Below are positions 1 through 64,000 of a stretch of DNA of 64,000 nt, in pieces; the first letter of the stretch is position 1, and each line of letters starts with the position of its first letter. The DNA comes from Ahrensia kielensis DSM 5890. Lineage in GTDB: Bacteria; Pseudomonadota; Alphaproteobacteria; Rhizobiales; Rhizobiaceae. Position numbers and translations under genes: made by a program. The notes under the pieces were generated by a model. The model searched no databases, was not told the DNA's origin, and was given only the letters and a program-made list of their open reading frames with translations. Location: the NCBI RefSeq assembly GCF_000374465.1, contig NZ_KB894529.1, positions 124,001 to 188,000 on the forward strand, read 5' to 3'.

Positions 1-398
1 TCACCTGCGCGTTTTTGATCGCGGGCCTTAATTCGATTTTGCAACGGGGTAATGATTTCGTTTTCAATGCGTGCAGACCAAGTTTCGTCCAGTGCAAGCG
101 CATCGATTATTGCTGATAGTTTTGCTTTGGTGTGATCGCGGCCAAGCGCATAAGCATGCCCAACAAAACCGGATGCCAGTTTAACTGTTGCCCGCGTAAC
201 CGTCGCTTCACCAAAATTGAAGGCATCGCCGCCGCCGCCAATACGACCACGCACGCCGATAATGCCCGTTTGTGGAGAACGCGGCATCGTAAACTCAGGA
301 TCAACGCCCAGCGTTTTCCAAAATTCCACCAATGTGGCCGTGTCAGACATTGCCAAAACCGCCATACGATTGCGTCGACTGTCTTTTGTATCACTCAT
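1..398 (-). CDS. phnG: Phosphonate C-P lyase system protein PhnG (3' end cut by window)
   Basis: Subunit of the PhnGHIJ carbon-phosphorus lyase core complex, which releases phosphate from alkylphosphonates in the cytoplasm. The reading frame starts at an ATG at 398 (reverse strand, MSDTKDSRRNRMAVLAMSD) and stays open to base 1; 132 codons are visible and roughly 15-20 residues should be missing at the C-terminus. Seen: an N-terminal RxxRMAVLA stretch, a GVRGRIGGGGDAFNFGEATV segment and a GHAYALGRD motif, all typical of PhnG. It is divergent from phnF at 523 and shares a 124-bp intergenic region that holds a perfect palindrome. The remaining phn genes should lie to the left, outside the window. 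Family assignment is firm; function is from family knowledge. Confidence 0.9.
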   Translation of the reverse strand, partial: MSDTKDSRRNRMAVLAMSDTATLVEFWKTLGVDPEFTMPRSPQTGIIGVRGRIGGGGDAFNFGEATVTRATVKLASGFVGHAYALGRDHTKAKLSAIIDALALDETWSARIENEIITPLQNRIKARDQKRAG

Positions 399-416
399 AA
401 ATTGCCTCATTTAAAT

Positions 417-436
417 TTGTCTATTGTTATAGACAA
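417..436. promoter_or_regulatory. Perfect palindrome in phnG/phnF intergenic region, likely PhnF operator
   Basis: TTGTCTAT-tgtt-ATAGACAA is an exact 8+8 bp inverted repeat with a 4-bp spacer. It lies 18 bp upstream of the phnG start and 86 bp upstream of phnF. GntR/HutC regulators bind dyads of the GT..TA..AC type, so this is the natural candidate for autoregulation by PhnF and control of the phn genes. The site assignment is an inference from position and symmetry. Confidence 0.6.
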
Positions 437-522
437 CTAAACATGTGACAAGTGATTTATCGGGACTACATGACGACCATATGACACCATGATGAAATTG
501 CGCTGATGTTGAGGCAACGATT

Positions 523-1263
523 ATGAATGTAAAAGCACTCGAACGCCGCTCGGGTATTGCGATATGGCGGCAGATTGCTGATGAGCTGCGCAATGAGATT
601 GCGACAAATCTAGCTCTGAAAGATAACCGCCTGCCCTCAGAATTAACACTGGCAAAACGTTTTGATGTCAATCGTCATACGGTACGAGCTGCTTTAAATG
701 CACTGGCAAAAGAAGGCATCGTTGAAAGCCGCCAAGGGCAAGGCACTTTTGTGCGCCGCCAAAAGCGTATCAGTTATCCAATTGGCAAAAGAACACGGTT
801 TTCAGATGGCATTGGTAAGCAGGCACAGACAACACGCGGAAAGCTGCTGAACCTTTCGACTGAAATCGCAACGCCGGAAATCGCATCTGCACTCCAAATT
901 ACAGCAGGTTCAAATGTGATCTGTTTGGATGCTTTAAGCGAAGCTGATGGGATGCCCGTTTCCCGTTCAACCTCGTGGTTTTGTGCGCAGCGCTTTCCTG
1001 ATATTGGCGCAGCATATCAAACCACCGGCTCGATAACGAAGGCTCTGGCGCATTGCGGTGTTGATGACTATTTGCGCCAATCGACTGAAATTGAAGCCCA
1101 TCACGCCACGATGAAAGACACTGAATACTTGCAGCTTTCGCCGGGTGCTATTGTGCTTGTAACGCAAGCCATCAATTCAGATACAGATGGCAATCCTATT
1201 CAATACTCAAAAACACGCTTTGCAGCTGACCGCGTATCACTCATGATTGCCAATGAATTATAA
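523..1263 (+). CDS. phnF: GntR/HutC-family phosphonate regulator PhnF
   Basis: Transcriptional repressor of phosphonate-utilisation genes, 246 aa. Residues about 10-75 form a GntR winged helix (IWRQIADELRNEI, LPSELTLAKRFDVNRHTVR, GIVESRQGQGTFV), and residues about 95-240 a UTRA effector-binding domain ending in QYSKTRFAADRVSLMI. The protein length fits the family. The gene is divergent from phnG, the usual place for phnF, which is why this HutC-type regulator is called PhnF rather than HutC. The ATG at 523 is preceded by a weak GAGGCAACGATT purine stretch. The effector is not predictable from the sequence. Confidence 0.88.
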   Translation: MNVKALERRSGIAIWRQIADELRNEIATNLALKDNRLPSELTLAKRFDVNRHTVRAALNALAKEGIVESRQGQGTFVRRQKRISYPIGKRTRFSDGIGKQAQTTRGKLLNLSTEIATPEIASALQITAGSNVICLDALSEADGMPVSRSTSWFCAQRFPDIGAAYQTTGSITKALAHCGVDDYLRQSTEIEAHHATMKDTEYLQLSPGAIVLVTQAINSDTDGNPIQYSKTRFAADRVSLMIANEL

Positions 1264-1268
1264 AGCAG

Positions 1269-1300
1269 AACGCCCGCACCGGATAACCAGTACGGGCGTT
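1269..1300. terminator. Hairpin between convergent phnF and chemoreceptor gene
   Basis: AACGCCCG at 1269 pairs with CGGGCGTT ending at 1300. The inner CACCGG/CCAGTA arms extend the stem to about 14 bp with two mismatches around an ATAA loop. It lies between two genes that converge, so it could stop transcription from both sides. There is no clear T-tract, which lowers confidence. Confidence 0.55.
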
Positions 1301-1321
1301 AAATTTCAAAGTGAAACTTGT

Positions 1322-3175
1322 TTAAGCGGCGCGTTGATGTGTTCCGAGCGCGCCGTTTTCAACAAGCTTGAACTGCGCGATCAGATCAGCCAGTTTTTCT
1401 GATCCCGATGCAAGGGTGTGCATCACGGCAGTTGCTTCCTCTACCATTGCGGCATTCTGCTGGGTCACGCTATCCATTTGCGTCATCGCGGTGTTGATCT
1501 CACCCAAACCAATGGTTTGCTCGCGTGATGATGATGCAATGGAATGCATCTGATCATTGATATTATGAACATGATCGGAGATGCCTTTGAGCGCTTCGCC
1601 AGTCTCATTCACAAGACGAACGCCACCTTCAACTTCTTCACCTGATTTTGTGATCAGTGCTTTAATGTCTTTGGCAGCTGTTGCTGAACGTTGTGCAAGT
1701 TCTCGAACTTCCTGCGCAACAACGGCAAAGCCTTTGCCCGCCTCTCCTGCACGCGCAGCTTCGACGCCAGCGTTAAGCGCAAGAAGATTGGTCTGGAAGG
1801 CAATCTCATCGATAACATTGATGATTTTTGAAATTTCGCCGGAAGCCGTTTTAATCCGCGACATAGCATCGACAGCATTGGCGACAACTTTACGTGAATT
1901 GATCGTACTGCCTTCGGCCTCAGTCGCCATTTTGGACGCTTCTTCCGCACGCTCAGACGCATTGCGCACTGTTGCTGTAATTTCTTCCAGCGCAGCTGAT
2001 GTCTGCTCCAAAGACGATGCTTGGTGTTCGGTACGGCGTGCTAGATCATCCGTAGAGGTACGCATTTCTTCGGTGCTTGATTTAATTTCGAAAGCTTCAT
2101 TGCGCAGCTCTGTCATCGTTGCTGACATACGCTGTACAGCTTGATTGAAATCTATACGCAATTTCTCGAGACCTTCATTAAATGGCCCAGCAATATTGAC
2201 GGACAAATCACCTTGGCTAAGACGGCTAAGAGCGGCCCCAATTTCTTCAACGGCTACTTTAATTTCGCCTTCTTGTTTCAATTTAGCCGTTTCGTTTTGT
2301 TGGCGCTCATTATCCGTCGCCATACGCGCTTCTGTCGATTGTTGCTCAATTGCTTGTTTTTCAATCGCGCTTTGACGGAACACTTCCAGTGATTGGGCAA
2401 GCCCGCCTAATTCGTTTCGGTTTTCAAGATATGGAATTTCCGCATCAAAATCACCTTCAGCAAGCTTACGTGCTGTATTTGCAAGCTGAGGAATTGGACC
2501 AAGTATCGCAGAAGAAAACAATGCCATAATGACAGCTGCAATACCGAGTACGATAATTGCACTTATGCCGACGGTCCAAACCATATCAATGGCCTGAGCA
2601 TTGATGACCTCGGAACGAACACCAGCATAAATAATACCGATTGTTTTATTGTCAGGCGAGAAAATCGGCTGATAGATCGTGTAATATGGTGTGCCCAGAA
2701 TAACAGCTTCACCTCGGAACGTATCACCTTTTGTGAGCACAGGATAAACAGCGCCGTTTTGCCCAAGCTGTGTTCCAACAGCGCGATTTCCATCGGGCTT
2801 GATGATATTTGTTGTGCGGCGCCAGAAATCTTTTGTTTCTTCATCCCAAGCAAAGATCGTTGCTGTCTCACCAGTCATCCGGCCAACAGTATCGATCATG
2901 TCGTGAGAAGAAAACTCTTCGGGAATAGCCTCCATCACAATACGTTCAACATTGCCAGACTTGCCCCAAGTGACTTGCGTGCCTGGAATATCGCGCTCGG
3001 CAATAGTGGCCAAAGTACGCAAACTTGCGTTTTGGCTGGCGACAGCCTGCTCTTGAATTCGACCAGAAATGTTAAGCGAGATAGCAATGGAAACAGCTAC
3101 AAGTGACAGGAGCAATGTGCCGACCGCGATTGCCGTTACAGTCCTAACGAGACCAAAACGAGATAGTAAGTTCAT
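1322..3175 (-). CDS. Methyl-accepting chemotaxis protein with periplasmic Cache domain
   Basis: Inner-membrane chemoreceptor, 617 aa. The order is: a transmembrane helix (about residues 12-34), a periplasmic Cache_3/Cache_2-type sensor (about 40-195, with [15 protein letters not shown] and [11 protein letters not shown]), a second membrane helix (about 200-225), HAMP (about 225-275) and a long cytoplasmic coiled coil. The signalling hairpin tip, [20 protein letters not shown], is intact. No CheR/CheB-binding C-terminal pentapeptide is seen; the protein ends GTHQRAA. The ATG at 3175 was chosen; an in-frame GTG sits 12 bases upstream at 3187. No che genes are nearby, so it must act with an array encoded elsewhere. 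The ligand is unknown; Cache domains usually bind small organic molecules. Confidence 0.92.
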
Positions 3176-3184
3176 GGTGATATC

Positions 3185-3201
3185 CACAATTGATAATTGT
3201 G
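3185..3201. promoter_or_regulatory. 7-bp inverted repeat directly upstream of the chemoreceptor start
   Basis: CACAATT-GAT-AATTGTG is an exact dyad that begins 10 bases upstream of the chosen ATG and overlaps the alternative GTG start. It could be an operator or an mRNA hairpin that hides the start region. Only position and symmetry support this. Confidence 0.3.
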
Positions 3202-3418
3202 ATGATATTCGGCAAATTATGATTAAAATTATGTTACTAAAACGCTGAAAAACCTACAATCTTAATCATTTCGGCACAAAAGAGCCCTTATGCGCTCAAT
3301 AACGTACAAACCAAAGCCTATGGTTGGCAATAACCAACTCACTCCTACCCGATTGCTCTAACTACGGAACTTTAATGTCCGGCCTCCGTTTGTTCATTAG
3401 CTACAAAAGGAAGAGTAA

Positions 3419-4084
3419 ATGTCTCACACAATCAACATACTTAGCATTGAACCTTTGACAGGTGACGTCATGCGCTACCGAACATCAAAACCGGCTGGTT
3501 ATGATTTTACGCCCGGACAAGCGACCGAAGTTGCAATTGATAAGGATAATTGGCGAGACAAAAAGCGTCCCTTCACTTTCACATCGTTGCCAGATGAAGA
3601 CACGTTAGAATTTACGATCAAAAGTTACCGCGACCATGAAGGTGTAACTAATGAATTACAATCGCTTATAACGGGCGATAGCCTTATCATCGAAGACCCT
3701 TGGGGCACGATACAGTTCAAAGGCAAAGGCACTTTCGTTGCTGGCGGCGCAGGCATTACGCCTTTCTTGGCAATATTTAGAGATTTGGAGAAACGCGGCG
3801 AATTGCGGGGCAACAGTTTAATATTCGGGAACAAGACACGCGATGACATTATTGCGCAGGACCTGCTGAGCACGATGCCCGAACTTAAGATCATGCATGT
3901 TCTGAGCGATGAGGACACAGAAGGCTATGCCCATGGCTTTATTGATAAAGAAATTTTATCAGCAAATCTCATCAATATCTCGGGTAATATCTATGTCTGT
4001 GGACCGCCGCCAATGATGGATAGCGTGATGGATAACTTAAAAGAACTGGGTGCATCCGCCGAAGCTTTGACATTTGAGAAGTAG
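3419..4084 (+). CDS. FAD/NAD(P)-binding oxidoreductase, ferredoxin-NADP reductase-like
   Basis: Single-chain flavin reductase of the FNR superfamily, 221 aa, moving electrons between NAD(P)H and an unknown acceptor. The FAD-binding beta barrel covers about residues 1-100 with KRPFTFTSLP at 49-58. The NAD(P) domain follows with GGAGITPFLAIF at about 109 and CGPPPMM near 194. There is no iron-sulphur or globin domain fused to it, so the partner must be a separate protein. A good Shine-Dalgarno (AAAGGAAGAG) precedes the ATG. It stands alone between the chemoreceptor (divergent) and sqdB. It may belong to the stand-alone reductase family that serves ferredoxins or flavodoxins; a precise role cannot be given. 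Confidence 0.8.
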   Translation: MSHTINILSIEPLTGDVMRYRTSKPAGYDFTPGQATEVAIDKDNWRDKKRPFTFTSLPDEDTLEFTIKSYRDHEGVTNELQSLITGDSLIIEDPWGTIQFKGKGTFVAGGAGITPFLAIFRDLEKRGELRGNSLIFGNKTRDDIIAQDLLSTMPELKIMHVLSDEDTEGYAHGFIDKEILSANLINISGNIYVCGPPPMMDSVMDNLKELGASAEALTFEK

Positions 4085-4145
4085 CGCACCTCAAACAATA
4101 TAATGTTGTTCCGTAAACTCATTTCCTGTGAACAATGCTAGATAT

Positions 4146-4167
4146 AAGGCCGAAGGTAAACGGCCTT
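4146..4167 (+). terminator. Possible terminator hairpin after the FNR-like gene
   Basis: AAGGCCG-(8 nt)-CGGCCTT is a perfect 7-bp stem, 61 bases after the stop codon at 4084. A TTTTT run follows about 12 bases later rather than immediately, so this is a weak or Rho-independent-like terminator candidate. Confidence 0.4.
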
Positions 4168-4239
4168 GTATTACAATACTTTTTATTGTCACAAATCCAC
4201 GTTATAGGCCTCTAAACTAAAATATAGGAGCGAATGGGA

Positions 4240-5460
4240 ATGAAAATAGCTATCCTCGGTGGAGACGGCTTTGTTGGCTGGCCAACATCTTTGCATCTTT
4301 CAGATCAGGGCCATGAGATCCACATCATCGATAACTTATCTCGTCGCTGGATCGACACAGAACTTGGTGTTCAGTCCCTGACACCCATGGACTCCATTCA
4401 AGAGCGTACACGCATTTGGCATCAAGAGACTGGTAAGCGCATTTACTTCCATCTCATTGATTTGGCCAAAGACTATGATGTGCTCAAAAACTGGCTTGCT
4501 GAGCACCGCCCTGACGCTATCGTTCATTTTGCAGAACAGCGTGCAGCGCCGTACTCCATGAAATCTGATCGCCATAAGAATTATACGGTCAACAATAATG
4601 TTAGCGCGACGCATAACCTTCTAAACGCAATGGTCGAAATTGGTCTTGATGCGCATTTGGTGCATTTGGGCACGATGGGTGTTTATGGCTACTCAACAGT
4701 CGGCGCTGCTATTCCAGAGGGTTATTTGCCGGTCGGCATCGAAACTATGGACGGAAATACAGTAAACCAAGAAATTCTGTATCCTGCCAATCCTGGCTCG
4801 ATCTACCATATGACCAAATGTCTTGATCAGTTGCTTTTCCAGTTTTACGCGAAAAACGATCAGCTGCGCATTACCGATCTGCATCAGGGTATTGTTTGGG
4901 GTACGCATACCGAGCAAACACGCCGTCATGAACAGCTTATCAACCGCTTTGATTATGATGGCGATTACGGCACCGTTTTAAACCGCTTCCTCATTCAGTC
5001 AGCCATTGGCTATCCATTGACTGTGCATGGCACTGGCGGGCAAACACGCGCTTTCATTCATATTCAGGATTCTGTACGCTGTATTGAACTTGCGTTGGCA
5101 GATGCACCTGCAACTGGTGACCGTGTGAAGATTTTCAATCAGGTTACTGAAACGCACCGTGTGCGTGATCTTGCACAGCTAATCACAAAGCTGACAGGCG
5201 GCGAGATTGTAAACCTTCCAAACCCACGCAAAGAAGCAGCCGAGAACGATCTGGTTGTTGATAAAGAACAATTTATCAAACTTGGCCTTAAACCAATCAC
5301 ATTGGCCGAAGGTCTTTTGGAAGAAGTCATCGAAGTCGCTAAAAAATACGCTTACCGCGTAGACCGCAGCCGTGTGCCTGCATCCTCTGCATGGACCAAG
5401 AAAATTGCTGAAACGGTTGATACAGACCCTGAAAAGAAGCGGTTAAAAGCTGTCTCTTAA
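4240..5460 (+). CDS. sqdB: UDP-sulfoquinovose synthase SqdB
   Basis: Makes UDP-sulfoquinovose from UDP-glucose and sulfite, the head-group donor of the sulfolipid SQDG. The protein has 406 aa and is an extended short-chain dehydrogenase. Seen: the Rossmann motif GGDGFVGWP at residues 7-15, an HFAEQRAAPYSM segment characteristic of SqdB, and the catalytic set T (LGTMGVYGYS, about 145) and YHMTK (about 189-193). The ATG at 4240 was preferred over the one at 4234 because the AGGAG Shine-Dalgarno ends at 4230 and gives nine bases of spacing. First gene of sqdB-sqdD-sqdC; the next gene starts one base after its stop. Function is secure from motifs and from the operon. Confidence 0.95.
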   Translation: MKIAILGGDGFVGWPTSLHLSDQGHEIHIIDNLSRRWIDTELGVQSLTPMDSIQERTRIWHQETGKRIYFHLIDLAKDYDVLKNWLAEHRPDAIVHFAEQRAAPYSMKSDRHKNYTVNNNVSATHNLLNAMVEIGLDAHLVHLGTMGVYGYSTVGAAIPEGYLPVGIETMDGNTVNQEILYPANPGSIYHMTKCLDQLLFQFYAKNDQLRITDLHQGIVWGTHTEQTRRHEQLINRFDYDGDYGTVLNRFLIQSAIGYPLTVHGTGGQTRAFIHIQDSVRCIELALADAPATGDRVKIFNQVTETHRVRDLAQLITKLTGGEIVNLPNPRKEAAENDLVVDKEQFIKLGLKPITLAEGLLEEVIEVAKKYAYRVDRSRVPASSAWTKKIAETVDTDPEKKRLKAVS

Positions 5461-5461
5461 C

Positions 5462-6277
5462 ATGACTGAAAATGCCTTTGTGACGCTCGTCACCAATGAT
5501 GATTATGCAATGGCCGCATGTGCACTCGTGCGGTCACTTGTGTTGACCAAAACGAATGCAGACATTGTTGTCATGCACACAAAGGCAGTCAGTGAGACAT
5601 CGCTTCTGCCTCTTCGTGATCTTGGTGCCAAGCTTGAAGCGGTGGAACATTTACCGTGTTCTCCCGCTTTCAATGAACGCCACCGCAAGAAAAACATTCA
5701 TGAAAATGCGCCCTTTTTAAAAGGCGATAAACCGCTTTTTCACACGCCATTAGACAATTTTGTAAAACTGCGTTTATGGCAGCTTGAACGCTATAAAACG
5801 ATTGTCTTCATTGATGCGGATGCCTTGATTATACGCAATATCGACAAGCTGTTTGACTATCCTGAATTTTCGGCCGCACCCAATGTCTATGAATCAGTTG
5901 CAGATTTTCACCGGCTTAACTCTGGCGTTTTTGTCGCAAAGCCATCGCAGGCAACTTTCGATAGCATGATGACTGTCCTCGACGCGCCAGATGCTTATTG
6001 GCGCCGCACAGACCAGACATTTTTGGGAACCTATTTTAGCGACTGGCATGGACTGCCAGTGTTCTACAATATGCTGCAATATGTCTGGTTTAACCTACCC
6101 GAATTATGGGATTGGAAGTCGGTTCATATTGTTCATTACCAATATGAAAAGCCGTGGGAGAAAAATCACGGCAAGGCAGATAAACTCAAGCCTCTGATTG
6201 ATTTGTGGCAAGTTTATTATGAAGGTAAAAACTTGCCTGATATTGATACGCTAGCAAACCCGTCAGATATAAAATGA
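5462..6277 (+). CDS. sqdD: Glycosyltransferase SqdD, glycogenin-like (GT8)
   Basis: Cytoplasmic glycosyltransferase of the GT8 family, 271 aa, in the sulfolipid operon. The metal-binding DxD lies in FIDADALIIRN (D118, D120), and LNSGVFVAKPS and HYQYEKPWEKNHGK are typical acceptor-side motifs. In bacteria with sqdBDC, SqdD is needed for the last steps of SQDG formation, probably transfer of sulfoquinovose to diacylglycerol or an intermediate. This rests on knowledge of the sqd cluster, not on sequence alone. Its start is one base after sqdB and its stop overlaps the sqdC start (ATGATG), which suggests co-translation. Confidence 0.9.
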   Translation: MTENAFVTLVTNDDYAMAACALVRSLVLTKTNADIVVMHTKAVSETSLLPLRDLGAKLEAVEHLPCSPAFNERHRKKNIHENAPFLKGDKPLFHTPLDNFVKLRLWQLERYKTIVFIDADALIIRNIDKLFDYPEFSAAPNVYESVADFHRLNSGVFVAKPSQATFDSMMTVLDAPDAYWRRTDQTFLGTYFSDWHGLPVFYNMLQYVWFNLPELWDWKSVHIVHYQYEKPWEKNHGKADKLKPLIDLWQVYYEGKNLPDIDTLANPSDIK

Positions 6278-7182
6278 TGCGTGTCGCAGTCACCGGAGCG
6301 ACCGGATATGTCGGGCATTTCATCGTCAACAATCTACTGTCTGATAGACACCATGTGATCGCTTTGGGCCGCAAAGCGCTCGATTTTGATATATTCAACA
6401 GCAATGTAGAATTCAGACAATTTTCACTCGATGATCAAGCGCTATCAAGCGCGCTATTCAACGGCATTGATGCTCTCGTTCATGCTGCTTTTCACCACGA
6501 GGCTGGTAAATATCGCGGCGGTGAAGGCAATGATCCTGATGGTTTTATCAAGCGAAATGTGGATGGCACGAACGCACTTTTTGAGACTGCAAAAAATGCA
6601 GGCGTGAAACGTGTTATTTTTCTTTCCAGCCGCGCTATTTATGGAACTCAGGAGCCTGGATTAACGCTTATGGAAGACACTCCGCCCAAGCCAGATACAC
6701 TTTACGGGCAGGTTAAACTTGAAACTGAAAATGCTTTAGCCGCACTTTCCAGCGATGATTTTTTGCCCATCTCGCTTCGTGCGACCGGTATTTATGGCTC
6801 ACCTTCAAAGCGTTATGAACACAAGTGGTCTGAGCTTTTTAAGCAATATTCAAACGGGACAAAAATCACGCCCCGTATCGGCACTGAGGTTCACGGCGAT
6901 GATCTAGCAGCGGCAGTAAACCTTTTGCTCCATTTAGATGCAAATCAACTGCACATCGATGACGCTCACAAGTCAGCTGTCTTCAATGTATCCGATATTC
7001 TTCTCGATCGGCATGAACTCTTGAAGGCATATGGGAATCTTATCGGCAAAGCTCATCTACCTCTGCCGAATAAATCAGATGCTAGCGCGTATAATCAAAT
7101 GGATTGTACACGTTTACGCAGCCTTGGCTGGCAACCCCGTGAGAAACTAGATCTATCGGGTTTAACGCACGAAATCGATTGA
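6274..7182 (+). CDS. sqdC: SqdC-type NAD(P)-dependent epimerase/reductase
   Basis: Extended SDR protein, 302 aa, third gene of the sulfolipid operon. The cofactor motif is VTGATGYVGHF (residues 6-16). The active site shows SSRAIYG (about 118-124) and YGQVK with Tyr144 and Lys148. SqdC of sqdBDC operons is required for normal SQDG accumulation, but its reaction is poorly defined. Translation is coupled to sqdD through a four-base ATGA overlap; the ORF begins MM, and either Met may be used. The gene converges on chrA with 47 bp between the stops and no clear hairpin there. Confidence 0.85.
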   Translation: MMRVAVTGATGYVGHFIVNNLLSDRHHVIALGRKALDFDIFNSNVEFRQFSLDDQALSSALFNGIDALVHAAFHHEAGKYRGGEGNDPDGFIKRNVDGTNALFETAKNAGVKRVIFLSSRAIYGTQEPGLTLMEDTPPKPDTLYGQVKLETENALAALSSDDFLPISLRATGIYGSPSKRYEHKWSELFKQYSNGTKITPRIGTEVHGDDLAAAVNLLLHLDANQLHIDDAHKSAVFNVSDILLDRHELLKAYGNLIGKAHLPLPNKSDASAYNQMDCTRLRSLGWQPREKLDLSGLTHEID

Positions 7183-7229
7183 ACATTCAGTTCTACTTAT
7201 AGCACTTAGTGAATTCGTTTCAGCGCAAT

Positions 7230-8522
7230 TTAAGACAATAGGATTTTCCCAACAGCTCCCAATAGAGCCGTGATTGCAAGAATTTTAAACATATCAAAAC
7301 GCCAGCGAAACGCGAGACATGCGCTCAACACAAACAATCCTACAGCCAACCATTCTATTGATGCAAAGTCAGGTTTCCAAAGCGTTATCCAGCCGAACTG
7401 CTCTTTTGTGACTTTTGAGAAAAGCACATGCAAGGCGAACCAGATAGACAGGTTAAGAATAACGCCGACGACAGCGGCAGTAATCGCCTGCAACGCACCG
7501 CGCAGTCGAGGTTGGTCAGCAATCCATTCGATATAAGGTGCACCTGCAAATATCCATAAAAAGCAGGGTACGAAAGTAACCCATAAAGTCAGTAATGCGG
7601 CGGCGAGCGCCATCATTAATCCGGCTTCCTTATAGCCAGCCAGAAACGCAACAAATTGCGTCACGAGAATGAGTGGACCCGGTGTTGTTTCTGCCAAGCC
7701 CAGCGCATCGATCATCTCGCCAGCTGTCAGCCAGCCAAATTGCACGACAACATCCTGCGCCATATAGGCCAACACCGCATAAGCACCGCCGAATGTCACA
7801 ACGGCCAGTGTTGAAAAGAAACGCCCAATATCAACCAGCAATTCAGGCGCACCCAGCCAAGCCAAAATAAGCAATGGTAAAAGCCATATCACCAACCAGA
7901 TGATAATGGTCTGCAAGGTTTGTCTGAGCGAAATATGCGCCATTGACAATGTTTCATCGGGCACTTGCTGTGTACTTAACAGCCAGCCGGTAAAACCTGC
8001 AGCCAGCACGATGAGTGGAAAGGGAATAGACAAAAAGAAAATGCCAATAAAGGCCAAGCCTGCCACGACCCAGTGCATGTTTTGCGTGAGTGCTTTTTTC
8101 GCGACCCTAAACAAGGCTTGCACCACGATAACAAGCACTGCAGCTTTGATGCCGTAAAACAGCGCAGCCACAAGCGACACATTGCCATAGACGCTATATA
8201 TCCATGCAAGCGCCATAATTATTGCGGCGCCGGGTACGACAAACAGAAGACCTGCGATCAACCCGCCTAATACACCATGAAGGCGCCAACCAGCATATGT
8301 GGCTATTTGCGTGGCTTCTGGCCCCGGCAGCAACATGCAAAAACTCAAGGCATTCAAAAATTGATGTTCAGTTAGCCACTGATTTTCATCGACGACCTCT
8401 TTATGTATGAGCGCGATTTGAGCGGCAGGGCCGCCAAATGATAGAATGCCAATTTTCCACCATATGCGTGCTGCCTGCCCCAGCGTTGGGCCTTTAAGTT
8501 CGATGTCATTTGAAATTGTCAC
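7230..8522 (-). CDS. chrA: Chromate transporter ChrA (two-domain, long-chain form)
   Basis: Inner-membrane protein, 430 aa, with about ten to twelve hydrophobic segments and two homologous CHR domains, as in long-chain ChrA. The first domain carries FGGPAAQIALIHKEVV and LLPGPEATQIATYAGW, the second FGGAYAVLAYMAQDVV and ETTPGPLILVTQFVAF. The paired FGG(A/P) and PGP motifs are diagnostic. ChrA exports chromate by proton antiport in characterised members, but many chromosomal copies have no proven role in resistance. No chrB regulator is beside it. It is divergent from the GntR gene at 8722 across a 199-bp region. Confidence 0.9.
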   Translation of the reverse strand: MTISNDIELKGPTLGQAARIWWKIGILSFGGPAAQIALIHKEVVDENQWLTEHQFLNALSFCMLLPGPEATQIATYAGWRLHGVLGGLIAGLLFVVPGAAIIMALAWIYSVYGNVSLVAALFYGIKAAVLVIVVQALFRVAKKALTQNMHWVVAGLAFIGIFFLSIPFPLIVLAAGFTGWLLSTQQVPDETLSMAHISLRQTLQTIIIWLVIWLLPLLILAWLGAPELLVDIGRFFSTLAVVTFGGAYAVLAYMAQDVVVQFGWLTAGEMIDALGLAETTPGPLILVTQFVAFLAGYKEAGLMMALAAALLTLWVTFVPCFLWIFAGAPYIEWIADQPRLRGALQAITAAVVGVILNLSIWFALHVLFSKVTKEQFGWITLWKPDFASIEWLAVGLFVLSACLAFRWRFDMFKILAITALLGAVGKILLS

Positions 8523-8663
8523 TTGAAGGCCTTTTGCATTGAGATCGGCAAATCACTCGCGGGTTTATCGCGACAGCATATGTAGAACAAATGACAACAT
8601 AAAAACCAGAATTTATTCAGATGTTTAAAAAGGCTGCACTATCTTTCATGTCGCCTTGTGTTC

Positions 8664-8677
8664 ATGTATACTAGACA
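8664..8677. promoter_or_regulatory. Candidate operator for the uronate GntR regulator
   Basis: ATGTATACTAGACA contains the dyad GTATAC at 8666-8671. It lies about 45 bases upstream of the GntR gene and in the region shared with chrA. ExuR/UxuR-type FCD regulators often bind GTATAC-centred sites. This is the only such site seen in the region and remains a guess. Confidence 0.3.
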
Positions 8678-8721
8678 GTGAGATACACCATAACGACCAA
8701 TAAACCCATTGAACCAACCGA

Positions 8722-9429
8722 ATGTTTGCCATGGTAAAAACTTCTAAAAATGAACAGGCATTTGAAATAGCAAATGTTCTGTCACCAAACATGATTGATC
8801 GCACGCGTTCAATTGGCCCGCAGATTTACGATCTTGTGCGGCTGAACATTATTCTTGATAATTTGATACCGGGTCAGGCAATTAACGAACAAGACGTATG
8901 TGGATGTCTGGGGGTTAGTCGCACCCCGATGCGCGAAGCTTATCAAAAGCTCATGCATGACGGCCTCATTAAAACGATCTCAAAAGTTGGTACAATCGTA
9001 TCGGATATTGACGATGCGCGCGTCACCGAAGGCATTATAATTCGGCGGGCATTGGAACGCGAAGTTGTCAAAATAATCTGCACAAGTGACTGCGACCTAA
9101 GTGTATTAGAACCATTGGTTGCGCTGCAAAGCGTAGCGGTTTCACAAAAGAACCATATCGATTTTTTCAAATATGATGAAGAGTTTCATCAATTGCTCGC
9201 AAAGATGGCAGGCATACCTTCGGCGTGGCGTTTGGCTCAATCAGTCAAAGCGCACACAGACAGAGCGCGTATCCGTTTAACGGCAGATTTGCCGCTACGC
9301 ATTAATGTTGCCTTTGAAGAACACCTTAAGCTCATTGAAGCTCTCAAGATTAAGGACGCGGAGCTAGCACAAGCTCTTGTGAGCCAGCATATCAACTCTG
9401 TTTTCGAGGCTGTTAAAAATGCTAAATGA
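8722..9429 (+). CDS. GntR-family (FCD) regulator of the uronate operon
   Basis: Winged-helix repressor with an all-helical FCD effector domain, 235 aa. DNA binding lies at about residues 20-95 (PGQAINEQDVCGCLGVSRTP, MREAYQKLMHDGLIKT). The FCD domain at about 100-230 has metal/ligand-type residues in YDEEFHQLLAKMAG and FEEHLKLIEAL. The last 11 bases overlap uxaC, so it is almost certainly co-transcribed with uxaC-uxuA-uxuB and senses a uronate or a pathway intermediate, as UxuR and ExuR do. That role is inferred from the operon. An alternative ATG is at 8731; no good Shine-Dalgarno is visible for either. Confidence 0.85.
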   Translation: MFAMVKTSKNEQAFEIANVLSPNMIDRTRSIGPQIYDLVRLNIILDNLIPGQAINEQDVCGCLGVSRTPMREAYQKLMHDGLIKTISKVGTIVSDIDDARVTEGIIIRRALEREVVKIICTSDCDLSVLEPLVALQSVAVSQKNHIDFFKYDEEFHQLLAKMAGIPSAWRLAQSVKAHTDRARIRLTADLPLRINVAFEEHLKLIEALKIKDAELAQALVSQHINSVFEAVKNAK

Positions 9430-10819
9430 AGATCGGCTGTTCCCAGCGGACCCTGAAACTCGAAAAGTTGCACGTAGACTTTTCGCAGAAATTGAACACC
9501 TTCCGCTCATTTGCCCGCACGGTCATACTGAACCGCAATGGTTTTCCAAAAATGAAAACTTTGCCGATCCAGCGCAGCTTCTCATTGTTCCCGACCACTA
9601 TGTTTTAAGAATGCTTGTATCCCAAGGTATTAGCCTTGATATGCTGGGCGTGCCTGATCATACAGGCGTTGCAAAGCAAACTGATGGGCGAGAAATTTGG
9701 CGTTTGTTTGCTGAACACTATAACCTATTTCGCGGCACGCCATCACGGCTTTGGTTCGACTACACGTTAGAGTTTCTTTTCGGCGCAACAGACACTCTAT
9801 CTGTGCAAAATTCTGATGAAGTTTATGATCAGATAAGCGCTTGCCTTGCGGAACAATCGTTTAAACCGCGTGCATTGTTTGATCGCTTTAATATTGAAGT
9901 ATTAGCCACAACAGACGCATGTACTGACGATCTCAAAGCGCACCGCGATATTCGAGAAAGCGACTGGAATGGACGTGTTGTGCCTACCTATCGTCCGGAT
10001 GCGGCGATTGACCCAGACCATCCTGATCTACTCAACAATATTGAAACAATGGGCGCTCAAACAAACGAAAAAGTTTCGACATGGCAGGGCTATTTAAACG
10101 CCCATCGCGCTCGTCGTGCCTATTTCAAATCCATGGGAGCAACAGCAACCGACCACGGTCACCCATCCGCGTTGACCGCTGACCTGCCACTTGAAGATTG
10201 TGAAGCGCTTTACGCCAAAGTCTTGAATGGCAAAACCAGCGATATGGACAAGGAATTGTTCCGCGCTCAAATGCTGACCGAAATGGCGGGAATGAGCGTT
10301 GAAGACGGGCTTGTTATGCAATTGCATCCTGGATCTGTGAGAAACCACAATCAATCAATCTTTAAAACATTTGGCCGCGACAAAGGTTTCGATATTCCAA
10401 AGTCCGTTAGCTTCGTCGACGCTTTGCAGCCCCTTTTAAACAAATATGGCATGGACAAACGTCTTTCGCTCATCCTCTTCACGCTGGACGAGACAACCTA
10501 TGCCCGCGAACTTGCACCGCTTGCAGGTGCCTATCCGAGCCTCAAGCTTGGCCCTGCATGGTGGTTCCATGACAGTCCTGCCGGCATGATGCGCTACAGA
10601 GAAATGACAACCGAAACCGCTGGCTTCTACAACACCGCAGGCTTTAACGATGATACGCGTGCATTTCCATCCATTCCAGCGCGGCACGATGTTGCGCGAC
10701 GTGTTGATTGCGCGTTCTTGGCTAAGCAAGTTACCGAGCATTTGATCAAAGAAGACGAGGCCGTTGAGGTCGCGATTGATCTTACCTACCGGCTCGCAAA
10801 ACAAGCTTACAACCTTTGA
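9419..10819 (+). CDS. uxaC: Glucuronate isomerase UxaC
   Basis: Converts D-glucuronate to D-fructuronate, and D-galacturonate to D-tagaturonate, in the cytoplasm; 466 aa, the family's usual length. An amidohydrolase-type TIM barrel with the metal-site motif CPHGHTEP near residue 32. Further family motifs are SRLWFDYTLEFLFG, TTDACTDDL, VMQLHPGSVRNHN and the C-terminal HDSPAGMMRYREM and GFNDDTRAFPSIPARHD. The start overlaps the regulator by 11 bases. It feeds UxuB and UxuA, encoded just downstream. Confidence 0.96.
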   Translation: MLNEDRLFPADPETRKVARRLFAEIEHLPLICPHGHTEPQWFSKNENFADPAQLLIVPDHYVLRMLVSQGISLDMLGVPDHTGVAKQTDGREIWRLFAEHYNLFRGTPSRLWFDYTLEFLFGATDTLSVQNSDEVYDQISACLAEQSFKPRALFDRFNIEVLATTDACTDDLKAHRDIRESDWNGRVVPTYRPDAAIDPDHPDLLNNIETMGAQTNEKVSTWQGYLNAHRARRAYFKSMGATATDHGHPSALTADLPLEDCEALYAKVLNGKTSDMDKELFRAQMLTEMAGMSVEDGLVMQLHPGSVRNHNQSIFKTFGRDKGFDIPKSVSFVDALQPLLNKYGMDKRLSLILFTLDETTYARELAPLAGAYPSLKLGPAWWFHDSPAGMMRYREMTTETAGFYNTAGFNDDTRAFPSIPARHDVARRVDCAFLAKQVTEHLIKEDEAVEVAIDLTYRLAKQAYNL

Positions 10820-10853
10820 TAACAACTATCGTTGCAACAATAAGAGAGCGATA

Positions 10854-12083
10854 ATGAAGCAGACATGGCGTTGGTTTGGTGAACACGATAATGTTGCCAT
10901 TGATGAGATTGAACAAGCTGGAGCAAGCGGTATTGTTACCGCCCTTCACCACATAGATAATGGTGAAGTGTGGTCAAGCAGTGAAATCGAAAAGCGGCAA
11001 CAGCTAGTTGCTACCCGCAAAAACGGCAAGCCTTCCAGTTTGAAATGGGACGTTGTGGAAAGTCTGCCTGTTTCCGAAGACATCAAAAAGCAAGACAATG
11101 ACTGGCGCAGGCACATCGACAATTACAAGCTGAGCTTGGAAAATCTCGCTGCTGCTGGCCTTGAAACGATCTGCTATAATTTCATGCCAATACTGGATTG
11201 GACACGCACAGATTTAAGCTGGCCACTGCCCAATGGTGCACGCTGTATGCGCTTCGATTATACCGACTTTGCGGTTTTCGATATTCATATACTTGCGCGC
11301 TCGGGTGCTACAGAAAATTATGACGACGCTATTATTGAAAGCGCTGCTCAAAGATTTGCGGCAATGGACGACGCTTCAAAAATTCAGCTGACCAATAATC
11401 TGGTTGCCGGATTGCCCGGTGCCAATCAAAAACTGACCTTAAACGATCTGCAGCTTTTGCTCGATGGTTATCACGGTATTGATGAGAACCGTTTTAGAAA
11501 AAACCATTATGCGTTTTTGGAAGAGGTCATTCCAACCGCTGAACGTTTGGGCATGCGTCTTTGCTGTCATCCTGATGATCCCCCCTTCTCTCTGCTCGGC
11601 CTGCCGCGCACCATGTCAACAGAACTGGACTACCGTCTGCTTATGGAAGCCGTGGACAGTCCCGCAAACGGTATAACATTGTGCTCTGGTTCGCTTGGCG
11701 CGAACAAGGATAATGATCTACCTGGCATGATGGAACGTCTTGGCGACCGTGTTCACTTCCTACATTTGCGCAATGTTGTTCTTGATGTGCAGCAAACACC
11801 TGGTTCATTTTACGAAGGCGAACATCTGTCCGGTAACACCGATATGGTGGCTCTCATTGATGCTGTTTTAAACGAAGAAAACCGCCGCAAAAAAGCTGGG
11901 CGTAAAGACTGGAACATTCCTTTCCGGCCAGACCACGGGCAAGATATTTTGGACGATCTAAACCGCAGTGCGCAGCCGGGCTATCCGGCCATCGGCAGAC
12001 TTAAAGGACTAGCTGAACTTCGCGGTGTTATATCAGCTTTGGAAGCCGTTAAATCAGGCAAATTAACAGTGAGCCAGTCATGA
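10854..12083 (+). CDS. uxuA: Mannonate dehydratase UxuA
   Basis: Dehydrates D-mannonate to 2-keto-3-deoxy-D-gluconate; 409 aa. The ATG at 10854 (MKQTWRWFGEHDNV) matches the canonical UxuA N-terminus and has an AAGAGAGCG Shine-Dalgarno; the frame is open further upstream but that stretch overlaps uxaC. Metal and catalytic motifs include CCHPDDPP, LCSGSLGANKDNDLPGM, VHFLHLRNV and FRPDHGQDI. The stop overlaps the uxuB start (ATGA). The product would enter the Entner-Doudoroff pathway through KdgK and Eda, which are not in this window. Confidence 0.96.
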   Translation: MKQTWRWFGEHDNVAIDEIEQAGASGIVTALHHIDNGEVWSSSEIEKRQQLVATRKNGKPSSLKWDVVESLPVSEDIKKQDNDWRRHIDNYKLSLENLAAAGLETICYNFMPILDWTRTDLSWPLPNGARCMRFDYTDFAVFDIHILARSGATENYDDAIIESAAQRFAAMDDASKIQLTNNLVAGLPGANQKLTLNDLQLLLDGYHGIDENRFRKNHYAFLEEVIPTAERLGMRLCCHPDDPPFSLLGLPRTMSTELDYRLLMEAVDSPANGITLCSGSLGANKDNDLPGMMERLGDRVHFLHLRNVVLDVQQTPGSFYEGEHLSGNTDMVALIDAVLNEENRRKKAGRKDWNIPFRPDHGQDILDDLNRSAQPGYPAIGRLKGLAELRGVISALEAVKSGKLTVSQS

Positions 12084-13528
12084 ATATCTATGCTTCTTTT
12101 ACGCAGCCTAATGCAGTTCAAAATTTTAGCTACGAGCGCAATGCGCACGGCGTTGGGATTGTCCACTTTGGCGTTGGCGCATTTCACCGCGCCCACCAAG
12201 CGATCTATACCGATGATGTTCTTGCAAAACATGGGGGCGATTGGCGCATATTGGGCGTTAGCCTTCAAAGCACAAAAGGTGCAGACGCGCTCAATGCGCA
12301 AGATGGTATTTACACGCTTGCAGTGCGTGAAGGCAAAGAACAGAAACTCTCTCTGCGTCTTATCGGCAGCATCAAAGAGGTAGAAGCTGCAACACGTGGA
12401 ACGGACAAAATTTTCCAAACTTTGGCTAATCCACAAACGCGCATCGTTACGATGACTGTCACTGAAAAAGCTTACGGCGTTGATCGCAACTCCGGCTGTG
12501 TTGATCTGTCGAATGCGAGCATCGCGCATGATTTGAAAGATCCTGCAAACCCAATTGGCATTATCGGAATGATCGTCAAAGGGCTAAGCTTGCGCAAAGA
12601 CGAAGGCTTAAAACCCTACACTGTGCTTTGCTGCGATAACCTTCCCAAGAACGGAGAAATCGTTCGCAGCGGTGTTCTTGATTTTGCACGCCGCATTGAC
12701 CCAGAATTAGCGGCATGGATTGAAGCGCAAGGCGCATTTCCAAGTTCAATGGTGGACCGCATCACACCATCAGCAACACCAGAACTTTTAGCCGAAGTTG
12801 AAGAGATACTTGGTGCGAAGGATGCTGCTGCGATTGAAACAGAACCATTTTCGCAATGGGTGGTCGAAGATAATTTTTGCGACGGACGTCCGCTGTGGGA
12901 AGATGTGGGCGTCTTGTTTGTTGATGATGTTGCCCCTTATGAGCGCATGAAATTAAGAATGCTCAATGGTGCCCACTCATTGATCGCCTATGCCGGATTT
13001 CTAGCCGGTCATAAATATGTGCGCGATGCAATGGCAGACCAGCACATACATAATTTGGTTGCACAACACATTCTTGCCGCCAGCAAAACACTTACGCCTT
13101 TAAGCGGCATTGTATTTGAAGATTACGGCAAACAACTCATCGAGCGGTTTGAAAACCCGAACATTGCCCATGAGACGTATCAGATTGCGATGGACGGTTC
13201 ACAGAAAATGCCGCAACGCATTTTCGAACCTGCAATTGAAAGTCTTGAACACGGGCTAGATATCCAGCCATTCGCATTGGCAACAGCTGTATGGATACAC
13301 TATTGTGCAGGTATCACCAGTACCGGAAAAACATATGATTTGCGCGATCCAAGAGAAGACGAGCTTCGTTCAGCATTCAAATCTGGAAATGGCAACGCAA
13401 GCGATATTTGCACGGCGTTTCTAGAACTTGCCAACCTATTTCCGGCACAGCTGCAACAAAGTGACGTTTGGGCCGAGCAACTGAAAGACCAACTAAGTTC
13501 GATTTTAAAATCACACCCATTAGGTTAG
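12080..13528 (+). CDS. uxuB: D-mannonate oxidoreductase (fructuronate reductase) UxuB
   Basis: Reduces D-fructuronate to D-mannonate with NADH; 482 aa, a long-chain polyol dehydrogenase. The nucleotide-binding motif is GVGAFHRAHQAIYTDD (residues about 31-46). The catalytic domain has KLRMLNGAHSLIAYAG with the family Lys and Asn-His. Start by ATGA overlap with uxuA. Last gene of the GntR-uxaC-uxuA-uxuB unit; its final codons and stop are part of the strong hairpin shared with putA. A tagaturonate or mannitol dehydrogenase is the alternative within the family, but uxuA next to it settles the choice. Confidence 0.95.
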   Translation: MNIYASFTQPNAVQNFSYERNAHGVGIVHFGVGAFHRAHQAIYTDDVLAKHGGDWRILGVSLQSTKGADALNAQDGIYTLAVREGKEQKLSLRLIGSIKEVEAATRGTDKIFQTLANPQTRIVTMTVTEKAYGVDRNSGCVDLSNASIAHDLKDPANPIGIIGMIVKGLSLRKDEGLKPYTVLCCDNLPKNGEIVRSGVLDFARRIDPELAAWIEAQGAFPSSMVDRITPSATPELLAEVEEILGAKDAAAIETEPFSQWVVEDNFCDGRPLWEDVGVLFVDDVAPYERMKLRMLNGAHSLIAYAGFLAGHKYVRDAMADQHIHNLVAQHILAASKTLTPLSGIVFEDYGKQLIERFENPNIAHETYQIAMDGSQKMPQRIFEPAIESLEHGLDIQPFALATAVWIHYCAGITSTGKTYDLRDPREDELRSAFKSGNGNASDICTAFLELANLFPAQLQQSDVWAEQLKDQLSSILKSHPLG

Positions 13529-13547
13529 ACATTGCTAACCTAATGGG
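13516..13547. terminator. Bidirectional terminator between uxuB and putA
   Basis: CCCATTAGGTTAG (13516-13528) and CTAACCTAATGGG (13535-13547) form a perfect 13-bp stem with a 6-nt loop. The left arm overlaps the last codons and TAG stop of uxuB. On the plus strand CTGCCCTTTT follows, and on the minus strand an A/T-rich stretch follows, so it can serve both convergent operons. Confidence 0.85.
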
Positions 13548-13564
13548 CTGCCCTTTTAAGACAT

Positions 13565-16500
13565 TTATACCGACGCCAGCAAACTCGCATTGCCGCCTGC
13601 AGCCGTCGTATCAATGCAGATATGGCGCTCCAGATGAATACGATCAGCAAAATTCTGGTCGTTGATTAATGGAAGTATTGCGCCATCGCGATCAGCAAGC
13701 ACTTTTCGGTAAGCTTGCAGAACATCATCTTCAGCAAAGCTCACCACGGCATCAAATCCTTCAAGTGTTGCCAGTGCTGACGCTTCTAGTGATCCGTTCA
13801 AACCTTCATCACGTTCAAGGTCCGGTGCAATGCAGATCGCGGCACAGCCATTGTCTTCAGCGATTTTCTTTTGAGCTAGTGCAGCTTCACGAGTTGGGCC
13901 AAGGCACAAAACCTTTCCGCGGCCATATATGGACAGGATATTGGATTCCCCTGTCGGCCCTGGCAAGTTTAGCGCTTTAAGACTCTGGCCAGTTGTTTTG
14001 GCGCGATCTAACAGCGCTTGCAATTCGTTTACATCAACAAGTTGTGCCTGCGGCGCAGAAAGCGTCATTGTATCAGCCATTGCAAAGCGCGGCACATAAT
14101 TTGGCCCACCCGCTTTTGGCCCTGTACCGGACAAGCCCTCACCACCAAAAGGCTGCGTTCCAACGACAGCACCAATCTGGTTGCGGTTCACATACATGTT
14201 GCCGATGTTCAAACGCTGCGTCACATATTCAACGCGATCATCGATACGGCTATGCAGTCCACATGTCAGACCAAAGCCCGTTGCGTTGATATCACGCAGA
14301 ACCTGATCAAGTTCGTTTGCATGAAACCTAACAACATGGAGCACAGGCCCAAAAATTTCCTGCTTTAAATCTAAAATCGAGGACAAAGACAAAACAGCTG
14401 GCGCGACAAATATACCGGTCTGAGGACAAGTGATCTGTTTTAACAACCGGCCTTCGCTGCGGGCGGTTTCAATATGCGCTTCGATTGTTGCCTTGGCTTT
14501 TTCGTCAATCACTGGCCCAAGGTCAGCTTTAAATTCCCAAGGATCAGCCACGACCTGCGCGTCCATTGTGCCATATAGCATCTTCAAAAAACTGTCCGCG
14601 ATGTCGTCTTGTAAATAGAGCACGCGCAATGCAGAGCAGCGCTGCCCTGCGGACTGGAAAGCCGAAGCGACAATATCTCGAATGGCTTGCTCCGGCAAAG
14701 CGGTACTATCAACGATCATCGCATTCAAACCACCCGTTTCAGCTATGAGTGGCGCAGATGGTGACATGTTTTCAGCCATGTTCCGGTTGATCGATTGAGC
14801 CGTTGCGGTCGAGCCAGTAAAGCACACACCGTTGATATTTTTGTGTCCTGTTAGAGCCGTGCCGATCGTTCTGCCTTCACCTGGCAATAATTGCAAAGCG
14901 GATGCTGGAACGCCTGCCTCATGCAATAATTGAGCTGCTCTTACAGCAACTAAACTCGTTGTTTCTGCAGGCTTGGCTAAGACACTATTGCCTGCAGCCA
15001 ACGCGGCGCTTAACTGGCCTGTAAAAATCGCCAATGGGAAGTTCCACGGCGAGATACAAGTAATTGTTCCACGCGGCGGGTTTTTAAGTTCGAGTGCACG
15101 CGCTGCGTAATAACGCAGAAAATCGACCGCTTCACGCAGCTCGGCAATTGCGTCTAACGCGGTCTTGCCAGCTTCACGGGCCAGCAAGGCAAACAATTCA
15201 CCAAAGTGCTCTTCGTAAAGATCGCCAGCTTTATTGAGAACGGCAGCACGCTCCTGCGGCGATGCTGCCCAAATAGCTGCGCTCGCAATTGCTTTATCCA
15301 CATCCTTTGCTGTGCAAAATTGAATTGTGCCTACTGTGTCATCCGGCAAAGACGGATTTTTAACTGTGACAGTCTCGCCAGAGGCTTTTTTAGCCACGAT
15401 CACAGGCTTCAAATGCCATTGATGATTTTTAAATGGTCCACGTGCATTTTCGATCAGTTCAAGGTCATCTGTGTTCCGCACATTGAACCCACGTGAATTG
15501 CGGCGTTCGTCTCCGTAAAGATCATCAGGATGGCATACGGTTTCGAGGTCTGGATCAACTTTTTTAAATGGATCAGCGGCAACGATGCTAGCCGGAACAT
15601 TCTCATCAACGATTTGATTAACGAACGAGCTGTTCGCTCCATTTTCCAAAAGACGCCGCACCAGATAAGCAAGCAAGTCTTCATGCGCGCCAACGGGCGC
15701 ATAAATTCTACAGCGATATTTGTATTTACTAATTACGAGATCATGTAACGACTCGCCCATGCCGTGTAGACGTTGAAATTCGAATACATCAGGTGCCGCA
15801 TCCATCTCAATAATTGCAGCAACGGAATGAGCGTTATGCGTAGCAAACTGCGGATAGATACGGTCTGTCATGCTTAGAAGTTTTTGCGCGCAGCAAATGT
15901 AACAAACATCGGTTGCCGATTTTTGCGTAAAGACTGGAAAGCCTTCCAAGCCTTCAACTTGAACGCGTTTGATTTCTGTATCCCAGTAAGCGCCCTTGAC
16001 CAAGCGCACCATAATTTTGCGGTCGAGCTTTTCTGCCAGTGCATATAGCCAATCAAGGACGTAAGCAGAGCGTTTGCCATAGGCTTGAACAACAACGCCA
16101 AAACCATCCCAGCCCGCTAATGCTTCATCACTCAAAATTGCTTCAATTACATCAAGGGATAAGTCCAGACGATCAGCTTCTTCCGCGTCGATATTTAGCC
16201 CCATTCCAGCATCACGGGCTTTTTTTGCCAATATCAATGTACGCTCAACCAGCTCCGTCATAACACGGTCGCGCTGGGCGACTTCGTAACGCTCATGCAA
16301 GGCAGATAATTTAATAGATATGCCCGGATTTTTTCGAATGTCGTCTGAAGTACATTCTGATGCAAGCTTAGAAATCGCATTTGCATAAGCATCGAAATAG
16401 TCGGTTGCATCGGACGCAGTCAGCGCTGCTTCACCCAGCATATCATAGGAAAAAGTATAGCCTTGCGATTGTCTTTTACGGCCGCGCGACACCGCAGCTT

Positions 16501-17038
16501 CGATAGTTTCACCCAGAACGAACTGAGCGCCAAGTTCTTTCATCGCGCGCGATACGGCTGTGCGAATAACAGGCTCTCCAACGCGGCGAATGGCTGAATG
16601 AAGCAGCGAAGCCATGCTGTTTTTTTCATTCTCATCTTCACGCAGCACTTTACCTGTAAGCATAAGCGCCCAAGTGGAGGCATTGACGAGCGGAGAGCTG
16701 GATTTACCCAAATGGGCGCCCCATTCTGATGGTGCAATTTTGTCTTCAATTAGCTCATCAATTGTTTCGCTATCTGGCACGCGAAGCAAAGCTTCTGCCA
16801 AGCACATAAGTGCAATACCTTCGTTCGTGGACAAGCCATACTCAGCAAGGAACACTTCCATCAGGCTCGGCTTGCGATCACTTCTAATTTCTTGAACAAG
16901 CTGCGCGCCACGCTTTTCAGCACGCTGGTGAAAATCTTCACTCATCTCAGCATTGGCAACGAGCTCATTTATAATTTCAAATTCATCACGCATATGATTG
17001 CGCCGAATGACAGTACGAAGATTTTCAAGTTTTAGCAT
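13565..17038 (-). CDS. putA: Bifunctional proline dehydrogenase / L-glutamate gamma-semialdehyde dehydrogenase PutA
   Basis: Oxidises proline to glutamate in two steps, with FAD in the first domain and NAD in the second. The protein has 1157 aa from the ATG at 17038; an in-frame TTG at 17059 would add seven residues. After an N-terminal helical arm, the PRODH barrel (about 140-470) shows MVRLVKGAYWDTEIKR, ATHNAHSVAA, FQRLHGMGE and RIYAPVGAHEDLLAYL. The aldehyde dehydrogenase (about 540-1000) has GNSVLAKPAE, ETGGLNAMIVDS and the nucleophile region SAGQRCSALRVLYLQDD. A C-terminal ALDH-like domain follows. There is no N-terminal ribbon-helix-helix DNA-binding domain, so it cannot repress itself; regulation is left to the divergent putR. 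Confidence 0.97.
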   Translation of the reverse strand: MLKLENLRTVIRRNHMRDEFEIINELVANAEMSEDFHQRAEKRGAQLVQEIRSDRKPSLMEVFLAEYGLSTNEGIALMCLAEALLRVPDSETIDELIEDKIAPSEWGAHLGKSSSPLVNASTWALMLTGKVLREDENEKNSMASLLHSAIRRVGEPVIRTAVSRAMKELGAQFVLGETIEAAVSRGRKRQSQGYTFSYDMLGEAALTASDATDYFDAYANAISKLASECTSDDIRKNPGISIKLSALHERYEVAQRDRVMTELVERTLILAKKARDAGMGLNIDAEEADRLDLSLDVIEAILSDEALAGWDGFGVVVQAYGKRSAYVLDWLYALAEKLDRKIMVRLVKGAYWDTEIKRVQVEGLEGFPVFTQKSATDVCYICCAQKLLSMTDRIYPQFATHNAHSVAAIIEMDAAPDVFEFQRLHGMGESLHDLVISKYKYRCRIYAPVGAHEDLLAYLVRRLLENGANSSFVNQIVDENVPASIVAADPFKKVDPDLETVCHPDDLYGDERRNSRGFNVRNTDDLELIENARGPFKNHQWHLKPVIVAKKASGETVTVKNPSLPDDTVGTIQFCTAKDVDKAIASAAIWAASPQERAAVLNKAGDLYEEHFGELFALLAREAGKTALDAIAELREAVDFLRYYAARALELKNPPRGTITCISPWNFPLAIFTGQLSAALAAGNSVLAKPAETTSLVAVRAAQLLHEAGVPASALQLLPGEGRTIGTALTGHKNINGVCFTGSTATAQSINRNMAENMSPSAPLIAETGGLNAMIVDSTALPEQAIRDIVASAFQSAGQRCSALRVLYLQDDIADSFLKMLYGTMDAQVVADPWEFKADLGPVIDEKAKATIEAHIETARSEGRLLKQITCPQTGIFVAPAVLSLSSILDLKQEIFGPVLHVVRFHANELDQVLRDINATGFGLTCGLHSRIDDRVEYVTQRLNIGNMYVNRNQIGAVVGTQPFGGEGLSGTGPKAGGPNYVPRFAMADTMTLSAPQAQLVDVNELQALLDRAKTTGQSLKALNLPGPTGESNILSIYGRGKVLCLGPTREAALAQKKIAEDNGCAAICIAPDLERDEGLNGSLEASALATLEGFDAVVSFAEDDVLQAYRKVLADRDGAILPLINDQNFADRIHLERHICIDTTAAGGNASLLASV

Positions 17039-17088
17039 GGCATCAATCCATTGTGACAATGACGCACACTAGCAAAGCTGAATTAGAG

Positions 17089-17153
17089 AATTTCACTTTA
17101 TTGTTGCTATTTTCAGTCTAATTTCCCATTGTTTGCCAATTATACGTGAAATT
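17089..17153. promoter_or_regulatory. Spaced 8-bp inverted repeats in putA/putR intergenic region
   Basis: AATTTCAC (17089-17096) and GTGAAATT (17146-17153) are exact reverse complements 49 bases apart, one near each divergent gene. Lrp/AsnC regulators bind as multimers to separated half sites, so these are candidate PutR sites. Inferred from symmetry and position. Confidence 0.45.
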
Positions 17154-17167
17154 TGAATTTTGAAATC

Positions 17168-17623
17168 ATGAAATTTAGTGAATTAGACCAGACCGACCGC
17201 AAAATCTTGCGTATTATGCAGACTGACGGGCGCATATCCATAACGCAACTATCAGAAAAAGTCGGCCTTTCGAAAACGCCGTGCCAAATGCGCGTCAAAA
17301 AACTGGAAGATTACGGCTATATAGTTGGGTATCGCGCCGTACTTGATCCCATGAAGATGGGACTTGGTCATGTGACCTTTATTGAAGTTAAAATGAATGA
17401 CACCACGCCTAAAGCCCTCAAGGCTTTTGATGATGCAATCCGCAAGATTCCAGAGATTGAAATGTGCCATTTGATTGCCGGTGGCTTTGACTATCTGCTT
17501 AAAGTGCGCACCACCAATATCGTTTCTTACCGGCAAATTCTCGGTGAAGTCATTTCTTCTCTGCCTTATGTGAACAGCACCTCAACCCATGTTTCTATGG
17601 AAGCGGTTAAAGACGACCATTAA
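17168..17623 (+). CDS. putR: Lrp/AsnC-family regulator PutR, proline-responsive
   Basis: Feast/famine regulator, 151 aa. An N-terminal helix-turn-helix (DQTDRKILRIMQTDGRIS, LSEKVGLSKTPCQMRVKKLE) is followed by the RAM ligand-binding domain (GHVTFIEVKM, MCHLIAGGFDYLLKVRT). In rhizobia and related bacteria, a divergent Lrp-type PutR activates putA in response to proline; the same layout is seen here. The ATG at 17168 was chosen over an upstream in-frame TTG at 17153. Confidence 0.9.
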   Translation: MKFSELDQTDRKILRIMQTDGRISITQLSEKVGLSKTPCQMRVKKLEDYGYIVGYRAVLDPMKMGLGHVTFIEVKMNDTTPKALKAFDDAIRKIPEIEMCHLIAGGFDYLLKVRTTNIVSYRQILGEVISSLPYVNSTSTHVSMEAVKDDH

Positions 17624-17959
17624 AGCGAGATACTGCGCAATCACCCCAAAATAAAAACTATATTGCCTCTTCCTCGCCAATGTAACGCTGCGTAACATTA
17701 CAAACTAGTGTTAAATAGAGGAAAATAAATGGTTTTCCAGTTTAGATTTACTCAAAATTAGCAAAGCACTGATCTAGTTGGCTAAGATCATGCTGATCAT
17801 CCTAGTGTCATGAAGGACACGCGTTGCGCTACAGCGGCTCCATATGGCCGCCTTTGGCAAAGAAATAGCGCTTCGATTTATAGCAATTTTTTGCTCACTC
17901 ATTTTCCCGGCACATTTCTGTGAAGCGAAGTAAGTGAAACTCTCGATTTCGGAGCTAGA
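17624..17959 (+). other. 336-bp intergenic region between putR and the GGDEF-EAL gene
   Basis: No gene of normal size is seen. It holds an A/T-rich stretch and a 10-codon open frame at 17729-17761 (MVFQFRFTQN) behind a good AGAGGA Shine-Dalgarno, possibly a leader peptide or chance. There is also an imperfect dyad AATGTAACG-ctg-CGTAACATT near 17679-17699 and a GTGTC...GACAC pair near 17806. The promoter of the GGDEF-EAL gene should be here but no convincing -35/-10 pair stands out. Confidence 0.4.
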
Positions 17960-20368
17960 ATGTCAATACTGAAAAGTTTGGTTCTGCATTTTGAAAAAAT
18001 AATGCTTGGTAAGCATGCAAATTCTAGGCTCACGACAAGCACACTTCGAAAAGCGCAAATTGATCGTGTCGTAGCAATAAATCCACTCATGATTTTTGTT
18101 TGCTACGCCAACGCTGTTTCTCTGATTATTCATTACTGGAATACAGAATTCAGCACTTTATCCATCATTTTAATGACACCAATTTTTTTGCTGATCACGT
18201 ACAACAGCTATGGTGTATTCAAATTAAAATCACGAAAAGCACCGGATTATGTTGGCACATCAGCGATTGAAAAGGTGACCATGTATTGTTGCCTAACCGC
18301 GATTTTGTGGGGGGCTAGTTTAGCAATACTTTTCCTAGCTGCTGCGGAGATGCCTGACTTCATGATTAGTGCGGTCATGATGGGAATGCTTGGTGCAGGT
18401 GCGGTTGGAATGAGCTTTGTGCCATCTGCATTGCTAGCCTTTGTTGTGCCCATCGCAGCAATTACAACAATTTCAATATTTTCCAATCAGACATTAGATG
18501 CCACTCTTCTTGGTATTTTGTTCTTGATTTACTGCTTCATTCTTGTTCGAGCAGGAATGGTGTTTGCCAAAAACCTTGCTAAATCTGTTTGCAAAGATCT
18601 TGAACAGCAAAAAAATGCTGACACGATTTCCATTCTACTCAACGAATATGCAGAAGGTGCCAGCGATTGGCTTTGGGAAATTGATTCATCAGGTAAAATG
18701 ACGTTTGGCGTTGAGCATTTTTCAAATGCCATAGGTGCTGATATTTCATCATGGCACTTTGAATTTGATAATGTTCAAAAAGCATTCTCGAACAATAAAT
18801 TATTCGTCCAAGAGAACTTAGAAGCCATCCAAGAAGCTTTTGTGGAAAGAATTCCAATCCAAGAGATAACCTTTGGCGTCGGCTCCAACCATCAAAACAT
18901 GGTTTGGATTGAAGTGAGTGGAAAGCCTCAGTTCGATGCAGAAGGTAGTTTTATGGGCTACCGAGGTTTTGCAAAAAACCGTACCCTTGAAGTAGAAGAC
19001 CAAAAGAACATTCAGTTTCTGGCCAATAATGATACAATGACCGGCCTGCTGAACAGATCATCATTCTTCTCCAAGATAGATGCGGATTTTGCAGATTACC
19101 TTGAAAACTCAAGCGATAGCGAATTTGCTATATTATATATCGACCTTGATGGCTTTAAACGTATCAACGATACAAAGGGTCATGCGACCGGTGATGAGGT
19201 TCTTGTCGAAGTTTCCAAAAGATTGAAATCAACCATTGGTAAAACAGCGATAATCGCACGTTTAGGCGGCGATGAATTCGCAGCGATGGTTGAGGTGGAT
19301 AAAGCAACATTAAAAACCGAAGAAATTGCTGATGCAATCATCAAGACCGTTGCCAAGCCAATTCAATGCCGCATTCAAGAGGTTCGTGTAAGTGCATCTA
19401 TTGGCATCGCATTTATTGGGAAAGACGGAAAAGATACTCAAAGCGTCGTGAGCTCTGCCGATACGGCTCTCTATCAGGCAAAGCATGCTGGCAAAGATTG
19501 CTACCGTGTGTTTGACACGAGTATGAATGAGCAAGTTCACCGCATGAACGCTATGCGTGAGGCCTTGGAAAAAGATCTGGATAATGGCGCTCTTAAGCTC
19601 GCCTTCCAACCTTTCTTCAGATCAAGCGATCAATCGCTCGCAGGCTTTGAAGCACTTGCGCGTTGGGAACATGAGGACTTTGGGTTTGTGCCGCCTGATG
19701 TGTTTATTCCTCTGGCCGAGCAAACTGGTCTTATCAATAAGCTGGGTGATTGGGCGCTTCGTGAAGGCTGCTATATTGCATCATATTGGCCTCCTCATAT
19801 GAAGCTTGCTGTCAATGTTTCAGTGCCTCAATTCCAGCAAGAAAGCTTTATTGAACGGCTGGAAAATATTCTTGATGAAACAAAAATGGAAGCTAATCGC
19901 CTAGAGCTTGAGATCACAGAAGCTGTTTTTGCCGATAATCCTGAAGCGGTTATGGAAAAGGTCACTAAGATTAAGCGTCTTGGCGTCAGCTTTTCTCTTG
20001 ATGATTTCGGCACAGGGTTTTCTAGCCTTATGTACCTCATCAAGTTCCCCTTCGATAAGTTGAAAATCGACCGTTCATTTTTGCAGCAGGCTGAACGTGA
20101 CGAAAGCGCCAAAAAGGTTCTCCAAACGATTGCTCGCTTGGGTGAGCAATTAAAAATGGAAACGACGATTGAGGGTATCGAAACTGCAGAGCAACTTCAA
20201 ATGGTCTCAGAATTGAACTGTACTTATCTGCAAGGTTACTATTTCGGCAAACCGCAACAGGTTATAGATATTGGCCGATTTATTGCGCGTGATGTTCAAC
20301 GTATGCTTGCTGAAAAATCTGCGGATAATTTAGTAGCCTTTACGCCGGAGCGCGGACAATCATGGTAG
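17960..20368 (+). CDS. Membrane-bound GGDEF-EAL cyclic-di-GMP protein with PAS-like domain
   Basis: Signalling protein of 802 aa. About six hydrophobic segments lie between residues 35 and 210. A PAS-like domain (about 215-350, with ASDWLWEIDSSGKMTFG and YRGFAKNRT) is followed by GGDEF (about 355-515) with an intact RLGGDEF near residue 435, and EAL (about 530-785) with FEALARWEH, ELEITEAVF, LDDFGTGFSS and LKIDRSF. Both active sites look complete, so it may make and degrade c-di-GMP. No RxxD inhibitory site is seen before GGDEF (GKTA occupies the place). Start ATG with GGAG upstream. The stop overlaps the next gene by seven bases. Confidence 0.93.
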   Translation: MSILKSLVLHFEKIMLGKHANSRLTTSTLRKAQIDRVVAINPLMIFVCYANAVSLIIHYWNTEFSTLSIILMTPIFLLITYNSYGVFKLKSRKAPDYVGTSAIEKVTMYCCLTAILWGASLAILFLAAAEMPDFMISAVMMGMLGAGAVGMSFVPSALLAFVVPIAAITTISIFSNQTLDATLLGILFLIYCFILVRAGMVFAKNLAKSVCKDLEQQKNADTISILLNEYAEGASDWLWEIDSSGKMTFGVEHFSNAIGADISSWHFEFDNVQKAFSNNKLFVQENLEAIQEAFVERIPIQEITFGVGSNHQNMVWIEVSGKPQFDAEGSFMGYRGFAKNRTLEVEDQKNIQFLANNDTMTGLLNRSSFFSKIDADFADYLENSSDSEFAILYIDLDGFKRINDTKGHATGDEVLVEVSKRLKSTIGKTAIIARLGGDEFAAMVEVDKATLKTEEIADAIIKTVAKPIQCRIQEVRVSASIGIAFIGKDGKDTQSVVSSADTALYQAKHAGKDCYRVFDTSMNEQVHRMNAMREALEKDLDNGALKLAFQPFFRSSDQSLAGFEALARWEHEDFGFVPPDVFIPLAEQTGLINKLGDWALREGCYIASYWPPHMKLAVNVSVPQFQQESFIERLENILDETKMEANRLELEITEAVFADNPEAVMEKVTKIKRLGVSFSLDDFGTGFSSLMYLIKFPFDKLKIDRSFLQQAERDESAKKVLQTIARLGEQLKMETTIEGIETAEQLQMVSELNCTYLQGYYFGKPQQVIDIGRFIARDVQRMLAEKSADNLVAFTPERGQSW

Positions 20369-21177
20369 CTTTTCAAACAACAGATTGGGACAGTGCCTAT
20401 GAAAATGGCGGCAATATTGCCGATAGCGCTGAAATAATATCGCAATGGCCGATTGATGCTACGCAGTTTCGAAAACAAGCCAAAAGCACGTTGGACATTT
20501 CTTACGGTCCACAAGAGCGCGCAAAATACGATCTTTTTATGCCAGATGAAACGCCAAAAGGTCTCTTTGTTTTTGTGCATGGAGGCTATTGGCAATCGAC
20601 AGACAAATCCATGTGGTCACACTATGCCAAAGGTGCTGTAGAGGCTGGATTTGCCGTTCTCGTTCCTGGCTATGAGCTGTGCCCGAACGTCACCATAGAC
20701 CAAATTACACATATGGTTGCCCAAGCCATCAATCAGGCAGCTCAAAATATTGCAGGCCCAATTATATTAACGGGTCATTCTGCTGGCGGACACATCGTGG
20801 CTGAGCTTGCAACAACACAGACCTACCTTGAAAAACAGATAATGGCGCGGCTTACTCATATCATTCCTATTTCAGGTCTTTTCGACCTGCGGCCATTTCT
20901 TAATACGAAACTCAATGAAGCGATGCGGCTAACAGATGAAAGTGCAAAAACATCCAGCCCTGCACTTAAATCACCATTGCCTCACATACGTTTAACGGCA
21001 TGGGTGGGCAGTAATGAGCGCAGCGAGTTCCTGCGCCAAAACGCGCTCATAGCAAATATCTGGCATGGTCTTGGTATTGTAACCGAGGCCGTTGAAGAAC
21101 CCGACAAGCATCATTTTAATGTCATTGACGGGCTGCTCGACAAAAACTCTGCTTTGTTGCGCACGGCGCTGGCATAA
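20362..21177 (+). CDS. Alpha/beta hydrolase, esterase or arylformamidase-like
   Basis: Cytoplasmic hydrolase of 271 aa. The oxyanion-hole motif FVHGGYWQS is near residue 71 and the nucleophile elbow GHSAGGH near residue 140. A C-terminal Asp/His pair is plausible (EPDKHHFNVIDGL). HGGYW with GHSAGGH is typical of the kynurenine formamidase/BD-FAE group of esterases. No kynureninase or tryptophan dioxygenase gene is nearby, so the substrate is open. The start lies inside the end of the GGDEF-EAL gene (seven-base overlap), suggesting translational coupling. Confidence 0.8.
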   Translation: MVAFQTTDWDSAYENGGNIADSAEIISQWPIDATQFRKQAKSTLDISYGPQERAKYDLFMPDETPKGLFVFVHGGYWQSTDKSMWSHYAKGAVEAGFAVLVPGYELCPNVTIDQITHMVAQAINQAAQNIAGPIILTGHSAGGHIVAELATTQTYLEKQIMARLTHIIPISGLFDLRPFLNTKLNEAMRLTDESAKTSSPALKSPLPHIRLTAWVGSNERSEFLRQNALIANIWHGLGIVTEAVEEPDKHHFNVIDGLLDKNSALLRTALA

Positions 21178-21194
21178 ACCAACGCCATACAATA

Positions 21195-22613
21195 TTACTT
21201 ATCAGTGCCATTCCAAGGCCCATTATGTGCGCCTTCTTCACCAATGCGTTCAAACGTATGCGCACCAAAAAAGTCGCGCTGTGCTTGGATCATATTCGCC
21301 GTTGAGCGGCCTGTTCGCATCATGTCAAAATAGGCAAGCCCAGCAGAAAGCGCCGGAGTAGAATTGCCCGTTAACGCACCTTGGCTAACAACTTGGCGCA
21401 GATCGCCGTGACTGTTTTTCAAGCGTTCAACAAAGAATGGCGCAAACATCAAATTCGCATCTGGCGTTTTTTTCAATGCTTCGGCCATATCGTTCAGCAT
21501 TGCAGAACGAATAATACAGCCCTCTCGCCAAACTTCTGCAACATCCGGCATTGGAAGGCCCCACTCATAAGTTTTAGAAGCGGCGCTAAGCATATCGAAG
21601 CCCTGCGCATAGCAAGCGATTTTGCCAGCCAGAAGAGCGTTCTCCAGCATATCAATTGTGATCGCATCACCTGTGATAGGTGACGGCGCAGCAGAGTATA
21701 TTTCTTCGCCAGACTTGCGCTGATCAAGACGTGCAGAAATGTTGCGTGCGGCAACCGCTGCCTCGATCGTTGTTACCGGGGTGCCGAGATGCTGTGCTTC
21801 AATTGCCGTCCAGCGTCCGGTTCCTTTTTGGCCAGCCCGATCCAGAATGATATCGAGAATAGGAACGCCAGCTTTATCATCAATGACTTTGGCAACTTCT
21901 GCTGAAATTTCGATCAGATAGGATTGAAGCGGCCCTTCATTCCATTTGGCAAAAACATCAGCAATATCGGGTGCAGACATATTCATGCCATCACGCAATA
22001 TGCCATAAACTTCCGCAATCATCTGCATGTCGGCATATTCAATGCCGTTGTGAACCATTTTAACGAAGTGACCTGCGCCGCCCTCACCCATCCATGTGGC
22101 ACATGCTTGGCCTTCATATTTGGCTGAAATCGCTTCGAGTACTGGCGCGACTTCATCCCAAGCTTTGCGCGGACCACCGCCCATAATTGATGGACCAAAG
22201 CGTGCGCCTTCTTCACCGCCGGAAACACCTATTCCTAAAAAACGAAACCCTTGTTCGAGCGCTTCTGCTGCGCGCCTGTTACTATCACCAAAATTAGCAT
22301 TACCGGCATCGATGATAATATCTTCAGGTTCAATGAGTGGGCGTAGCGCCGCAATTTGGTCATCAACAATCGATCCGGCAGGAACCATCAGAATTATCTT
22401 ACGCGGACTTTTGAGCGCAGCAACGAATTGCTCCAACGTATCAGTGCCAGTCAGCTTATCCTTTAAGCGCCCAGCCTCTTCAACGAACTCATGCGTGCGT
22501 GCAACTGTCCGGTTATAAACAGCAATATCAAAACCGTTCTCTGCAATATTGAGCGCAAGATTGCTTCCCATAGTGCCAAGTCCGATTAACCCTACCGTTG
22601 GTTGCTCTGTCAT
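21195..22613 (-). CDS. gnd: 6-phosphogluconate dehydrogenase, decarboxylating
   Basis: Oxidative pentose-phosphate enzyme converting 6-phosphogluconate to ribulose 5-phosphate, CO2 and NADPH. The protein has 472 aa, the normal length of the long form. N-terminal NADP motif GLIGLGTMGSNLALNI; catalytic motif GEGGAGHFVKMVHNGIEYAD; substrate motif DRAGQKGTGRWT; C-terminal tail RIGEEGAHNGPW. The ATG at 22613 (MTEQPTVGLIG) has GGAAACGA upstream and was chosen over an open extension to 22652. It stands alone, without zwf or pgl, and converges on the hydrolase gene with 17 bp between the stops. Confidence 0.96.
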   Translation of the reverse strand: MTEQPTVGLIGLGTMGSNLALNIAENGFDIAVYNRTVARTHEFVEEAGRLKDKLTGTDTLEQFVAALKSPRKIILMVPAGSIVDDQIAALRPLIEPEDIIIDAGNANFGDSNRRAAEALEQGFRFLGIGVSGGEEGARFGPSIMGGGPRKAWDEVAPVLEAISAKYEGQACATWMGEGGAGHFVKMVHNGIEYADMQMIAEVYGILRDGMNMSAPDIADVFAKWNEGPLQSYLIEISAEVAKVIDDKAGVPILDIILDRAGQKGTGRWTAIEAQHLGTPVTTIEAAVAARNISARLDQRKSGEEIYSAAPSPITGDAITIDMLENALLAGKIACYAQGFDMLSAASKTYEWGLPMPDVAEVWREGCIIRSAMLNDMAEALKKTPDANLMFAPFFVERLKNSHGDLRQVVSQGALTGNSTPALSAGLAYFDMMRTGRSTANMIQAQRDFFGAHTFERIGEEGAHNGPWNGTDK

Positions 22614-22790
22614 TTCGTTTCCACTTTTTAGTTTTGATATCAGCATGTCCACATCGAATGCGCGAGACTATGATTAGCATTATATCATGCTTGTGACATG
22701 CGCGAACGCACTCTCTCACAGGAAATTGATTCCGCATGAATATTAGTAAGATCATGCAAAACGCTTACAAAATTCAATTATACATAGAGG

Positions 22791-23990
22791 TTAATTTTGG
22801 CTCTGAGGGCGTTTTCTTGGAAGCGATATTTTCACCAATGTTCCACTGTCATCAGTATCTGATACTTCCAAATTCCCTTTATGCATATCAACAACAGAGC
22901 GTATGATGGACAATCCCATCCCAACATCTTTCTTTGCCGTGTCAGCTGATTGCTCGAGCCCCTCGCATTGAACATCTAGGGCGCCAGTAAAACAGATATT
23001 CTGACCGCAAATTTCGATCTCGACATGTTGGCCGCAATTTTTTGTGGAAACGCTAATATCCGTTAGCTCGGGCGAAGATTTGATCGCATTGGTAAGAACA
23101 CTGGTTACAGCCTGCATTACGGCATTGCTGTCACACTCTGTCAGACACAATAAAGCATCAAACTGTTTTGTTATTTTCTGCTTTCGGCAATCGGCAAAGA
23201 CATCAACCTGATCAATTGCTGTACTGATTATGTCGTTGATGTCGGTCATTTCCCACACAGGGTTTTTCAAGTAATCAACACTTGAAACCTGCACAATAAG
23301 CTCATTGATTGCACCGAGGAGATTAGTCCCTGCACGATTAATTATCGTCAGCGTATCAGCTACATTGCTATTATCTAATGGTCCAAACGCCCCAAGCATC
23401 AGCGCTTCCGAATAACCTAGAATGGCATTAAGCGGTGTTTTCAGATCATGGCTAACATGGGCGAAAAAATTGTCTTTTGCACACTTAACTTCATTCAACC
23501 GTGTGGTCGTTTGTTCAAGCTTCTGCTCAAGTTTGAAAATGTGTAGCGCATTTCGGATCGTTAGCTCTAGCACTGCAGGCGTCAAATTATCGAGATCAAT
23601 ATAATTGACCATATCGCGATCAAAGCCATCGTCTGTGGTCTCACCCGCTATAAAAAGGACAGGCACTTCGCTTTTTAACTTGGCATAAACTGCGGGTGCA
23701 TTTTCTCCAGCAGAGACTTCATGGCTATGACCCAACACAACAAGTTCGGCGCGATTACTCGCCATGGTTTTAGCTGCAGCAGCAAGGCTATGCGCGCGAA
23801 TGGCACTGACATTGTAACGTTGAATGAATTTTAGATGCTTAGCGAGCGCTTCAAAATCAACGCCATCAGCGTCGACGATCACAATACTCAAGTTTTTAGC
23901 ATTATGTACCGCTTGCTTTGGTTTAGCGGAGACCAGATGCAAGTTAGTATAAATATCTATAAGCTTATGCGTATTAGCAGTGGTTTTCAT
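22791..23990 (-). CDS. Histidine-kinase-like protein with N-terminal pseudo-receiver
   Basis: Soluble signalling protein of 399 aa. Residues about 30-140 read as a receiver fold: IVIVDADG keeps the acidic pair of strand 1, but strand 3 (AELVVLGHSH) has no phospho-acceptor Asp, and the usual Lys after strand 5 is absent (YIDLDNLTP). A helix leads to HisKA with FAHVSHDLKTPLNAILGYSE (His181). The HATPase region keeps the N box (LTNAIKSS) and a G2-like VGMGLSIIRSVV, but the usual DxGxG box is replaced by EICGQNICF. No membrane segment. The ATG at 23990 has a GGGGGAATTC Shine-Dalgarno. No cognate response regulator is adjacent. Whether it phosphorylates is doubtful. Confidence 0.8.
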   Translation of the reverse strand: MKTTANTHKLIDIYTNLHLVSAKPKQAVHNAKNLSIVIVDADGVDFEALAKHLKFIQRYNVSAIRAHSLAAAAKTMASNRAELVVLGHSHEVSAGENAPAVYAKLKSEVPVLFIAGETTDDGFDRDMVNYIDLDNLTPAVLELTIRNALHIFKLEQKLEQTTTRLNEVKCAKDNFFAHVSHDLKTPLNAILGYSEALMLGAFGPLDNSNVADTLTIINRAGTNLLGAINELIVQVSSVDYLKNPVWEMTDINDIISTAIDQVDVFADCRKQKITKQFDALLCLTECDSNAVMQAVTSVLTNAIKSSPELTDISVSTKNCGQHVEIEICGQNICFTGALDVQCEGLEQSADTAKKDVGMGLSIIRSVVDMHKGNLEVSDTDDSGTLVKISLPRKRPQSQN

Positions 23991-24275
23991 GAATTCCCCC
24001 AGAGCAGTCCAAATTATTGGTAGCATCTGACTTGCGCGGTCTTCACATGCAGGTGCCTATTATGCTCGTTAACCTTTTGTTAACTATATCGCGCGCTACC
24101 TTGCCTGAAGCTGAATCAGCTTACAAAAACGCTGTTTATCTAAGGCATCCAGCGCTTTATACAGCAATGATGCGTCCAAAGGCTGCGTCAAAAATGTGCC
24201 TATTATTCACCACGTGCTGCGTGTAAACAGACCATATACGCATTGCCTCGTAATGATTTTGACTAGAGTTATCGT

Positions 24276-24659
24276 TTGAAAAACACGTTCCTGCCATTGA
24301 AATTACTGCTGGTCGCAGCGCTTATTTTAGCGTCATTTGCGCATACTACTTTTTCACGCGAAACAGTGGCGCCATCGGGCTACGACGCGCGCGCATTTTC
24401 AGCCCAATTCGTATTGCCAGATGGCACTTTACCAGTTTTATGCGAACAATCAGGCGATGGCACTCCGCATCATAGTTCACCTGTTCCTTGTGAGTTTTGC
24501 TCAATTGCGGGCGCTGCGCTGTCTGTCGGTTCTCTCGCAGATTCAGTTTTTTACCGGTTTGCAACCGCTCTTGAAATCAAAATGCCAGAAGCGACGGACA
24601 ATCTTTTCCGTCCGCTTTATCGCACTTTTGCGCAAAGCCAAGCTCCGCCGATTGTTTGA
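24276..24659 (+). CDS. Small exported protein, DUF2946-like, next to copper chaperone
   Basis: 127 aa with an N-terminal hydrophobic signal (LPLKLLLVAALILASFAHTT). The mature part has a PHHSS stretch and PCEFCSIAGAA, a paired-Cys segment like that of DUF2946 proteins, which are often encoded near copper-handling genes. A role in periplasmic or membrane copper handling is inferred from this and from PCuAC, encoded 63 bp downstream. The start is a TTG at 24276; no ATG precedes the signal peptide. The family match is by pattern only. Confidence 0.65.
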   Translation: MKNTFLPLKLLLVAALILASFAHTTFSRETVAPSGYDARAFSAQFVLPDGTLPVLCEQSGDGTPHHSSPVPCEFCSIAGAALSVGSLADSVFYRFATALEIKMPEATDNLFRPLYRTFAQSQAPPIV

Positions 24660-24722
24660 ATATTCTAAATTCGATCAATCAAATTAATGCCGCGCAATAA
24701 CGCGCAGGCGACGGAGAAAACC

Positions 24723-25247
24723 ATGAAAAAACTACTTTTAACATTTGCATCTTTGGCTCTTATGTCAGCGGCTTCATTTGCTCACGATTACAAAGTCGGC
24801 GAGCTCGTCATCAATCATCCCGTCATGCGGGAAACACCTGCCAATGCCCCCGTTTCTGGCGGCTACATGACAATCAAAAACAACGGCTCAGAAGCTGACC
24901 GACTGCTTGCTGTAGAGGTCGATTTTGCTGGCAAATCAGAAATCCATGAAATGTCGATGTCCGGTGAAGTCATGAAAATGCGCAAGCTGGAAGAAGGTCT
25001 CGAAATTCCTGCTGGCGGCGAAGTTAAACTTATGCCTGGCAGCTACCATTTGATGTTTATGCAGCTGGAAAAGCAGCTCATGAAGGGCGAAAAATATGAT
25101 GCGACTTTGATCTTCGAAAAGTCCGGCTCTGTTGATGTGACATTGAATGTCGAAACATTGGAAGAGATTAAAAAATCGCTGGGCGACGAGGCCATGGATC
25201 ATTCACACCACGGCATGGAAGAAAGTGAGACGAAAAAAGCTGAGTAA
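24723..25247 (+). CDS. Periplasmic copper chaperone PCuAC
   Basis: Exported Cu(I)-binding protein of the PCu(A)C (DUF461) family, 174 aa, which delivers copper to the CuA site of cytochrome oxidase. A signal peptide (KKLLLTFASLALMSAASFA) is cleaved before HDYK. The family Met/His pattern is visible: HPVMRETP, GGYMTIKNNG, IHEMSMSGEVMKMRKL, GSYHLMFMQL. A Met/His-rich tail (MDHSHHGM) adds possible metal ligands. The ATG at 24723 has GACGGAG upstream. A strong terminator follows. No ScoI gene is nearby. Confidence 0.9.
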   Translation: MKKLLLTFASLALMSAASFAHDYKVGELVINHPVMRETPANAPVSGGYMTIKNNGSEADRLLAVEVDFAGKSEIHEMSMSGEVMKMRKLEEGLEIPAGGEVKLMPGSYHLMFMQLEKQLMKGEKYDATLIFEKSGSVDVTLNVETLEEIKKSLGDEAMDHSHHGMEESETKKAE

Positions 25248-25271
25248 AAGTTCAGCCTACTTTCAATCTTG

Positions 25272-25303
25272 GGCGAGCGGCAGGAATGCCCTCGCCTTTT
25301 TAT
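25272..25303 (+). terminator. Rho-independent terminator after the copper chaperone gene
   Basis: GGCGAG-c-GGCA-ggaa-TGCC-CTCGCC forms a 10-bp stem with one bulged base and a GGAA tetraloop, followed directly by TTTTTAT. It lies 24 bases after the stop codon. Confidence 0.9.
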
Positions 25304-25349
25304 GATTTCAGAGCGCTGAAAGATTAGACATCGAGCTACTTAAGGCCGC

Positions 25350-25580
25350 TTACTTTTCCTGATCATCAAGGTCGTCTTGTTTGACTGCTGACCAATCGGT
25401 TTGATACATTTTTACAGCTGCGATTACCCCCAGACCAAAAAATATGATCGCCCAAGTTACGGCACCTGCATATAGCTCAAACAATGCCCATAAAAAAAGC
25501 ACGGACACCACAGCGTAGCGCCGCCAGACCGGATAGAAAAACGGTGTATTGAAGTCGAAAAATCCAGGCCTCTTACTCAT
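25350..25580 (-). CDS. Small membrane protein, DUF3329-like
   Basis: 76 aa with two close hydrophobic segments (VVSVLFLWALFELYAGAV and WAIIFFGLGVIAAV) and a charged C-terminal tail. The FFDFNTPFFYPVWRR start followed by a W...E...G pattern is characteristic of the DUF3329 family. Function unknown. The ATG at 25580 lies within the end of the DUF2161 gene (eight-base overlap, ATGAGTAA), so translation is probably coupled. A longer open frame upstream overlaps that gene and was not used. Confidence 0.75.
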   Translation of the reverse strand: MSKRPGFFDFNTPFFYPVWRRYAVVSVLFLWALFELYAGAVTWAIIFFGLGVIAAVKMYQTDWSAVKQDDLDDQEK

Positions 25581-26247
25581 TATCATTGTCCTTTTTTGCG
25601 GCTTCACCTTTTGGCGTAATTGAGTAGATACCGCGTTCCACCCTATCAAACCAACCATAATAATCTGCGGCCATAATTGCTCGTGCCCGCGACACCGATA
25701 TTGCCTTAGCAACATTAGATGCTTTTGACGGTCCATTATCTGATAAATATTGCAAGCAACGTAACGCATCCTGTCGGTAAGCAGTTACAATCGTTTGCTT
25801 GTTAATGCCACCCTGATTTGGATCGCCCACGCGCAATTCAAACTCGCGCAACAGACGTCCCACCTTTCGCTTTGATTGGCGCGGCTTATAAGGTGCTGGA
25901 TCAAGATGTGGTTCAACAAACCCGTCTTTTAAGCGCACAGTTAGTAGCCCAATGCCTAGGCGTCTGCATAGACGCTTATTATTCTTCAAACTATTCAAAA
26001 ACGCGCGCCCAGCCCCACGTGGTACAGCGATATAAACATCATCCGTCATCGATTGACGATCCGTTGCCTGATGATAAAGCGTGAGGCTGAAGGCTGTTTT
26101 CATCTCAACGATTACGGGCGGTTCATCCTCACGGACCGCGACAATATCTGCGCCAGCGATCTCGCTTTTCACCTGATAGCCTTGCTTGGAAAGAAAAGCC
26201 TTTATCGGTTCATATAGCTCTGTTTCCGCAATTTTTGTTTTGGCCAT
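25573..26247 (-). CDS. DUF2161 protein: PD-(D/E)XK-like nuclease fold plus winged helix
   Basis: 224 aa. The N-terminal half has the restriction-endonuclease-like core: GADIVAVR gives the Asp and VIVEMKTA gives ExK, followed by a YHQATDRQ helix. The C-terminal third (SNVAKAISVSRARAIMAAD, WFDRVERGIYSITPKGEAA) looks like a DNA-binding winged helix. DUF2161 is annotated as a putative PD-(D/E)XK-type phosphodiesterase with no proven role. The ATG at 26247 was preferred over 26259 because AGGA lies about 10 bases upstream of it. It overlaps the DUF3329 gene downstream. Confidence 0.85.
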   Translation of the reverse strand: MAKTKIAETELYEPIKAFLSKQGYQVKSEIAGADIVAVREDEPPVIVEMKTAFSLTLYHQATDRQSMTDDVYIAVPRGAGRAFLNSLKNNKRLCRRLGIGLLTVRLKDGFVEPHLDPAPYKPRQSKRKVGRLLREFELRVGDPNQGGINKQTIVTAYRQDALRCLQYLSDNGPSKASNVAKAISVSRARAIMAADYYGWFDRVERGIYSITPKGEAAKKDNDNE

Positions 26248-26303
26248 TTTAATATTCATCCTGCGATAGCATACTGCCTCACCGTACCGTTTTGCTGCCT
26301 AAA

Positions 26304-26738
26304 CTAGACAATCTGCATTATGAAAAATGCCCAAATCACATAACGCATCGTTTTGGCAAAACCGACGATTAAGACAAACCGCCAAAATGGTTCGCGTAAA
26401 ACACCTGCAATCAGCGTAATCGGATCTCCAATGATAGGCATCCAGCTTAATAACAGGCTCCAATATCCATATTTCTCATATCGATGTTGAGCCGCTTCAA
26501 GCTGTGCAGGGCTTGCGGGAAACCATTTGCGGTCCTTAAACCGTACAATGAAACGGCCGATCACCCAATTGCTTATACTCCCAAGCGTATTGCCAAGACT
26601 GGCAATGAGAACGAGCGGGATTATTCCATATTGCTGCGATGCATAAAGCCCAGCCAAACCAAGCTCGCTTGCAGCAGGCAACAAAGTCGCGGCTAAAAAA
26701 CTGGCAACGAACAGTCCGAAATACCCGCTAATAAGCAT
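26304..26738 (-). CDS. YqaA/DedA-type inner-membrane protein
   Basis: 144 aa with three to four hydrophobic segments. The pattern ATLLPAASELGLAGL, LGNTLGSISNWVIGRF and SWMPIIGDPITLIAGVLR is typical of the small YqaA branch of the DedA/SNARE-associated (VTT) superfamily. DedA proteins are linked to lipid carrier flipping and membrane homeostasis; for YqaA the role is not established. Monocistronic by spacing: 56 bp upstream of the start is the DUF2161 stop region on the other side, and msrP diverges from it. Confidence 0.85.
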   Translation of the reverse strand: MLISGYFGLFVASFLAATLLPAASELGLAGLYASQQYGIIPLVLIASLGNTLGSISNWVIGRFIVRFKDRKWFPASPAQLEAAQHRYEKYGYWSLLLSWMPIIGDPITLIAGVLREPFWRFVLIVGFAKTMRYVIWAFFIMQIV

Positions 26739-26887
26739 TAAAATTGCCGCTTTGCGCCATGATTGATAAGATTACCCTAGGGCAAGAATCACCAAAGCGT
26801 GATAATCACATCCGCCGAGTTGATAACTAACTCTGTGCATTTCTGGTATAGATAATGCAACAGCAAGCCAAAAGAACGGATAAAAAC

Positions 26888-27850
26888 ATGCCTGTATATC
26901 GCTATCCAATGCCGAAGGGTTCCGAGATAACAGATGAAAAGATGTTTTTAAACAGACGCCAATTTATGGTTAGCGCGGCGGGTTTTGCCGCTGGTGCTAC
27001 TGTTCCAACTATCGGCCATGCGAAAACTATTGATGACTATAAAGCGTTGAATGTTTCGGTCAAAAACAGCCCCTACTCCACAGAAGATCCAGCAAATCCG
27101 TTTGAAGATATTACGACACATAATAATTTTTATGAGTTCGGCACTGGCAAAGGTGATCCGGCAGCCAATGCAGGAACGCTAACGACAGATCCATGGTCGA
27201 TCAAAGTTGGCGGCCTGGTCAACAATCCTGGCACAATCGACATCAACGACATTTTAAACAGCCTTGAGCTGGAAGAACGCATTTACCGGTTACGCTGTGT
27301 TGAAGCATGGTCAATGGTCATCCCTTGGGTCGGTATTCCATTAGCGAGTGTGCTCAACAAATATGATCAGCAAGGTGATGCCAAATATGTGTCTTTTGAG
27401 ACCTTGGTGCGCCCAGAAGAAATGATCGGACAGAGAAACGCATTTGGTTTGGACTGGCCTTATGTGGAAGGGTTGCGTTTGGATGAGGCAATGCATCCGC
27501 TGACCATTTTGGCCGTTGGTGTTTATGGCAAGCAAATGCCGAACCAAAACGGCGCGCCAATTCGCTTGGTCGTGCCGTGGAAATATGGCTTTAAATCCAT
27601 CAAATCTATTGTCGGCATTAAGTTTACAGCTGAGCAGCCAGCAACGACGTGGAACCTGCAAGGGCCGAGTGAATACGGTTTTTATTCCAACGTAAATCCC
27701 GGCGTTGATCACCCGCGTTGGAGCCAGAAGACGGAGAAAATTATTGGCAGCGGAATCTTTGGATCACGCAGACAAACAGAACAGTTCAATGGATATAAGG
27801 AACAGGTAGCTTCGCTTTATGAAGGCATGGACCTTGTAAAGAATTTCTGA
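26888..27850 (+). CDS. msrP: Protein-methionine-sulfoxide reductase catalytic subunit MsrP
   Basis: Periplasmic molybdopterin enzyme that repairs oxidised methionines in envelope proteins, using electrons from MsrQ. The protein has 320 aa from the ATG at 26888; an earlier in-frame ATG at 26855 would add 11 residues. The Tat signal is NRRQFMVSAAGFAAGA. The sulfite-oxidase fold shows the Mo-ligand Cys in YRLRCVEAWSMVIPW, and WKYGFKSIKSIV and GPSEYGFYSNVNP are family-conserved. msrQ follows after two bases, as in msrPQ operons. Confidence 0.95.
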   Translation: MPVYRYPMPKGSEITDEKMFLNRRQFMVSAAGFAAGATVPTIGHAKTIDDYKALNVSVKNSPYSTEDPANPFEDITTHNNFYEFGTGKGDPAANAGTLTTDPWSIKVGGLVNNPGTIDINDILNSLELEERIYRLRCVEAWSMVIPWVGIPLASVLNKYDQQGDAKYVSFETLVRPEEMIGQRNAFGLDWPYVEGLRLDEAMHPLTILAVGVYGKQMPNQNGAPIRLVVPWKYGFKSIKSIVGIKFTAEQPATTWNLQGPSEYGFYSNVNPGVDHPRWSQKTEKIIGSGIFGSRRQTEQFNGYKEQVASLYEGMDLVKNF

Positions 27851-27852
27851 CA

Positions 27853-28485
27853 ATGGCGCAGTCAAAACTATGGACAAAAGCGCCGACATGGATTGTTTAT
27901 CTTGTCGGCTTTTTGCCTGCAGCTTATCTTATATATGGCGTTGTCACCAACACACTTGGGCCGGACCCGATTGAAGTGTTGGAAAACAATTTGGGCGAAC
28001 GCGCGCTACAGTTTTTATTGATTGGTCTGGCCATCTCGCCATTGATGCGGTTTGCGAAAATCAATCTTGTTAAATATCGACGTGCGATTGGTTTAGTCGC
28101 GTTTTTTTACGTCTTCATGCATTTACTTGTTTATACGGTGCTCGACCGTCAGCTCGACCTGAGCGCTATTGTTGATGACATTTGGAAACGTCCTTACATC
28201 ACAATCGGCATGTCGGCTTTTTTATTGCTGACACCGCTCGCGCTTACATCAAACAATTATACTATACGAAAGCTTGGTCTAGCTGCATGGAACAAACTTC
28301 ATAAAGTTGTTTATGTCGCTGTCGTTTTGGGTGCTCTGCATTACATGCTTCTTACCAAGACATGGCAAGTTGAGCCTATCGTTTATTTTGTTTTAGCAAT
28401 ATTGCTGGTTGGTAGCCGAAGATTTTATCCAAAACGCAAGAAACCAATAAAAGCTGAAGCCCAAACAACCGTGCAAACAGCCTGA
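27853..28485 (+). CDS. msrQ: Heme-binding membrane subunit MsrQ
   Basis: Inner-membrane b-type cytochrome that passes quinol/flavin electrons to MsrP; 210 aa with about six transmembrane helices of the ferric-reductase-like fold. Heme-ligand histidines are plausible in FYVFMHLLVYTV and in NKLHKVVYVAVVLGALHYML. The twin-helix sequence RRAIGLVAFFYVFMHLL is conserved in YedZ/MsrQ. Start two bases after msrP. The gene converges with znuA. Confidence 0.94.
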   Translation: MAQSKLWTKAPTWIVYLVGFLPAAYLIYGVVTNTLGPDPIEVLENNLGERALQFLLIGLAISPLMRFAKINLVKYRRAIGLVAFFYVFMHLLVYTVLDRQLDLSAIVDDIWKRPYITIGMSAFLLLTPLALTSNNYTIRKLGLAAWNKLHKVVYVAVVLGALHYMLLTKTWQVEPIVYFVLAILLVGSRRFYPKRKKPIKAEAQTTVQTA

Positions 28486-28494
28486 AATGCAAGA

Positions 28495-28524
28495 CGCCGC
28501 TGCTCCAAATTTGAAGCAACGGCG
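28495..28524. terminator. Hairpin between convergent msrQ and znuA
   Basis: CGCCG-c-TGCT at 28495 pairs with AGCA-a-CGGCG ending at 28524 around a 10-nt loop, nine of ten positions paired. It lies 10 bases after msrQ and 25 bases after the znuA stop. No long T-tract, so it is a moderate candidate for a shared terminator. Confidence 0.55.
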
Positions 28525-28548
28525 CATAAGCCTTGGGAGGTATTATAT

Positions 28549-29565
28549 TTAAGACAGGCAGCGCTGGAACGAGCCTGTTAGTTTGGTCAATAATTCACCG
28601 TACAACCCAGCACCTGTTTCAATTCCCGCACCAAGAGGGTCAAGCACCTCCACTTTTACGTTCAGCCCTTCAGTTAGTGTCGCGGTAACATCACTGTTAA
28701 ATTGTGTTTCGCTAAAAATGCAGGCCACATCTTCAGTTTTAAGTACTTCCCTTAGTGATTTCATGCGCGCTGCACTTGCTGAAACTTCAGGATTATCAAG
28801 CAACAATCCCTTCGCATTCAATCCAAACCGCGCTTCAAAATATTGGGTACCATCATGAAATGCGACAAAAGCTTTCTTCCCAACATTTGATAGTTCTGTC
28901 GATATTTTTGTTTCCAAGCTTTGTAGTCCACTTAATGCATTATGGGCATTAGTACGGTACGTCTCTGCATTTTCCGGATCAATACTTTCGAGTTGCATTG
29001 CGATTGCTTCCAACATTACAGCTGCGTTACGCGGGTCTAACCAAATATGAGGATCATGATCCCCGACATGCGTATGACCGTGGTGGCCGTGCTCGGCTTC
29101 CTGCTTATCCTTGTGATCATGCTCACCTTCATGCTTGTCATCATCTTCGTGCTCATGAGCATCTTTATGACCACCTGCCGCTGCGATTTTTTCTCCATCA
29201 CGGAAATCAAGCAGTGTCAGCCCTTTCGCATCAATCAGCGCAACATTAGTGTCTTTGCTATCAAGCGCCTCTAATGGTTTGGCAAGAAAGGCTTCAAGCG
29301 CAGGCCCGACCCAGAAAACGACATCAGCATTTTGGATCGCCCGCGCATCAGATGGCTTCAATGAGAAATCATGAGGAGAGACATTTGCATTGAGCAAAAG
29401 CTCAGGCTCAGCAACATCCCCCATTACCATCGACACCAAGCTATGAATCGGCGCTATCGACGCCACCACTTTTGGCGCAGCGTTTGCAGAAGTGCAAAGC
29501 AAGAGTGTACTCATTGCTAGAAAAATGCTGGAACGTGCCTTGGTGGCGGACAAAATATTGTACAT
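28549..29565 (-). CDS. znuA: Zinc ABC transporter substrate-binding protein ZnuA
   Basis: Periplasmic Zn(II) receptor for ZnuBC, 338 aa. A signal peptide (SIFLAMSTLLLCTSANAA) is followed by a cluster A-I SBP fold with metal-binding histidines in SIAPIHSLVSMVMG, VSPHDF, HDPHIWLDPRN and AFHDGTQYFEARFG. A long His/Asp/Glu-rich loop (about residues 135-175) precedes the second metal His and is typical of ZnuA rather than manganese receptors. Divergent from znuC, with a Zur box 32 bp upstream of its start. Confidence 0.96.
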   Translation of the reverse strand: MYNILSATKARSSIFLAMSTLLLCTSANAAPKVVASIAPIHSLVSMVMGDVAEPELLLNANVSPHDFSLKPSDARAIQNADVVFWVGPALEAFLAKPLEALDSKDTNVALIDAKGLTLLDFRDGEKIAAAGGHKDAHEHEDDDKHEGEHDHKDKQEAEHGHHGHTHVGDHDPHIWLDPRNAAVMLEAIAMQLESIDPENAETYRTNAHNALSGLQSLETKISTELSNVGKKAFVAFHDGTQYFEARFGLNAKGLLLDNPEVSASAARMKSLREVLKTEDVACIFSETQFNSDVTATLTEGLNVKVEVLDPLGAGIETGAGLYGELLTKLTGSFQRCLS

Positions 29566-29596
29566 TTCTTCACTTTCATGTCGACGATTGTTGATA

Positions 29597-29611
29597 TGTT
29601 ATACTATAACA
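29597..29611. promoter_or_regulatory. Zur box controlling znuA and znuCB-zur
   Basis: TGTTATA-C-TATAACA is a perfect 15-bp palindrome matching the core of the proteobacterial Zur consensus (GTTATA..TATAAC). It lies midway in the znuA/znuC divergent region, 32 bp from the znuA start and 57 bp from znuC, and so can control both. Zur itself is encoded in the right-hand operon. Confidence 0.88.
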
Positions 29612-29667
29612 CTTACGTAAAATATATTTTCAGTGCAAGTGTTTTTAGAACTAATTTGAGGTTTTCC

Positions 29668-30498
29668 ATGAGCGACCCACTCGTTACACTTAAAGGCGCA
29701 GGCGTCTATCGCGATAAGCGCTGGCTTGTCAGAGGTGTTGACCTTGAGGTCGCCCGCGGCGAGATCGTTACAATGATTGGACCGAATGGATCGGGAAAAT
29801 CAACGACGGCAAAAATGGCACTGTCTATTATAAAGCCTGACGAAGGAACTGTTCAACGATCTGACAATTTAAAGGTCAGTTATGTTCCACAGAAGCTATC
29901 TATCGATTGGACAATGCCGCTTGATGTGCGCCGCTTCATGAACCTGACGAGTAAATTGACAGCAGTACAGATTGACGATGCGCTGACCGCAACAGGTGCG
30001 GCACACTTAAAAAAAGCAGAAGTCCGCAGTCTATCAGGCGGTGAGTTTCAGCGGGTCATGCTTGCTCGCGCTATGGCACGCCGCCCTGATTTACTTGTGC
30101 TAGACGAGCCTGTGCAAGGCGTGGACTTTGCCGGTGAAATCTCAATCTACGATTTAATAAAGACCATTCGAGATGATCTTGGATGCGGCATTTTATTAAT
30201 TTCGCACGACCTGCATATTGTTATGGCTGCGACTGACAAAGTTATCTGTCTTAATGGACATGTATGTTGCCAAGGCACGCCCACAAACGTTGCGAAAAGT
30301 GAGGCCTATAAGAACCTGTTCGGTCCCCGCAATGATTCAACTTTGGCGGTTTATCAACATCGCCATGACCACGACCATTTGCCTGATGGGCGTGTCAGAC
30401 ATGCGGATGGAACAGTAACCGATCATTGTCACAGCGACGATGGTCACCATGATGATAAGCCATCTCACAACCATTTAAATGAGCAAAACCATGCTTGA
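29668..30498 (+). CDS. znuC: Zinc ABC transporter ATPase ZnuC
   Basis: Cytoplasmic ATPase of the zinc importer, 276 aa. Walker A GPNGSGKSTT, signature SLSGGEFQRVMLARAMA, Walker B LLVLDEPVQGVD and the switch His in LLISHDLHIV are all present. The C-terminus carries a His/Asp-rich tail (HRHDHDHLPDG, HCHSDDGHHDD) typical of ZnuC in this group. The ATG at 29668 has TGAGG six bases upstream; the open frame upstream of it runs across the Zur box and was rejected. Overlaps znuB. Confidence 0.96.
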   Translation: MSDPLVTLKGAGVYRDKRWLVRGVDLEVARGEIVTMIGPNGSGKSTTAKMALSIIKPDEGTVQRSDNLKVSYVPQKLSIDWTMPLDVRRFMNLTSKLTAVQIDDALTATGAAHLKKAEVRSLSGGEFQRVMLARAMARRPDLLVLDEPVQGVDFAGEISIYDLIKTIRDDLGCGILLISHDLHIVMAATDKVICLNGHVCCQGTPTNVAKSEAYKNLFGPRNDSTLAVYQHRHDHDHLPDGRVRHADGTVTDHCHSDDGHHDDKPSHNHLNEQNHA

Positions 30499-31297
30499 TG
30501 ATTTTATTGCTCGCGCTCTTTTAGCCGGTATTGGCTTGGCCATTATTGCTGGCCCACTTGGCTGCTTTATCATATGGCGCCGTATGGCTTATTTCGGCGA
30601 TACACTTGCTCATTCAGCACTGTTGGGTGTTGTTGCGGGTATTTTTTTAGATATCAACATTACCCTTACCGTGTTTGTTGTTTCTGCTGTCATTTCCTGC
30701 GTGATGATTTTATTGCGGCGCAGCGGCACGCTTTCATCCGATGCTATATTGGGCCTGCTATCTCACTCAGGATTAGCACTTGGCCTTGTGGCCATAAGCT
30801 TTCTTAGCCAATCCAATGTTAGCTTAAACAGCCTTTTGTTTGGAGACATTTTGGGTGTCTCCAAACAAGATGTCGGTGTCATTTATATTGGCGGCACTGT
30901 TTTATTGATCATTCTTGTTCTGATTTGGCGGCCTCTGTTTGCAGCAACGGTTAGCCAGGAACTAAGCGAAGCAGAAATGAAAAATCCGAACCTACCGGAA
31001 ATTATATTCATGCTGTTGATGGCTGCGGTGATTGCCCTTGCGATGAAGATTGTCGGCGTATTGCTAATCACAGCAATGTTGATTGTACCGGCAGCTACCG
31101 CGCGCAAATTTTCTGTAGCTCCTGAGCAGATGGTCGTGATATCGATATTAATAGGCATCCTATCCGTGAGCGGCGGCGTCGCAGGATCTTTGCAGTTTGA
31201 CACGCCTACCGCGCCGACAATTGTTGTGACATCACTTATCCTCTTCATTTTAAGCCGTTTGTCGCCTCGGATGTTACGTGCAAGAAGGAACAAGTAA
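30491..31297 (+). CDS. znuB: Zinc ABC transporter permease ZnuB
   Basis: Inner-membrane permease of the ABC-3 family, about 268 aa with eight or so hydrophobic segments. GPLGCFIIWRRMAYFGDTLAHSALLG is the conserved N-terminal block (GDTLAHSALLG) of the family; later MKIVGVLLITAMLIVPAATA is also diagnostic. The ATG at 30491 overlaps the znuC stop by eight bases (ATGCTTGA); an upstream ATG at 30479 is possible. Its TAA stop shares a base with the zur start. Confidence 0.95.
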   Translation: MLDDFIARALLAGIGLAIIAGPLGCFIIWRRMAYFGDTLAHSALLGVVAGIFLDINITLTVFVVSAVISCVMILLRRSGTLSSDAILGLLSHSGLALGLVAISFLSQSNVSLNSLLFGDILGVSKQDVGVIYIGGTVLLIILVLIWRPLFAATVSQELSEAEMKNPNLPEIIFMLLMAAVIALAMKIVGVLLITAMLIVPAATARKFSVAPEQMVVISILIGILSVSGGVAGSLQFDTPTAPTIVVTSLILFILSRLSPRMLRARRNK

Positions 31298-31698
31298 TGG
31301 GCACACCGCAAAAACTGACCAAAAACCAATCGCTTGTATTGGGCATACTCGATAAGTCAGAGCAGCCGCTGAGCGCCTATACAATTTTGGATTCGCTTCG
31401 CAGTGAAGGTTTGCGCGCACCTTTACAGGTTTATCGTGCATTAGATGCTCTGGTTTCGCTTGGTAACGTGCACCGATTGGAAAGCTTGAACGCTTTTGTT
31501 GCTTGCTCGCATGCAGGCTGTTCATCGCATAGCTCTGCAACTTTCATCATATGCAAGAATTGCGGAATCGTAGCGGAAATTTACGACGACACGATTACAT
31601 CTCAACTGCGCCAAGTTGCAGAACGCGAAGCGTTTAGCCTGCAAAAAACCACAGTGGAACTGCATGGCATTTGCGCGTCATGCCAAAACAACGCATAG
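31297..31698 (+). CDS. zur: Zinc uptake regulator Zur (Fur family)
   Basis: Fur-family repressor, 133 aa. Winged helix at about residues 1-75 (YTILDSLRSEGLRAPLQVYR, ALDALVSLGNVHRLES) and a dimerisation domain with structural-zinc cysteines in FIICKNCGIV and GICASCQNN. The C-x2-C pairs and the znu context support Zur over Fur. It is cotranscribed with znuCB by a TAATG junction, so it probably represses its own synthesis through the Zur box at 29597. Confidence 0.94.
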   Translation: MGTPQKLTKNQSLVLGILDKSEQPLSAYTILDSLRSEGLRAPLQVYRALDALVSLGNVHRLESLNAFVACSHAGCSSHSSATFIICKNCGIVAEIYDDTITSQLRQVAEREAFSLQKTTVELHGICASCQNNA

Positions 31699-31729
31699 CA
31701 ATTCAACAGCTCCCAACAGGAGAATATAT

Positions 31730-33211
31730 ATGACGGCAGCGCCGATCAATTTCGACAATTCCTATGCTAAATTACCAGAGGGTTTTTACGCTAAAGTCAC
31801 GCCAGCCAAGGCAAGTGCACCGGAAGTATTGGCCCTTAATGAAAGCCTTGCCAAAGAACTTGGTATCGACACACAATGGCTGAAATCTGACGCTGGGATC
31901 GCCATGCTTTCTGGCAATGCACTACCGGATGGTGCAGCCTCAATTTCGACAGCTTATGCTGGCCATCAGTTTGGTAATTTTGTGCCGCAGCTCGGTGATG
32001 GACGCGCTTTGTTGATCGGCGAAGTGATCGACACGAATGGAAAACGCCGCGACATTCAGCTTAAAGGCAGCGGCCTTACGCCATTTTCGCGCGGCGGTGA
32101 TGGTAAGGCTGCAATTGGGCCAGTGCTGCGCGAATATATTGTTTCAGAAGCGATGCATACGCTTGGTATTCCAACCACGCGCGCTTTGGCAGCGCTGGTT
32201 ACCGGCGACGACGTTATTCGCGAAGAGGTTTTGCCAGGCGCCATTTTAACACGCGTTGCGTCCAGCCATATCCGTGTTGGCACATTCCAGTTTTTCTTCG
32301 CTCGTGATGACGTTGCATCCCTTAAAGCATTGGCTGATCATGTCATTGAGCGGCATTATCCCGAAGCGCGCAATCATGAAAATCCCTATCTTGCGATGCT
32401 GCAAGGCGTGGTTGAAAAACAAGCAGAGCTTATCGCAAACTGGCTGATGGTCGGCTTTATTCACGGTGTCATGAACACCGATAATATGTCCATTGCTGGC
32501 GAGACCATCGATTATGGACCCTGCGCTTTTATGGACAGATTTGATCCTAAAACTGTTTTCAGTGCCATCGATCAAGGCGGCCGTTACGCTTATGGCAATC
32601 AGCCCTCTATTGGGCAGTGGAACCTATCTGCGCTGGCACAAGCCATGTTGCCAATTCTAGACGATGATGAGGCAAAAGCTATCGAGCATGCGAAAAAGGC
32701 ACTTGATGCTTATTCGACGACTTTTGAAACGACTTACGAGGCACTCATTCGCAAAAAGCTTGGCTTTCAAAAGGCGAATGAAGGCGATGTAGCTTTATGG
32801 CAAGATTTAACGAAACACCTCACTGCCAGTGAAGTTGATTTCAACCAATTCTTCCGCGCGCTTTCAAAAGCTTCAATCGAACCAAGCATGAAAGATATGG
32901 TTTTTCATGAGTTGTTTGGTGGTCCGTCCATGTTTGACATGTGGATGGTTGCGTATCGTTTAAGACTTCATCTTGAAGACAGAGATGATCAAGAACGACA
33001 AAAAGCAATGCTTAGCGTGAACCCTGCCTATATACCGCGCAATCATTTGGTCAATGAAGCGCTGGAGGCAGCACAAGAAGGCGATCTGACTTTTGCAGAA
33101 AAACTGATGGACGTTCTTTCAAATCCTTTTGAAGAGCAAGCAGGATTTGAGCGCTATCTGCTGCCACCTAGGCCAGAAGAAATTATCAAAAATACATTCT
33201 GCGGCACCTAA
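31730..33211 (+). CDS. selO: Protein adenylyltransferase SelO (YdiU/UPF0061)
   Basis: Pseudokinase-fold enzyme that transfers AMP to Ser/Thr/Tyr of target proteins; 493 aa. Motifs: AGHQFGNFVPQLGDGRALL, QLKGSGLTPFSRGGDGKA, IPTTRALAAL, GVMNTDNMSIAGETIDYGP (metal-binding Asn/Asp) and ANQPSIGQWNLS-like GNQPSIGQWNLSALA. Characterised bacterial SelO helps in redox stress. The ATG at 31730 has AGGAG nine bases upstream. It starts 31 bp after zur with no terminator between, so it may be read through from the zinc operon. Confidence 0.95.
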   Translation: MTAAPINFDNSYAKLPEGFYAKVTPAKASAPEVLALNESLAKELGIDTQWLKSDAGIAMLSGNALPDGAASISTAYAGHQFGNFVPQLGDGRALLIGEVIDTNGKRRDIQLKGSGLTPFSRGGDGKAAIGPVLREYIVSEAMHTLGIPTTRALAALVTGDDVIREEVLPGAILTRVASSHIRVGTFQFFFARDDVASLKALADHVIERHYPEARNHENPYLAMLQGVVEKQAELIANWLMVGFIHGVMNTDNMSIAGETIDYGPCAFMDRFDPKTVFSAIDQGGRYAYGNQPSIGQWNLSALAQAMLPILDDDEAKAIEHAKKALDAYSTTFETTYEALIRKKLGFQKANEGDVALWQDLTKHLTASEVDFNQFFRALSKASIEPSMKDMVFHELFGGPSMFDMWMVAYRLRLHLEDRDDQERQKAMLSVNPAYIPRNHLVNEALEAAQEGDLTFAEKLMDVLSNPFEEQAGFERYLLPPRPEEIIKNTFCGT

Positions 33212-33226
33212 AGCGTTTAGCTTTTT
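33210..33226 (+). terminator. Short hairpin with T-run after selO
   Basis: AAAGC-gttta-GCTTT followed by TT overlaps the selO stop codon. A 5-bp A/T-rich stem is weak, but its place between selO and the thiolase operon fits a terminator. Confidence 0.35.
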
Positions 33227-33276
33227 GATTGATTGGGGCATCGTTCCCATTCAATATAGCTGCGGGAGGAATTTAC

Positions 33277-34440
33277 ATGGCTTCAATCACGGGCTGGGCA
33301 CACACACCCTTTGGCAAACTGACAGATAAAACCGTCGAAGCGCTCATTGGCGATATTGCCAATGAGACGATTGAGAAGGCTGGTCTGTCGGTAGATGAAA
33401 TAGATGCGGTTTGTTTAGGCACATTTAATGCAGGCCTTGTGCGCCAAGATTTTACCGGAAGTTTAGTTTCGTCTGCCGTGCCTGAACTGCGCCACGTTCC
33501 TGCAACCCGTTATGAAAATGCCTGTGCGACTGGTAGTGCGGCCATTCATGGAGCACTTGATAGAATTGCTGCTGGCAAAGCGCGCCATGTGCTGGTGATC
33601 GGCGTTGAAAAGATGACGGCGCTACCAACAGCAGATGTTGGCAATGTGTTGCTTAAAGCTTCTTATGTTGAAGAAGAAGCTGATATTGATGCAGGGTTTG
33701 CAGGCATTTTTGGGCGCATAACATCAGCTTACTTCCAGAAATTCGGCGACCAGAGTGATGCACTTGCGCATATCGCGGCGAAAAATCACGCCAATGGTAC
33801 GCTCAATCCGCTTGCACATATGCAAAAGGATTTTGGCTTTGAGTTTTGCAACCAAATCTCAGACAAAAATCCATATGTAGCTGGGCCGCTTCGGCGTACC
33901 GATTGCTCGCTCATTTCTGATGGGGCAGCGGCGCTGATCATTTCACACGACAAAGCAGCCGAAGCGATGGAGCACGCTGTGTCGTTTCGCGCTGCTGAAC
34001 AGGTCAATGATTATCTGGCCCTATCAAAGAAAGACCCCACTGAGTTTTTAGGGGCGCGCATGTCTTGGAATAAAGCGTTAGAAAGCGCTGGTTTAACGCT
34101 TGATGATTTAAGCTTTGCAGAAGTTCATGACTGCTTCACCATTGCAGAACTCATTGAATATGAAATTATGGGCCTTGCGAAGCGCGGCCAAGGTGGTGAC
34201 ATCGCGCGTTCTGGCGAGACTGCTATCGGTGGTCGCCTGCCTGTGAACCCTTCGGGCGGTCTTAAAGCAAAAGGCCATCCCGTTGGTGCGACGGGTGTTT
34301 CCATGCATGTGATGGCCACCAAACAATTGATGGGCGAAATTGCTGGTGCGAAAGTAAAAGACGCAAAACTGGCGGCAATATTCAATATGGGCGGCACAGC
34401 AGCTGCGAACTATACCAGCATTTTAGAGCGCCTACGATGA
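33277..34440 (+). CDS. Thiolase-family acetyl-CoA acetyltransferase (SCP2-type)
   Basis: 387 aa. The nucleophile Cys lies in YENACATGSAAIHGAL (about residue 85). The C-terminal catalytic elements are AEVHDCFTIAELIEYE, NPSGGLKAKGHPVGATG (His/Cys region) and NMGGTAAANYTSIL. HDCF in place of the NEAFA of degradative thiolases places it in the SCP2-thiolase-like group, whose bacterial members are mostly uncharacterised. A good GGGAGG Shine-Dalgarno fixes the ATG at 33277. First gene of a three-gene operon with a CoA ligase (ATGA overlap) and a PPC-domain protein. No acyl-CoA dehydrogenase or hydratase is present, so it is not an ordinary beta-oxidation operon. Confidence 0.88.
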   Translation: MASITGWAHTPFGKLTDKTVEALIGDIANETIEKAGLSVDEIDAVCLGTFNAGLVRQDFTGSLVSSAVPELRHVPATRYENACATGSAAIHGALDRIAAGKARHVLVIGVEKMTALPTADVGNVLLKASYVEEEADIDAGFAGIFGRITSAYFQKFGDQSDALAHIAAKNHANGTLNPLAHMQKDFGFEFCNQISDKNPYVAGPLRRTDCSLISDGAAALIISHDKAAEAMEHAVSFRAAEQVNDYLALSKKDPTEFLGARMSWNKALESAGLTLDDLSFAEVHDCFTIAELIEYEIMGLAKRGQGGDIARSGETAIGGRLPVNPSGGLKAKGHPVGATGVSMHVMATKQLMGEIAGAKVKDAKLAAIFNMGGTAAANYTSILERLR

Positions 34441-36026
34441 GCGCTGGTCTTAACATTGAGCGCCAGACAAATGCCGTTATGAATATCGGCCATTTTTTGA
34501 CGCAAGCTTCACGCCGTTTGAAAGATGTCCCTGCACTCATTCGCGGCGATGACATTAGAAGCTGGGAAGCGATGAATGCCCGCGTTGATGCAATTGCGCA
34601 TGCACTCAAACACATAGACGTTCAAAAGGGCGACCGCGTTCTTCTGCATTCGAGCAACTGCCTTGATATGGCAGAAGCGATGTATGCAATATTCAAAACA
34701 GGCGCCGTATTGGTGCCAACGAATTTTCGTTTAAACCCCGCAGAGATCGCTCAAATGGCGGAGATTTCAGGCGCGACATACTTCATTGGCAATGCTGATT
34801 TTCCTGATCATATAACAGCGCTTTCTCATTTGGCGCAGATGAAGAGCAAGCCGATTATCATCGGAGAGAATTACGAAGAACTGATCGCTGCGAATATGAA
34901 ACACGGCGCATTTAATGAAGCCCATGTTGAGCATAATGATCCGGCTTGGTTCTTCTTTACTTCTGGCACGACGGGAACGCCTAAATGCGCAGCGCTAACA
35001 CATGGCCAGCTTGGGTTTGTGCTGACTAATCATGCGGCAGATTTAATGCCCGGCTTATCGCCGCAAGATGCATCGCTGGTTGTTGCCCCACTTTCGCATG
35101 GCGCTGGATTACACTTTTTTGTGCAAGTCTCGCGTGGCGCAAAAACAGTTTTAACCAAGATTGACGGGCTTGATCCGCACGAATTATGGCAACTCGTTGA
35201 GAAGCACAAAATCACCAATATGTTCACAGTTCCAACAATCGTGAAAAGATTGGTCGAACACCCAAGTGTTGATCTGTTTGATCATAGCAGCCTCAAACAT
35301 GTGATTTATGCTGGTGCACCCATGTATCGCGCGGATCAAAAAACAGCGCTCGAAAAACTCGGACCAGTTCTTGTTCAGTATTTTGGGCTCGGCGAAGTGA
35401 CTGGCGCTATCACTGTGCTACCCGCAAATGAACATTTCCTTGATGACGCACAGATGCGCATCGGCACATGCGGCTATGCCCGTACAGGCATGCAGATCGC
35501 CATTTTAAACGATAGCGCAACTGAATTGCCGCTGGGTGAAACTGGCGCTATTGGCGTGCGCGGCCCTGCTGTATTCTCTGGTTATTACAACAATCCAAAA
35601 GCGAATGCTGAAAGCTTTCAAAACGGTTGGTTTTTAACAGGCGACATTGGGCATATGGATGACGCTGGTTATGTTTATCTTACCGGCCGAAAATCTGACA
35701 TGTATATTTCAGGCGGCTCAAATATTTACCCAAGAGAAATTGAAGAAAAGCTTCTGGAACATCCAGCCATTGCGGAAATCGCGATTGTTGGCGTACCCGA
35801 TGCAAACTGGGGCGAAGTCGGTGCGGCGGTCATCGCTTTATCTAACGGCGCGGTATTAGATGAAACAGAACTGCGTGCATGGTTTGCCGATAAGGTTGCA
35901 CGGTATAAGCAGCCAAAACTTATCGTGTTTCGCGATGAATTACCAAAATCGAGCTATGGCAAAGTCGAGAAACGCCGCGTTCGAGAATTGCTTTTGGCCG
36001 ATGGTTTGATTGAGGAAATTCAGTAA
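34437..36026 (+). CDS. AMP-dependent acyl-CoA synthetase/ligase
   Basis: ANL-superfamily enzyme, 529 aa, forming an acyl-CoA through an acyl-AMP intermediate. Core motifs: FFFTSGTTGTPKCAALTHGQ (P-loop, about 163-182), VQYFGLGEVTGAITVL, GWFLTGDIGHMDDAGYVYLT, GRKSDMYISGGSNIYPREIE and the catalytic Lys in LPKSSYGKVEKR near the C-terminus. The length and motifs fit medium-chain or aromatic acid ligases; the substrate cannot be read from sequence. Coupled to the thiolase by an ATGA overlap and to the PPC gene by TAATG. Confidence 0.9.
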   Translation: MSAGLNIERQTNAVMNIGHFLTQASRRLKDVPALIRGDDIRSWEAMNARVDAIAHALKHIDVQKGDRVLLHSSNCLDMAEAMYAIFKTGAVLVPTNFRLNPAEIAQMAEISGATYFIGNADFPDHITALSHLAQMKSKPIIIGENYEELIAANMKHGAFNEAHVEHNDPAWFFFTSGTTGTPKCAALTHGQLGFVLTNHAADLMPGLSPQDASLVVAPLSHGAGLHFFVQVSRGAKTVLTKIDGLDPHELWQLVEKHKITNMFTVPTIVKRLVEHPSVDLFDHSSLKHVIYAGAPMYRADQKTALEKLGPVLVQYFGLGEVTGAITVLPANEHFLDDAQMRIGTCGYARTGMQIAILNDSATELPLGETGAIGVRGPAVFSGYYNNPKANAESFQNGWFLTGDIGHMDDAGYVYLTGRKSDMYISGGSNIYPREIEEKLLEHPAIAEIAIVGVPDANWGEVGAAVIALSNGAVLDETELRAWFADKVARYKQPKLIVFRDELPKSSYGKVEKRRVRELLLADGLIEEIQ

Positions 36027-36988
36027 TGCCAGCAGTGAAAATGGCACGCGCTGACTTACCAAAAGCGTACCACATGAAGCACCCGGGACCGCTTAATTCA
36101 ACACGCATAGACTATGTTGAAATACCCGAAGTTGTTTCCGATCATGTGATCTTGCCAGTAGGCAAAAACCTGCATGATGCTGTCATCGAAGCTGCCAAAA
36201 ATCTCGGCGGCGAGTGCGGAACGGCCTCTATCAATGGCGGAGAATTTTCTAAAACCCGTTTTACAACGGGCGGGCCAGCACGCGAGGGTAAATCAGCAAA
36301 TTACACCTTTATTCGTGACCTAGCGGACAAGCAAATTTTGATGGGCACTTGTTCATTTGGCTTTGCTGAAGACGCGCCGCATTTTGTTCATTGCCATGCG
36401 CGTTTTGTGAGCAGCAACCAGTCAACAGAAATGGGTGGTCATTTATTTGCGCCAGATTGCATCATCAGCGAGCCGATTAGCGCGCAAATGAATGTTTTTA
36501 TTGGTGCAAGCATTACAAAGCGCGCAAGCGAAGAAACGCTTCATGCCATTTTTGAAATTGATAAGCATGCCCCGCCGCAGATTAGCGACGAATTCGGCCG
36601 CGAATATTTCATTCGGGTTCATCCCAATGAGGATTTGCCCATCGCGCTTGAAAACTTTTGCAAAGAACACGGCATTGAAAATGCAATCATTGGCGCGTCT
36701 CTTGGCAGTCTTAATGCACCAGCACTCAGCATGCGCGGTGACATTCAAAAAGTTTCAAGTGTCGGAACCGAAGCTATTTCTTTTAACGGAGAAGTTATGC
36801 TGAATGAAAACGGCAAGCATACAGCCTCCATTCTAACGAACCTCGTCGATGAAGCAGGCACTGAATTTTGTGGCTATCTGATTAAGGGCCATGCGCCGAT
36901 ATGCATCACAGCCGAAATATATTTGATGGAAGTCAAAGACCCATCGGTATTAGCAACCATGCGCCAAGTCCGCGACGCAAGTTACTAG
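36026..36988 (+). CDS. Tandem PPC/DUF296 domain protein
   Basis: 320 aa containing two copies of the PPC (DUF296, PCC) fold. Copy 1 (about 40-165) runs from LPVGKNLHDAVIEAAKNLGG to HFVHCHARF and MGGHLFAPDC; copy 2 (about 195-315) from VHPNEDLPIALENFCKEHG through IGASLGSL to EFCGYLIKGHAPICITAEIY. PPC domains form trimers and, in plants, sit on AT-hook DNA-binding proteins; bacterial ones lack AT-hooks and have no known function. No AT-hook, signal peptide or membrane segment is seen here. The start is coupled to the ligase, implying a shared task, perhaps an enzyme or acyl-CoA/metal-binding accessory role. Domain calls are by pattern reading. Confidence 0.72.
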   Translation: MPAVKMARADLPKAYHMKHPGPLNSTRIDYVEIPEVVSDHVILPVGKNLHDAVIEAAKNLGGECGTASINGGEFSKTRFTTGGPAREGKSANYTFIRDLADKQILMGTCSFGFAEDAPHFVHCHARFVSSNQSTEMGGHLFAPDCIISEPISAQMNVFIGASITKRASEETLHAIFEIDKHAPPQISDEFGREYFIRVHPNEDLPIALENFCKEHGIENAIIGASLGSLNAPALSMRGDIQKVSSVGTEAISFNGEVMLNENGKHTASILTNLVDEAGTEFCGYLIKGHAPICITAEIYLMEVKDPSVLATMRQVRDASY

Positions 36989-36997
36989 CTTTTATTG

Positions 36998-37339
36998 TCA
37001 GCCCTTGGCTATGCCATAGAGGTTGGTTGAACGGGCACCAGATCGACAATAGGCATAGATAGGACGCTCCAAATCATCGAGCGCGGTGCGTGTGTCTTCA
37101 ATATTCTCCGGTGTCATTCCCATTTTTGTCACGGGAATATAACGGATAGCTAAACCTGCTTCATTAGCCGCGGCTTCAATGAGTTCAAAATTCGGTTGAT
37201 CCGCTGATTCTCCATCCGGTCTATTGCAGATGATAGATTTATATCCAGCAGCTTTAATGTCAGCGACTTGTTCAGGTGTAATTTGCCCTGAAACAGCAAC
37301 TTCATCATCAATTTTACGGTAATCATCAGGCAAATTCAT
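36998..37339 (-). CDS. TIGR01244/DUF442 family protein, phosphatase/sulfurtransferase-like
   Basis: 113 aa, cytoplasmic. The fold is that of small Cys-based phosphatases: YRKIDDEVAVSGQITPEQV, SIICNRPDGE and the loop YCRSGARSTNLYG with a CRSG(A/T)RS nucleophile. This domain also occurs fused to beta-lactamase-like (persulfide dioxygenase/BLH) proteins, which links it to sulfide metabolism in some bacteria; here it stands alone. The ATG at 37339 was chosen; 37354 is another option and the frame is open to 37408. Converges on the PPC gene with nine bases between stops. Confidence 0.8.
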   Translation of the reverse strand: MNLPDDYRKIDDEVAVSGQITPEQVADIKAAGYKSIICNRPDGESADQPNFELIEAAANEAGLAIRYIPVTKMGMTPENIEDTRTALDDLERPIYAYCRSGARSTNLYGIAKG

Positions 37340-37467
37340 AATTAAATCCAACATTGTTCTTGAACGCACAATAATATGCACTTGGCTTGCAATCAACGTT
37401 TTTAGCAAGTGGTTGATATCATCATACAGCTGTTTAAGCGCTAATCAATTTGGCCTATATAAGCGCT

Positions 37468-39318
37468 ATGCAAATTAGACGCCTCGATGAAATCACAGTC
37501 AACCAAATAGCTGCCGGCGAAGTCGTCGAGCGGCCTGCTAGTGTTATTAAAGAGCTTGTTGAAAACGCTCTGGATGCAGGTGCAACCCGCGTTGAGGTTT
37601 CAACAGCGGCAGGCGGCAAAACCTATATGAGCGTGGTCGATAATGGCCATGGTATGACGGGCGATGATTTGCAGCTTGCGATCTCTCGCCACTGTACATC
37701 CAAAATGGAACATGGCCTAAGCGCTATTCAATCCCTTGGGTTTCGCGGTGAGGCTTTGCCTTCCATTGGGTCGGTTGCCAAATTATCGCTAACATCACGG
37801 CAGCACGACGGTACAGACGGCGCGCGCATTGATGTAGAAGGCGGCACAGTGTCTGGCCCTAAACCCTCGGCAAGCAATCCTGGTACAAGGGTGGAAGTGC
37901 GCGATTTATTTTACGCGACACCTGCCCGTTTGAAGTTCATGAAGTCCGAACGTGCAGAAAGCACAGCGATCAATGATGTCATACGCCGCATTGCAATGGC
38001 TGCGCCTGCGGTTGGATTTTCACTGTCTGGCACCGAACGTCAAATCCTTGATTTTCCAAAATGCAGTGCAGATGCAGCTGGACGCAAAAAGCGTATCGCG
38101 CAAGTTCTTGGCCAAGAGTTTGCGGACAATTGCATTGAGCTCAATGTCGAACGTGACGGCGTATCCATAACGGGCCTGATATCGCTGCCTTCCTATCACC
38201 GTGGCAATGCGGCGCATCAATATGCCTATGTGAATGGAAGGCCCATTAAGGACCGCCAGATACTGGGCGCATTGCGTGGCGCTTATTCAGACATGTTGGT
38301 GCGTGATCGTTTTCCGGTTGTTGTTCTGTTTATCGACATTGATCCAGCGCTGGTTGATGTGAATGTGCATCCTGCAAAAGCGGATGTGCGCTTTCGCGAT
38401 CCAGGTTTGGTGCGCGGCCTGATTGTTTCCGGTATTCGCCATGCACTTGCGCAAGAAGGCGTTCGCGCTTCCACATCGGCCGCCAGTGCAATGAGCGAAG
38501 CTTTTAAGCCTGGCTTTCATGTGAATAATTCGCAGCACCAAAACATCGAAAGCCAACAAGGCTGGCAAAGGCCACTTGAGCAAGATTTTACATCTCACTC
38601 GTACAGCTCTGCCAATGGCTTTCATGAAAACTCACAATCTCGAATGTCTGATATGCCGCCTGTTGTGCGAGATTTGGCAGAGGTATCGCCGCGTACTGAC
38701 AACACAGAAGCAGCGCGAAAAGAAACACAATTTCCACTCGGGGCTGCACGCGCGCAAATTCACGACACTTATATTGTTTCTCAAACAGAAAACTCGGTAG
38801 TCATTGTTGATCAACATGCAGCTCATGAGCGATTGGTATTTGAGTCTTTGAAAAAAGCACTTTCAGAACGCGTAATGCCAAGTCAAATGTTGCTGGTTCC
38901 CGATATTATTGATCTGAATGCAGATGAAGCCGAAGCACTATTGGTTGTGAGCAATGAACTGGAACGGTTCGGACTTTTGATTGAAAGTTTTGGACCGGGT
39001 GCAATCGCTGTTCGCGGAACGCCTGCCATTCTAGGTGACACAGATACACATAGCCTCATCCGTGATCTGGCTGGTGATATCTTAGATGGTGGTCAAACTG
39101 ACGGTACGCTGCGTCTTAAAGACATGATCGAAAAAGTAGCCTCCACCATGGCTTGCCACGGCTCCGTGCGCGCGGGTCGCCGCATGCGCAATGAAGAGAT
39201 GAATGCCCTACTTCGCCAGATGGAAGCAACGCCCGGTTCAAGCACATGCAATCATGGACGCCCGACTTTTATTGAGTTGCAATTGGCTGATATGGAAAGA
39301 CTTTTCGGCCGTCGTTAG
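37468..39318 (+). CDS. mutL: DNA mismatch repair protein MutL
   Basis: 616 aa. The GHKL ATPase at the N-terminus has [37 protein letters not shown] and [10 protein letters not shown]; a variable linker follows (about 340-420). The C-terminal dimerisation domain has [12 protein letters not shown], matching the DQHAx2Ex4E endonuclease motif, plus [12 protein letters not shown] and CNHGRPTF. So this MutL is probably a nicking endonuclease, as in bacteria without MutH. The ATG at 37468 ([19 protein letters not shown]) matches the universal MutL start; the TTG at 37450 was rejected. Upstream DNA carries the promoter between it and the TIGR01244 gene. Confidence 0.96.
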
Positions 39319-39402
39319 ACAGGGGTTGTCTTGACCGAGCACACAGATAGAGTCAAAAGCGCAATAGATACAACGCAAATTACCACTGATTAGGATACGG
39401 AT

Positions 39403-39618
39403 ATGAACATTCATGGTCTACAGGGCGCGAGCGAAGCCAAGCTCAAATATCTGGATGCTGATTTTCGTGTCATTAAGCCGGGTACATTTGTTAAATGCGC
39501 GATCACTGGAAAACTTATTTCTATCGAAGAGTTGAAATATTGGTCTGTTGAGCGGCAAGAAGCTTATATCGACGTTAAAGCCTCACTTGAGGCTGAAAAG
39601 ACGGCAAGCGTTAGATAG
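39403..39618 (+). CDS. DUF2093 small protein
   Basis: 71 aa, cytoplasmic, no hydrophobic segments. KLKYLDADFRVIKPG, VKCAITGKLISIEELKYWSV and QEAYIDVKASLE are the DUF2093 signature; the CAITG segment with a single Cys is conserved. The family occurs next to lpxK in many Hyphomicrobiales, and function is unknown. It follows mutL by 84 bases and its last eight bases overlap the lpxK end on the opposite strand. Confidence 0.88.
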   Translation: MNIHGLQGASEAKLKYLDADFRVIKPGTFVKCAITGKLISIEELKYWSVERQEAYIDVKASLEAEKTASVR

Positions 39619-40666
39619 AACCGTTTTTAATACGGGATTGATGGTATTTTTCAGCCGTTTCGAGAATGATACTATCCACATCTGTTTCGGCTTCAAAAAC
39701 CAATGAAACAGGAAGAACATGCGTTCTTTCTCTTAGCTCGGCCAACGGGCCTTCAATATGCGTTAGACGTACCGCATCTTTTTCAGTCGTCACAAGCTCG
39801 AGACCTTCAGCATTGGCTTTGTCGAGCAAGTGACGGGCATCACTGTGCGTATAAACATGATGATCGGCAAAAGAGTGCTTACCAACAAGCTTGCAGCCAT
39901 AATTGGCGAGCGTTTCGTAAAATTTTGTCGGGTCACCAATGCCTGCAAAAGCGAGGACATTCTTTTTTGAAATGCCGCGCACATGCGCCGGTTTAAGATG
40001 GCCATGCATGATCGGTTTTGCCGCGCGTGCTGCGGCACGAATAACTCTGTCTCCCCTGTCGCCATCACCAATACGCAAAATCGCCGTTGCCCAGCGCATC
40101 TGATCAATCAATGGCGCGCGCAATGGACCGCCTGGAATTACCGATCCATTGCCAATACCGCGCCGTGCATCCAGAGTTATTAAAGCATAATCATAATGTA
40201 ATGTGCGGCTTTGAAAGCCATCATCCATGATGATGAAATCACATCCTTGATCAATTAGTGCCTGTGCACTGTTTGCTCGGTTATGCCCGACGATTGTGGG
40301 TGCGTAACGTGCCAGCAACAAAGGTTCATCGCCAACCGCTGTAACAGTATCGCTTTTTGGGTCAACCAAATGTGAGCGAACATGAATGCCGCCATAACCA
40401 CGGCTGACAAATCCTGGGCGGTATTTGTGTTTTTTTGCAGCAATGGCAATGGCAATGGCAGTGGGTGTTTTACCCGTGCCCCCGACAGTCAGATTACCAA
40501 TACAAAGAACAGGTGCAAGGACGCGCTTTGGATCAGCTTTATCCATGCGTCTGCGTGCAACCGCACCATAAATTGCGCTGATTGGACCTGCTAAACGAGA
40601 CTTCCAACCGGGCGCTTCATACCAAAATGGAGGCGTTTCATTTCCAGCCAATGCGTTTCTTTCCAC
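39611..40666 (-). CDS. lpxK: Tetraacyldisaccharide 4'-kinase LpxK
   Basis: Phosphorylates the 4' position of the lipid A disaccharide at the inner face of the inner membrane; 351 aa. The P-loop is NLTVGGTGKTPTAIAIA, and FVSRGYGG, DPKSDTVTAVGDEPLLLA, FIIMDDGFQSRTLHYD and ALAFAGIGDPTKFY-like VLAFAGIGDPTKFYETL are family motifs. The frame begins at a GTG at 40666, 29 bases inside waaA; a TTG at 40651 has a better spaced GGAAAG and may be the true start. Either way it is coupled to waaA. Confidence 0.94.
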   Translation of the reverse strand: MERNALAGNETPPFWYEAPGWKSRLAGPISAIYGAVARRRMDKADPKRVLAPVLCIGNLTVGGTGKTPTAIAIAIAAKKHKYRPGFVSRGYGGIHVRSHLVDPKSDTVTAVGDEPLLLARYAPTIVGHNRANSAQALIDQGCDFIIMDDGFQSRTLHYDYALITLDARRGIGNGSVIPGGPLRAPLIDQMRWATAILRIGDGDRGDRVIRAAARAAKPIMHGHLKPAHVRGISKKNVLAFAGIGDPTKFYETLANYGCKLVGKHSFADHHVYTHSDARHLLDKANAEGLELVTTEKDAVRLTHIEGPLAELRERTHVLPVSLVFEAETDVDSIILETAEKYHQSRIKNGSI

Positions 40667-42011
40667 CCTGCGTGCCGTTTATGTCATCGTCATCAGACGT
40701 TTGATAAGCGTTTCCAAGCTGTGCATTCACAATGAGCGGTTGAATATAGGGGCCAAGCATGTCCCAAGTATCATCCAATGCACCTTCCATGTCGCTAACA
40801 ACGCGTGCTGCAGACATTGCCATCGCTGTTCTCAGCTTGTCATTTGCCAACAATTTGTACACTGCTTTGGCAAGTGAAATCTCATCTTCAACAAAGCGCG
40901 CGCCGTGTGCGGCAACCAATTTTTTATACGCCTCTTCAAATGCCGAAACGTTCGGCCCTGATAAAATTGCCGTATCGAGCACGGCAGGTTCTAGCGGATT
41001 TTGGCCACCTTCGCCTTTCAGTGATTTACCGACGAAAGCAACACCTGCCATGCGCAGATAAAGTCCCATTTCGCCAATCGTGTCGCCTAAAAAGATATCA
41101 GCATTTGCATCCGGCATTTTATCGACCGAGCGCATGGATACATTTAGGCCATACTCAACCAGCATTTTCTGAATATCTGCACTGCGCTTAGGATGGCGTG
41201 GCACAATAATTGTGAGCAGTTCCGGCCAATGTTTTTTCAACGCACGGTGAACGCGCGCAGCAACTTTTTCTTCGCCATCATGCGTGGAAATAGCAGCCCA
41301 TACGGGTCTGTTTGCAATTGCATTTTCGAGCTGGGACTTTGTTTCACTATCCACAGAAGGAATTCGAACATCTGCTTTCAAATTGCCTGTAACGGTTACT
41401 GGGCGTGCACCAAGTTCGCGAAAACGTTCTGCATCGCGTTCCGATTGTGCCGCGACATGATGAAAGTTCTCAAATAATGAGTCAGCAAGTGCGGATCGTT
41501 TCTTCCAGCGGTTAAACGAACGGTCTGACATGCGCCCGTTGATCAAGATTTGCGGAATACGCCGAGCACCAAGCTCCAATATGGTCATTGGCCAAACTTC
41601 TGACTCGGCAAAAATTGCGGCATCGGGGCGCCAATAATTGAGAAAACGGCTTACCGCTGGTTTTAAATCTAGCGGTACATATTGATGAATGACTTTGTCG
41701 CCCAAACGTTCGCGAACAAGTGCGGCAGACGTTGTTGTTCCTGTTGTGAGGACAATATTGAGGCCCTTTGACAACATGCGCTCTATCAAACCAAGAACAG
41801 CACCGGTTTCACCAACGCTGACTGCATGCACCCATACGAGCGGACCTTCAGGCCGAGGAAGAGAAGCTTTACCGTAACGCTCATGGCGGCGCGCATGTTG
41901 CTCTTTGCCACGCGAGGCACGCAATGCCACATAAGCGCCAAGAAATGGATATGCGGCGAGCCCTACCCAGCGGTAAGTCTGCAGCGCAGCACTTGCCCAC
42001 CGCTCACTCAT
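40638..42011 (-). CDS. waaA: Kdo transferase WaaA (KdtA)
   Basis: Adds 3-deoxy-D-manno-octulosonate to lipid IVA; 457 aa, membrane-associated through an N-terminal hydrophobic helix (VGLAAYPFLGAYVALRA). Motifs: VWVHAVSVGETGAVLGLI, LTTGTTTSAALVRERLG, IFAESEVWPMTI (catalytic Glu region), RHPKRSADIQKM and GEGGQNPLEPAVL. The ATG at 42011 (MSERWASAAL) was chosen; the frame opens two codons earlier with a TTG. Forms waaA-lpxK, an envelope operon. Transcription probably starts in the 188-bp region before it or further upstream at DUF4170/cysQ/pmbA. Confidence 0.95.
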   Translation of the reverse strand: MSERWASAALQTYRWVGLAAYPFLGAYVALRASRGKEQHARRHERYGKASLPRPEGPLVWVHAVSVGETGAVLGLIERMLSKGLNIVLTTGTTTSAALVRERLGDKVIHQYVPLDLKPAVSRFLNYWRPDAAIFAESEVWPMTILELGARRIPQILINGRMSDRSFNRWKKRSALADSLFENFHHVAAQSERDAERFRELGARPVTVTGNLKADVRIPSVDSETKSQLENAIANRPVWAAISTHDGEEKVAARVHRALKKHWPELLTIIVPRHPKRSADIQKMLVEYGLNVSMRSVDKMPDANADIFLGDTIGEMGLYLRMAGVAFVGKSLKGEGGQNPLEPAVLDTAILSGPNVSAFEEAYKKLVAAHGARFVEDEISLAKAVYKLLANDKLRTAMAMSAARVVSDMEGALDDTWDMLGPYIQPLIVNAQLGNAYQTSDDDDINGTQGGKKRIGWK

Positions 42012-42199
42012 TACCAATATCCAAACTAATAATATCCCGTTTCACACGTATTGTTAGAAACCGCGTTATGAATTTCAATTTTCGCGATAAACGTGTTTAA
42101 TTTGCTCGTGTAAGCCCCGTCAAGCAGTCGGGCCCACAGCTGCGATGAAGATTACCTGATAAATCAGAATAGCGGCAATCTTATGTTCAATTTAAGCGC

Positions 42200-42439
42200 C
42201 TATTTCTCGTCTTGCGGATCAAGCAAGCGGTGCAAATGCACAACGAAATAACGCATATGCGCATTGTCGACGGTTTGCTGTGCTTTAGACTTCCATGCAG
42301 CCACAGCGGATTCATAATTTGGGTACACGCCAACGATATCGAGCGCATCCAAATCACGGAAAGTTTTACCTTCCAAAGACGTTAACTCTCCGCCAATCAC
42401 CATATGAAGCAATTGTTTTTCTGTGTTGTCATCGCTCAT
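42200..42439 (-). CDS. DUF4170 small protein
   Basis: 79 aa, cytoplasmic. LHMVIGGELTSLEGKTFRDL, DIVGVYPNYESAVAAWKSKA, and AHMRYFVVHLHRLLDP are the DUF4170 pattern. The family is widespread in Alphaproteobacteria, commonly between cysQ and waaA as here. Function unknown. It starts 34 bases after cysQ on the same strand. Confidence 0.88.
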   Translation of the reverse strand: MSDDNTEKQLLHMVIGGELTSLEGKTFRDLDALDIVGVYPNYESAVAAWKSKAQQTVDNAHMRYFVVHLHRLLDPQDEK

Positions 42440-42473
42440 TAAAAAACCTCATTAGTTCATATCTTGTTGTGCT

Positions 42474-43310
42474 CTAGCTGAACGGTGTTTCTACGACAAT
42501 ACCGAGCATTGTTTTTAGTAGTTCTGGATGACATGCAACCATAACCGGCTTCTTCGGGCTTAGTTGATTGAGTACAAAGCGTTCGCCCTTAGCATCCAGC
42601 AAAACGCCGCCCGCCTCATGCAAAATCAAATCCGCCGCGGCAATATCCCAATCATGCGCATTTGGTTTGATGTAAGTACCCGCCATTTTACCCGCCGCGA
42701 CCATGGCAATGCGATAAGCAAGCGATGGCACATGTGGATGACGTTTATAAAAGGCAGTCGTTCTTATATCCATTGCATCAAGGAAAACACGCGCACCGCC
42801 AATGATGAGCGAGTCCTGGCTGGGCAGTTCAGCGTCAATTTTAATAATTTCGCCGTTTAGTTTAGCGCCGTCGCCTAATACGGCTGTATAGATTTCATCG
42901 CATGCTGGGCAAACTAAGACACCAGCAACAGGACGGCCATCCTCAACGATACCGACGGATACACACCAAACTTTTGAACCATTGATAAACCCGCGTGTGC
43001 CATCAATAGGGTCCACAATAAATGTGCGTTTTGCAGCAAGCCGCACAGATTTATCAGAATCTAGCGTTTCTTCAGAAAGCCAGCCATAGTCTGGACGCGC
43101 TGCCATCAAATGTTCTTCAAGATAAGCATTTACGGCATAATCTGCAGCGCTCACTGGAGAGTCACCAACCTTCATCTGTACATCAAGTTGTTTGTCACCG
43201 TGAAAATATGGCATTGCCAAGTTACCCGCATGACGCGCAACTTCAACGATCAGGTCCAAGTCTTCTTGGTAGCTGAATCCATCTTCATTATTCAACAAGT
43301 TCTTATCCAT
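42474..43310 (-). CDS. cysQ: 3'(2'),5'-bisphosphate nucleotidase CysQ (inositol monophosphatase family)
   Basis: 278 aa, Mg-dependent and Li-sensitive phosphatase fold. The metal site is formed by WLSEETLDS, IVDPIDGTRGFI and AHDWDIAAADLILHEAGG. SDNPVTAAD-like DSPVSAADYAVNAYL is also conserved. In this superfamily the choice is between inositol monophosphatase and CysQ, which clears PAP from sulphate assimilation; the alphaproteobacterial synteny with waaA favours CysQ. Starts two bases after pmbA's stop. Confidence 0.85.
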   Translation of the reverse strand: MDKNLLNNEDGFSYQEDLDLIVEVARHAGNLAMPYFHGDKQLDVQMKVGDSPVSAADYAVNAYLEEHLMAARPDYGWLSEETLDSDKSVRLAAKRTFIVDPIDGTRGFINGSKVWCVSVGIVEDGRPVAGVLVCPACDEIYTAVLGDGAKLNGEIIKIDAELPSQDSLIIGGARVFLDAMDIRTTAFYKRHPHVPSLAYRIAMVAAGKMAGTYIKPNAHDWDIAAADLILHEAGGVLLDAKGERFVLNQLSPKKPVMVACHPELLKTMLGIVVETPFS

Positions 43311-43312
43311 GC

Positions 43313-44650
43313 TTAACTGCCAGCCAGTGTCATTTCTGGAACCAAAATTGTAGGCGCAGCAGTGCCGTAATTTCTGTCCAAATCATTTGCAGGTACCATT
43401 GTCATAAACATGTCTTTTAGATTCGATGCAATCGTCACTTCAGACACTGGGAACGCAATCTCGCCATTTTCGATCCAAAAACCTGACGCGCCACGGCTAT
43501 ATTCACCTGTAACCATGTCTACGCCTTGGCCAAAGACTTCGGTGACATAAAAACCCGTTCCAACGGCTTTGATGATTTCATCCGGTGATTGTTCGCCCGG
43601 CTGCATCCATACATTGGTTGGTGATGCACCAACGGAGGTGCCACCACGTGCACCCCTGCCATTGGTTGGCAAACCAAGTTCACGGCCAATAGACGTGGAA
43701 AGATACCAGTGTTGCAAAACACCGTTTTCTACCATCGTCAGTTTTTCACCGCGAACGCCCTCGCCATCGAACTGCCGAGAAGCCTGCCCGCGCACAATAT
43801 TCGGATCATCAATAATCGTAATCTTATCATTGGCGATCTGCTTACCCATTTTTTCTTGCAGGAAAGAAGATTTACGGGCGACAGATGCGCCATTGATCGC
43901 GCTGTTTAAATGTCCCAAAATACCGCGTGAAACCCGTGGATCAAAAATAATTGGCACGGTTTGCGTAGGCATTTTACGCGGGTTTAATCGCTTTACTGCA
44001 CGCTCGCCAGCCGACCTTCCTATTTCGCTGCGACGATCAAGATCATTATAAAATAGTCGGCTGGAATAATCGTAGTCACGCTCCATACCGCTTCCTTCAC
44101 CGGCAATCACTGAGACTGAACAGCCAAAGCGCGTTCCCTGATAACTGCCTTGAAATCCATGGGAGGTTACAAGCACCATTCCGCCAACACCGGCAGATGC
44201 GCCTGCACCAGATGACTTTGACACACCTGCAATTTCTAAAGCTGCGGCTTCGGCTTCGAGCGCATCTTGTGTCAACATTTCTGCCGTTACGTCGCTTTTG
44301 TCATAAAGATCAAGATCGGCAAATTCTGAAGCTAACCGATCTGCGTCAGCCAAACCATTGAAAGTATCATCCGGCGAAACCTTAGCCATCGCAACCGCGC
44401 GCGCGGCAAGCATGTCTGGATTGCTCGATGTCGCTGCAGAAATACTAGCGACCTTCTGACCAACAAAAACCCGCAGTGACATATCGTCAGCTTCAGATGC
44501 ATCCGTCCCTTCAACTTTGCCATTGCGCACTTGAATTGACGTTGATCTTTGGCGTACGGCAACAGCGTCGCTCGCATCTGCTCCAGCGCGTTTAGCAGCC
44601 TCTACAAGTGCGGCAGCGTGATCGATCAAACTCTGGGAGTCGTCCTGCAT
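43313..44650 (-). CDS. pmbA: TldD/PmbA family metallopeptidase subunit (TldE/PmbA)
   Basis: 445 aa. Motifs: VRNGKVEGTDASEADDMSLR, VFVGQKVASISAA, HGFQGSYQGTRFGCSVSVIA, FDPRVSRGILGHLNSAINGA (helix lacking HExxxH, so the non-catalytic TldE/PmbA partner) and GASPTNVWMQPGE. TldD/TldE removes leader or damaged peptides and is needed for microcin maturation and CcdA degradation in E. coli. tldD is not in the window. Divergent from the Kef-type antiporter. Confidence 0.92.
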   Translation of the reverse strand: MQDDSQSLIDHAAALVEAAKRAGADASDAVAVRQRSTSIQVRNGKVEGTDASEADDMSLRVFVGQKVASISAATSSNPDMLAARAVAMAKVSPDDTFNGLADADRLASEFADLDLYDKSDVTAEMLTQDALEAEAAALEIAGVSKSSGAGASAGVGGMVLVTSHGFQGSYQGTRFGCSVSVIAGEGSGMERDYDYSSRLFYNDLDRRSEIGRSAGERAVKRLNPRKMPTQTVPIIFDPRVSRGILGHLNSAINGASVARKSSFLQEKMGKQIANDKITIIDDPNIVRGQASRQFDGEGVRGEKLTMVENGVLQHWYLSTSIGRELGLPTNGRGARGGTSVGASPTNVWMQPGEQSPDEIIKAVGTGFYVTEVFGQGVDMVTGEYSRGASGFWIENGEIAFPVSEVTIASNLKDMFMTMVPANDLDRNYGTAAPTILVPEMTLAGS

Positions 44651-44836
44651 ATTGTCTCCGATTGATGGTACGCGCTAAGCGCAAATTGTTATACTTGTCT
44701 TCTGGCACAAGATACGTGCAATATCTATGCAGTACTATGTATGAATAGCTTGAGATTTCATCAAGTTTTTGAGAGATCTAATTGTTGTCTCAAATTTCAA
44801 GCAATAACATACCGAATATTTCAAAGGATCAAGTTT

Positions 44837-46660
44837 ATGGCTGGCGGCGAAGCGACTGCATTGTTTAGTGAAGCCGTTCTGATCTTGGGCGCAGCTGTCG
44901 TTGCTGCACCCCTTTTCAAAAAACTTGGCCTTGGCACCGTGCTTGGATATTTGGCGGCAGGCGTTGTGATTGGCCCAGTGTTGCGGCTTGTTACAGACGC
45001 GGAACAAGTTCTCCAAGTGTCTGAACTTGGCGTCGTCTTTTTGTTGTTTATTATCGGGCTTGAATTAAAGCCTTCACGGTTATGGTCTTTACGGCGCGAT
45101 ATTTTTGGCATTGGTTTACTGCAAGTTTTCTTAACTGGCGTCGCCCTTACATCACTGGCTGCACTCCTCACGGATAAAGGCATAGCGGCATCGGCAGTTA
45201 TCGGTTTTGGCTTAGCGCTTTCATCGACGGCCTTTGCACTACAAGTGCTTGAAGAGCGCGGCGAGATGAACCGGCAACATGGGCAAAAATCATTTGCTAT
45301 CTTGTTATTTCAAGACCTTGCAATCGTTCCCTTGCTTGCCGTCATTCCACTGCTTGCACCATTTGCCACTGAAACGGATTCAAATGGCTTAATACAATTT
45401 GGCAAGGCTGTCGGGGCAATCGTTCTTCTCATCGTGGCTGGGCGCTATCTGCTCACACCATTGCTACGCATTATAGGTAATACGGGCGCACGCGAAGCCA
45501 TGTTAGCGACTGCCTTGCTGGTGGTACTTGGCTCAGCTTACTTGATGCAATTGGCAGGTCTTTCCATGGCTATGGGCGCATTCATAGCGGGGGTAATGCT
45601 CGCAGAATCGTCTTATCGACACGAGCTTGAAGCGGACATTGAACCTTTCAGAGGTTTGTTACTTGGCCTCTTTTTCATTGCGATCGGCATGAGTTTAAAC
45701 CTCGGCGTTCTGACAAGCGAATGGCTTACAATTATCATTGCTGTGCCGCTTTTAATGATCGTCAAATCATTGGTGGTGTTCGTGCTATGCCGTGTTTTTG
45801 GAAGTGATTACAATGTGTCTCTGCGCACCGCGATGGTGTTGCCACAGGGCGGGGAATTTGGCTTTGTCCTTTTTTCCGCAGCCGCAGGCATGAGTATTTT
45901 TGATCAAGACACATCTTCCCTGCTGATTGCCATCACAACATTATCAATGGCGCTTACACCTTTGTCCGTAGCGCTAGGATCGCGTTTAGAAAAAGCAAGC
46001 CCAATTGTTGATATGGAAGAAAATTTTGAAGGAGCCGATGAAAGTGTCGATGTGCTGATGATCGGCTTTTCACGGTTTGGGCAAATTGCATCGCAAGCAC
46101 TTCTTGCAGGCGGCAAGGAAGTGACGATTATTGATAACTCCGCTGACCGTGTTCAATCGGCCGGAAAGTTCGGGTTTCGTATCTATTATGGCGATGGAAC
46201 ACGCAAAGAGGTATTAGAAGCTGCTGGCATTAGACGCGCCCGTCTTGTCGCTATTTGCACCCATAAAATGTATACCACCGATCACATTGTTGATCTCATT
46301 AAGGCCGAATATCCCGAACAAAAACTTTACGTACGCTCTTATGATCGCACCCACAGTTTAAGCCTTCGTGCAAAAGAGGTGGAGTACGAACTTCGCGAAA
46401 CTTTTGAATCGGGCCTGTTGTTTGGCGCAAGCACTCTGGAAGCTCTGGGAGTGAGCGAGGAACAATCGCGAGACATCGTTGATGATGTTCGGCGCCTTGA
46501 TGAACAGCGTTTGCGTATTCAAGCAAGTGAAGGACTGGCGGCAGGCGGCAATATGATTCATACAACCCCTGTGAAGCCTGAACCACTCACGAAACCTAAA
46601 CAAGAAGGTCGTATCGTGAATGTTGAAGAACGCCACTCTAAGAAGGGAGCCAACGCGTGA
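44837..46660 (+). CDS. Kef-type monovalent cation:proton antiporter (CPA2) with TrkA-N domain
   Basis: 607 aa. About twelve transmembrane segments (residues 1-395) with GTVLGYLAAGVVIGP, GVVFLLFIIGLELKPSR, SSTAFALQVLEERG and LPQGGEFGFVL, then a cytosolic Rossmann TrkA-N domain (about 410-530, LMIGFSRFGQIASQALLAGG) and an acidic/basic tail. Members such as KefB/KefC export K+ gated by glutathione adducts; whether this one is gated so is not shown. The ATG at 44837 has AAAGGATC upstream. The stop overlaps the VOC gene (GTGA). Confidence 0.92.
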   Translation: MAGGEATALFSEAVLILGAAVVAAPLFKKLGLGTVLGYLAAGVVIGPVLRLVTDAEQVLQVSELGVVFLLFIIGLELKPSRLWSLRRDIFGIGLLQVFLTGVALTSLAALLTDKGIAASAVIGFGLALSSTAFALQVLEERGEMNRQHGQKSFAILLFQDLAIVPLLAVIPLLAPFATETDSNGLIQFGKAVGAIVLLIVAGRYLLTPLLRIIGNTGAREAMLATALLVVLGSAYLMQLAGLSMAMGAFIAGVMLAESSYRHELEADIEPFRGLLLGLFFIAIGMSLNLGVLTSEWLTIIIAVPLLMIVKSLVVFVLCRVFGSDYNVSLRTAMVLPQGGEFGFVLFSAAAGMSIFDQDTSSLLIAITTLSMALTPLSVALGSRLEKASPIVDMEENFEGADESVDVLMIGFSRFGQIASQALLAGGKEVTIIDNSADRVQSAGKFGFRIYYGDGTRKEVLEAAGIRRARLVAICTHKMYTTDHIVDLIKAEYPEQKLYVRSYDRTHSLSLRAKEVEYELRETFESGLLFGASTLEALGVSEEQSRDIVDDVRRLDEQRLRIQASEGLAAGGNMIHTTPVKPEPLTKPKQEGRIVNVEERHSKKGANA

Positions 46661-47088
46661 GTGATCCATCTGTGACACCTTTTCATTTAGCCTTTCCAGT
46701 GCGAGACTTGCAGGAAACGCGCGCATTTTATCATGATGTTCTTGGATGCACGCCGGGGCGTTCATCTGAAACTTGGACAGATTTCAGTTTGTTTGGGCAT
46801 CAAATGTCGGCCCACCTTCGGAAAGATATGCAACCGACCCATAGCGCTGGCTCTGTTGGCAAAGACATCGTGCCTATTCCCCATTTCGGTGTCGTTCTTA
46901 TGATGGATGATTGGAAAGCACTGGCGGCCAAACTTGAAGCCTATGACGGTACTGACTGGATTATGAAACCCAGCTTGCGCTTTGAAGGCGAAGCAGGAGA
47001 ACAAGCAACGCTTTTTATCCGCGATCCTTCCGGCAACGCACTTGAGTTTAAAGGCTTTACGTCAATGGATCAGGTTTTTGCCGCATGA
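46657..47088 (+). CDS. VOC-family (glyoxalase/dioxygenase-like) protein
   Basis: 143 aa. The fold is the paired beta-alpha-beta-beta-beta of VOC proteins: FHLAFPVRDLQETRAFYHDV, the middle block FGVVLMMDDWKALAAKL and IRDPSGNALEFKGFTSMDQV. Metal ligands are plausible in HLAF, HFGV and the E of ALEFK. Substrate unknown. It starts with GTG in a four-base GTGA overlap with the Kef gene and ends in an ATGA overlap with the MATE gene, an unusual pairing. Confidence 0.85.
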   Translation: MSDPSVTPFHLAFPVRDLQETRAFYHDVLGCTPGRSSETWTDFSLFGHQMSAHLRKDMQPTHSAGSVGKDIVPIPHFGVVLMMDDWKALAAKLEAYDGTDWIMKPSLRFEGEAGEQATLFIRDPSGNALEFKGFTSMDQVFAA

Positions 47089-48518
47089 CGACAAAGCCTT
47101 CCGGTGTTGCCAGTAACGCCAAATTCACAACTGGCGGAACGATGCGACATGTCATCACCATGACGGCTACGGGCTCACTCGGTCTCGTCGCAATATTTAT
47201 GGTTGATGCGCTTAACCTGTTTTATATTTCGCTCCTTGGTCAAGCCGAGCTTGCCGCTGCAATTGGCTATGCAGGCACACTCATGTTCTTCACATTGTCA
47301 GTAGCCATTGGCATGACAATTGGCGTAAGCGCGCTTGTTTCCAGAGCACTTGGTCAGAACAACAGAACGCTTGCTGCGGAAAATGGCGGCGCAGCATTGC
47401 TCTTAATTGCAATCGTCATGACAATCATTGTTGCGGCCGCATGGCCTAACATTGATTACCTGTTAGGGCTTTTAGGAGCATCAGGCGAAACACGCATTAT
47501 TGCCACCGGCTTTTTACAGATCGTTCTACCCTCAACAATTGTTATGTCTATCGGCATGGGGGCAAGTGGGATACTGCGCGGCGTAGGCGATGCCAAGCGC
47601 GCGATGTACGTCACCCTCTTAGGGGGAGCCGCATCGGCAGTGCTTGACCCGTTCTTTATATTTACGCTTGATATGGGCGTTACAGGTGCAGCAATTGCAA
47701 CGGTTATATCGCGTAGCATCATTATGATTGCAGGACTTTATGGTGCAATAATTGTCCATAACCTCGTCAAGCTGCCGACCATCAAGACATTTTCTCGTGT
47801 GTCAAAGCCTTTTGCTGGCATTGCAATTCCTGCTGTCTTGACACAATTGTCTACCCCTGTTGGCAATGCTTATGTGACAGCAGAAATTTCTAGTTTCGGT
47901 GATTCAGCGGTTGCTGGATGGGCTGTCATTGGCCGCGTAATACCAGTCGTTTTTGGTGTTATCTTTGCGCTTTCAGGCGCGATAGGCCCGATATTGGGAC
48001 AGAATTACGGTGCAAAATTATATGACCGCGTCAGACAGTCTATGCGTGACGCATTGGTTTTCACGCTATGCTATGTCCTTGTTGTCTGCTTTATATTGTT
48101 TTTCCTAGCAGGAACAATTGCTGACATTTTTGACACAAGTGGTGAAGCGCGCACGCTGATCATATTCTTTTGTCAATTTGCAGCGATCAGCTTTCTGTTC
48201 AACGGGGCACTGTTCGTTGCCAATGCCGCGTTTAACAATCTTGGCTATGCGTTTTATTCCACCGTATTCAACTGGGGCCGCTCAACCTTGGGCGTCATTC
48301 CATTTGTCTGGGTTGGTGCTCAATATTATGGCGCACAGGGCGTATTGGCAGGCTGGGCATTAGGCGCTGTTATGTTCGGACTTGCGGCTATCATTACTTG
48401 TTTTCGTGTTTTGAAAACAATTGAGAAGCGAGATGATGATGACATTGAGCCACAACCTTCTCTACCGCCTGCAGCCAACTCTCCATTTTCAAGCTCGAAG
48501 GGTGCCAATCTTGGCTAG
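47085..48518 (+). CDS. MATE-family multidrug/toxin efflux transporter
   Basis: 477 aa, about twelve transmembrane helices in two related halves. The first half has MVDALNLFYISLLGQAELAA, GMTIGVSALVSRALGQNN and GASGILRGVGDAKRAMYVT; the second half has GWAVIGRVIPVVFG and IGPILGQNYGAKLYDRVR. Drug:Na+ or H+ antiport by family. Start by ATGA overlap with the VOC gene. The C-terminus is hydrophilic and variable. Convergent on the patatin gene with 17 bp between. Confidence 0.93.
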   Translation: MTTKPSGVASNAKFTTGGTMRHVITMTATGSLGLVAIFMVDALNLFYISLLGQAELAAAIGYAGTLMFFTLSVAIGMTIGVSALVSRALGQNNRTLAAENGGAALLLIAIVMTIIVAAAWPNIDYLLGLLGASGETRIIATGFLQIVLPSTIVMSIGMGASGILRGVGDAKRAMYVTLLGGAASAVLDPFFIFTLDMGVTGAAIATVISRSIIMIAGLYGAIIVHNLVKLPTIKTFSRVSKPFAGIAIPAVLTQLSTPVGNAYVTAEISSFGDSAVAGWAVIGRVIPVVFGVIFALSGAIGPILGQNYGAKLYDRVRQSMRDALVFTLCYVLVVCFILFFLAGTIADIFDTSGEARTLIIFFCQFAAISFLFNGALFVANAAFNNLGYAFYSTVFNWGRSTLGVIPFVWVGAQYYGAQGVLAGWALGAVMFGLAAIITCFRVLKTIEKRDDDDIEPQPSLPPAANSPFSSSKGANLG

Positions 48519-48535
48519 TGGCCAAGCCTCGGCCA

Positions 48536-49417
48536 TTACGACTTGATGATCTTGTTCATCGCCGCATCCAAAGAACGTTTTAGCTCATCGCGAACGCCTA
48601 TGGAGTCGTCGATAATATTTTGCGCTTTGAAGAAGTCCTGAACCCTATATTTTGAAATATTCGGGCGCAGGAAAATGTCCAGCGGGCTCATTGCCAATTT
48701 ATGGCTGAGAATAGACTGCATCATTAATTGGCTAGCGCCATAAATGCTATCGATGGCTTTAGGCGCCTTGGTTGCATCGCCAATAGGCGTTCCAACGACA
48801 TCAATACCGATAACAATATCAGCGTGTCCTATGAGATGATCAAATGGCACTGGGTTATAAATACCGCCATCAACCATATAGCGGCCATTTATTTGCACGG
48901 GCCTAAATACGGCTGGTATAGAAGCCGAAGCCGCCACGGCATCAATCAAGTCACCGTCGGTGTAAACCGTTTCTTTGAAGCCATAATAGTCTGTTGCGCT
49001 GACAGACAAAGGGATCTCAAGTTCAGCGAATGTCTTTTTGATCTGCTCAGGCAAGAACGCTTTAAGCATGGTTCGAGCGTCGAGCTGTCCAATACTGAAC
49101 TCATTGTTGAACATGTTTTTAAAACCGCTCGGCCGAGCCTTCACATAACGTGTTAAAGCACCAGTTCGATTGCTAGCGAGTTCCAGACTATATTCACGTA
49201 TTTCTTTGCCTGAAATACCCGATGCAACTGCCGCGCCCATGATCGCACCAATAGAAGCCCCTGAAACAGCAACTGGCCTGATGCCCATTTCATCAAGAAC
49301 CTCGATGATATGGATATGCGCATAGCCGCGCGCACCGCCGCCGCCAAATGCGACAGCAACCGTGGGGTCATTTGTGGATGGGGCGGCCTTATCAGAGGGC
49401 TTTTTCATGTCAGCCAT
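48536..49417 (-). CDS. Patatin-like phospholipase
   Basis: 293 aa, no signal peptide. The oxyanion loop VAFGGGGARGYAHI (about 21-34) and the nucleophile GASIGAIMGA (Ser about 56) precede the catalytic Asp in YMVDGGIYNPVPFDH (DGG/N). The rest (residues 200-290) is alpha-helical. RssA/NTE-type bacterial patatins act on phospholipids or lysophospholipids; substrate unknown. Third of rluB-rsmD-patatin, seven bases after rsmD. Confidence 0.92.
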   Translation of the reverse strand: MADMKKPSDKAAPSTNDPTVAVAFGGGGARGYAHIHIIEVLDEMGIRPVAVSGASIGAIMGAAVASGISGKEIREYSLELASNRTGALTRYVKARPSGFKNMFNNEFSIGQLDARTMLKAFLPEQIKKTFAELEIPLSVSATDYYGFKETVYTDGDLIDAVAASASIPAVFRPVQINGRYMVDGGIYNPVPFDHLIGHADIVIGIDVVGTPIGDATKAPKAIDSIYGASQLMMQSILSHKLAMSPLDIFLRPNISKYRVQDFFKAQNIIDDSIGVRDELKRSLDAAMNKIIKS

Positions 49418-49424
49418 AGCCTTA

Positions 49425-49991
49425 TTATTTCTCGATTTGCTTTATAAATCTTACCACACTGGTATTTGAGCTTCGCTCGTCTATCAGTTGAAAACCATCA
49501 GGCATCATGAATGGTGCCTTTGATGCTTCCTCCAGCACAATGAGAGCATCTGCATGCAGCCAGTTCCCTTCACGCAGAGATACAAGCGCTAGCTCGCCTA
49601 ATTGTTTATTATAAGGCGGGTCCATAAAGACCAAATCAAACGGCTCTACAGTTCCAGCAGGGCCAAGCTTGGTTGCGTCACGCCGGAAAAGTTTAGTGGA
49701 GCCTTGCAAGCCAAGTGTGTGTGTCGTTTCACGTATAAGACCGCGGCCCTGCGCACCCATTTCGATAAACAAAGCAAAAGATGCACCGCGCGACATCGCT
49801 TCAAAACCAAGCGCACCAGTGCCTGCAAAAACATCGGCAACACGTCCACCGCTCAGTTTGTCAGAGTAAGCATGTTGCAAAACATTGAACAAGCTTTCAC
49901 GCGCGCGATCTGTCGTCGGCCTTATGTCATCTGAACCGGCTTTAGGGCCTGCAATTGCACGTCCTTTGAATTTACCGCCAACGATACGCAT
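49425..49991 (-). CDS. rsmD: 16S rRNA (guanine(966)-N2)-methyltransferase RsmD
   Basis: 188 aa, SAM-dependent. RIVGGKFKGRAIAGPK at the N-terminus, RPTTDRARESLFNVL, the SAM motif VADVFAGTGALGFEAMSRGA and the catalytic FMDPPYNK are all diagnostic of RsmD. Starts nine bases after the pseudouridine synthase gene, as is typical for Alphaproteobacteria. Confidence 0.96.
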   Translation of the reverse strand: MRIVGGKFKGRAIAGPKAGSDDIRPTTDRARESLFNVLQHAYSDKLSGGRVADVFAGTGALGFEAMSRGASFALFIEMGAQGRGLIRETTHTLGLQGSTKLFRRDATKLGPAGTVEPFDLVFMDPPYNKQLGELALVSLREGNWLHADALIVLEEASKAPFMMPDGFQLIDERSSNTSVVRFIKQIEK

Positions 49992-50000
49992 AAACCGTTT

Positions 50001-51443
50001 CTAGTCCTTTTTGCCGCGCTGAGGTGGCCGACGGCCTGCCGTCGGTTTGCCAGATTTCGAGCGATCTCCAGCTTTCCATCCGCCGGGGCGATCATTTGGC
50101 TTACCAGCTGGCTTTGCGCCTCTTGGTCTTTTGTCGCCGTTTGGCGAAGCGGAGGCATCAAACATTTTGTCGCTACGCTTTTTGCCATCTTCTTTTTTAG
50201 CGCCGTACATTCCTTTTGAACGCAGACCGCCTTCGCTTTTGGAGTCTGAGCGACGTGGACCGCGTGCATCACCACGTCCTTCAGCCTCATCATCTTTGCG
50301 CTTGCCTTGCGGGCGTGCACCTGGGGCCATCCAAACATTTACTGAACGGCTGGGACGCGCTTCGCGTTTGGCTTTATCAAAGCTCGGCTTTTTACCGCGA
50401 TCTTCAGATGGCGCCTGTGTCGACCAGCTATCGCGATCACGTTCACGCTTATCAACGGGCTTTTCGTATCTACGCCCTGCTTTTTTAGCTTCTTTACGCG
50501 CTTCTTCTTCGGCAGCTTCGCCTAAGAGTTTGGTGCCAGACACCCAATCACCACGGCGTGATGCTTCAATACGTTTGTCTTCGACAGGTTTATTGCTGCG
50601 CACCGGTGCATTGGGAAATGCATTGGTCACGGGTGCATCAAAATTAGCGCCAGATTCTTCAATCAATCGGTCGCCAAGTTGGTCACGCAGTGTGCGTCCT
50701 TTAACTTCCAATACTTCACCTTCGCGCAATTCACCCAGCTGGAAAGGACCGAATGAAATACGGATAAGTCTGTTAACATCAAGGCCAAGTGCGCCCATCA
50801 CGTTTTTAACTTCGCGGTTTTTACCTTCACGAAGACCGACTTCAATCCAAACATTCGTGCCTTGCTCGCGCTCAAGACGTGCTTCAATAGAGGCGTAGAA
50901 AACACCATCAACAGCAATACCGTCTTTTAGTTTATCAAGCTGCTGCTGTGTAACCTTGCCATGTGCACGCACACGGTATCGGCGCAACCAGCCCGTTTGA
51001 GGCAATTCAAGTACACGGGCCAAACCGCCATCATTTGTTAAAAGCAGCAGGCCTTCAGTGTTAATATCCAACCGGCCAACTGACACAACACGTGGCAATT
51101 CATCCGGCAGGCTTTCAAAAACTGTTGCTCGTCCTTCTGTATCGCGGTTGCTTGTCACCAAGCCGCCGGGCTTATGGTAAAGCCATAGGCGTGTTCTTTC
51201 GATCGTCGGAATAGGTTTTCCGTCAATCAAAATAATATCACTGTCGCTTACATTGAGCGCAGGTGTGGTCAGCGTCTTGCCATTGACTTTAATTCGGCCG
51301 TCCACAATCAACGCTTCGGCATCACGGCGCGAGGCTATGCCTGCTCTCGCCAAACGCTTAGCGATACGTTCTACAGGGCGCGAAGTTGCCTCATTTTGGG
51401 TCGGCTTGCTCTTAAAGCTGCGCTTATCATCATTCTTATTCAT
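50001..51443 (-). CDS. rluB: Pseudouridine synthase of RsuA/RluB family with long basic tail
   Basis: 480 aa. S4 RNA-binding domain at about 22-75 (RIAKRLARAGIASRRDAEAL, DGRIKVNGKTL), then the synthase domain with the catalytic Asp in SVGRLDINTEGLLLLTNDG (about 142) and LREGKNREVKNVM. RluB modifies U2605 of 23S rRNA. After about residue 245 the protein runs on for over 230 residues rich in Lys, Arg, Asp and Gly (KKPSFDKAKREARPS, GDKRPRGAKPAGKPN), an extension seen in alphaproteobacterial members. Divergent from tadA. Confidence 0.92.
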   Translation of the reverse strand: MNKNDDKRSFKSKPTQNEATSRPVERIAKRLARAGIASRRDAEALIVDGRIKVNGKTLTTPALNVSDSDIILIDGKPIPTIERTRLWLYHKPGGLVTSNRDTEGRATVFESLPDELPRVVSVGRLDINTEGLLLLTNDGGLARVLELPQTGWLRRYRVRAHGKVTQQQLDKLKDGIAVDGVFYASIEARLEREQGTNVWIEVGLREGKNREVKNVMGALGLDVNRLIRISFGPFQLGELREGEVLEVKGRTLRDQLGDRLIEESGANFDAPVTNAFPNAPVRSNKPVEDKRIEASRRGDWVSGTKLLGEAAEEEARKEAKKAGRRYEKPVDKRERDRDSWSTQAPSEDRGKKPSFDKAKREARPSRSVNVWMAPGARPQGKRKDDEAEGRGDARGPRRSDSKSEGGLRSKGMYGAKKEDGKKRSDKMFDASASPNGDKRPRGAKPAGKPNDRPGGWKAGDRSKSGKPTAGRRPPQRGKKD

Positions 51444-51511
51444 CTGGTATTGCCTTGGTTGTTACCGCTCCCTAACAAAAGAGGGCAATATTTGCGAGAG
51501 AAACTTTGAAT

Positions 51512-51970
51512 ATGACTACAGCAACATCAAAAGAAAGCTTTATGGATATCGCATTGGCAGAAGCCGCGTTGGCTGGAGCAATGGGCGAAGTCCCCGTCGG
51601 CGCAGTCATTGTCCTTGACGGCGAAGTTATTTCACGTTGTGGCAACCGTACACGAACCGATCATGACCCAACTGCGCATGCCGAAACAATGGCAATAAGG
51701 ATGGCTGCTAAAAAACTTGGCCGCGAACGACTGGAAGGTTGCGACCTATACGTGACACTGGAGCCCTGTGCGATGTGCGCAGGTGCCATATCTCACGCAC
51801 GTATTCGCCGTTTGTATTTTGGCGCACTCGATGAAAAAGGCGGGGCAATCATCTCTGGCACACGCTTCTTTTCAAATGAAACATGCCACCATGCACCTGA
51901 AGTGTATGATGGCATTTCAGCAGATGCATCAGCGCGCATCCTGAAAGATTTTTTCTTAGCGCGGCGCTAA
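51512..51970 (+). CDS. tadA: tRNA(Arg) adenosine(34) deaminase TadA
   Basis: 152 aa. Converts A34 to inosine in tRNA-Arg(ACG). The zinc-cytidine-deaminase-like active site is THAE-type: DPTAHAETMAIRMAA (His/Glu) and LEPCAMCAGAISHARI (PCxxC). MGEVPVGAVIV is the family N-terminal strand. The ATG at 51512 was chosen over an upstream TTG at 51506. Divergent from rluB, the standard arrangement. Confidence 0.95.
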   Translation: MTTATSKESFMDIALAEAALAGAMGEVPVGAVIVLDGEVISRCGNRTRTDHDPTAHAETMAIRMAAKKLGRERLEGCDLYVTLEPCAMCAGAISHARIRRLYFGALDEKGGAIISGTRFFSNETCHHAPEVYDGISADASARILKDFFLARR

Positions 51971-51978
51971 TTCATGCT

Positions 51979-52542
51979 TTAGAGCCAAGGGATAAGACGT
52001 CCCAAACCAGTTTTACCCTTACCCTGTGCTTTTTTACGCGCACGTTCTTTAGTCGCTTCGCTTTCGCCCAACTCGCCTGCTACAGCTGTTTCGGCAGGTT
52101 GATTATATTCAGCAGGTGGATCGGTAAGGTAAGTACGAGTGCCGCCGGTTGCGCCCCGTCCTGGACCTGCAGACGAGCCAAGTGCATTAGCATCTGCACG
52201 GTTCGTTACAAAGTTAGCGCTGCGCTTGCCGCTTTCGATGTCTGCTAAGATACGTTGACGCTTTTGCTCTGGTGATTCTGGCCACTCAGCTGAAGTATCA
52301 GCAATCTTTTTCTGCGGGGCAGGTAATGCGGATGTGTCAGCAGGCTTCACGATATCAGGGCGCGGCGTATACTGGATGCCAGCCTTATCATGACCAGCTG
52401 GAGCTAATGAAAGCGCGCCGCCTAAATCATCCATCAAATGTGCGCCAGATGTTTTGCCTGTACCGTAGGTTGGGCCCATACAGCCAGCCACAGAAGCTGC
52501 AACTGCAACAACTACACCTGTTTTTACGACATTTTTAATCAT
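51979..52542 (-). CDS. Hypothetical lipoprotein
   Basis: 187 aa. Signal with a lipobox: VVVAVAASVAGC (VAG/C), so probably lipid-anchored in the outer or inner membrane. The mature part is low-complexity and disordered: Pro/Ala/Lys-rich, with KRQRILADIESGKRS and TKERARKKAQGKGK near the C-terminus. No known domain. Common in this position upstream of/behind ileS in related genomes. The ATG at 52542 was used; the frame opens with GTG and TTG codons just before it. Converges on tadA with eight bases between stops. No function can be given. Confidence 0.75.
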   Translation of the reverse strand: MIKNVVKTGVVVAVAASVAGCMGPTYGTGKTSGAHLMDDLGGALSLAPAGHDKAGIQYTPRPDIVKPADTSALPAPQKKIADTSAEWPESPEQKRQRILADIESGKRSANFVTNRADANALGSSAGPGRGATGGTRTYLTDPPAEYNQPAETAVAGELGESEATKERARKKAQGKGKTGLGRLIPWL

Positions 52543-52676
52543 CAAATTCAACACCCTGTTTCGCCTAATTTAAGGCCTGCGCATAAACGCATTTAAATTC
52601 AGACTCCGCGTTAGACGCGAAATCTGACTTTTTCGTGGTTGTTCATACCATAAGCACGGCAATTCAAGCAATGTGC

Positions 52677-55607
52677 TTATAATTTACCCAGAAGTTTCAA
52701 CTCCTGAAGAACCTTTGCATCGCGTGCGGATACTTCAGGAAACTCTGGATCGGCGCCAACATCTGTTGTCACACGCCAAGAGCGCGCACATTTTTCACCT
52801 TTTGCTAATTGCGGCACAACGGCAACGCCAGCAACATCATCAAGTGTGAATGCACCATCTGGCGCAGTGCCAACACTGATCTCAATATCAGACGTGATAC
52901 AGATCTCTTCCATATCAAGGCCATTGATCGCAGTGTTTAGCTCATCATTATTGATGTAAACCACAGGTGCGGCTTCCAAAGAAGAACCAATGCGTTTCTC
53001 GCGGCGTTCGATCTCCAAAGCACCGGTCACAACACGGCGTACCTGACGCACTTTTTTCCACTTTGTCGCCAATGCATCATCGCGCCATTCATCAGGACAG
53101 CTACGGAACTGCTCAAAGTGAACAGATTTCGCATCCGGATAACGGCTGAGCCATGTTTCTTCCATCGTAAATGGCAAAATCGGTGCCATCCACGTAACCA
53201 AGCGATCGAACAGATGACCAACAACCTGCAACGCAGCCTTGCGGCGAACCGACGATGGACCATCGCAGTAAAGCGCGTCTTTACGAACATCGAAATAAAA
53301 CGCTGACAGTTCAAGCACCATAAAATCAAGCAAGCTGCGCGTGATGCGTTTAAAATCGAAACTATCGTAATTGCTGTTTACCAGCTTATCGAGTTCCCAG
53401 ATACGGTGAAGCATCAGGCGTTCTAGTTCTGGCATATCAGCAAGAGCCACCTCCTCACCCTCATCATGCGAAAGCGTGCCGAGCATCCAGCGCAATGTGT
53501 TGCGCAACTTACGGTAGCTATCGATGTTGGTTTGCAGAATGGTTTTGCCGAGGCGCAAATCTTCTGAATAATCAGATGAAGCAACCCAAAGACGCAAAAT
53601 GTCAGCACCCGATTGGCTGATGACTTCCTGCGGCGTCACAACATTGCCCTTAGATTTGGACATTTTCGTTCCGTCTTCAGCCATTACGAAGCCATGTGTC
53701 AGCACAGCATCATAAGGCGCACGGCCTCTTGTGCCAGAGCTTTCAAGCAATGATGAATGGAACCAACCGCGATGCTGATCTGAACCTTCGAGGTAAAGAT
53801 CGGCAGGCCATTTCAAATCTTCACGTTGCTCCAGACAGAAAGCATGGGTTGAACCTGAATCAAACCAAACATCAAGGATGTCGTTAACTTTCGTCCATTG
53901 CTCCTGATTGTCCACAATGCCATCTAAGAAGCGTTTTTTTGCACCCTCAGCATACCACGCATCTGCGCCTTCTTTTTTGAAAGCCTCGACAATGCGCTGT
54001 GAGAGTTCATCAGATTTATCGAATTCAGGGCCCGGAATAACCTGTCCTGTTTCCTCATTACGGAAAACAGAGATAGGCACACCCCAAGCGCGCTGACGCG
54101 AAAGCACCCAATCGGGGCGTCCTTCGATCATGCCGCGCAAACGGTTTTTGCCCAAAGCTGGTACAAAGCGCGTCTCTTCGATCGCTGCCAAAGCTGTGTT
54201 ACGAAGCGTTCCTTTTTCGCACACGCCATCCTTGTCCATATAGACAAACCATTGCGGCGTATTGCGGAAGATGATCGGCTTCTTAGAGCGCCATGAATGT
54301 GGGTACTCATGCTTAACACGGCCACGCGCAAACAAATTGTTTTGGCCAATAAGCGCAGTGATCACCGCTTGGTTGGCTTTACCCTTTTTGCCCTTTTCAT
54401 CAATTACTTTGACATCAGGAAAACCCGGTGCATCGTCTGTATAGGTGCCATCATCGGCCACACAGAACGGAATAGACGAATCTATACCAAGCGCTTCGAT
54501 TTCCGCGCGTTTAGCGACCCAATTCTCAAAGTCATCACGGCCATGGCCAGGTGCTGTATGAACAAAGCCTGTACCGGCATCTTCCGTTACATGATCGCCG
54601 TGCAGCATTGGTACTTTGAACTGGTAACCATCAACGCCCATACCCTTTAGTGGATGATCAAGGACCATACCTTTGAGATCATCGACAGAAACATCGCCAA
54701 CACGCTTCATTTCCACTTTGGCTTTTTCTGCACATTCACCGACAAGACTATCGGCAAAAATTGAGCGATCGCCAGGTTGCGGACCAAATTCGTTTTCAGC
54801 AACGGTCACTTCATAAAGGCCATAGGACACTTTTTTAGAGTAACAAACGCAGCGGTTGGCTGGCATTGTCCACGGCGTCGTTGTCCAGATAACAATCGAC
54901 GCGCCTTTGAGATGGTCAGGGCCTTTAGCGATTGGGAACTTTACCCAAACCGTATCAGACTCATACATCTCATATTCGATCTCAGCTTCAGCCAAGGCAG
55001 TTTGCTCAACCACTGACCACATGATTGGCTTTGAACCACGATAAAGCTGGCCAGATTTAGCAAATTTCATCAACTCGCCAGCAATGATTGCTTCGCTATC
55101 GAAGTTCATTGTCAGATATGGATTTTCAAAGTCACCCGTGATGCCAAGGCGCAAGAACTCTTCTGATTGAACACCGACCCAGTGCGCTGCAAAATCACGA
55201 CATTCCTGACGGAACTCATTGATTGGCACTTCGTCCTTGTTTTTACCCTTACCGCGATATTGCTCTTCGATTTTCCATTCGATTGGAAGACCGTGGCAAT
55301 CCCAGCCCGGCACATAGTTGGAATCATAGCCGCGCATTTGGAATGAGCGCGTGATAACATCTTTTAGTGTTTTGTTGAGCGCGTGGCCGATGTGCAGATT
55401 GCCATTGGCATAGGGCGGACCATCATGCAGCACAAACTTCTCACGGCCCTTGGCATCTTCACGCAAAGATTTATAGAGGTTCATCTCATTCCAGCGTTCA
55501 ATGATTTCAGGCTCTTTTTTAGGCAAGCCAGCACGCATAGGAAAATCTGTCTGCGGCAAATTGAGTGTTTTGGAATAGTCGATCTTGTTATCGGCAGAAT
55601 CGGTCAT
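52677..55607 (-). CDS. ileS: Isoleucyl-tRNA synthetase
   Basis: 976 aa, class I synthetase. HIGH motif in [18 protein letters not shown] (about 65-82), the CP1 editing domain ([27 protein letters not shown]), KMSKS in [13 protein letters not shown] (about 650) and the anticodon-binding domain. The C-terminal zinc-binding module is degenerate: only KCARSW is left where CxxCW is usual, and the second pair is replaced by VSARDAK. That is common in this lineage. Standard for Hyphomicrobiales. Starts 201 bp after the SDR gene upstream. Confidence 0.97.
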
Positions 55608-55808
55608 AGTTGTTTATCGGTCATTTCTGGCGCGGCTTACGGTGTATCGGCGCGGCATTAAAGTTCAAATGGAAAATGGGCGCGAAGACAATGCGCAATA
55701 TCCCGGCCTTACATCGCTGCTAGCGGTAGGCCGGGCCTATAATTCGGATTATGATAGCTTCCATAAACATGCGTTTCCCATAGCAATGCTTGATTAAAAA
55801 TAAAAGCT

Positions 55809-56558
55809 TTAATCGGCAACCGTTTTATCTAGCTTTGAATAGATAAGTTTTTTCATCGCAAAGGTCATCACTTTAGGCGCAATCTGCCCTAAAAAAGCAA
55901 AAATTCTTGCGGCTACGCCGGGCATCGAATGTGCCTTGCCACGTTTTATATCCCGCAAAATCAATTTTGCAGCGTCATTCGGCGCCATTCGTTTTTCTGC
56001 ATCAGCGCCATCGGGTGCATGGCGTGCGGCATGATCGGTTTTAAGCGGCCCTGGAAAAACCACCGTCACTTTGATGCCTAATTGTTTCTGCCAAACTTTG
56101 CGGACAGCCTTTGCATACACAGCCAAAGCATCCTTGGAAGCTGCATAGCTTGCCGCTCCGGGATATCCTGTAAAGTGGGATAATGAAGAGACAAAACCAA
56201 CACGGGCCCCATTGTCGATTTTTCCTGCCTTCATCAAACCTGCACATAGACTTATTGGCGCTTCTGCATTAACCGCGATGATACGAGCATGACTTGATGT
56301 GGAGATTTCCTCAAACTTGCCAGTTGCTGAAATGCCCGCATTAAAAATGACCAAATCAAAGCCATCCGATGATGTTAATGTCATCAGTGCCTTATCAACG
56401 GCATCACGGCTCGATAAATCACACCGCACATATTCGGCTGTGCTGGCTTGATCTGGCAGATCACGGTCAAGATTTGTGACATGAAAGCCATCGGCTAAGA
56501 GCCTAGCGCAAAGCGCCTGACCTAGCCCTGCACTTCCACCTGTTACGAGCGCTCTCAT
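55809..56558 (-). CDS. Short-chain dehydrogenase/reductase
   Basis: 249 aa. Classical SDR: cofactor motif VTGGSAGLGQALCARL (residues 5-20), NAGISATG, catalytic Ser in SSLSHFTGYPG and YAASK with Tyr/Lys. The C-terminus has a long basic/hydrophobic helix (GQIAPKVMTFAMKKLIYSKL). Substrate unknown. Its ATG overlaps the end of the preceding SDR gene by four bases, so the two are translated together and may work as a pair. Confidence 0.88.
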   Translation of the reverse strand: MRALVTGGSAGLGQALCARLLADGFHVTNLDRDLPDQASTAEYVRCDLSSRDAVDKALMTLTSSDGFDLVIFNAGISATGKFEEISTSSHARIIAVNAEAPISLCAGLMKAGKIDNGARVGFVSSLSHFTGYPGAASYAASKDALAVYAKAVRKVWQKQLGIKVTVVFPGPLKTDHAARHAPDGADAEKRMAPNDAAKLILRDIKRGKAHSMPGVAARIFAFLGQIAPKVMTFAMKKLIYSKLDKTVAD

Positions 56559-57262
56559 AGACTTTTGCCCATTATGCTGCCGCCAAGATAATATTTCAGA
56601 AAAGACAGGCTAAGCGGTGAGCGTTTTGAAGACATTGCATATTCCATCATTGCGGCCATTGATGACGGATTGATAAATATTGAATGCAGGCGACCTGCGT
56701 CATGTCCAGCTTTTGCATGCATGTCAGTTTTTGTGGGGCCGGGATGCAAAATTTGCACCGCTACCCTGCCCCGCCATTCTGATCGCAAAGCTCGCACAAA
56801 ACCGTGCAGCGCACCTTTGGATGCAGCATAGACTGGAAACAGAGCTTGGCCCTTATGGGCGACAGAGCCAACAATAGTCAAAGTGCCTTCGGCTTTGGCG
56901 AGCCAAGGATAAAGCGTGCGCGACAATAATATTGTGGCCGTCGAGTTGATATCTATTGTCTGTCGAACACGCTCGACATCATCGATTGCGTTTTTGACGG
57001 CAAATCCCGTGCCTGCATTTAAAACAACATTGTCCAGCTTCACCCACCCTGCCTTAAGCAAAGCTTCAGCGATGATTTTTACAGCTGCTTTCGGATCGCT
57101 TTGCGAAGCCTGTACGTAAATAAGGTTGGGTGAGAATACTTCGGTGATTTTACTGCGATCACGACTACCTGTTACCATCACATCGTGCCGTGCGCTCAAC
57201 CTGTTGGCCAGTGCAAGGCCAATCCCAGATGAGCCGCCAGTGATGAGTATCTTGCGGCGCAT
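56555..57262 (-). CDS. Short-chain dehydrogenase/reductase
   Basis: 235 aa. ITGGSSGIGLALANRL (residues 6-21), NAGTGFAVK, catalytic Ser in IVGSVAHKG and YAASKGAL with Tyr and Lys, then HPGPTKTDMHAKAG. Classical SDR fold, NAD(P)-dependent. It starts one base inside the ribF stop (TGATG) and overlaps the next SDR by four bases, so this is an HAD-ribF-SDR-SDR transcription unit. Substrate unknown. Confidence 0.88.
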   Translation of the reverse strand: MRRKILITGGSSGIGLALANRLSARHDVMVTGSRDRSKITEVFSPNLIYVQASQSDPKAAVKIIAEALLKAGWVKLDNVVLNAGTGFAVKNAIDDVERVRQTIDINSTATILLSRTLYPWLAKAEGTLTIVGSVAHKGQALFPVYAASKGALHGFVRALRSEWRGRVAVQILHPGPTKTDMHAKAGHDAGRLHSIFINPSSMAAMMEYAMSSKRSPLSLSFLKYYLGGSIMGKSL

Positions 57263-58257
57263 CAGGCGCCATCTCTACCAAATGTTAATTGCGCATCGAG
57301 CTCAGAGATTGGCTCAAGACCCGACAAGATTTCACGGGCATTTTTCTCATCAATTTTCATCTGTTCGATCAATGGATCGAGACCGAGAAATTTTTCTTCA
57401 CCACGCAAAAAATCGATAAGGCTTACCGTACAGTTTTCATCATAAAGATCGCCTTTAAAATCGAAAACATATGTTTCTAAAAGCGGCGCGCCTTTTTCGG
57501 TTACAGTCGGCCTTCGTCCAAAGCTTGCTACACCATCAAATATTGTACCGTCTTGGCGGTGAAACCGGACAGCATATATACCATGCGCCAATGGTGTTTC
57601 TGCAGGAAGCGCCATATTCGCAGTCGGGTAGCCGAGTGTACGCCCCAACTGTTCGCCTGCAATGATTGGAGATGTTACGCGGTAGCGGTAACCAAGAAGA
57701 TCGTTGGCCGCGGCAACATTGCCTTCTGCAAGTTCGTGACGAATTCGGCTCGAAGAAATGATATCAGATGTCTGATCGCGCTGCGCGTCGACAAGTTTCA
57801 CCTGAAATCCATTTGTTTCGCCCGCTTGCATTAAATAAGCAGGGTCACCTTGCCGATCTTTACCGAAATGGAAATCAAATCCGGTGACTACCGCTTTAGC
57901 ACCCAAACGACCAACAAGAATATCATTGATAAAAACATCTGCCGTCTGCTCTGAAAATTCTTTCGTGAACGGTAATTCAACGATTGCACCAAACCCTATT
58001 TTCTCAACAATGCGCGCTTTCATGCGCGGTGGCGTGATGCGGGACAACTTCATTTTTGACTGAAAAAAAGAACGTGGATGCGGTTCAAAAGTCAAAACCA
58101 GTGCTGGCACATTCATTTGCTGCGCTAGATTAAATGCTGTTTTTAGAACGGCTTGATGGCCCCGATGCAAGCCATCGAAATTGCCGATAGCAATAACACC
58201 ACCGCGCAAACCTTTGGGAAAATCCATAAGGTCCTGAATGCGTGCAAAATCCGCCAT
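57262..58257 (-). CDS. ribF: Bifunctional riboflavin kinase / FAD synthetase RibF
   Basis: 331 aa. The adenylyltransferase domain at the N-terminus carries GNFDGLHRGHQAVLKTA (about 22-38), FEPHPRSFF and SSRIRHELAEGNVAAAN. The riboflavin kinase domain at the C-terminus has LGRTLGYPTANMAL (about 203-216) and DGVASFGRRPTV. It makes FMN and FAD from riboflavin. No FMN riboswitch is seen. Follows the HAD gene by six bases. Confidence 0.97.
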   Translation of the reverse strand: MADFARIQDLMDFPKGLRGGVIAIGNFDGLHRGHQAVLKTAFNLAQQMNVPALVLTFEPHPRSFFQSKMKLSRITPPRMKARIVEKIGFGAIVELPFTKEFSEQTADVFINDILVGRLGAKAVVTGFDFHFGKDRQGDPAYLMQAGETNGFQVKLVDAQRDQTSDIISSSRIRHELAEGNVAAANDLLGYRYRVTSPIIAGEQLGRTLGYPTANMALPAETPLAHGIYAVRFHRQDGTIFDGVASFGRRPTVTEKGAPLLETYVFDFKGDLYDENCTVSLIDFLRGEEKFLGLDPLIEQMKIDEKNAREILSGLEPISELDAQLTFGRDGA

Positions 58258-58263
58258 GTCAGG

Positions 58264-59118
58264 TCATGCCAATTTTATCATTGTAGCAACAGGCGTTGCC
58301 TTATGCGCATCAAGATAAGCGTTAAGCTTGCTATCATCCGGCTTGCCCGGCTGACCATATTCACGGCTATGAATACCGTCGGAAATAAACAGCAAATCGA
58401 GGTTGTTATCCATCGCGCCCTTAACATCGGTTGGCATGCCATCACCGATTGCTAAAATGCGGCTCCGCTCAACTTTCCCGCCTATAAGGGCTTCAGCTTT
58501 ACGAATGGCCTCATCGTAAATCGGCTTATGCGGTTTTCCAGCGATAAAAGTTTTACCACCAAGTTCTGCATAGTCACGCGCTAAAGCGCCGGCGCAAAAG
58601 ATTAGGCGGTCCCCCTTCTCCACGACAATATCAGGATTGGCGCATACGAATGGAAGATCACGGCTTTTCATTTCTTGTAATTGATCTGCGTAATCTGCCG
58701 GCGTTTCGCTTTCATCATCAAAAAGGCCAGTGCAAACAACAACGTCCGCTTCTTTTAAATCCACCAGATCGGCATCAAGGCCATCATAAATTGCGGTATC
58801 TCTTTGTGGCCCCAAGTGAAATATTTTCTTCGAACCATTTTCGATGAGCGCACGGGTAACGTCGCCAGAAGTCACAACAGCATCAAATGTAGCTGCGGGA
58901 ACACCAAGCGTAGTTAATTGTTCGATTACATTAGGCGAAGGTCGTGGAGCATTGGTTATAAGCACCACTTTTGCGCCAGCATCGCGTGCACGCATCAGCG
59001 CCTTATAGGCTTGGGTCCATGCGTCTACGCCATTATGGAGCACGCCCCAAACGTCGCATAAAATGACATCATAATTCGGCAAGAGCTCATCAAGCCGTTT
59101 AATTCGCTGTGTGGGCAA
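58264..59118 (-). CDS. TIGR01459-family HAD-type hydrolase
   Basis: 284 aa. HAD-IIA fold like NagD: motif I ILCDVWGVLHNGV (about 19-31), motif II LITNAPRP, the Lys in GKPHKPIYDEA and motif III ILAIGDGMPTDVKGAMDNN. TIGR01459 proteins are alphaproteobacterial and lie beside ribF. The substrate is not known, probably a phosphorylated small molecule. The start is a TTG at 59118 with GAGG seven bases upstream and no better ATG in the frame. Confidence 0.88.
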   Translation of the reverse strand: MPTQRIKRLDELLPNYDVILCDVWGVLHNGVDAWTQAYKALMRARDAGAKVVLITNAPRPSPNVIEQLTTLGVPAATFDAVVTSGDVTRALIENGSKKIFHLGPQRDTAIYDGLDADLVDLKEADVVVCTGLFDDESETPADYADQLQEMKSRDLPFVCANPDIVVEKGDRLIFCAGALARDYAELGGKTFIAGKPHKPIYDEAIRKAEALIGGKVERSRILAIGDGMPTDVKGAMDNNLDLLFISDGIHSREYGQPGKPDDSKLNAYLDAHKATPVATMIKLA

Positions 59119-59272
59119 TTGCAGACCTCAAAATCTTATATGCGTTATTTGCGCGCTATCGCTCACGCAATAGACGAAGATATTGAGAATGTCATCCTAC
59201 TTGGAAATAAAGATATTGTGACATTTAATCAAAATGACATTATTTGTTCGGCCTGCAATGAATGATCTATGT

Positions 59273-60019
59273 CTAGAGAATGCCCAAATACGGTACGCCT
59301 TTGACCCAACATTTTCTAGACAAGGGATCCTTTAGAGAAAAATCCAAATCTAGATTAGACACGAAACGTAAAGGAAAATATCTTTCAACATCTATAATTT
59401 TGTGTGTTTCGTTTGAGCTTGCATCAAAATCAAAAACGCCAAGGTAATTTAATGCTGGTGCAACATATAACGAACCTTGGACTAAAACAGCTTCCAAGCC
59501 TTTTATCTGCAAACCTTCAGGTACTTCAATATAATCACCAGGCTTTGGCTCGCCGGGATCATCCATATCGTGCCCATCACGCCAATAAGACCATTCAATG
59601 CGACCTTTGAGCTTCTTATCTACTGGATCTTCGTCAATATTGACGACTCGAAGTGTGAAACGAAAGTCTAACGCACCATCTTCTGTAAAATCATTTCTGC
59701 CTACCTGAACTCTGCGTGCCCAATTTCCAGATACATAAGATTGATAAACCATCTCGGATATTTTATCGAGCTGCGAGCAAGTTACATTAGCTGTTTGATA
59801 TGCGATAATATCTCCCAAAGCATAATAGTTACGCGTACCACGTTTATATTGAGTATAAACAGTACCAGCATCGTAAGTCAGAAAAGCCATTGCCGCAAAA
59901 ATGGGCAGAATAAACGCCATCTCCACTGCAATCGCGCCACGTTCTTGGCGCCCGAAGCTGATTAATTTATGTTTTAGAACGCCGCGTAAGCTTTGGAAAA
60001 CTCCTTTATGACTACTCAT
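59273..60019 (-). CDS. TadE-like pilus assembly protein (pseudopilin)
   Basis: 248 aa. A short basic leader followed by RGAIAVEMAFILPIFAAMAF: the TadE pseudopilin motif with processing after Gly and the required Glu at mature position 5. A long periplasmic part follows with DFRFTLRVVNIDED and YVAPALNYLGVFDF. It is probably a minor pilin of a Flp/Tad apparatus; no other tad gene (tadA ATPase, tadV, rcpA) is in this window. Starts one base after the shorter TadE gene upstream. Confidence 0.82.
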   Translation of the reverse strand: MSSHKGVFQSLRGVLKHKLISFGRQERGAIAVEMAFILPIFAAMAFLTYDAGTVYTQYKRGTRNYYALGDIIAYQTANVTCSQLDKISEMVYQSYVSGNWARRVQVGRNDFTEDGALDFRFTLRVVNIDEDPVDKKLKGRIEWSYWRDGHDMDDPGEPKPGDYIEVPEGLQIKGLEAVLVQGSLYVAPALNYLGVFDFDASSNETHKIIDVERYFPLRFVSNLDLDFSLKDPLSRKCWVKGVPYLGIL

Positions 60020-60020
60020 A

Positions 60021-60518
60021 TCAATATGGCTCCGTCATGAAAGTTAAGCCTGCTGTGACTGCCATGTTTTCTTTGCCAAATATGGCACTGCCAAAAACAA
60101 CATTAGGAATTTGAATTTGCGCTTCCAAACGCATTAAGGTTCCACGCGTACCGGCGTCAATAACCCCAGAATCATCTGAACGATCATAGGTGTTATAATT
60201 CCCGTCATATTTTTCCATCGATATTTTTATCGTATCCAAACAGTTTGGTATACTTGCATTTTTGCAAATTTCATTTTTGAGATATTGCTCAGGTAATGGT
60301 TTTCCTGCGTCTCGAATTTGACTGTGTATATAACCGGTACGCATTTCATAAATCACATCTTCGACCGCACGCTGTGCGGAGGTATTGGCATAGATAAAGA
60401 ACGTAATTTCAAATATAGCTGACATAAGGGCAAAAAAGGCTGGTGCCAGAATAGCAAACTCAATCGCTGCCACCCCACCCTTATCCCGAGCAAATTTACT
60501 TAGAATTCTTACCATCAC
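60021..60518 (-). CDS. TadE family pseudopilin
   Basis: 165 aa. KGGVAAIEFAILAPAFFAL shows the prepilin peptidase site (cut after Gly) with Glu at mature position 5. Then SAQRAVEDVIYEMRTG and two cysteines (CKNASIPNC) that may form a disulphide. It belongs with the downstream TadE-like gene and lies divergent from the VWA-containing TadG gene across 151 bp. Flp pilus minor subunit by family. Confidence 0.85.
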   Translation of the reverse strand: MMVRILSKFARDKGGVAAIEFAILAPAFFALMSAIFEITFFIYANTSAQRAVEDVIYEMRTGYIHSQIRDAGKPLPEQYLKNEICKNASIPNCLDTIKISMEKYDGNYNTYDRSDDSGVIDAGTRGTLMRLEAQIQIPNVVFGSAIFGKENMAVTAGLTFMTEPY

Positions 60519-60669
60519 CGATTTACCACCTTCTTTTCGGCTACCGTAATTTAAAAAGATTTCTAATTCGTAAGTGCGGTAATTTGTAATTTACCAATAG
60601 TAAGAACGGCATGTTAATAGCTTTGTTCTAATGTCTACCTGCAATAATTAGTATTGGTGGGTATAAAAC

Positions 60670-62619
60670 ATGGCTAAAACAAACATCCTGCGCAGGTTTC
60701 GCGACGATAAAAGCGGTTCCGCCTATGTGCTCGCTGCTTTCGCGATGCTGCCTATATTTGGTATGATGGCACTTGCAATCGACTACACCAACCAAGATCG
60801 CATACAAACCGACCTTGAAACAGCAACGCAAACTGTTGCGCTGCATCTTGCCAAACGCATCGCGCTCAATCCAAACGGAAGCCAAGCTGCGTTCGAGGAG
60901 GAAGGTAAAAAGCTTCTTGAGGCATTGGTCGCAGCTCCTGTCACATATGACAGATTTGCAGTCGATATTGACGCTGGAAGTGTGCAAATTATTGCTAAGT
61001 CCGAAGTTAAGACGCACTTTATGCACATGTTTGGGCATGACCATTTAGATGCTCGCGTAGAAACGGAATCCCGTTTTGGCCGGAAAAACATTGAAGTTGC
61101 AATTGCTATTGATAATTCCGGTTCCATGGATACCAACGCAGCGGGTCGCGGAGAAAGATTCAGATCTCGTATGGATGCGGCTAAATCTGGTGCTAAAATA
61201 CTCATAGAGAAAGCAACTGACTCCGTCGCGGATCTGGAAAACGCAAATGTTAAGTTCTCAGTCGTACCCTGGAACCATCATGTTCGTGTTCCAAACAACT
61301 ATTTAGGCTCTGGGAATAAGCAGGACGCATGGTGGATTGATTGGGAAGGTAAGTCAGTAGACCATTTCCGATATCTTGCCCCCTACAAAAAAACAGGCAG
61401 CAGTAAAGGCGATATGTACTTTGAAATGCCGCGCCGAAAATCTAGTTGGCCTGAACAAGTGAGCAATGAATGGGTTTATTATGATCCCAATAAATTGAAA
61501 GACGTTCTACCACTTACTGCAAATGGACAAGGTGTTGACATTGAAGCCTTGAAAGAAAAGCCAGGAATCGGAATCGTTACTCGTCACGACGTGTTTGAAC
61601 GATTCACCAATGCCGATTGGAAAGGTTGTTTTGATCACCGTGCAGGAAAATACAGAGAATCATTTGATCCTCCTAATCCAGAAATGGGGAACTCGCTGTA
61701 TTTACCACACTTTGCTCCGGACGAGTATGATTATGACTCCAGCGACTATTGGAGAAGTTGGCGCGTAAACTATATTGATGATGTAAATTCAGAAAGTGAT
61801 TTCAAGTCTCATTGGCGCGGATTTTCCTATACAACTTTGTATGGGGAAGACGGCGATGACAATGACCATCTTTCTGTAAGATATAAACACAATAAGTTTA
61901 GTGAAGATGATATTTATCGTGCGCGTACATTCAATACCCCTAAATATGTTGGCAGCAAAACCTACACACGTAACACCTATATATACGGTAGCTATGATAA
62001 AGAACGTGTAGGACCGGACATTGACTGCATTGTTCCTCCAATGATTGGGCTGAGCGATGATGTTGATGGCATCAATAACAACAAAAGAGACGGCGCTCTG
62101 GCTAAAACCATCGATAGTATGAAATCCAACGGTGCAACCGACCTTTCTATCGGTCTATCATGGGCAATGAACACCTTAACTCCGTGGGAACCTATGGGAG
62201 GCGCGGGAGATTTTAACGACACTGAAAAAGTACTCGTTCTTATGACCGATGGTGATAATACTATTAACTTCCCTAACGATTATGCATATGGACACTCCCC
62301 GCACGGATATGCAGTTGACGATCCATATGAGAAAGGCTGGGGACTTTCTGGCCCATCAAGTTCAGAAACTGCCAATAGTATGCTTGATGATGTTGCAAAA
62401 GCCATGTGCACAAACATTAAGGGCATGGGAGTGCGTATTTATTTCATCTATTTTGGCTCAACACAATACAGTACGCGTGCTGGAAAACTAATGGACCATT
62501 GTGCTTCATCAGCCCAAAGCGCCATTTGGGCTAAAGATGATAAAGATTTGGAAAAAGCATTCGAGAAGATAGGCAGTGACATCGGGCAACTTCGCCTTAC
62601 CCATTATGGTAGCGAGTAA
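60670..62619 (+). CDS. TadG-like pilus assembly protein with von Willebrand A domain
   Basis: 649 aa. The N-terminus has the Flp/Tad segment SGSAYVLAAFAMLPIFGMMA, hydrophobic but without Glu5. A VWA domain begins near 138 with the MIDAS motif VAIAIDNSGSMDTNA and is interrupted by a long hydrophilic insert (about 220-470, rich in Tyr, Trp and Asp). It resumes with GATDLSIGLSWAM and KVLVLMTDGDNTINFP. TadG proteins span the inner membrane and reach the periplasm to help assemble the pilus. The insert is unusual. A strong terminator follows. Confidence 0.85.
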   Translation: MAKTNILRRFRDDKSGSAYVLAAFAMLPIFGMMALAIDYTNQDRIQTDLETATQTVALHLAKRIALNPNGSQAAFEEEGKKLLEALVAAPVTYDRFAVDIDAGSVQIIAKSEVKTHFMHMFGHDHLDARVETESRFGRKNIEVAIAIDNSGSMDTNAAGRGERFRSRMDAAKSGAKILIEKATDSVADLENANVKFSVVPWNHHVRVPNNYLGSGNKQDAWWIDWEGKSVDHFRYLAPYKKTGSSKGDMYFEMPRRKSSWPEQVSNEWVYYDPNKLKDVLPLTANGQGVDIEALKEKPGIGIVTRHDVFERFTNADWKGCFDHRAGKYRESFDPPNPEMGNSLYLPHFAPDEYDYDSSDYWRSWRVNYIDDVNSESDFKSHWRGFSYTTLYGEDGDDNDHLSVRYKHNKFSEDDIYRARTFNTPKYVGSKTYTRNTYIYGSYDKERVGPDIDCIVPPMIGLSDDVDGINNNKRDGALAKTIDSMKSNGATDLSIGLSWAMNTLTPWEPMGGAGDFNDTEKVLVLMTDGDNTINFPNDYAYGHSPHGYAVDDPYEKGWGLSGPSSSETANSMLDDVAKAMCTNIKGMGVRIYFIYFGSTQYSTRAGKLMDHCASSAQSAIWAKDDKDLEKAFEKIGSDIGQLRLTHYGSE

Positions 62620-62642
62620 ACTATAGCTCCCTAAACCAATAT

Positions 62643-62678
62643 CCTGGCTGAAAATTTCAGCCGGGATTTTTTTATTTT
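62643..62678 (+). terminator. Rho-independent terminator after the TadG gene
   Basis: CCTGGCTGAAA/TTTCAGCCGGG form an 11-bp stem with one G.T pair, followed by ATTTTTTTATTTT. It lies 23 bases after the stop and separates TadG from groESL. Confidence 0.92.
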
Positions 62679-62712
62679 ATTCTAAAATTATAGCATTCAA
62701 CATCCCAGCATA

Positions 62713-62741
62713 TTGACTCTGTGTGCATCAATTACTATGTG
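62713..62741 (+). promoter_or_regulatory. groESL promoter: Candidate groESL promoter
   Basis: TTGACT at 62713-62718 and TATGTG at 62736-62741 are spaced by 17 bp and lie just upstream of the CIRCE dyad. The -35 is a good vegetative match and the -10 is weak. Inferred from position. Confidence 0.5.
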
Positions 62742-62744
62742 CAG

Positions 62745-62771
62745 CTAGCACTCATCAAAGGTGAGTGCTAA
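62745..62771. promoter_or_regulatory. CIRCE element (HrcA operator) upstream of groES
   Basis: CTAGCACTC-N9-GAGTGCTAA matches the CIRCE consensus TTAGCACTC-N9-GAGTGCTAA in 17 of 18 positions. It lies 44 bp before the groES start. HrcA should repress groESL here and heat shock should release it. hrcA is not in the window. Confidence 0.96.
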
Positions 62772-62815
62772 TACGTTTTATGCGTTTTCAATCAACTTAT
62801 TTTAAGGGTAAAATC

Positions 62816-63112
62816 ATGGCTGAGATGAATTTTCGTCCGCTGCACGACCGCGTAGTCGTTCGCCGCGTCGACTCAGAAGAGAAGACAGCAGGTGGCATCA
62901 TCATTCCTGATACTGCTAAAGAAAAACCATCCGAAGGTGAAATCGTTGCTGTTGGCAATGGTGCGCGCGACGAAAGCGGCAAAGTCGTTGCACTTGACGT
63001 TAAAGTCGGTGATCGCGTTCTGTTCGGCAAATGGTCTGGCACAGAAGTTAAAGTAGGCGGCGAAGACCTTCTTATTATGAAGGAAAGCGACATCATGGGC
63101 GTTATTGGCTAA
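62816..63112 (+). CDS. groES: Co-chaperonin GroES
   Basis: 98 aa, lid of the GroEL chamber. [20 protein letters not shown] is the canonical alphaproteobacterial start, with the mobile loop [18 protein letters not shown] and [18 protein letters not shown]. The ATG at 62816 was chosen; the frame is open to 62765 but that part overlaps CIRCE. Transcribed with groEL from the CIRCE-controlled promoter. Confidence 0.98.
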
Positions 63113-63140
63113 CCCCAATCACTTTCGTTTTTCACTTTAG

Positions 63141-64000
<860 letters not shown>

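What the first reader, a model, noticed from the sequence alone, without database searches (positions are those of the whole stretch)
33277..36988. Coupled operon of SCP2-type thiolase, acyl-CoA ligase and a tandem PPC/DUF296 protein
Three genes overlap stop-to-start (ATGA, then TAATG), so they should act in stoichiometric concert. A thiolase and a CoA ligase without dehydrogenase or hydratase genes do not make a known catabolic route, and the third protein carries two PPC/DUF296 domains in one chain with no AT-hook. Bacterial PPC proteins have no known function. The first copy keeps a His cluster (HFVHCHARF) and GGHL, which could bind a metal or ligand; the second copy has lost the His cluster. 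One working idea is a PPC-assisted condensation or cleavage of an unusual acyl-CoA; another is a regulatory subunit. No component is proven.
Basis: partly seen in the sequence, partly recalled or inferred. Interest (0 to 1): 0.6.

Follow-up and report, generated by a model that had tools for sequence, protein, structure and literature searches.

The report
Paired PPC protein in CoA-ligase/thiolase operon
In a marine bacterium and many relatives, a two-domain protein of unknown role (PPC/DUF296) travels with a CoA ligase, and often with a thiolase, a transporter and dehydrogenases, which points to a role in breaking down a small acid and makes that role testable.

Summary
In detail: thiolase (33277-34440), acyl-CoA ligase (34437-36026) and tandem PPC protein (36026-36988) overlap in an Ahrensia genome. 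The link is real. In 397 genomes of the order, all 70 with the PPC pair also have this ligase (84 of 397 have it); in 67 of 70 they lie within 1 kb. The thiolase is at 63 of 115 loci, and elsewhere in 39 of 40 searched genomes lacking it there. Other operons add TRAP, IclR and SDR genes, so the missing dehydrogenase is local. The PPC protein is an old pair of unlike domains: domain 1 alone keeps an HxH...GH triad (116 of 116 rows). The pair is two genes at 31 loci and was fused at least twice; Ahrensia's fusion is separate (tree 100/100; AU p = 0.02). Best guess: a metal-dependent enzyme working with the ligase on a small, perhaps acetolactate-like, acid. Chemistry and substrate are unproven, both structure predictions failed, and one bacterial DUF296 protein with a like triad (LmiA) is a published DNA-binding regulator, so a regulatory role stays open.

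The parts
33264..33270 (+). Shine-Dalgarno-like GGGAGGA, 6 bases before the thiolase ATG
   Evidence: sequence
33277..34440 (+). SCP2-type thiolase (PRK07516), 387 aa; Cys83, HDCF Cys286 and GHP His334 present
34437..36026 (+). AMP-forming acyl-CoA ligase (PRK07470), 529 aa; TSGTTGTPK and PKSSYGK motifs present; 4-base overlap with the thiolase
36026..36988 (+). tandem PPC/DUF296 (PF03479) protein, 320 aa; its ATG shares one base with the ligase stop
36071..36583 (+). PPC domain 1 (about residues 16-186): carries the histidine triad; equivalent of the upstream gene where the pair is split
36389..36442 (+). candidate metal triad H122, H124 (36389-36397) and H139 (36440-36442), H-x-H-x14-H ending GGH; triad in 85 of 85 fused rows and 31 of 31 split first genes
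36584..36940 (+). PPC domain 2 (about residues 187-305): PNED, LGSL, E249 and E297; no histidine triad; equivalent of the downstream gene where the pair is split

Best explanation
The three genes are the cytosolic core of a CoA-dependent catabolic module: the ligase makes an acyl-CoA, the tandem PPC protein acts directly with it, and the SCP2-type thiolase cleaves the resulting 3-oxoacyl-CoA. In other bacteria a TRAP transporter imports the acid, SDR dehydrogenases make the 3-oxo group, and an IclR protein regulates. The PPC protein is a fused pair of unlike subunits with one H-x-H...GH site (domain 1) completed by domain 2. I think it most likely a metal (probably zinc) enzyme acting on the ligase's substrate or product, by chemistry like that of acetolactate decarboxylase (enolisation, decarboxylation or ketol rearrangement), on a small branched hydroxy/oxo acid of the acetolactate type. 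Shown: gene identities, linkage, co-occurrence, histidine division, separate fusion. Inferred: metal, catalysis, step order. Weakly inferred: substrate and chemistry. My sub-estimates: catabolic module 0.9; enzyme or enzyme subunit with a metal site 0.5; acetolactate-like substrate or chemistry 0.2.
For: Ligase and PPC pair: 70 of 70 PPC genomes carry the ligase against 84 of 397 overall, and in 67 of 70 the two are within 1 kb; the 70 fall in 16 family codes. Loci: ligase within 1 kb on the same strand at 99 of 115, thiolase at 63, SDR at 60, TRAP at 54, IclR at 45. Thiolase elsewhere in 39 of 40 searched genomes lacking it at the locus, against 18 of 40 genomes in which no PPC pair was found. 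HDCF, GHP and NMGG in 63 of 63 thiolases. Triad: 85 of 85 fused rows, 31 of 31 split first genes, 0 of 31 split second genes; a published DUF296 protein has His 85, 87 and 101, said to appear to form a zinc site (PMC7667037), and 67 of 85 fused rows have the same H-x-H-x13-H spacing. Separate fusion: AU p = 0.0206, shared motifs. SBPs at 37 of 46 loci are 62-81% identical to PDB 4oan; a review lists 2-acetolactate among the new TRAP ligands of the EFI screen (PMC5812351, passages); that 4oan is the acetolactate structure is recalled. PTD012/C11orf54, with a 3-His zinc site and a structure related to acetolactate decarboxylase, is a beta-keto acid decarboxylase (PMC12435205, whole text).
Against: LmiA, a bacterial DUF296 protein with a like triad, binds a promoter (EMSA, ChIP, footprint) and activates transcription (PMC7667037, passages), so the triad does not prove catalysis. 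Profile comparison of domain 1 with acetolactate decarboxylase aligns the HxH...GGH stretch but is weak (E 0.04-0.06; 1 of 60 column shuffles scores as high), and domain 2 gives no signal (28 of 60). No usable structure. Ahrensia has no close TRAP partner (best SBP 32-34% identical), so the substrate clue comes from relatives; 9 of the 46 SBPs are only 26-30% identical to 4oan. 14 of 84 ligase genomes lack a PPC hit at the threshold; one keeps a short remnant. In a third Ahrensia genome (81% complete) PPC sits alone after selO while a thiolase-ligase pair is on another contig. Eight of 115 loci have neither ligase nor thiolase. Density-modelled SBP ligands can be look-alikes of the true substrate.
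Confidence: 0.35

Rival explanations
1. The PPC pair is a non-catalytic subunit of the ligase: it binds the ligase and gates or regulates it, as DUF35 proteins do for some thiolases (recalled).
For: Tightest link is to the ligase (99 of 115 within 1 kb; 70 of 70 co-occurrence); stop-start coupling; at loci such as L047 ligase and PPC are the only two genes of the searched set.
Against: An invariant histidine triad (116 of 116 rows) is more than a scaffold should need; 14 of 84 ligase genomes show no PPC hit.
Confidence: 0.22
2. The PPC pair is a transcription regulator of the operon, as LmiA, plant AHL proteins and the automatic 'DNA-binding protein' names suggest.
For: LmiA of E. coli O157:H7 has a DUF296 domain with a like triad and binds a promoter directly (PMC7667037, passages); annotation in plasmid records; plant AHL papers (listing).
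Against: No AT-hook; 45 of 115 loci have an IclR match of their own; the gene is fixed beside one ligase; LmiA-type proteins are single domains with the triad, whereas here one of two unlike domains lacks it.
Confidence: 0.17
3. The PPC pair is a hydrolase (lactonase or acyl-CoA thioesterase) that makes the ligase's substrate or recycles CoA.
For: 3-His metal-type motif; PTD012 hydrolyses p-nitrophenyl acetate (PMC12435205); an alpha/beta hydrolase gene sits in the Microvirga cluster.
Against: No direct evidence; that hydrolase matched at only 2 of 115 loci, one of them weakly.
Confidence: 0.13
4. The PPC pair is a partner of the thiolase (PPC-assisted cleavage or condensation), the first reader's idea and analogous to SCP2-thiolase/DUF35 complexes.
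For: Thiolase, ligase and PPC are consecutive at 52 of 115 loci and overlap in Ahrensia.
Against: At 41 of 115 loci the ligase and PPC have no thiolase in the fetched stretch; 20 stretches around thiolases elsewhere show no PPC match (13 of them from genomes that have the PPC pair, 7 from genomes without a hit); the thiolase occurs in 18 of 40 genomes where no PPC pair was found.
Confidence: 0.08

Closest known systems
PPC/PCC domain proteins (PF03479, DUF296), e.g. PH0802 (PDB 2dt4) and 2h6l
   Same: Domain 2 matches by sequence (E 1.4e-9); the His half of these chains aligns to domain 1.
   Different: These chains are single domains with both halves in one chain; here two unlike domains share them, and the operon is metabolic.
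LmiA of E. coli O157:H7 (DUF296 regulator, PMC7667037)
   Same: DUF296 domain with His 85, 87, 101 (H-x-H-x13-H), thought to bind zinc.
   Different: A single-domain regulator as described there; ours is a two-domain protein with the triad in one domain, tied to a CoA ligase. No direct sequence comparison was made.
Acetolactate decarboxylase (PF03306) and PTD012/C11orf54 (3-dehydro-L-gulonate decarboxylase)
   Same: HxH...GGH-type histidine motif; recalled: SCOP groups PPC, ALDC and PTD012 in one superfamily.
   Different: No Pfam match to PF03306; profile similarity is only motif-deep; in ALDC the motif lies in the second half of the chain, here in the first.
SCP2-type thiolases (PRK07516) and DUF35-dependent relatives such as BbsAB or Ltp2-ChsH2 (recalled)
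   Same: Family and catalytic motifs; a small partner protein in the operon.
   Different: No DUF35 gene between or beside the three window genes; the partner follows the ligase more than the thiolase.
PRK07470 acyl-CoA synthetase
   Same: Above the NCBIfam equivalog cut-off.
   Different: Substrate unknown; the PPC partnership did not turn up in my literature searches.

Membership tests
PPC/PCC domain (PF03479) | Pfam score over cut-off, domain 2 | tested here: met
   51.1 bits against 25
PPC/PCC domain (PF03479) | Pfam score over cut-off, domain 1 | tested here: inconclusive
   Not detected in the window protein; split homologue 22.7 bits, just under 25; two stretches in the Sinorhizobium tandem
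PPC/PCC domain (PF03479) | PPC fold in three dimensions | tested here: inconclusive
   Models at pLDDT 29.5 and 41.3 are unusable
Plant AHL transcription factors | AT-hook beside the PPC domain | tested here: not met
   No RGRP, GRP, RGR or RPR
LmiA-type DUF296 regulator | Specific DNA binding | not testable with these tools
   needs gel shift or ChIP with the purified protein
SCP2-type thiolase, PRK07516 | NCBIfam cut-off and Cys, HDCF, GHP motifs | tested here: met
   619 bits against 412; motifs present
Acyl-CoA synthetase PRK07470 | NCBIfam equivalog cut-off | tested here: met
   795.8 bits against 774
Acetolactate decarboxylase (PF03306) | Pfam match | tested here: not met
   No match in the window protein at E 0.1 or in the Sinorhizobium and Roseomonas homologues at E 10; none in the own genome
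Acetolactate decarboxylase (PF03306) | 3-His zinc triad H-x-H...H | tested here: inconclusive
   A motif of the same kind is invariant, but the alignment is not significant and no metal was measured
Acetolactate decarboxylase (PF03306) | Decarboxylase activity | not testable with these tools
   needs the purified protein

The most novel reading that the evidence does not exclude
The PPC pair is a new enzyme: a heteromeric metal-dependent relative of acetolactate decarboxylase that converts a branched 2-hydroxy-3-oxo acid, free or as CoA ester, between ligase and thiolase, in an undescribed pathway that turns acetolactate-like acids (for example 2,3-dihydroxy-2-methyl acids) into acetyl-CoA and a lactate unit. 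It would be the first enzymatic function of a bacterial PPC/DUF296 protein that I know of.
Probability: 0.18. Interest if true: 0.75.

Novelty: new variant of a known kind. Interest (0 to 1): 0.6.

Why it matters
PPC/DUF296 proteins occur in bacteria and archaea (control genomes) and in land plants (listings), mostly under DNA-binding names. As far as I know only a few, such as LmiA, have a tested role. A version tied to one ligase across 16 family codes of one order, with one invariant histidine triad and a candidate substrate class from its transporter, makes a metabolic role testable with a few gene removals and enzyme assays. If it is an enzyme, the DNA-binding labels given to many bacterial PPC proteins would need review.

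Tried and rejected
A PDB search with the latter gave nothing at E 0.001 or better, as expected of a poor model; no conclusion drawn. One viral-contig scan for more PPC rows: no relative. Profile comparison with acetolactate decarboxylase: weak. Own-genome search for the cluster's SBP: best 32-34% identity, no close match. Literature: DUF296 with thiolase, 0 papers; at least three of six cluster terms, 0; PF03479 with acyl-CoA, 0; DUF296 with bacterial, 33 papers, 30 listed. These cover one open-access library only. PMC12435205 was read whole; PMC5812351 and PMC7667037 in passages. Vetting 2015, the PTD012 structure paper and Malatesta 2025 were not held; what I say of them comes from the review, the commentary or recall. 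The first mapping script had empty window queries by a naming error; repeated. The gene picture lost genes to over-long ORFs and was replaced. Mirror-tree coevolution of ligase and PPC was not run.

Limits of the counts: the 115 loci were chosen by their PPC match; 12 are plasmid loci fetched from 42 records with matches, picked for variety; one duplicate (L132, same contig as L002) was dropped but is still (116 rows). Several loci are cut by contig ends (e.g. L061, L073, L117, L133). The 40 background genomes were taken from those listed as without a PPC match, not drawn at random. Genomes are related, so the p-value printed is not independent evidence. The AU test was made after shared motifs had made me suspect a separate fusion. 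The 39 of 40 covers genomes I named from the loci without a thiolase, not the plasmid records.

Full report
Observation. The window belongs to an Ahrensia species by inference: the one named relative found is A. marina (PPC 87% identical), whose contig has the length of the contig in same-genus genome G001. Active-site motifs of the window's thiolase and ligase are present, so both should be working enzymes.

Neighbourhoods. Of the 12 plasmid loci fetched, 11 have ligase and TRAP matches near the PPC gene; Skermanella (L027) has neither. One of the 11, Variovorax, is a betaproteobacterium. I then searched 385 genomes of the class, 397 of the order and 398 of the phylum with a profile of nine tandem proteins, fetched the neighbourhoods and mapped them by tblastn against reference proteins of the cluster. 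At 115 distinct loci: ligase on either strand 106, same strand 103, within 1 kb on the same strand 99; thiolase 63; SDR 60; TRAP 54; IclR 45; thiolase, ligase and PPC consecutive 52; neither ligase nor thiolase 8. Seventeen loci, Ahrensia's two among them, have matches to thiolase, ligase and PPC only.

Co-occurrence. In the 397 genomes of the order, 70 have the PPC pair (E 1e-12) and 84 the ligase (E 1e-150); all 70 are among the 84, and in 67 the two are within 1 kb; the other three are G501, G537 (about 7 kb) and G645 (another contig). The 70 genomes fall in 16 family codes. Of the 14 ligase genomes without a PPC hit, eight belong to one genus code and show the ligase alone, one (L149) keeps a short PPC remnant right behind the ligase, three have thiolase and ligase without PPC, and two (L147, and L148, which is cut by a contig end) have neither thiolase nor PPC in the stretch. 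The thiolase was found elsewhere in 39 of 40 searched genomes that lack it at the locus, in 14 of 14 ligase-only genomes, and in 18 of 40 genomes in which no PPC pair had been found. Thus ligase and PPC form the core, and the thiolase is a common but separable third.

Anatomy. Among 85 fused rows the triad H122, H124, H139 is invariant and occurs once per protein. Where the pair is two genes, the first has the triad in 31 of 31 and the second in 0 of 31. In solved single-domain PPC chains the first half aligns to our domain 2 and the histidine half to our domain 1 (2dt4, 2h6l, 3htn). So one ancestral site seems to be shared out between two unlike subunits (inference). On a tree of 116 rows the Ahrensia fusions (4 rows, two of them the same sequence) lie among the split pairs, next to L102 and L103 (100/98), outside the clade of the other 81 fusions (100/100). 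Holding all fusions together is rejected at p = 0.02, with the caution that the Ahrensia branch is long and its letter make-up unusual. Shared motifs (FTTG...ANYT.IRD and a SLGSLN stretch) agree. Two separate fusions of the same pair argue that the two subunits touch (inference).

Mechanism. The catabolic reading rests on the transporter, regulator, SDRs, ligase and thiolase. With a 3-oxo acid as substrate, ligase plus thiolase suffices, which would explain Ahrensia's short set; SDRs would extend it to 3-hydroxy acids. That is inference. The substrate clue is the TRAP solute-binding protein: at 37 of the 46 loci where one aligned over more than 200 residues it is 62-81% identical to PDB 4oan, and at 9 only 26-30% (53 loci have an SBP match). 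I recall 4oan as modelled with (S)-2-acetolactate; no call shows the entry's title, but a review lists 2-acetolactate among the new TRAP ligands of the EFI screen (PMC5812351, passages). The chemistry clue is the histidine motif, like that of acetolactate decarboxylase, and the recalled SCOP grouping of PPC, acetolactate decarboxylase and PTD012. The last is a 3-His zinc protein shown to be a beta-keto acid decarboxylase (commentary PMC12435205). Tested here, the sequence link is weak: E 0.06, 1 of 60 column shuffles as good, domain 2 none. The ALDC-like chemistry is therefore a hypothesis, not a finding.

Against. LmiA of E. coli O157:H7, a DUF296 protein with a like histidine triad thought to bind zinc, binds the LEE1 promoter and activates ler (PMC7667037, passages). 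So a PPC domain with this triad can be a regulator, and the regulator rival cannot be dismissed; what speaks against it here is the fixed place beside one ligase, the IclR genes at 45 of 115 loci, and the unlike second domain. A third Ahrensia genome (81% complete) has PPC alone between selO and mutL, with a thiolase-ligase pair on another contig. Both structure models failed. Ahrensia lacks a close TRAP partner. The rival that PPC only supports or gates the ligase also remains open.

Verdict. A real, conserved and, as far as my searches of one open-access library show, undescribed partnership between a PPC pair and a CoA ligase in catabolic operons: a new variant of known families, with a testable metabolic role.

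Noticed in passing
   Followed up: partly
L133 (G002) and L186: In a third Ahrensia genome the PPC gene follows selO directly (about 25 bases between the matches) and a thiolase-ligase pair is on another contig.
   Followed up: partly
L104, L106, L136, L139: Split PPC pairs without a ligase, thiolase or TRAP match nearby, in genomes that also have a fused copy; what they do is unknown.
   Followed up: no
window 28549-31698: Zinc-uptake-like set (ZnuA, ABC ATPase, ABC-3 permease, FUR-family regulator by Pfam) lies just upstream of the operon, with selO between.
   Followed up: no
window 36998-37408 (-): BLH_phosphatase-domain gene, convergent with the PPC gene, before mutL.
   Followed up: no
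L028:7918-8878: An Agrobacterium plasmid carries both the fused PPC gene and, convergent beside it, a split PPC pair.
   Followed up: no
L023:6034-6915: Alpha/beta hydrolase gene between SDR and PPC genes in the Microvirga cluster.
   Followed up: partly
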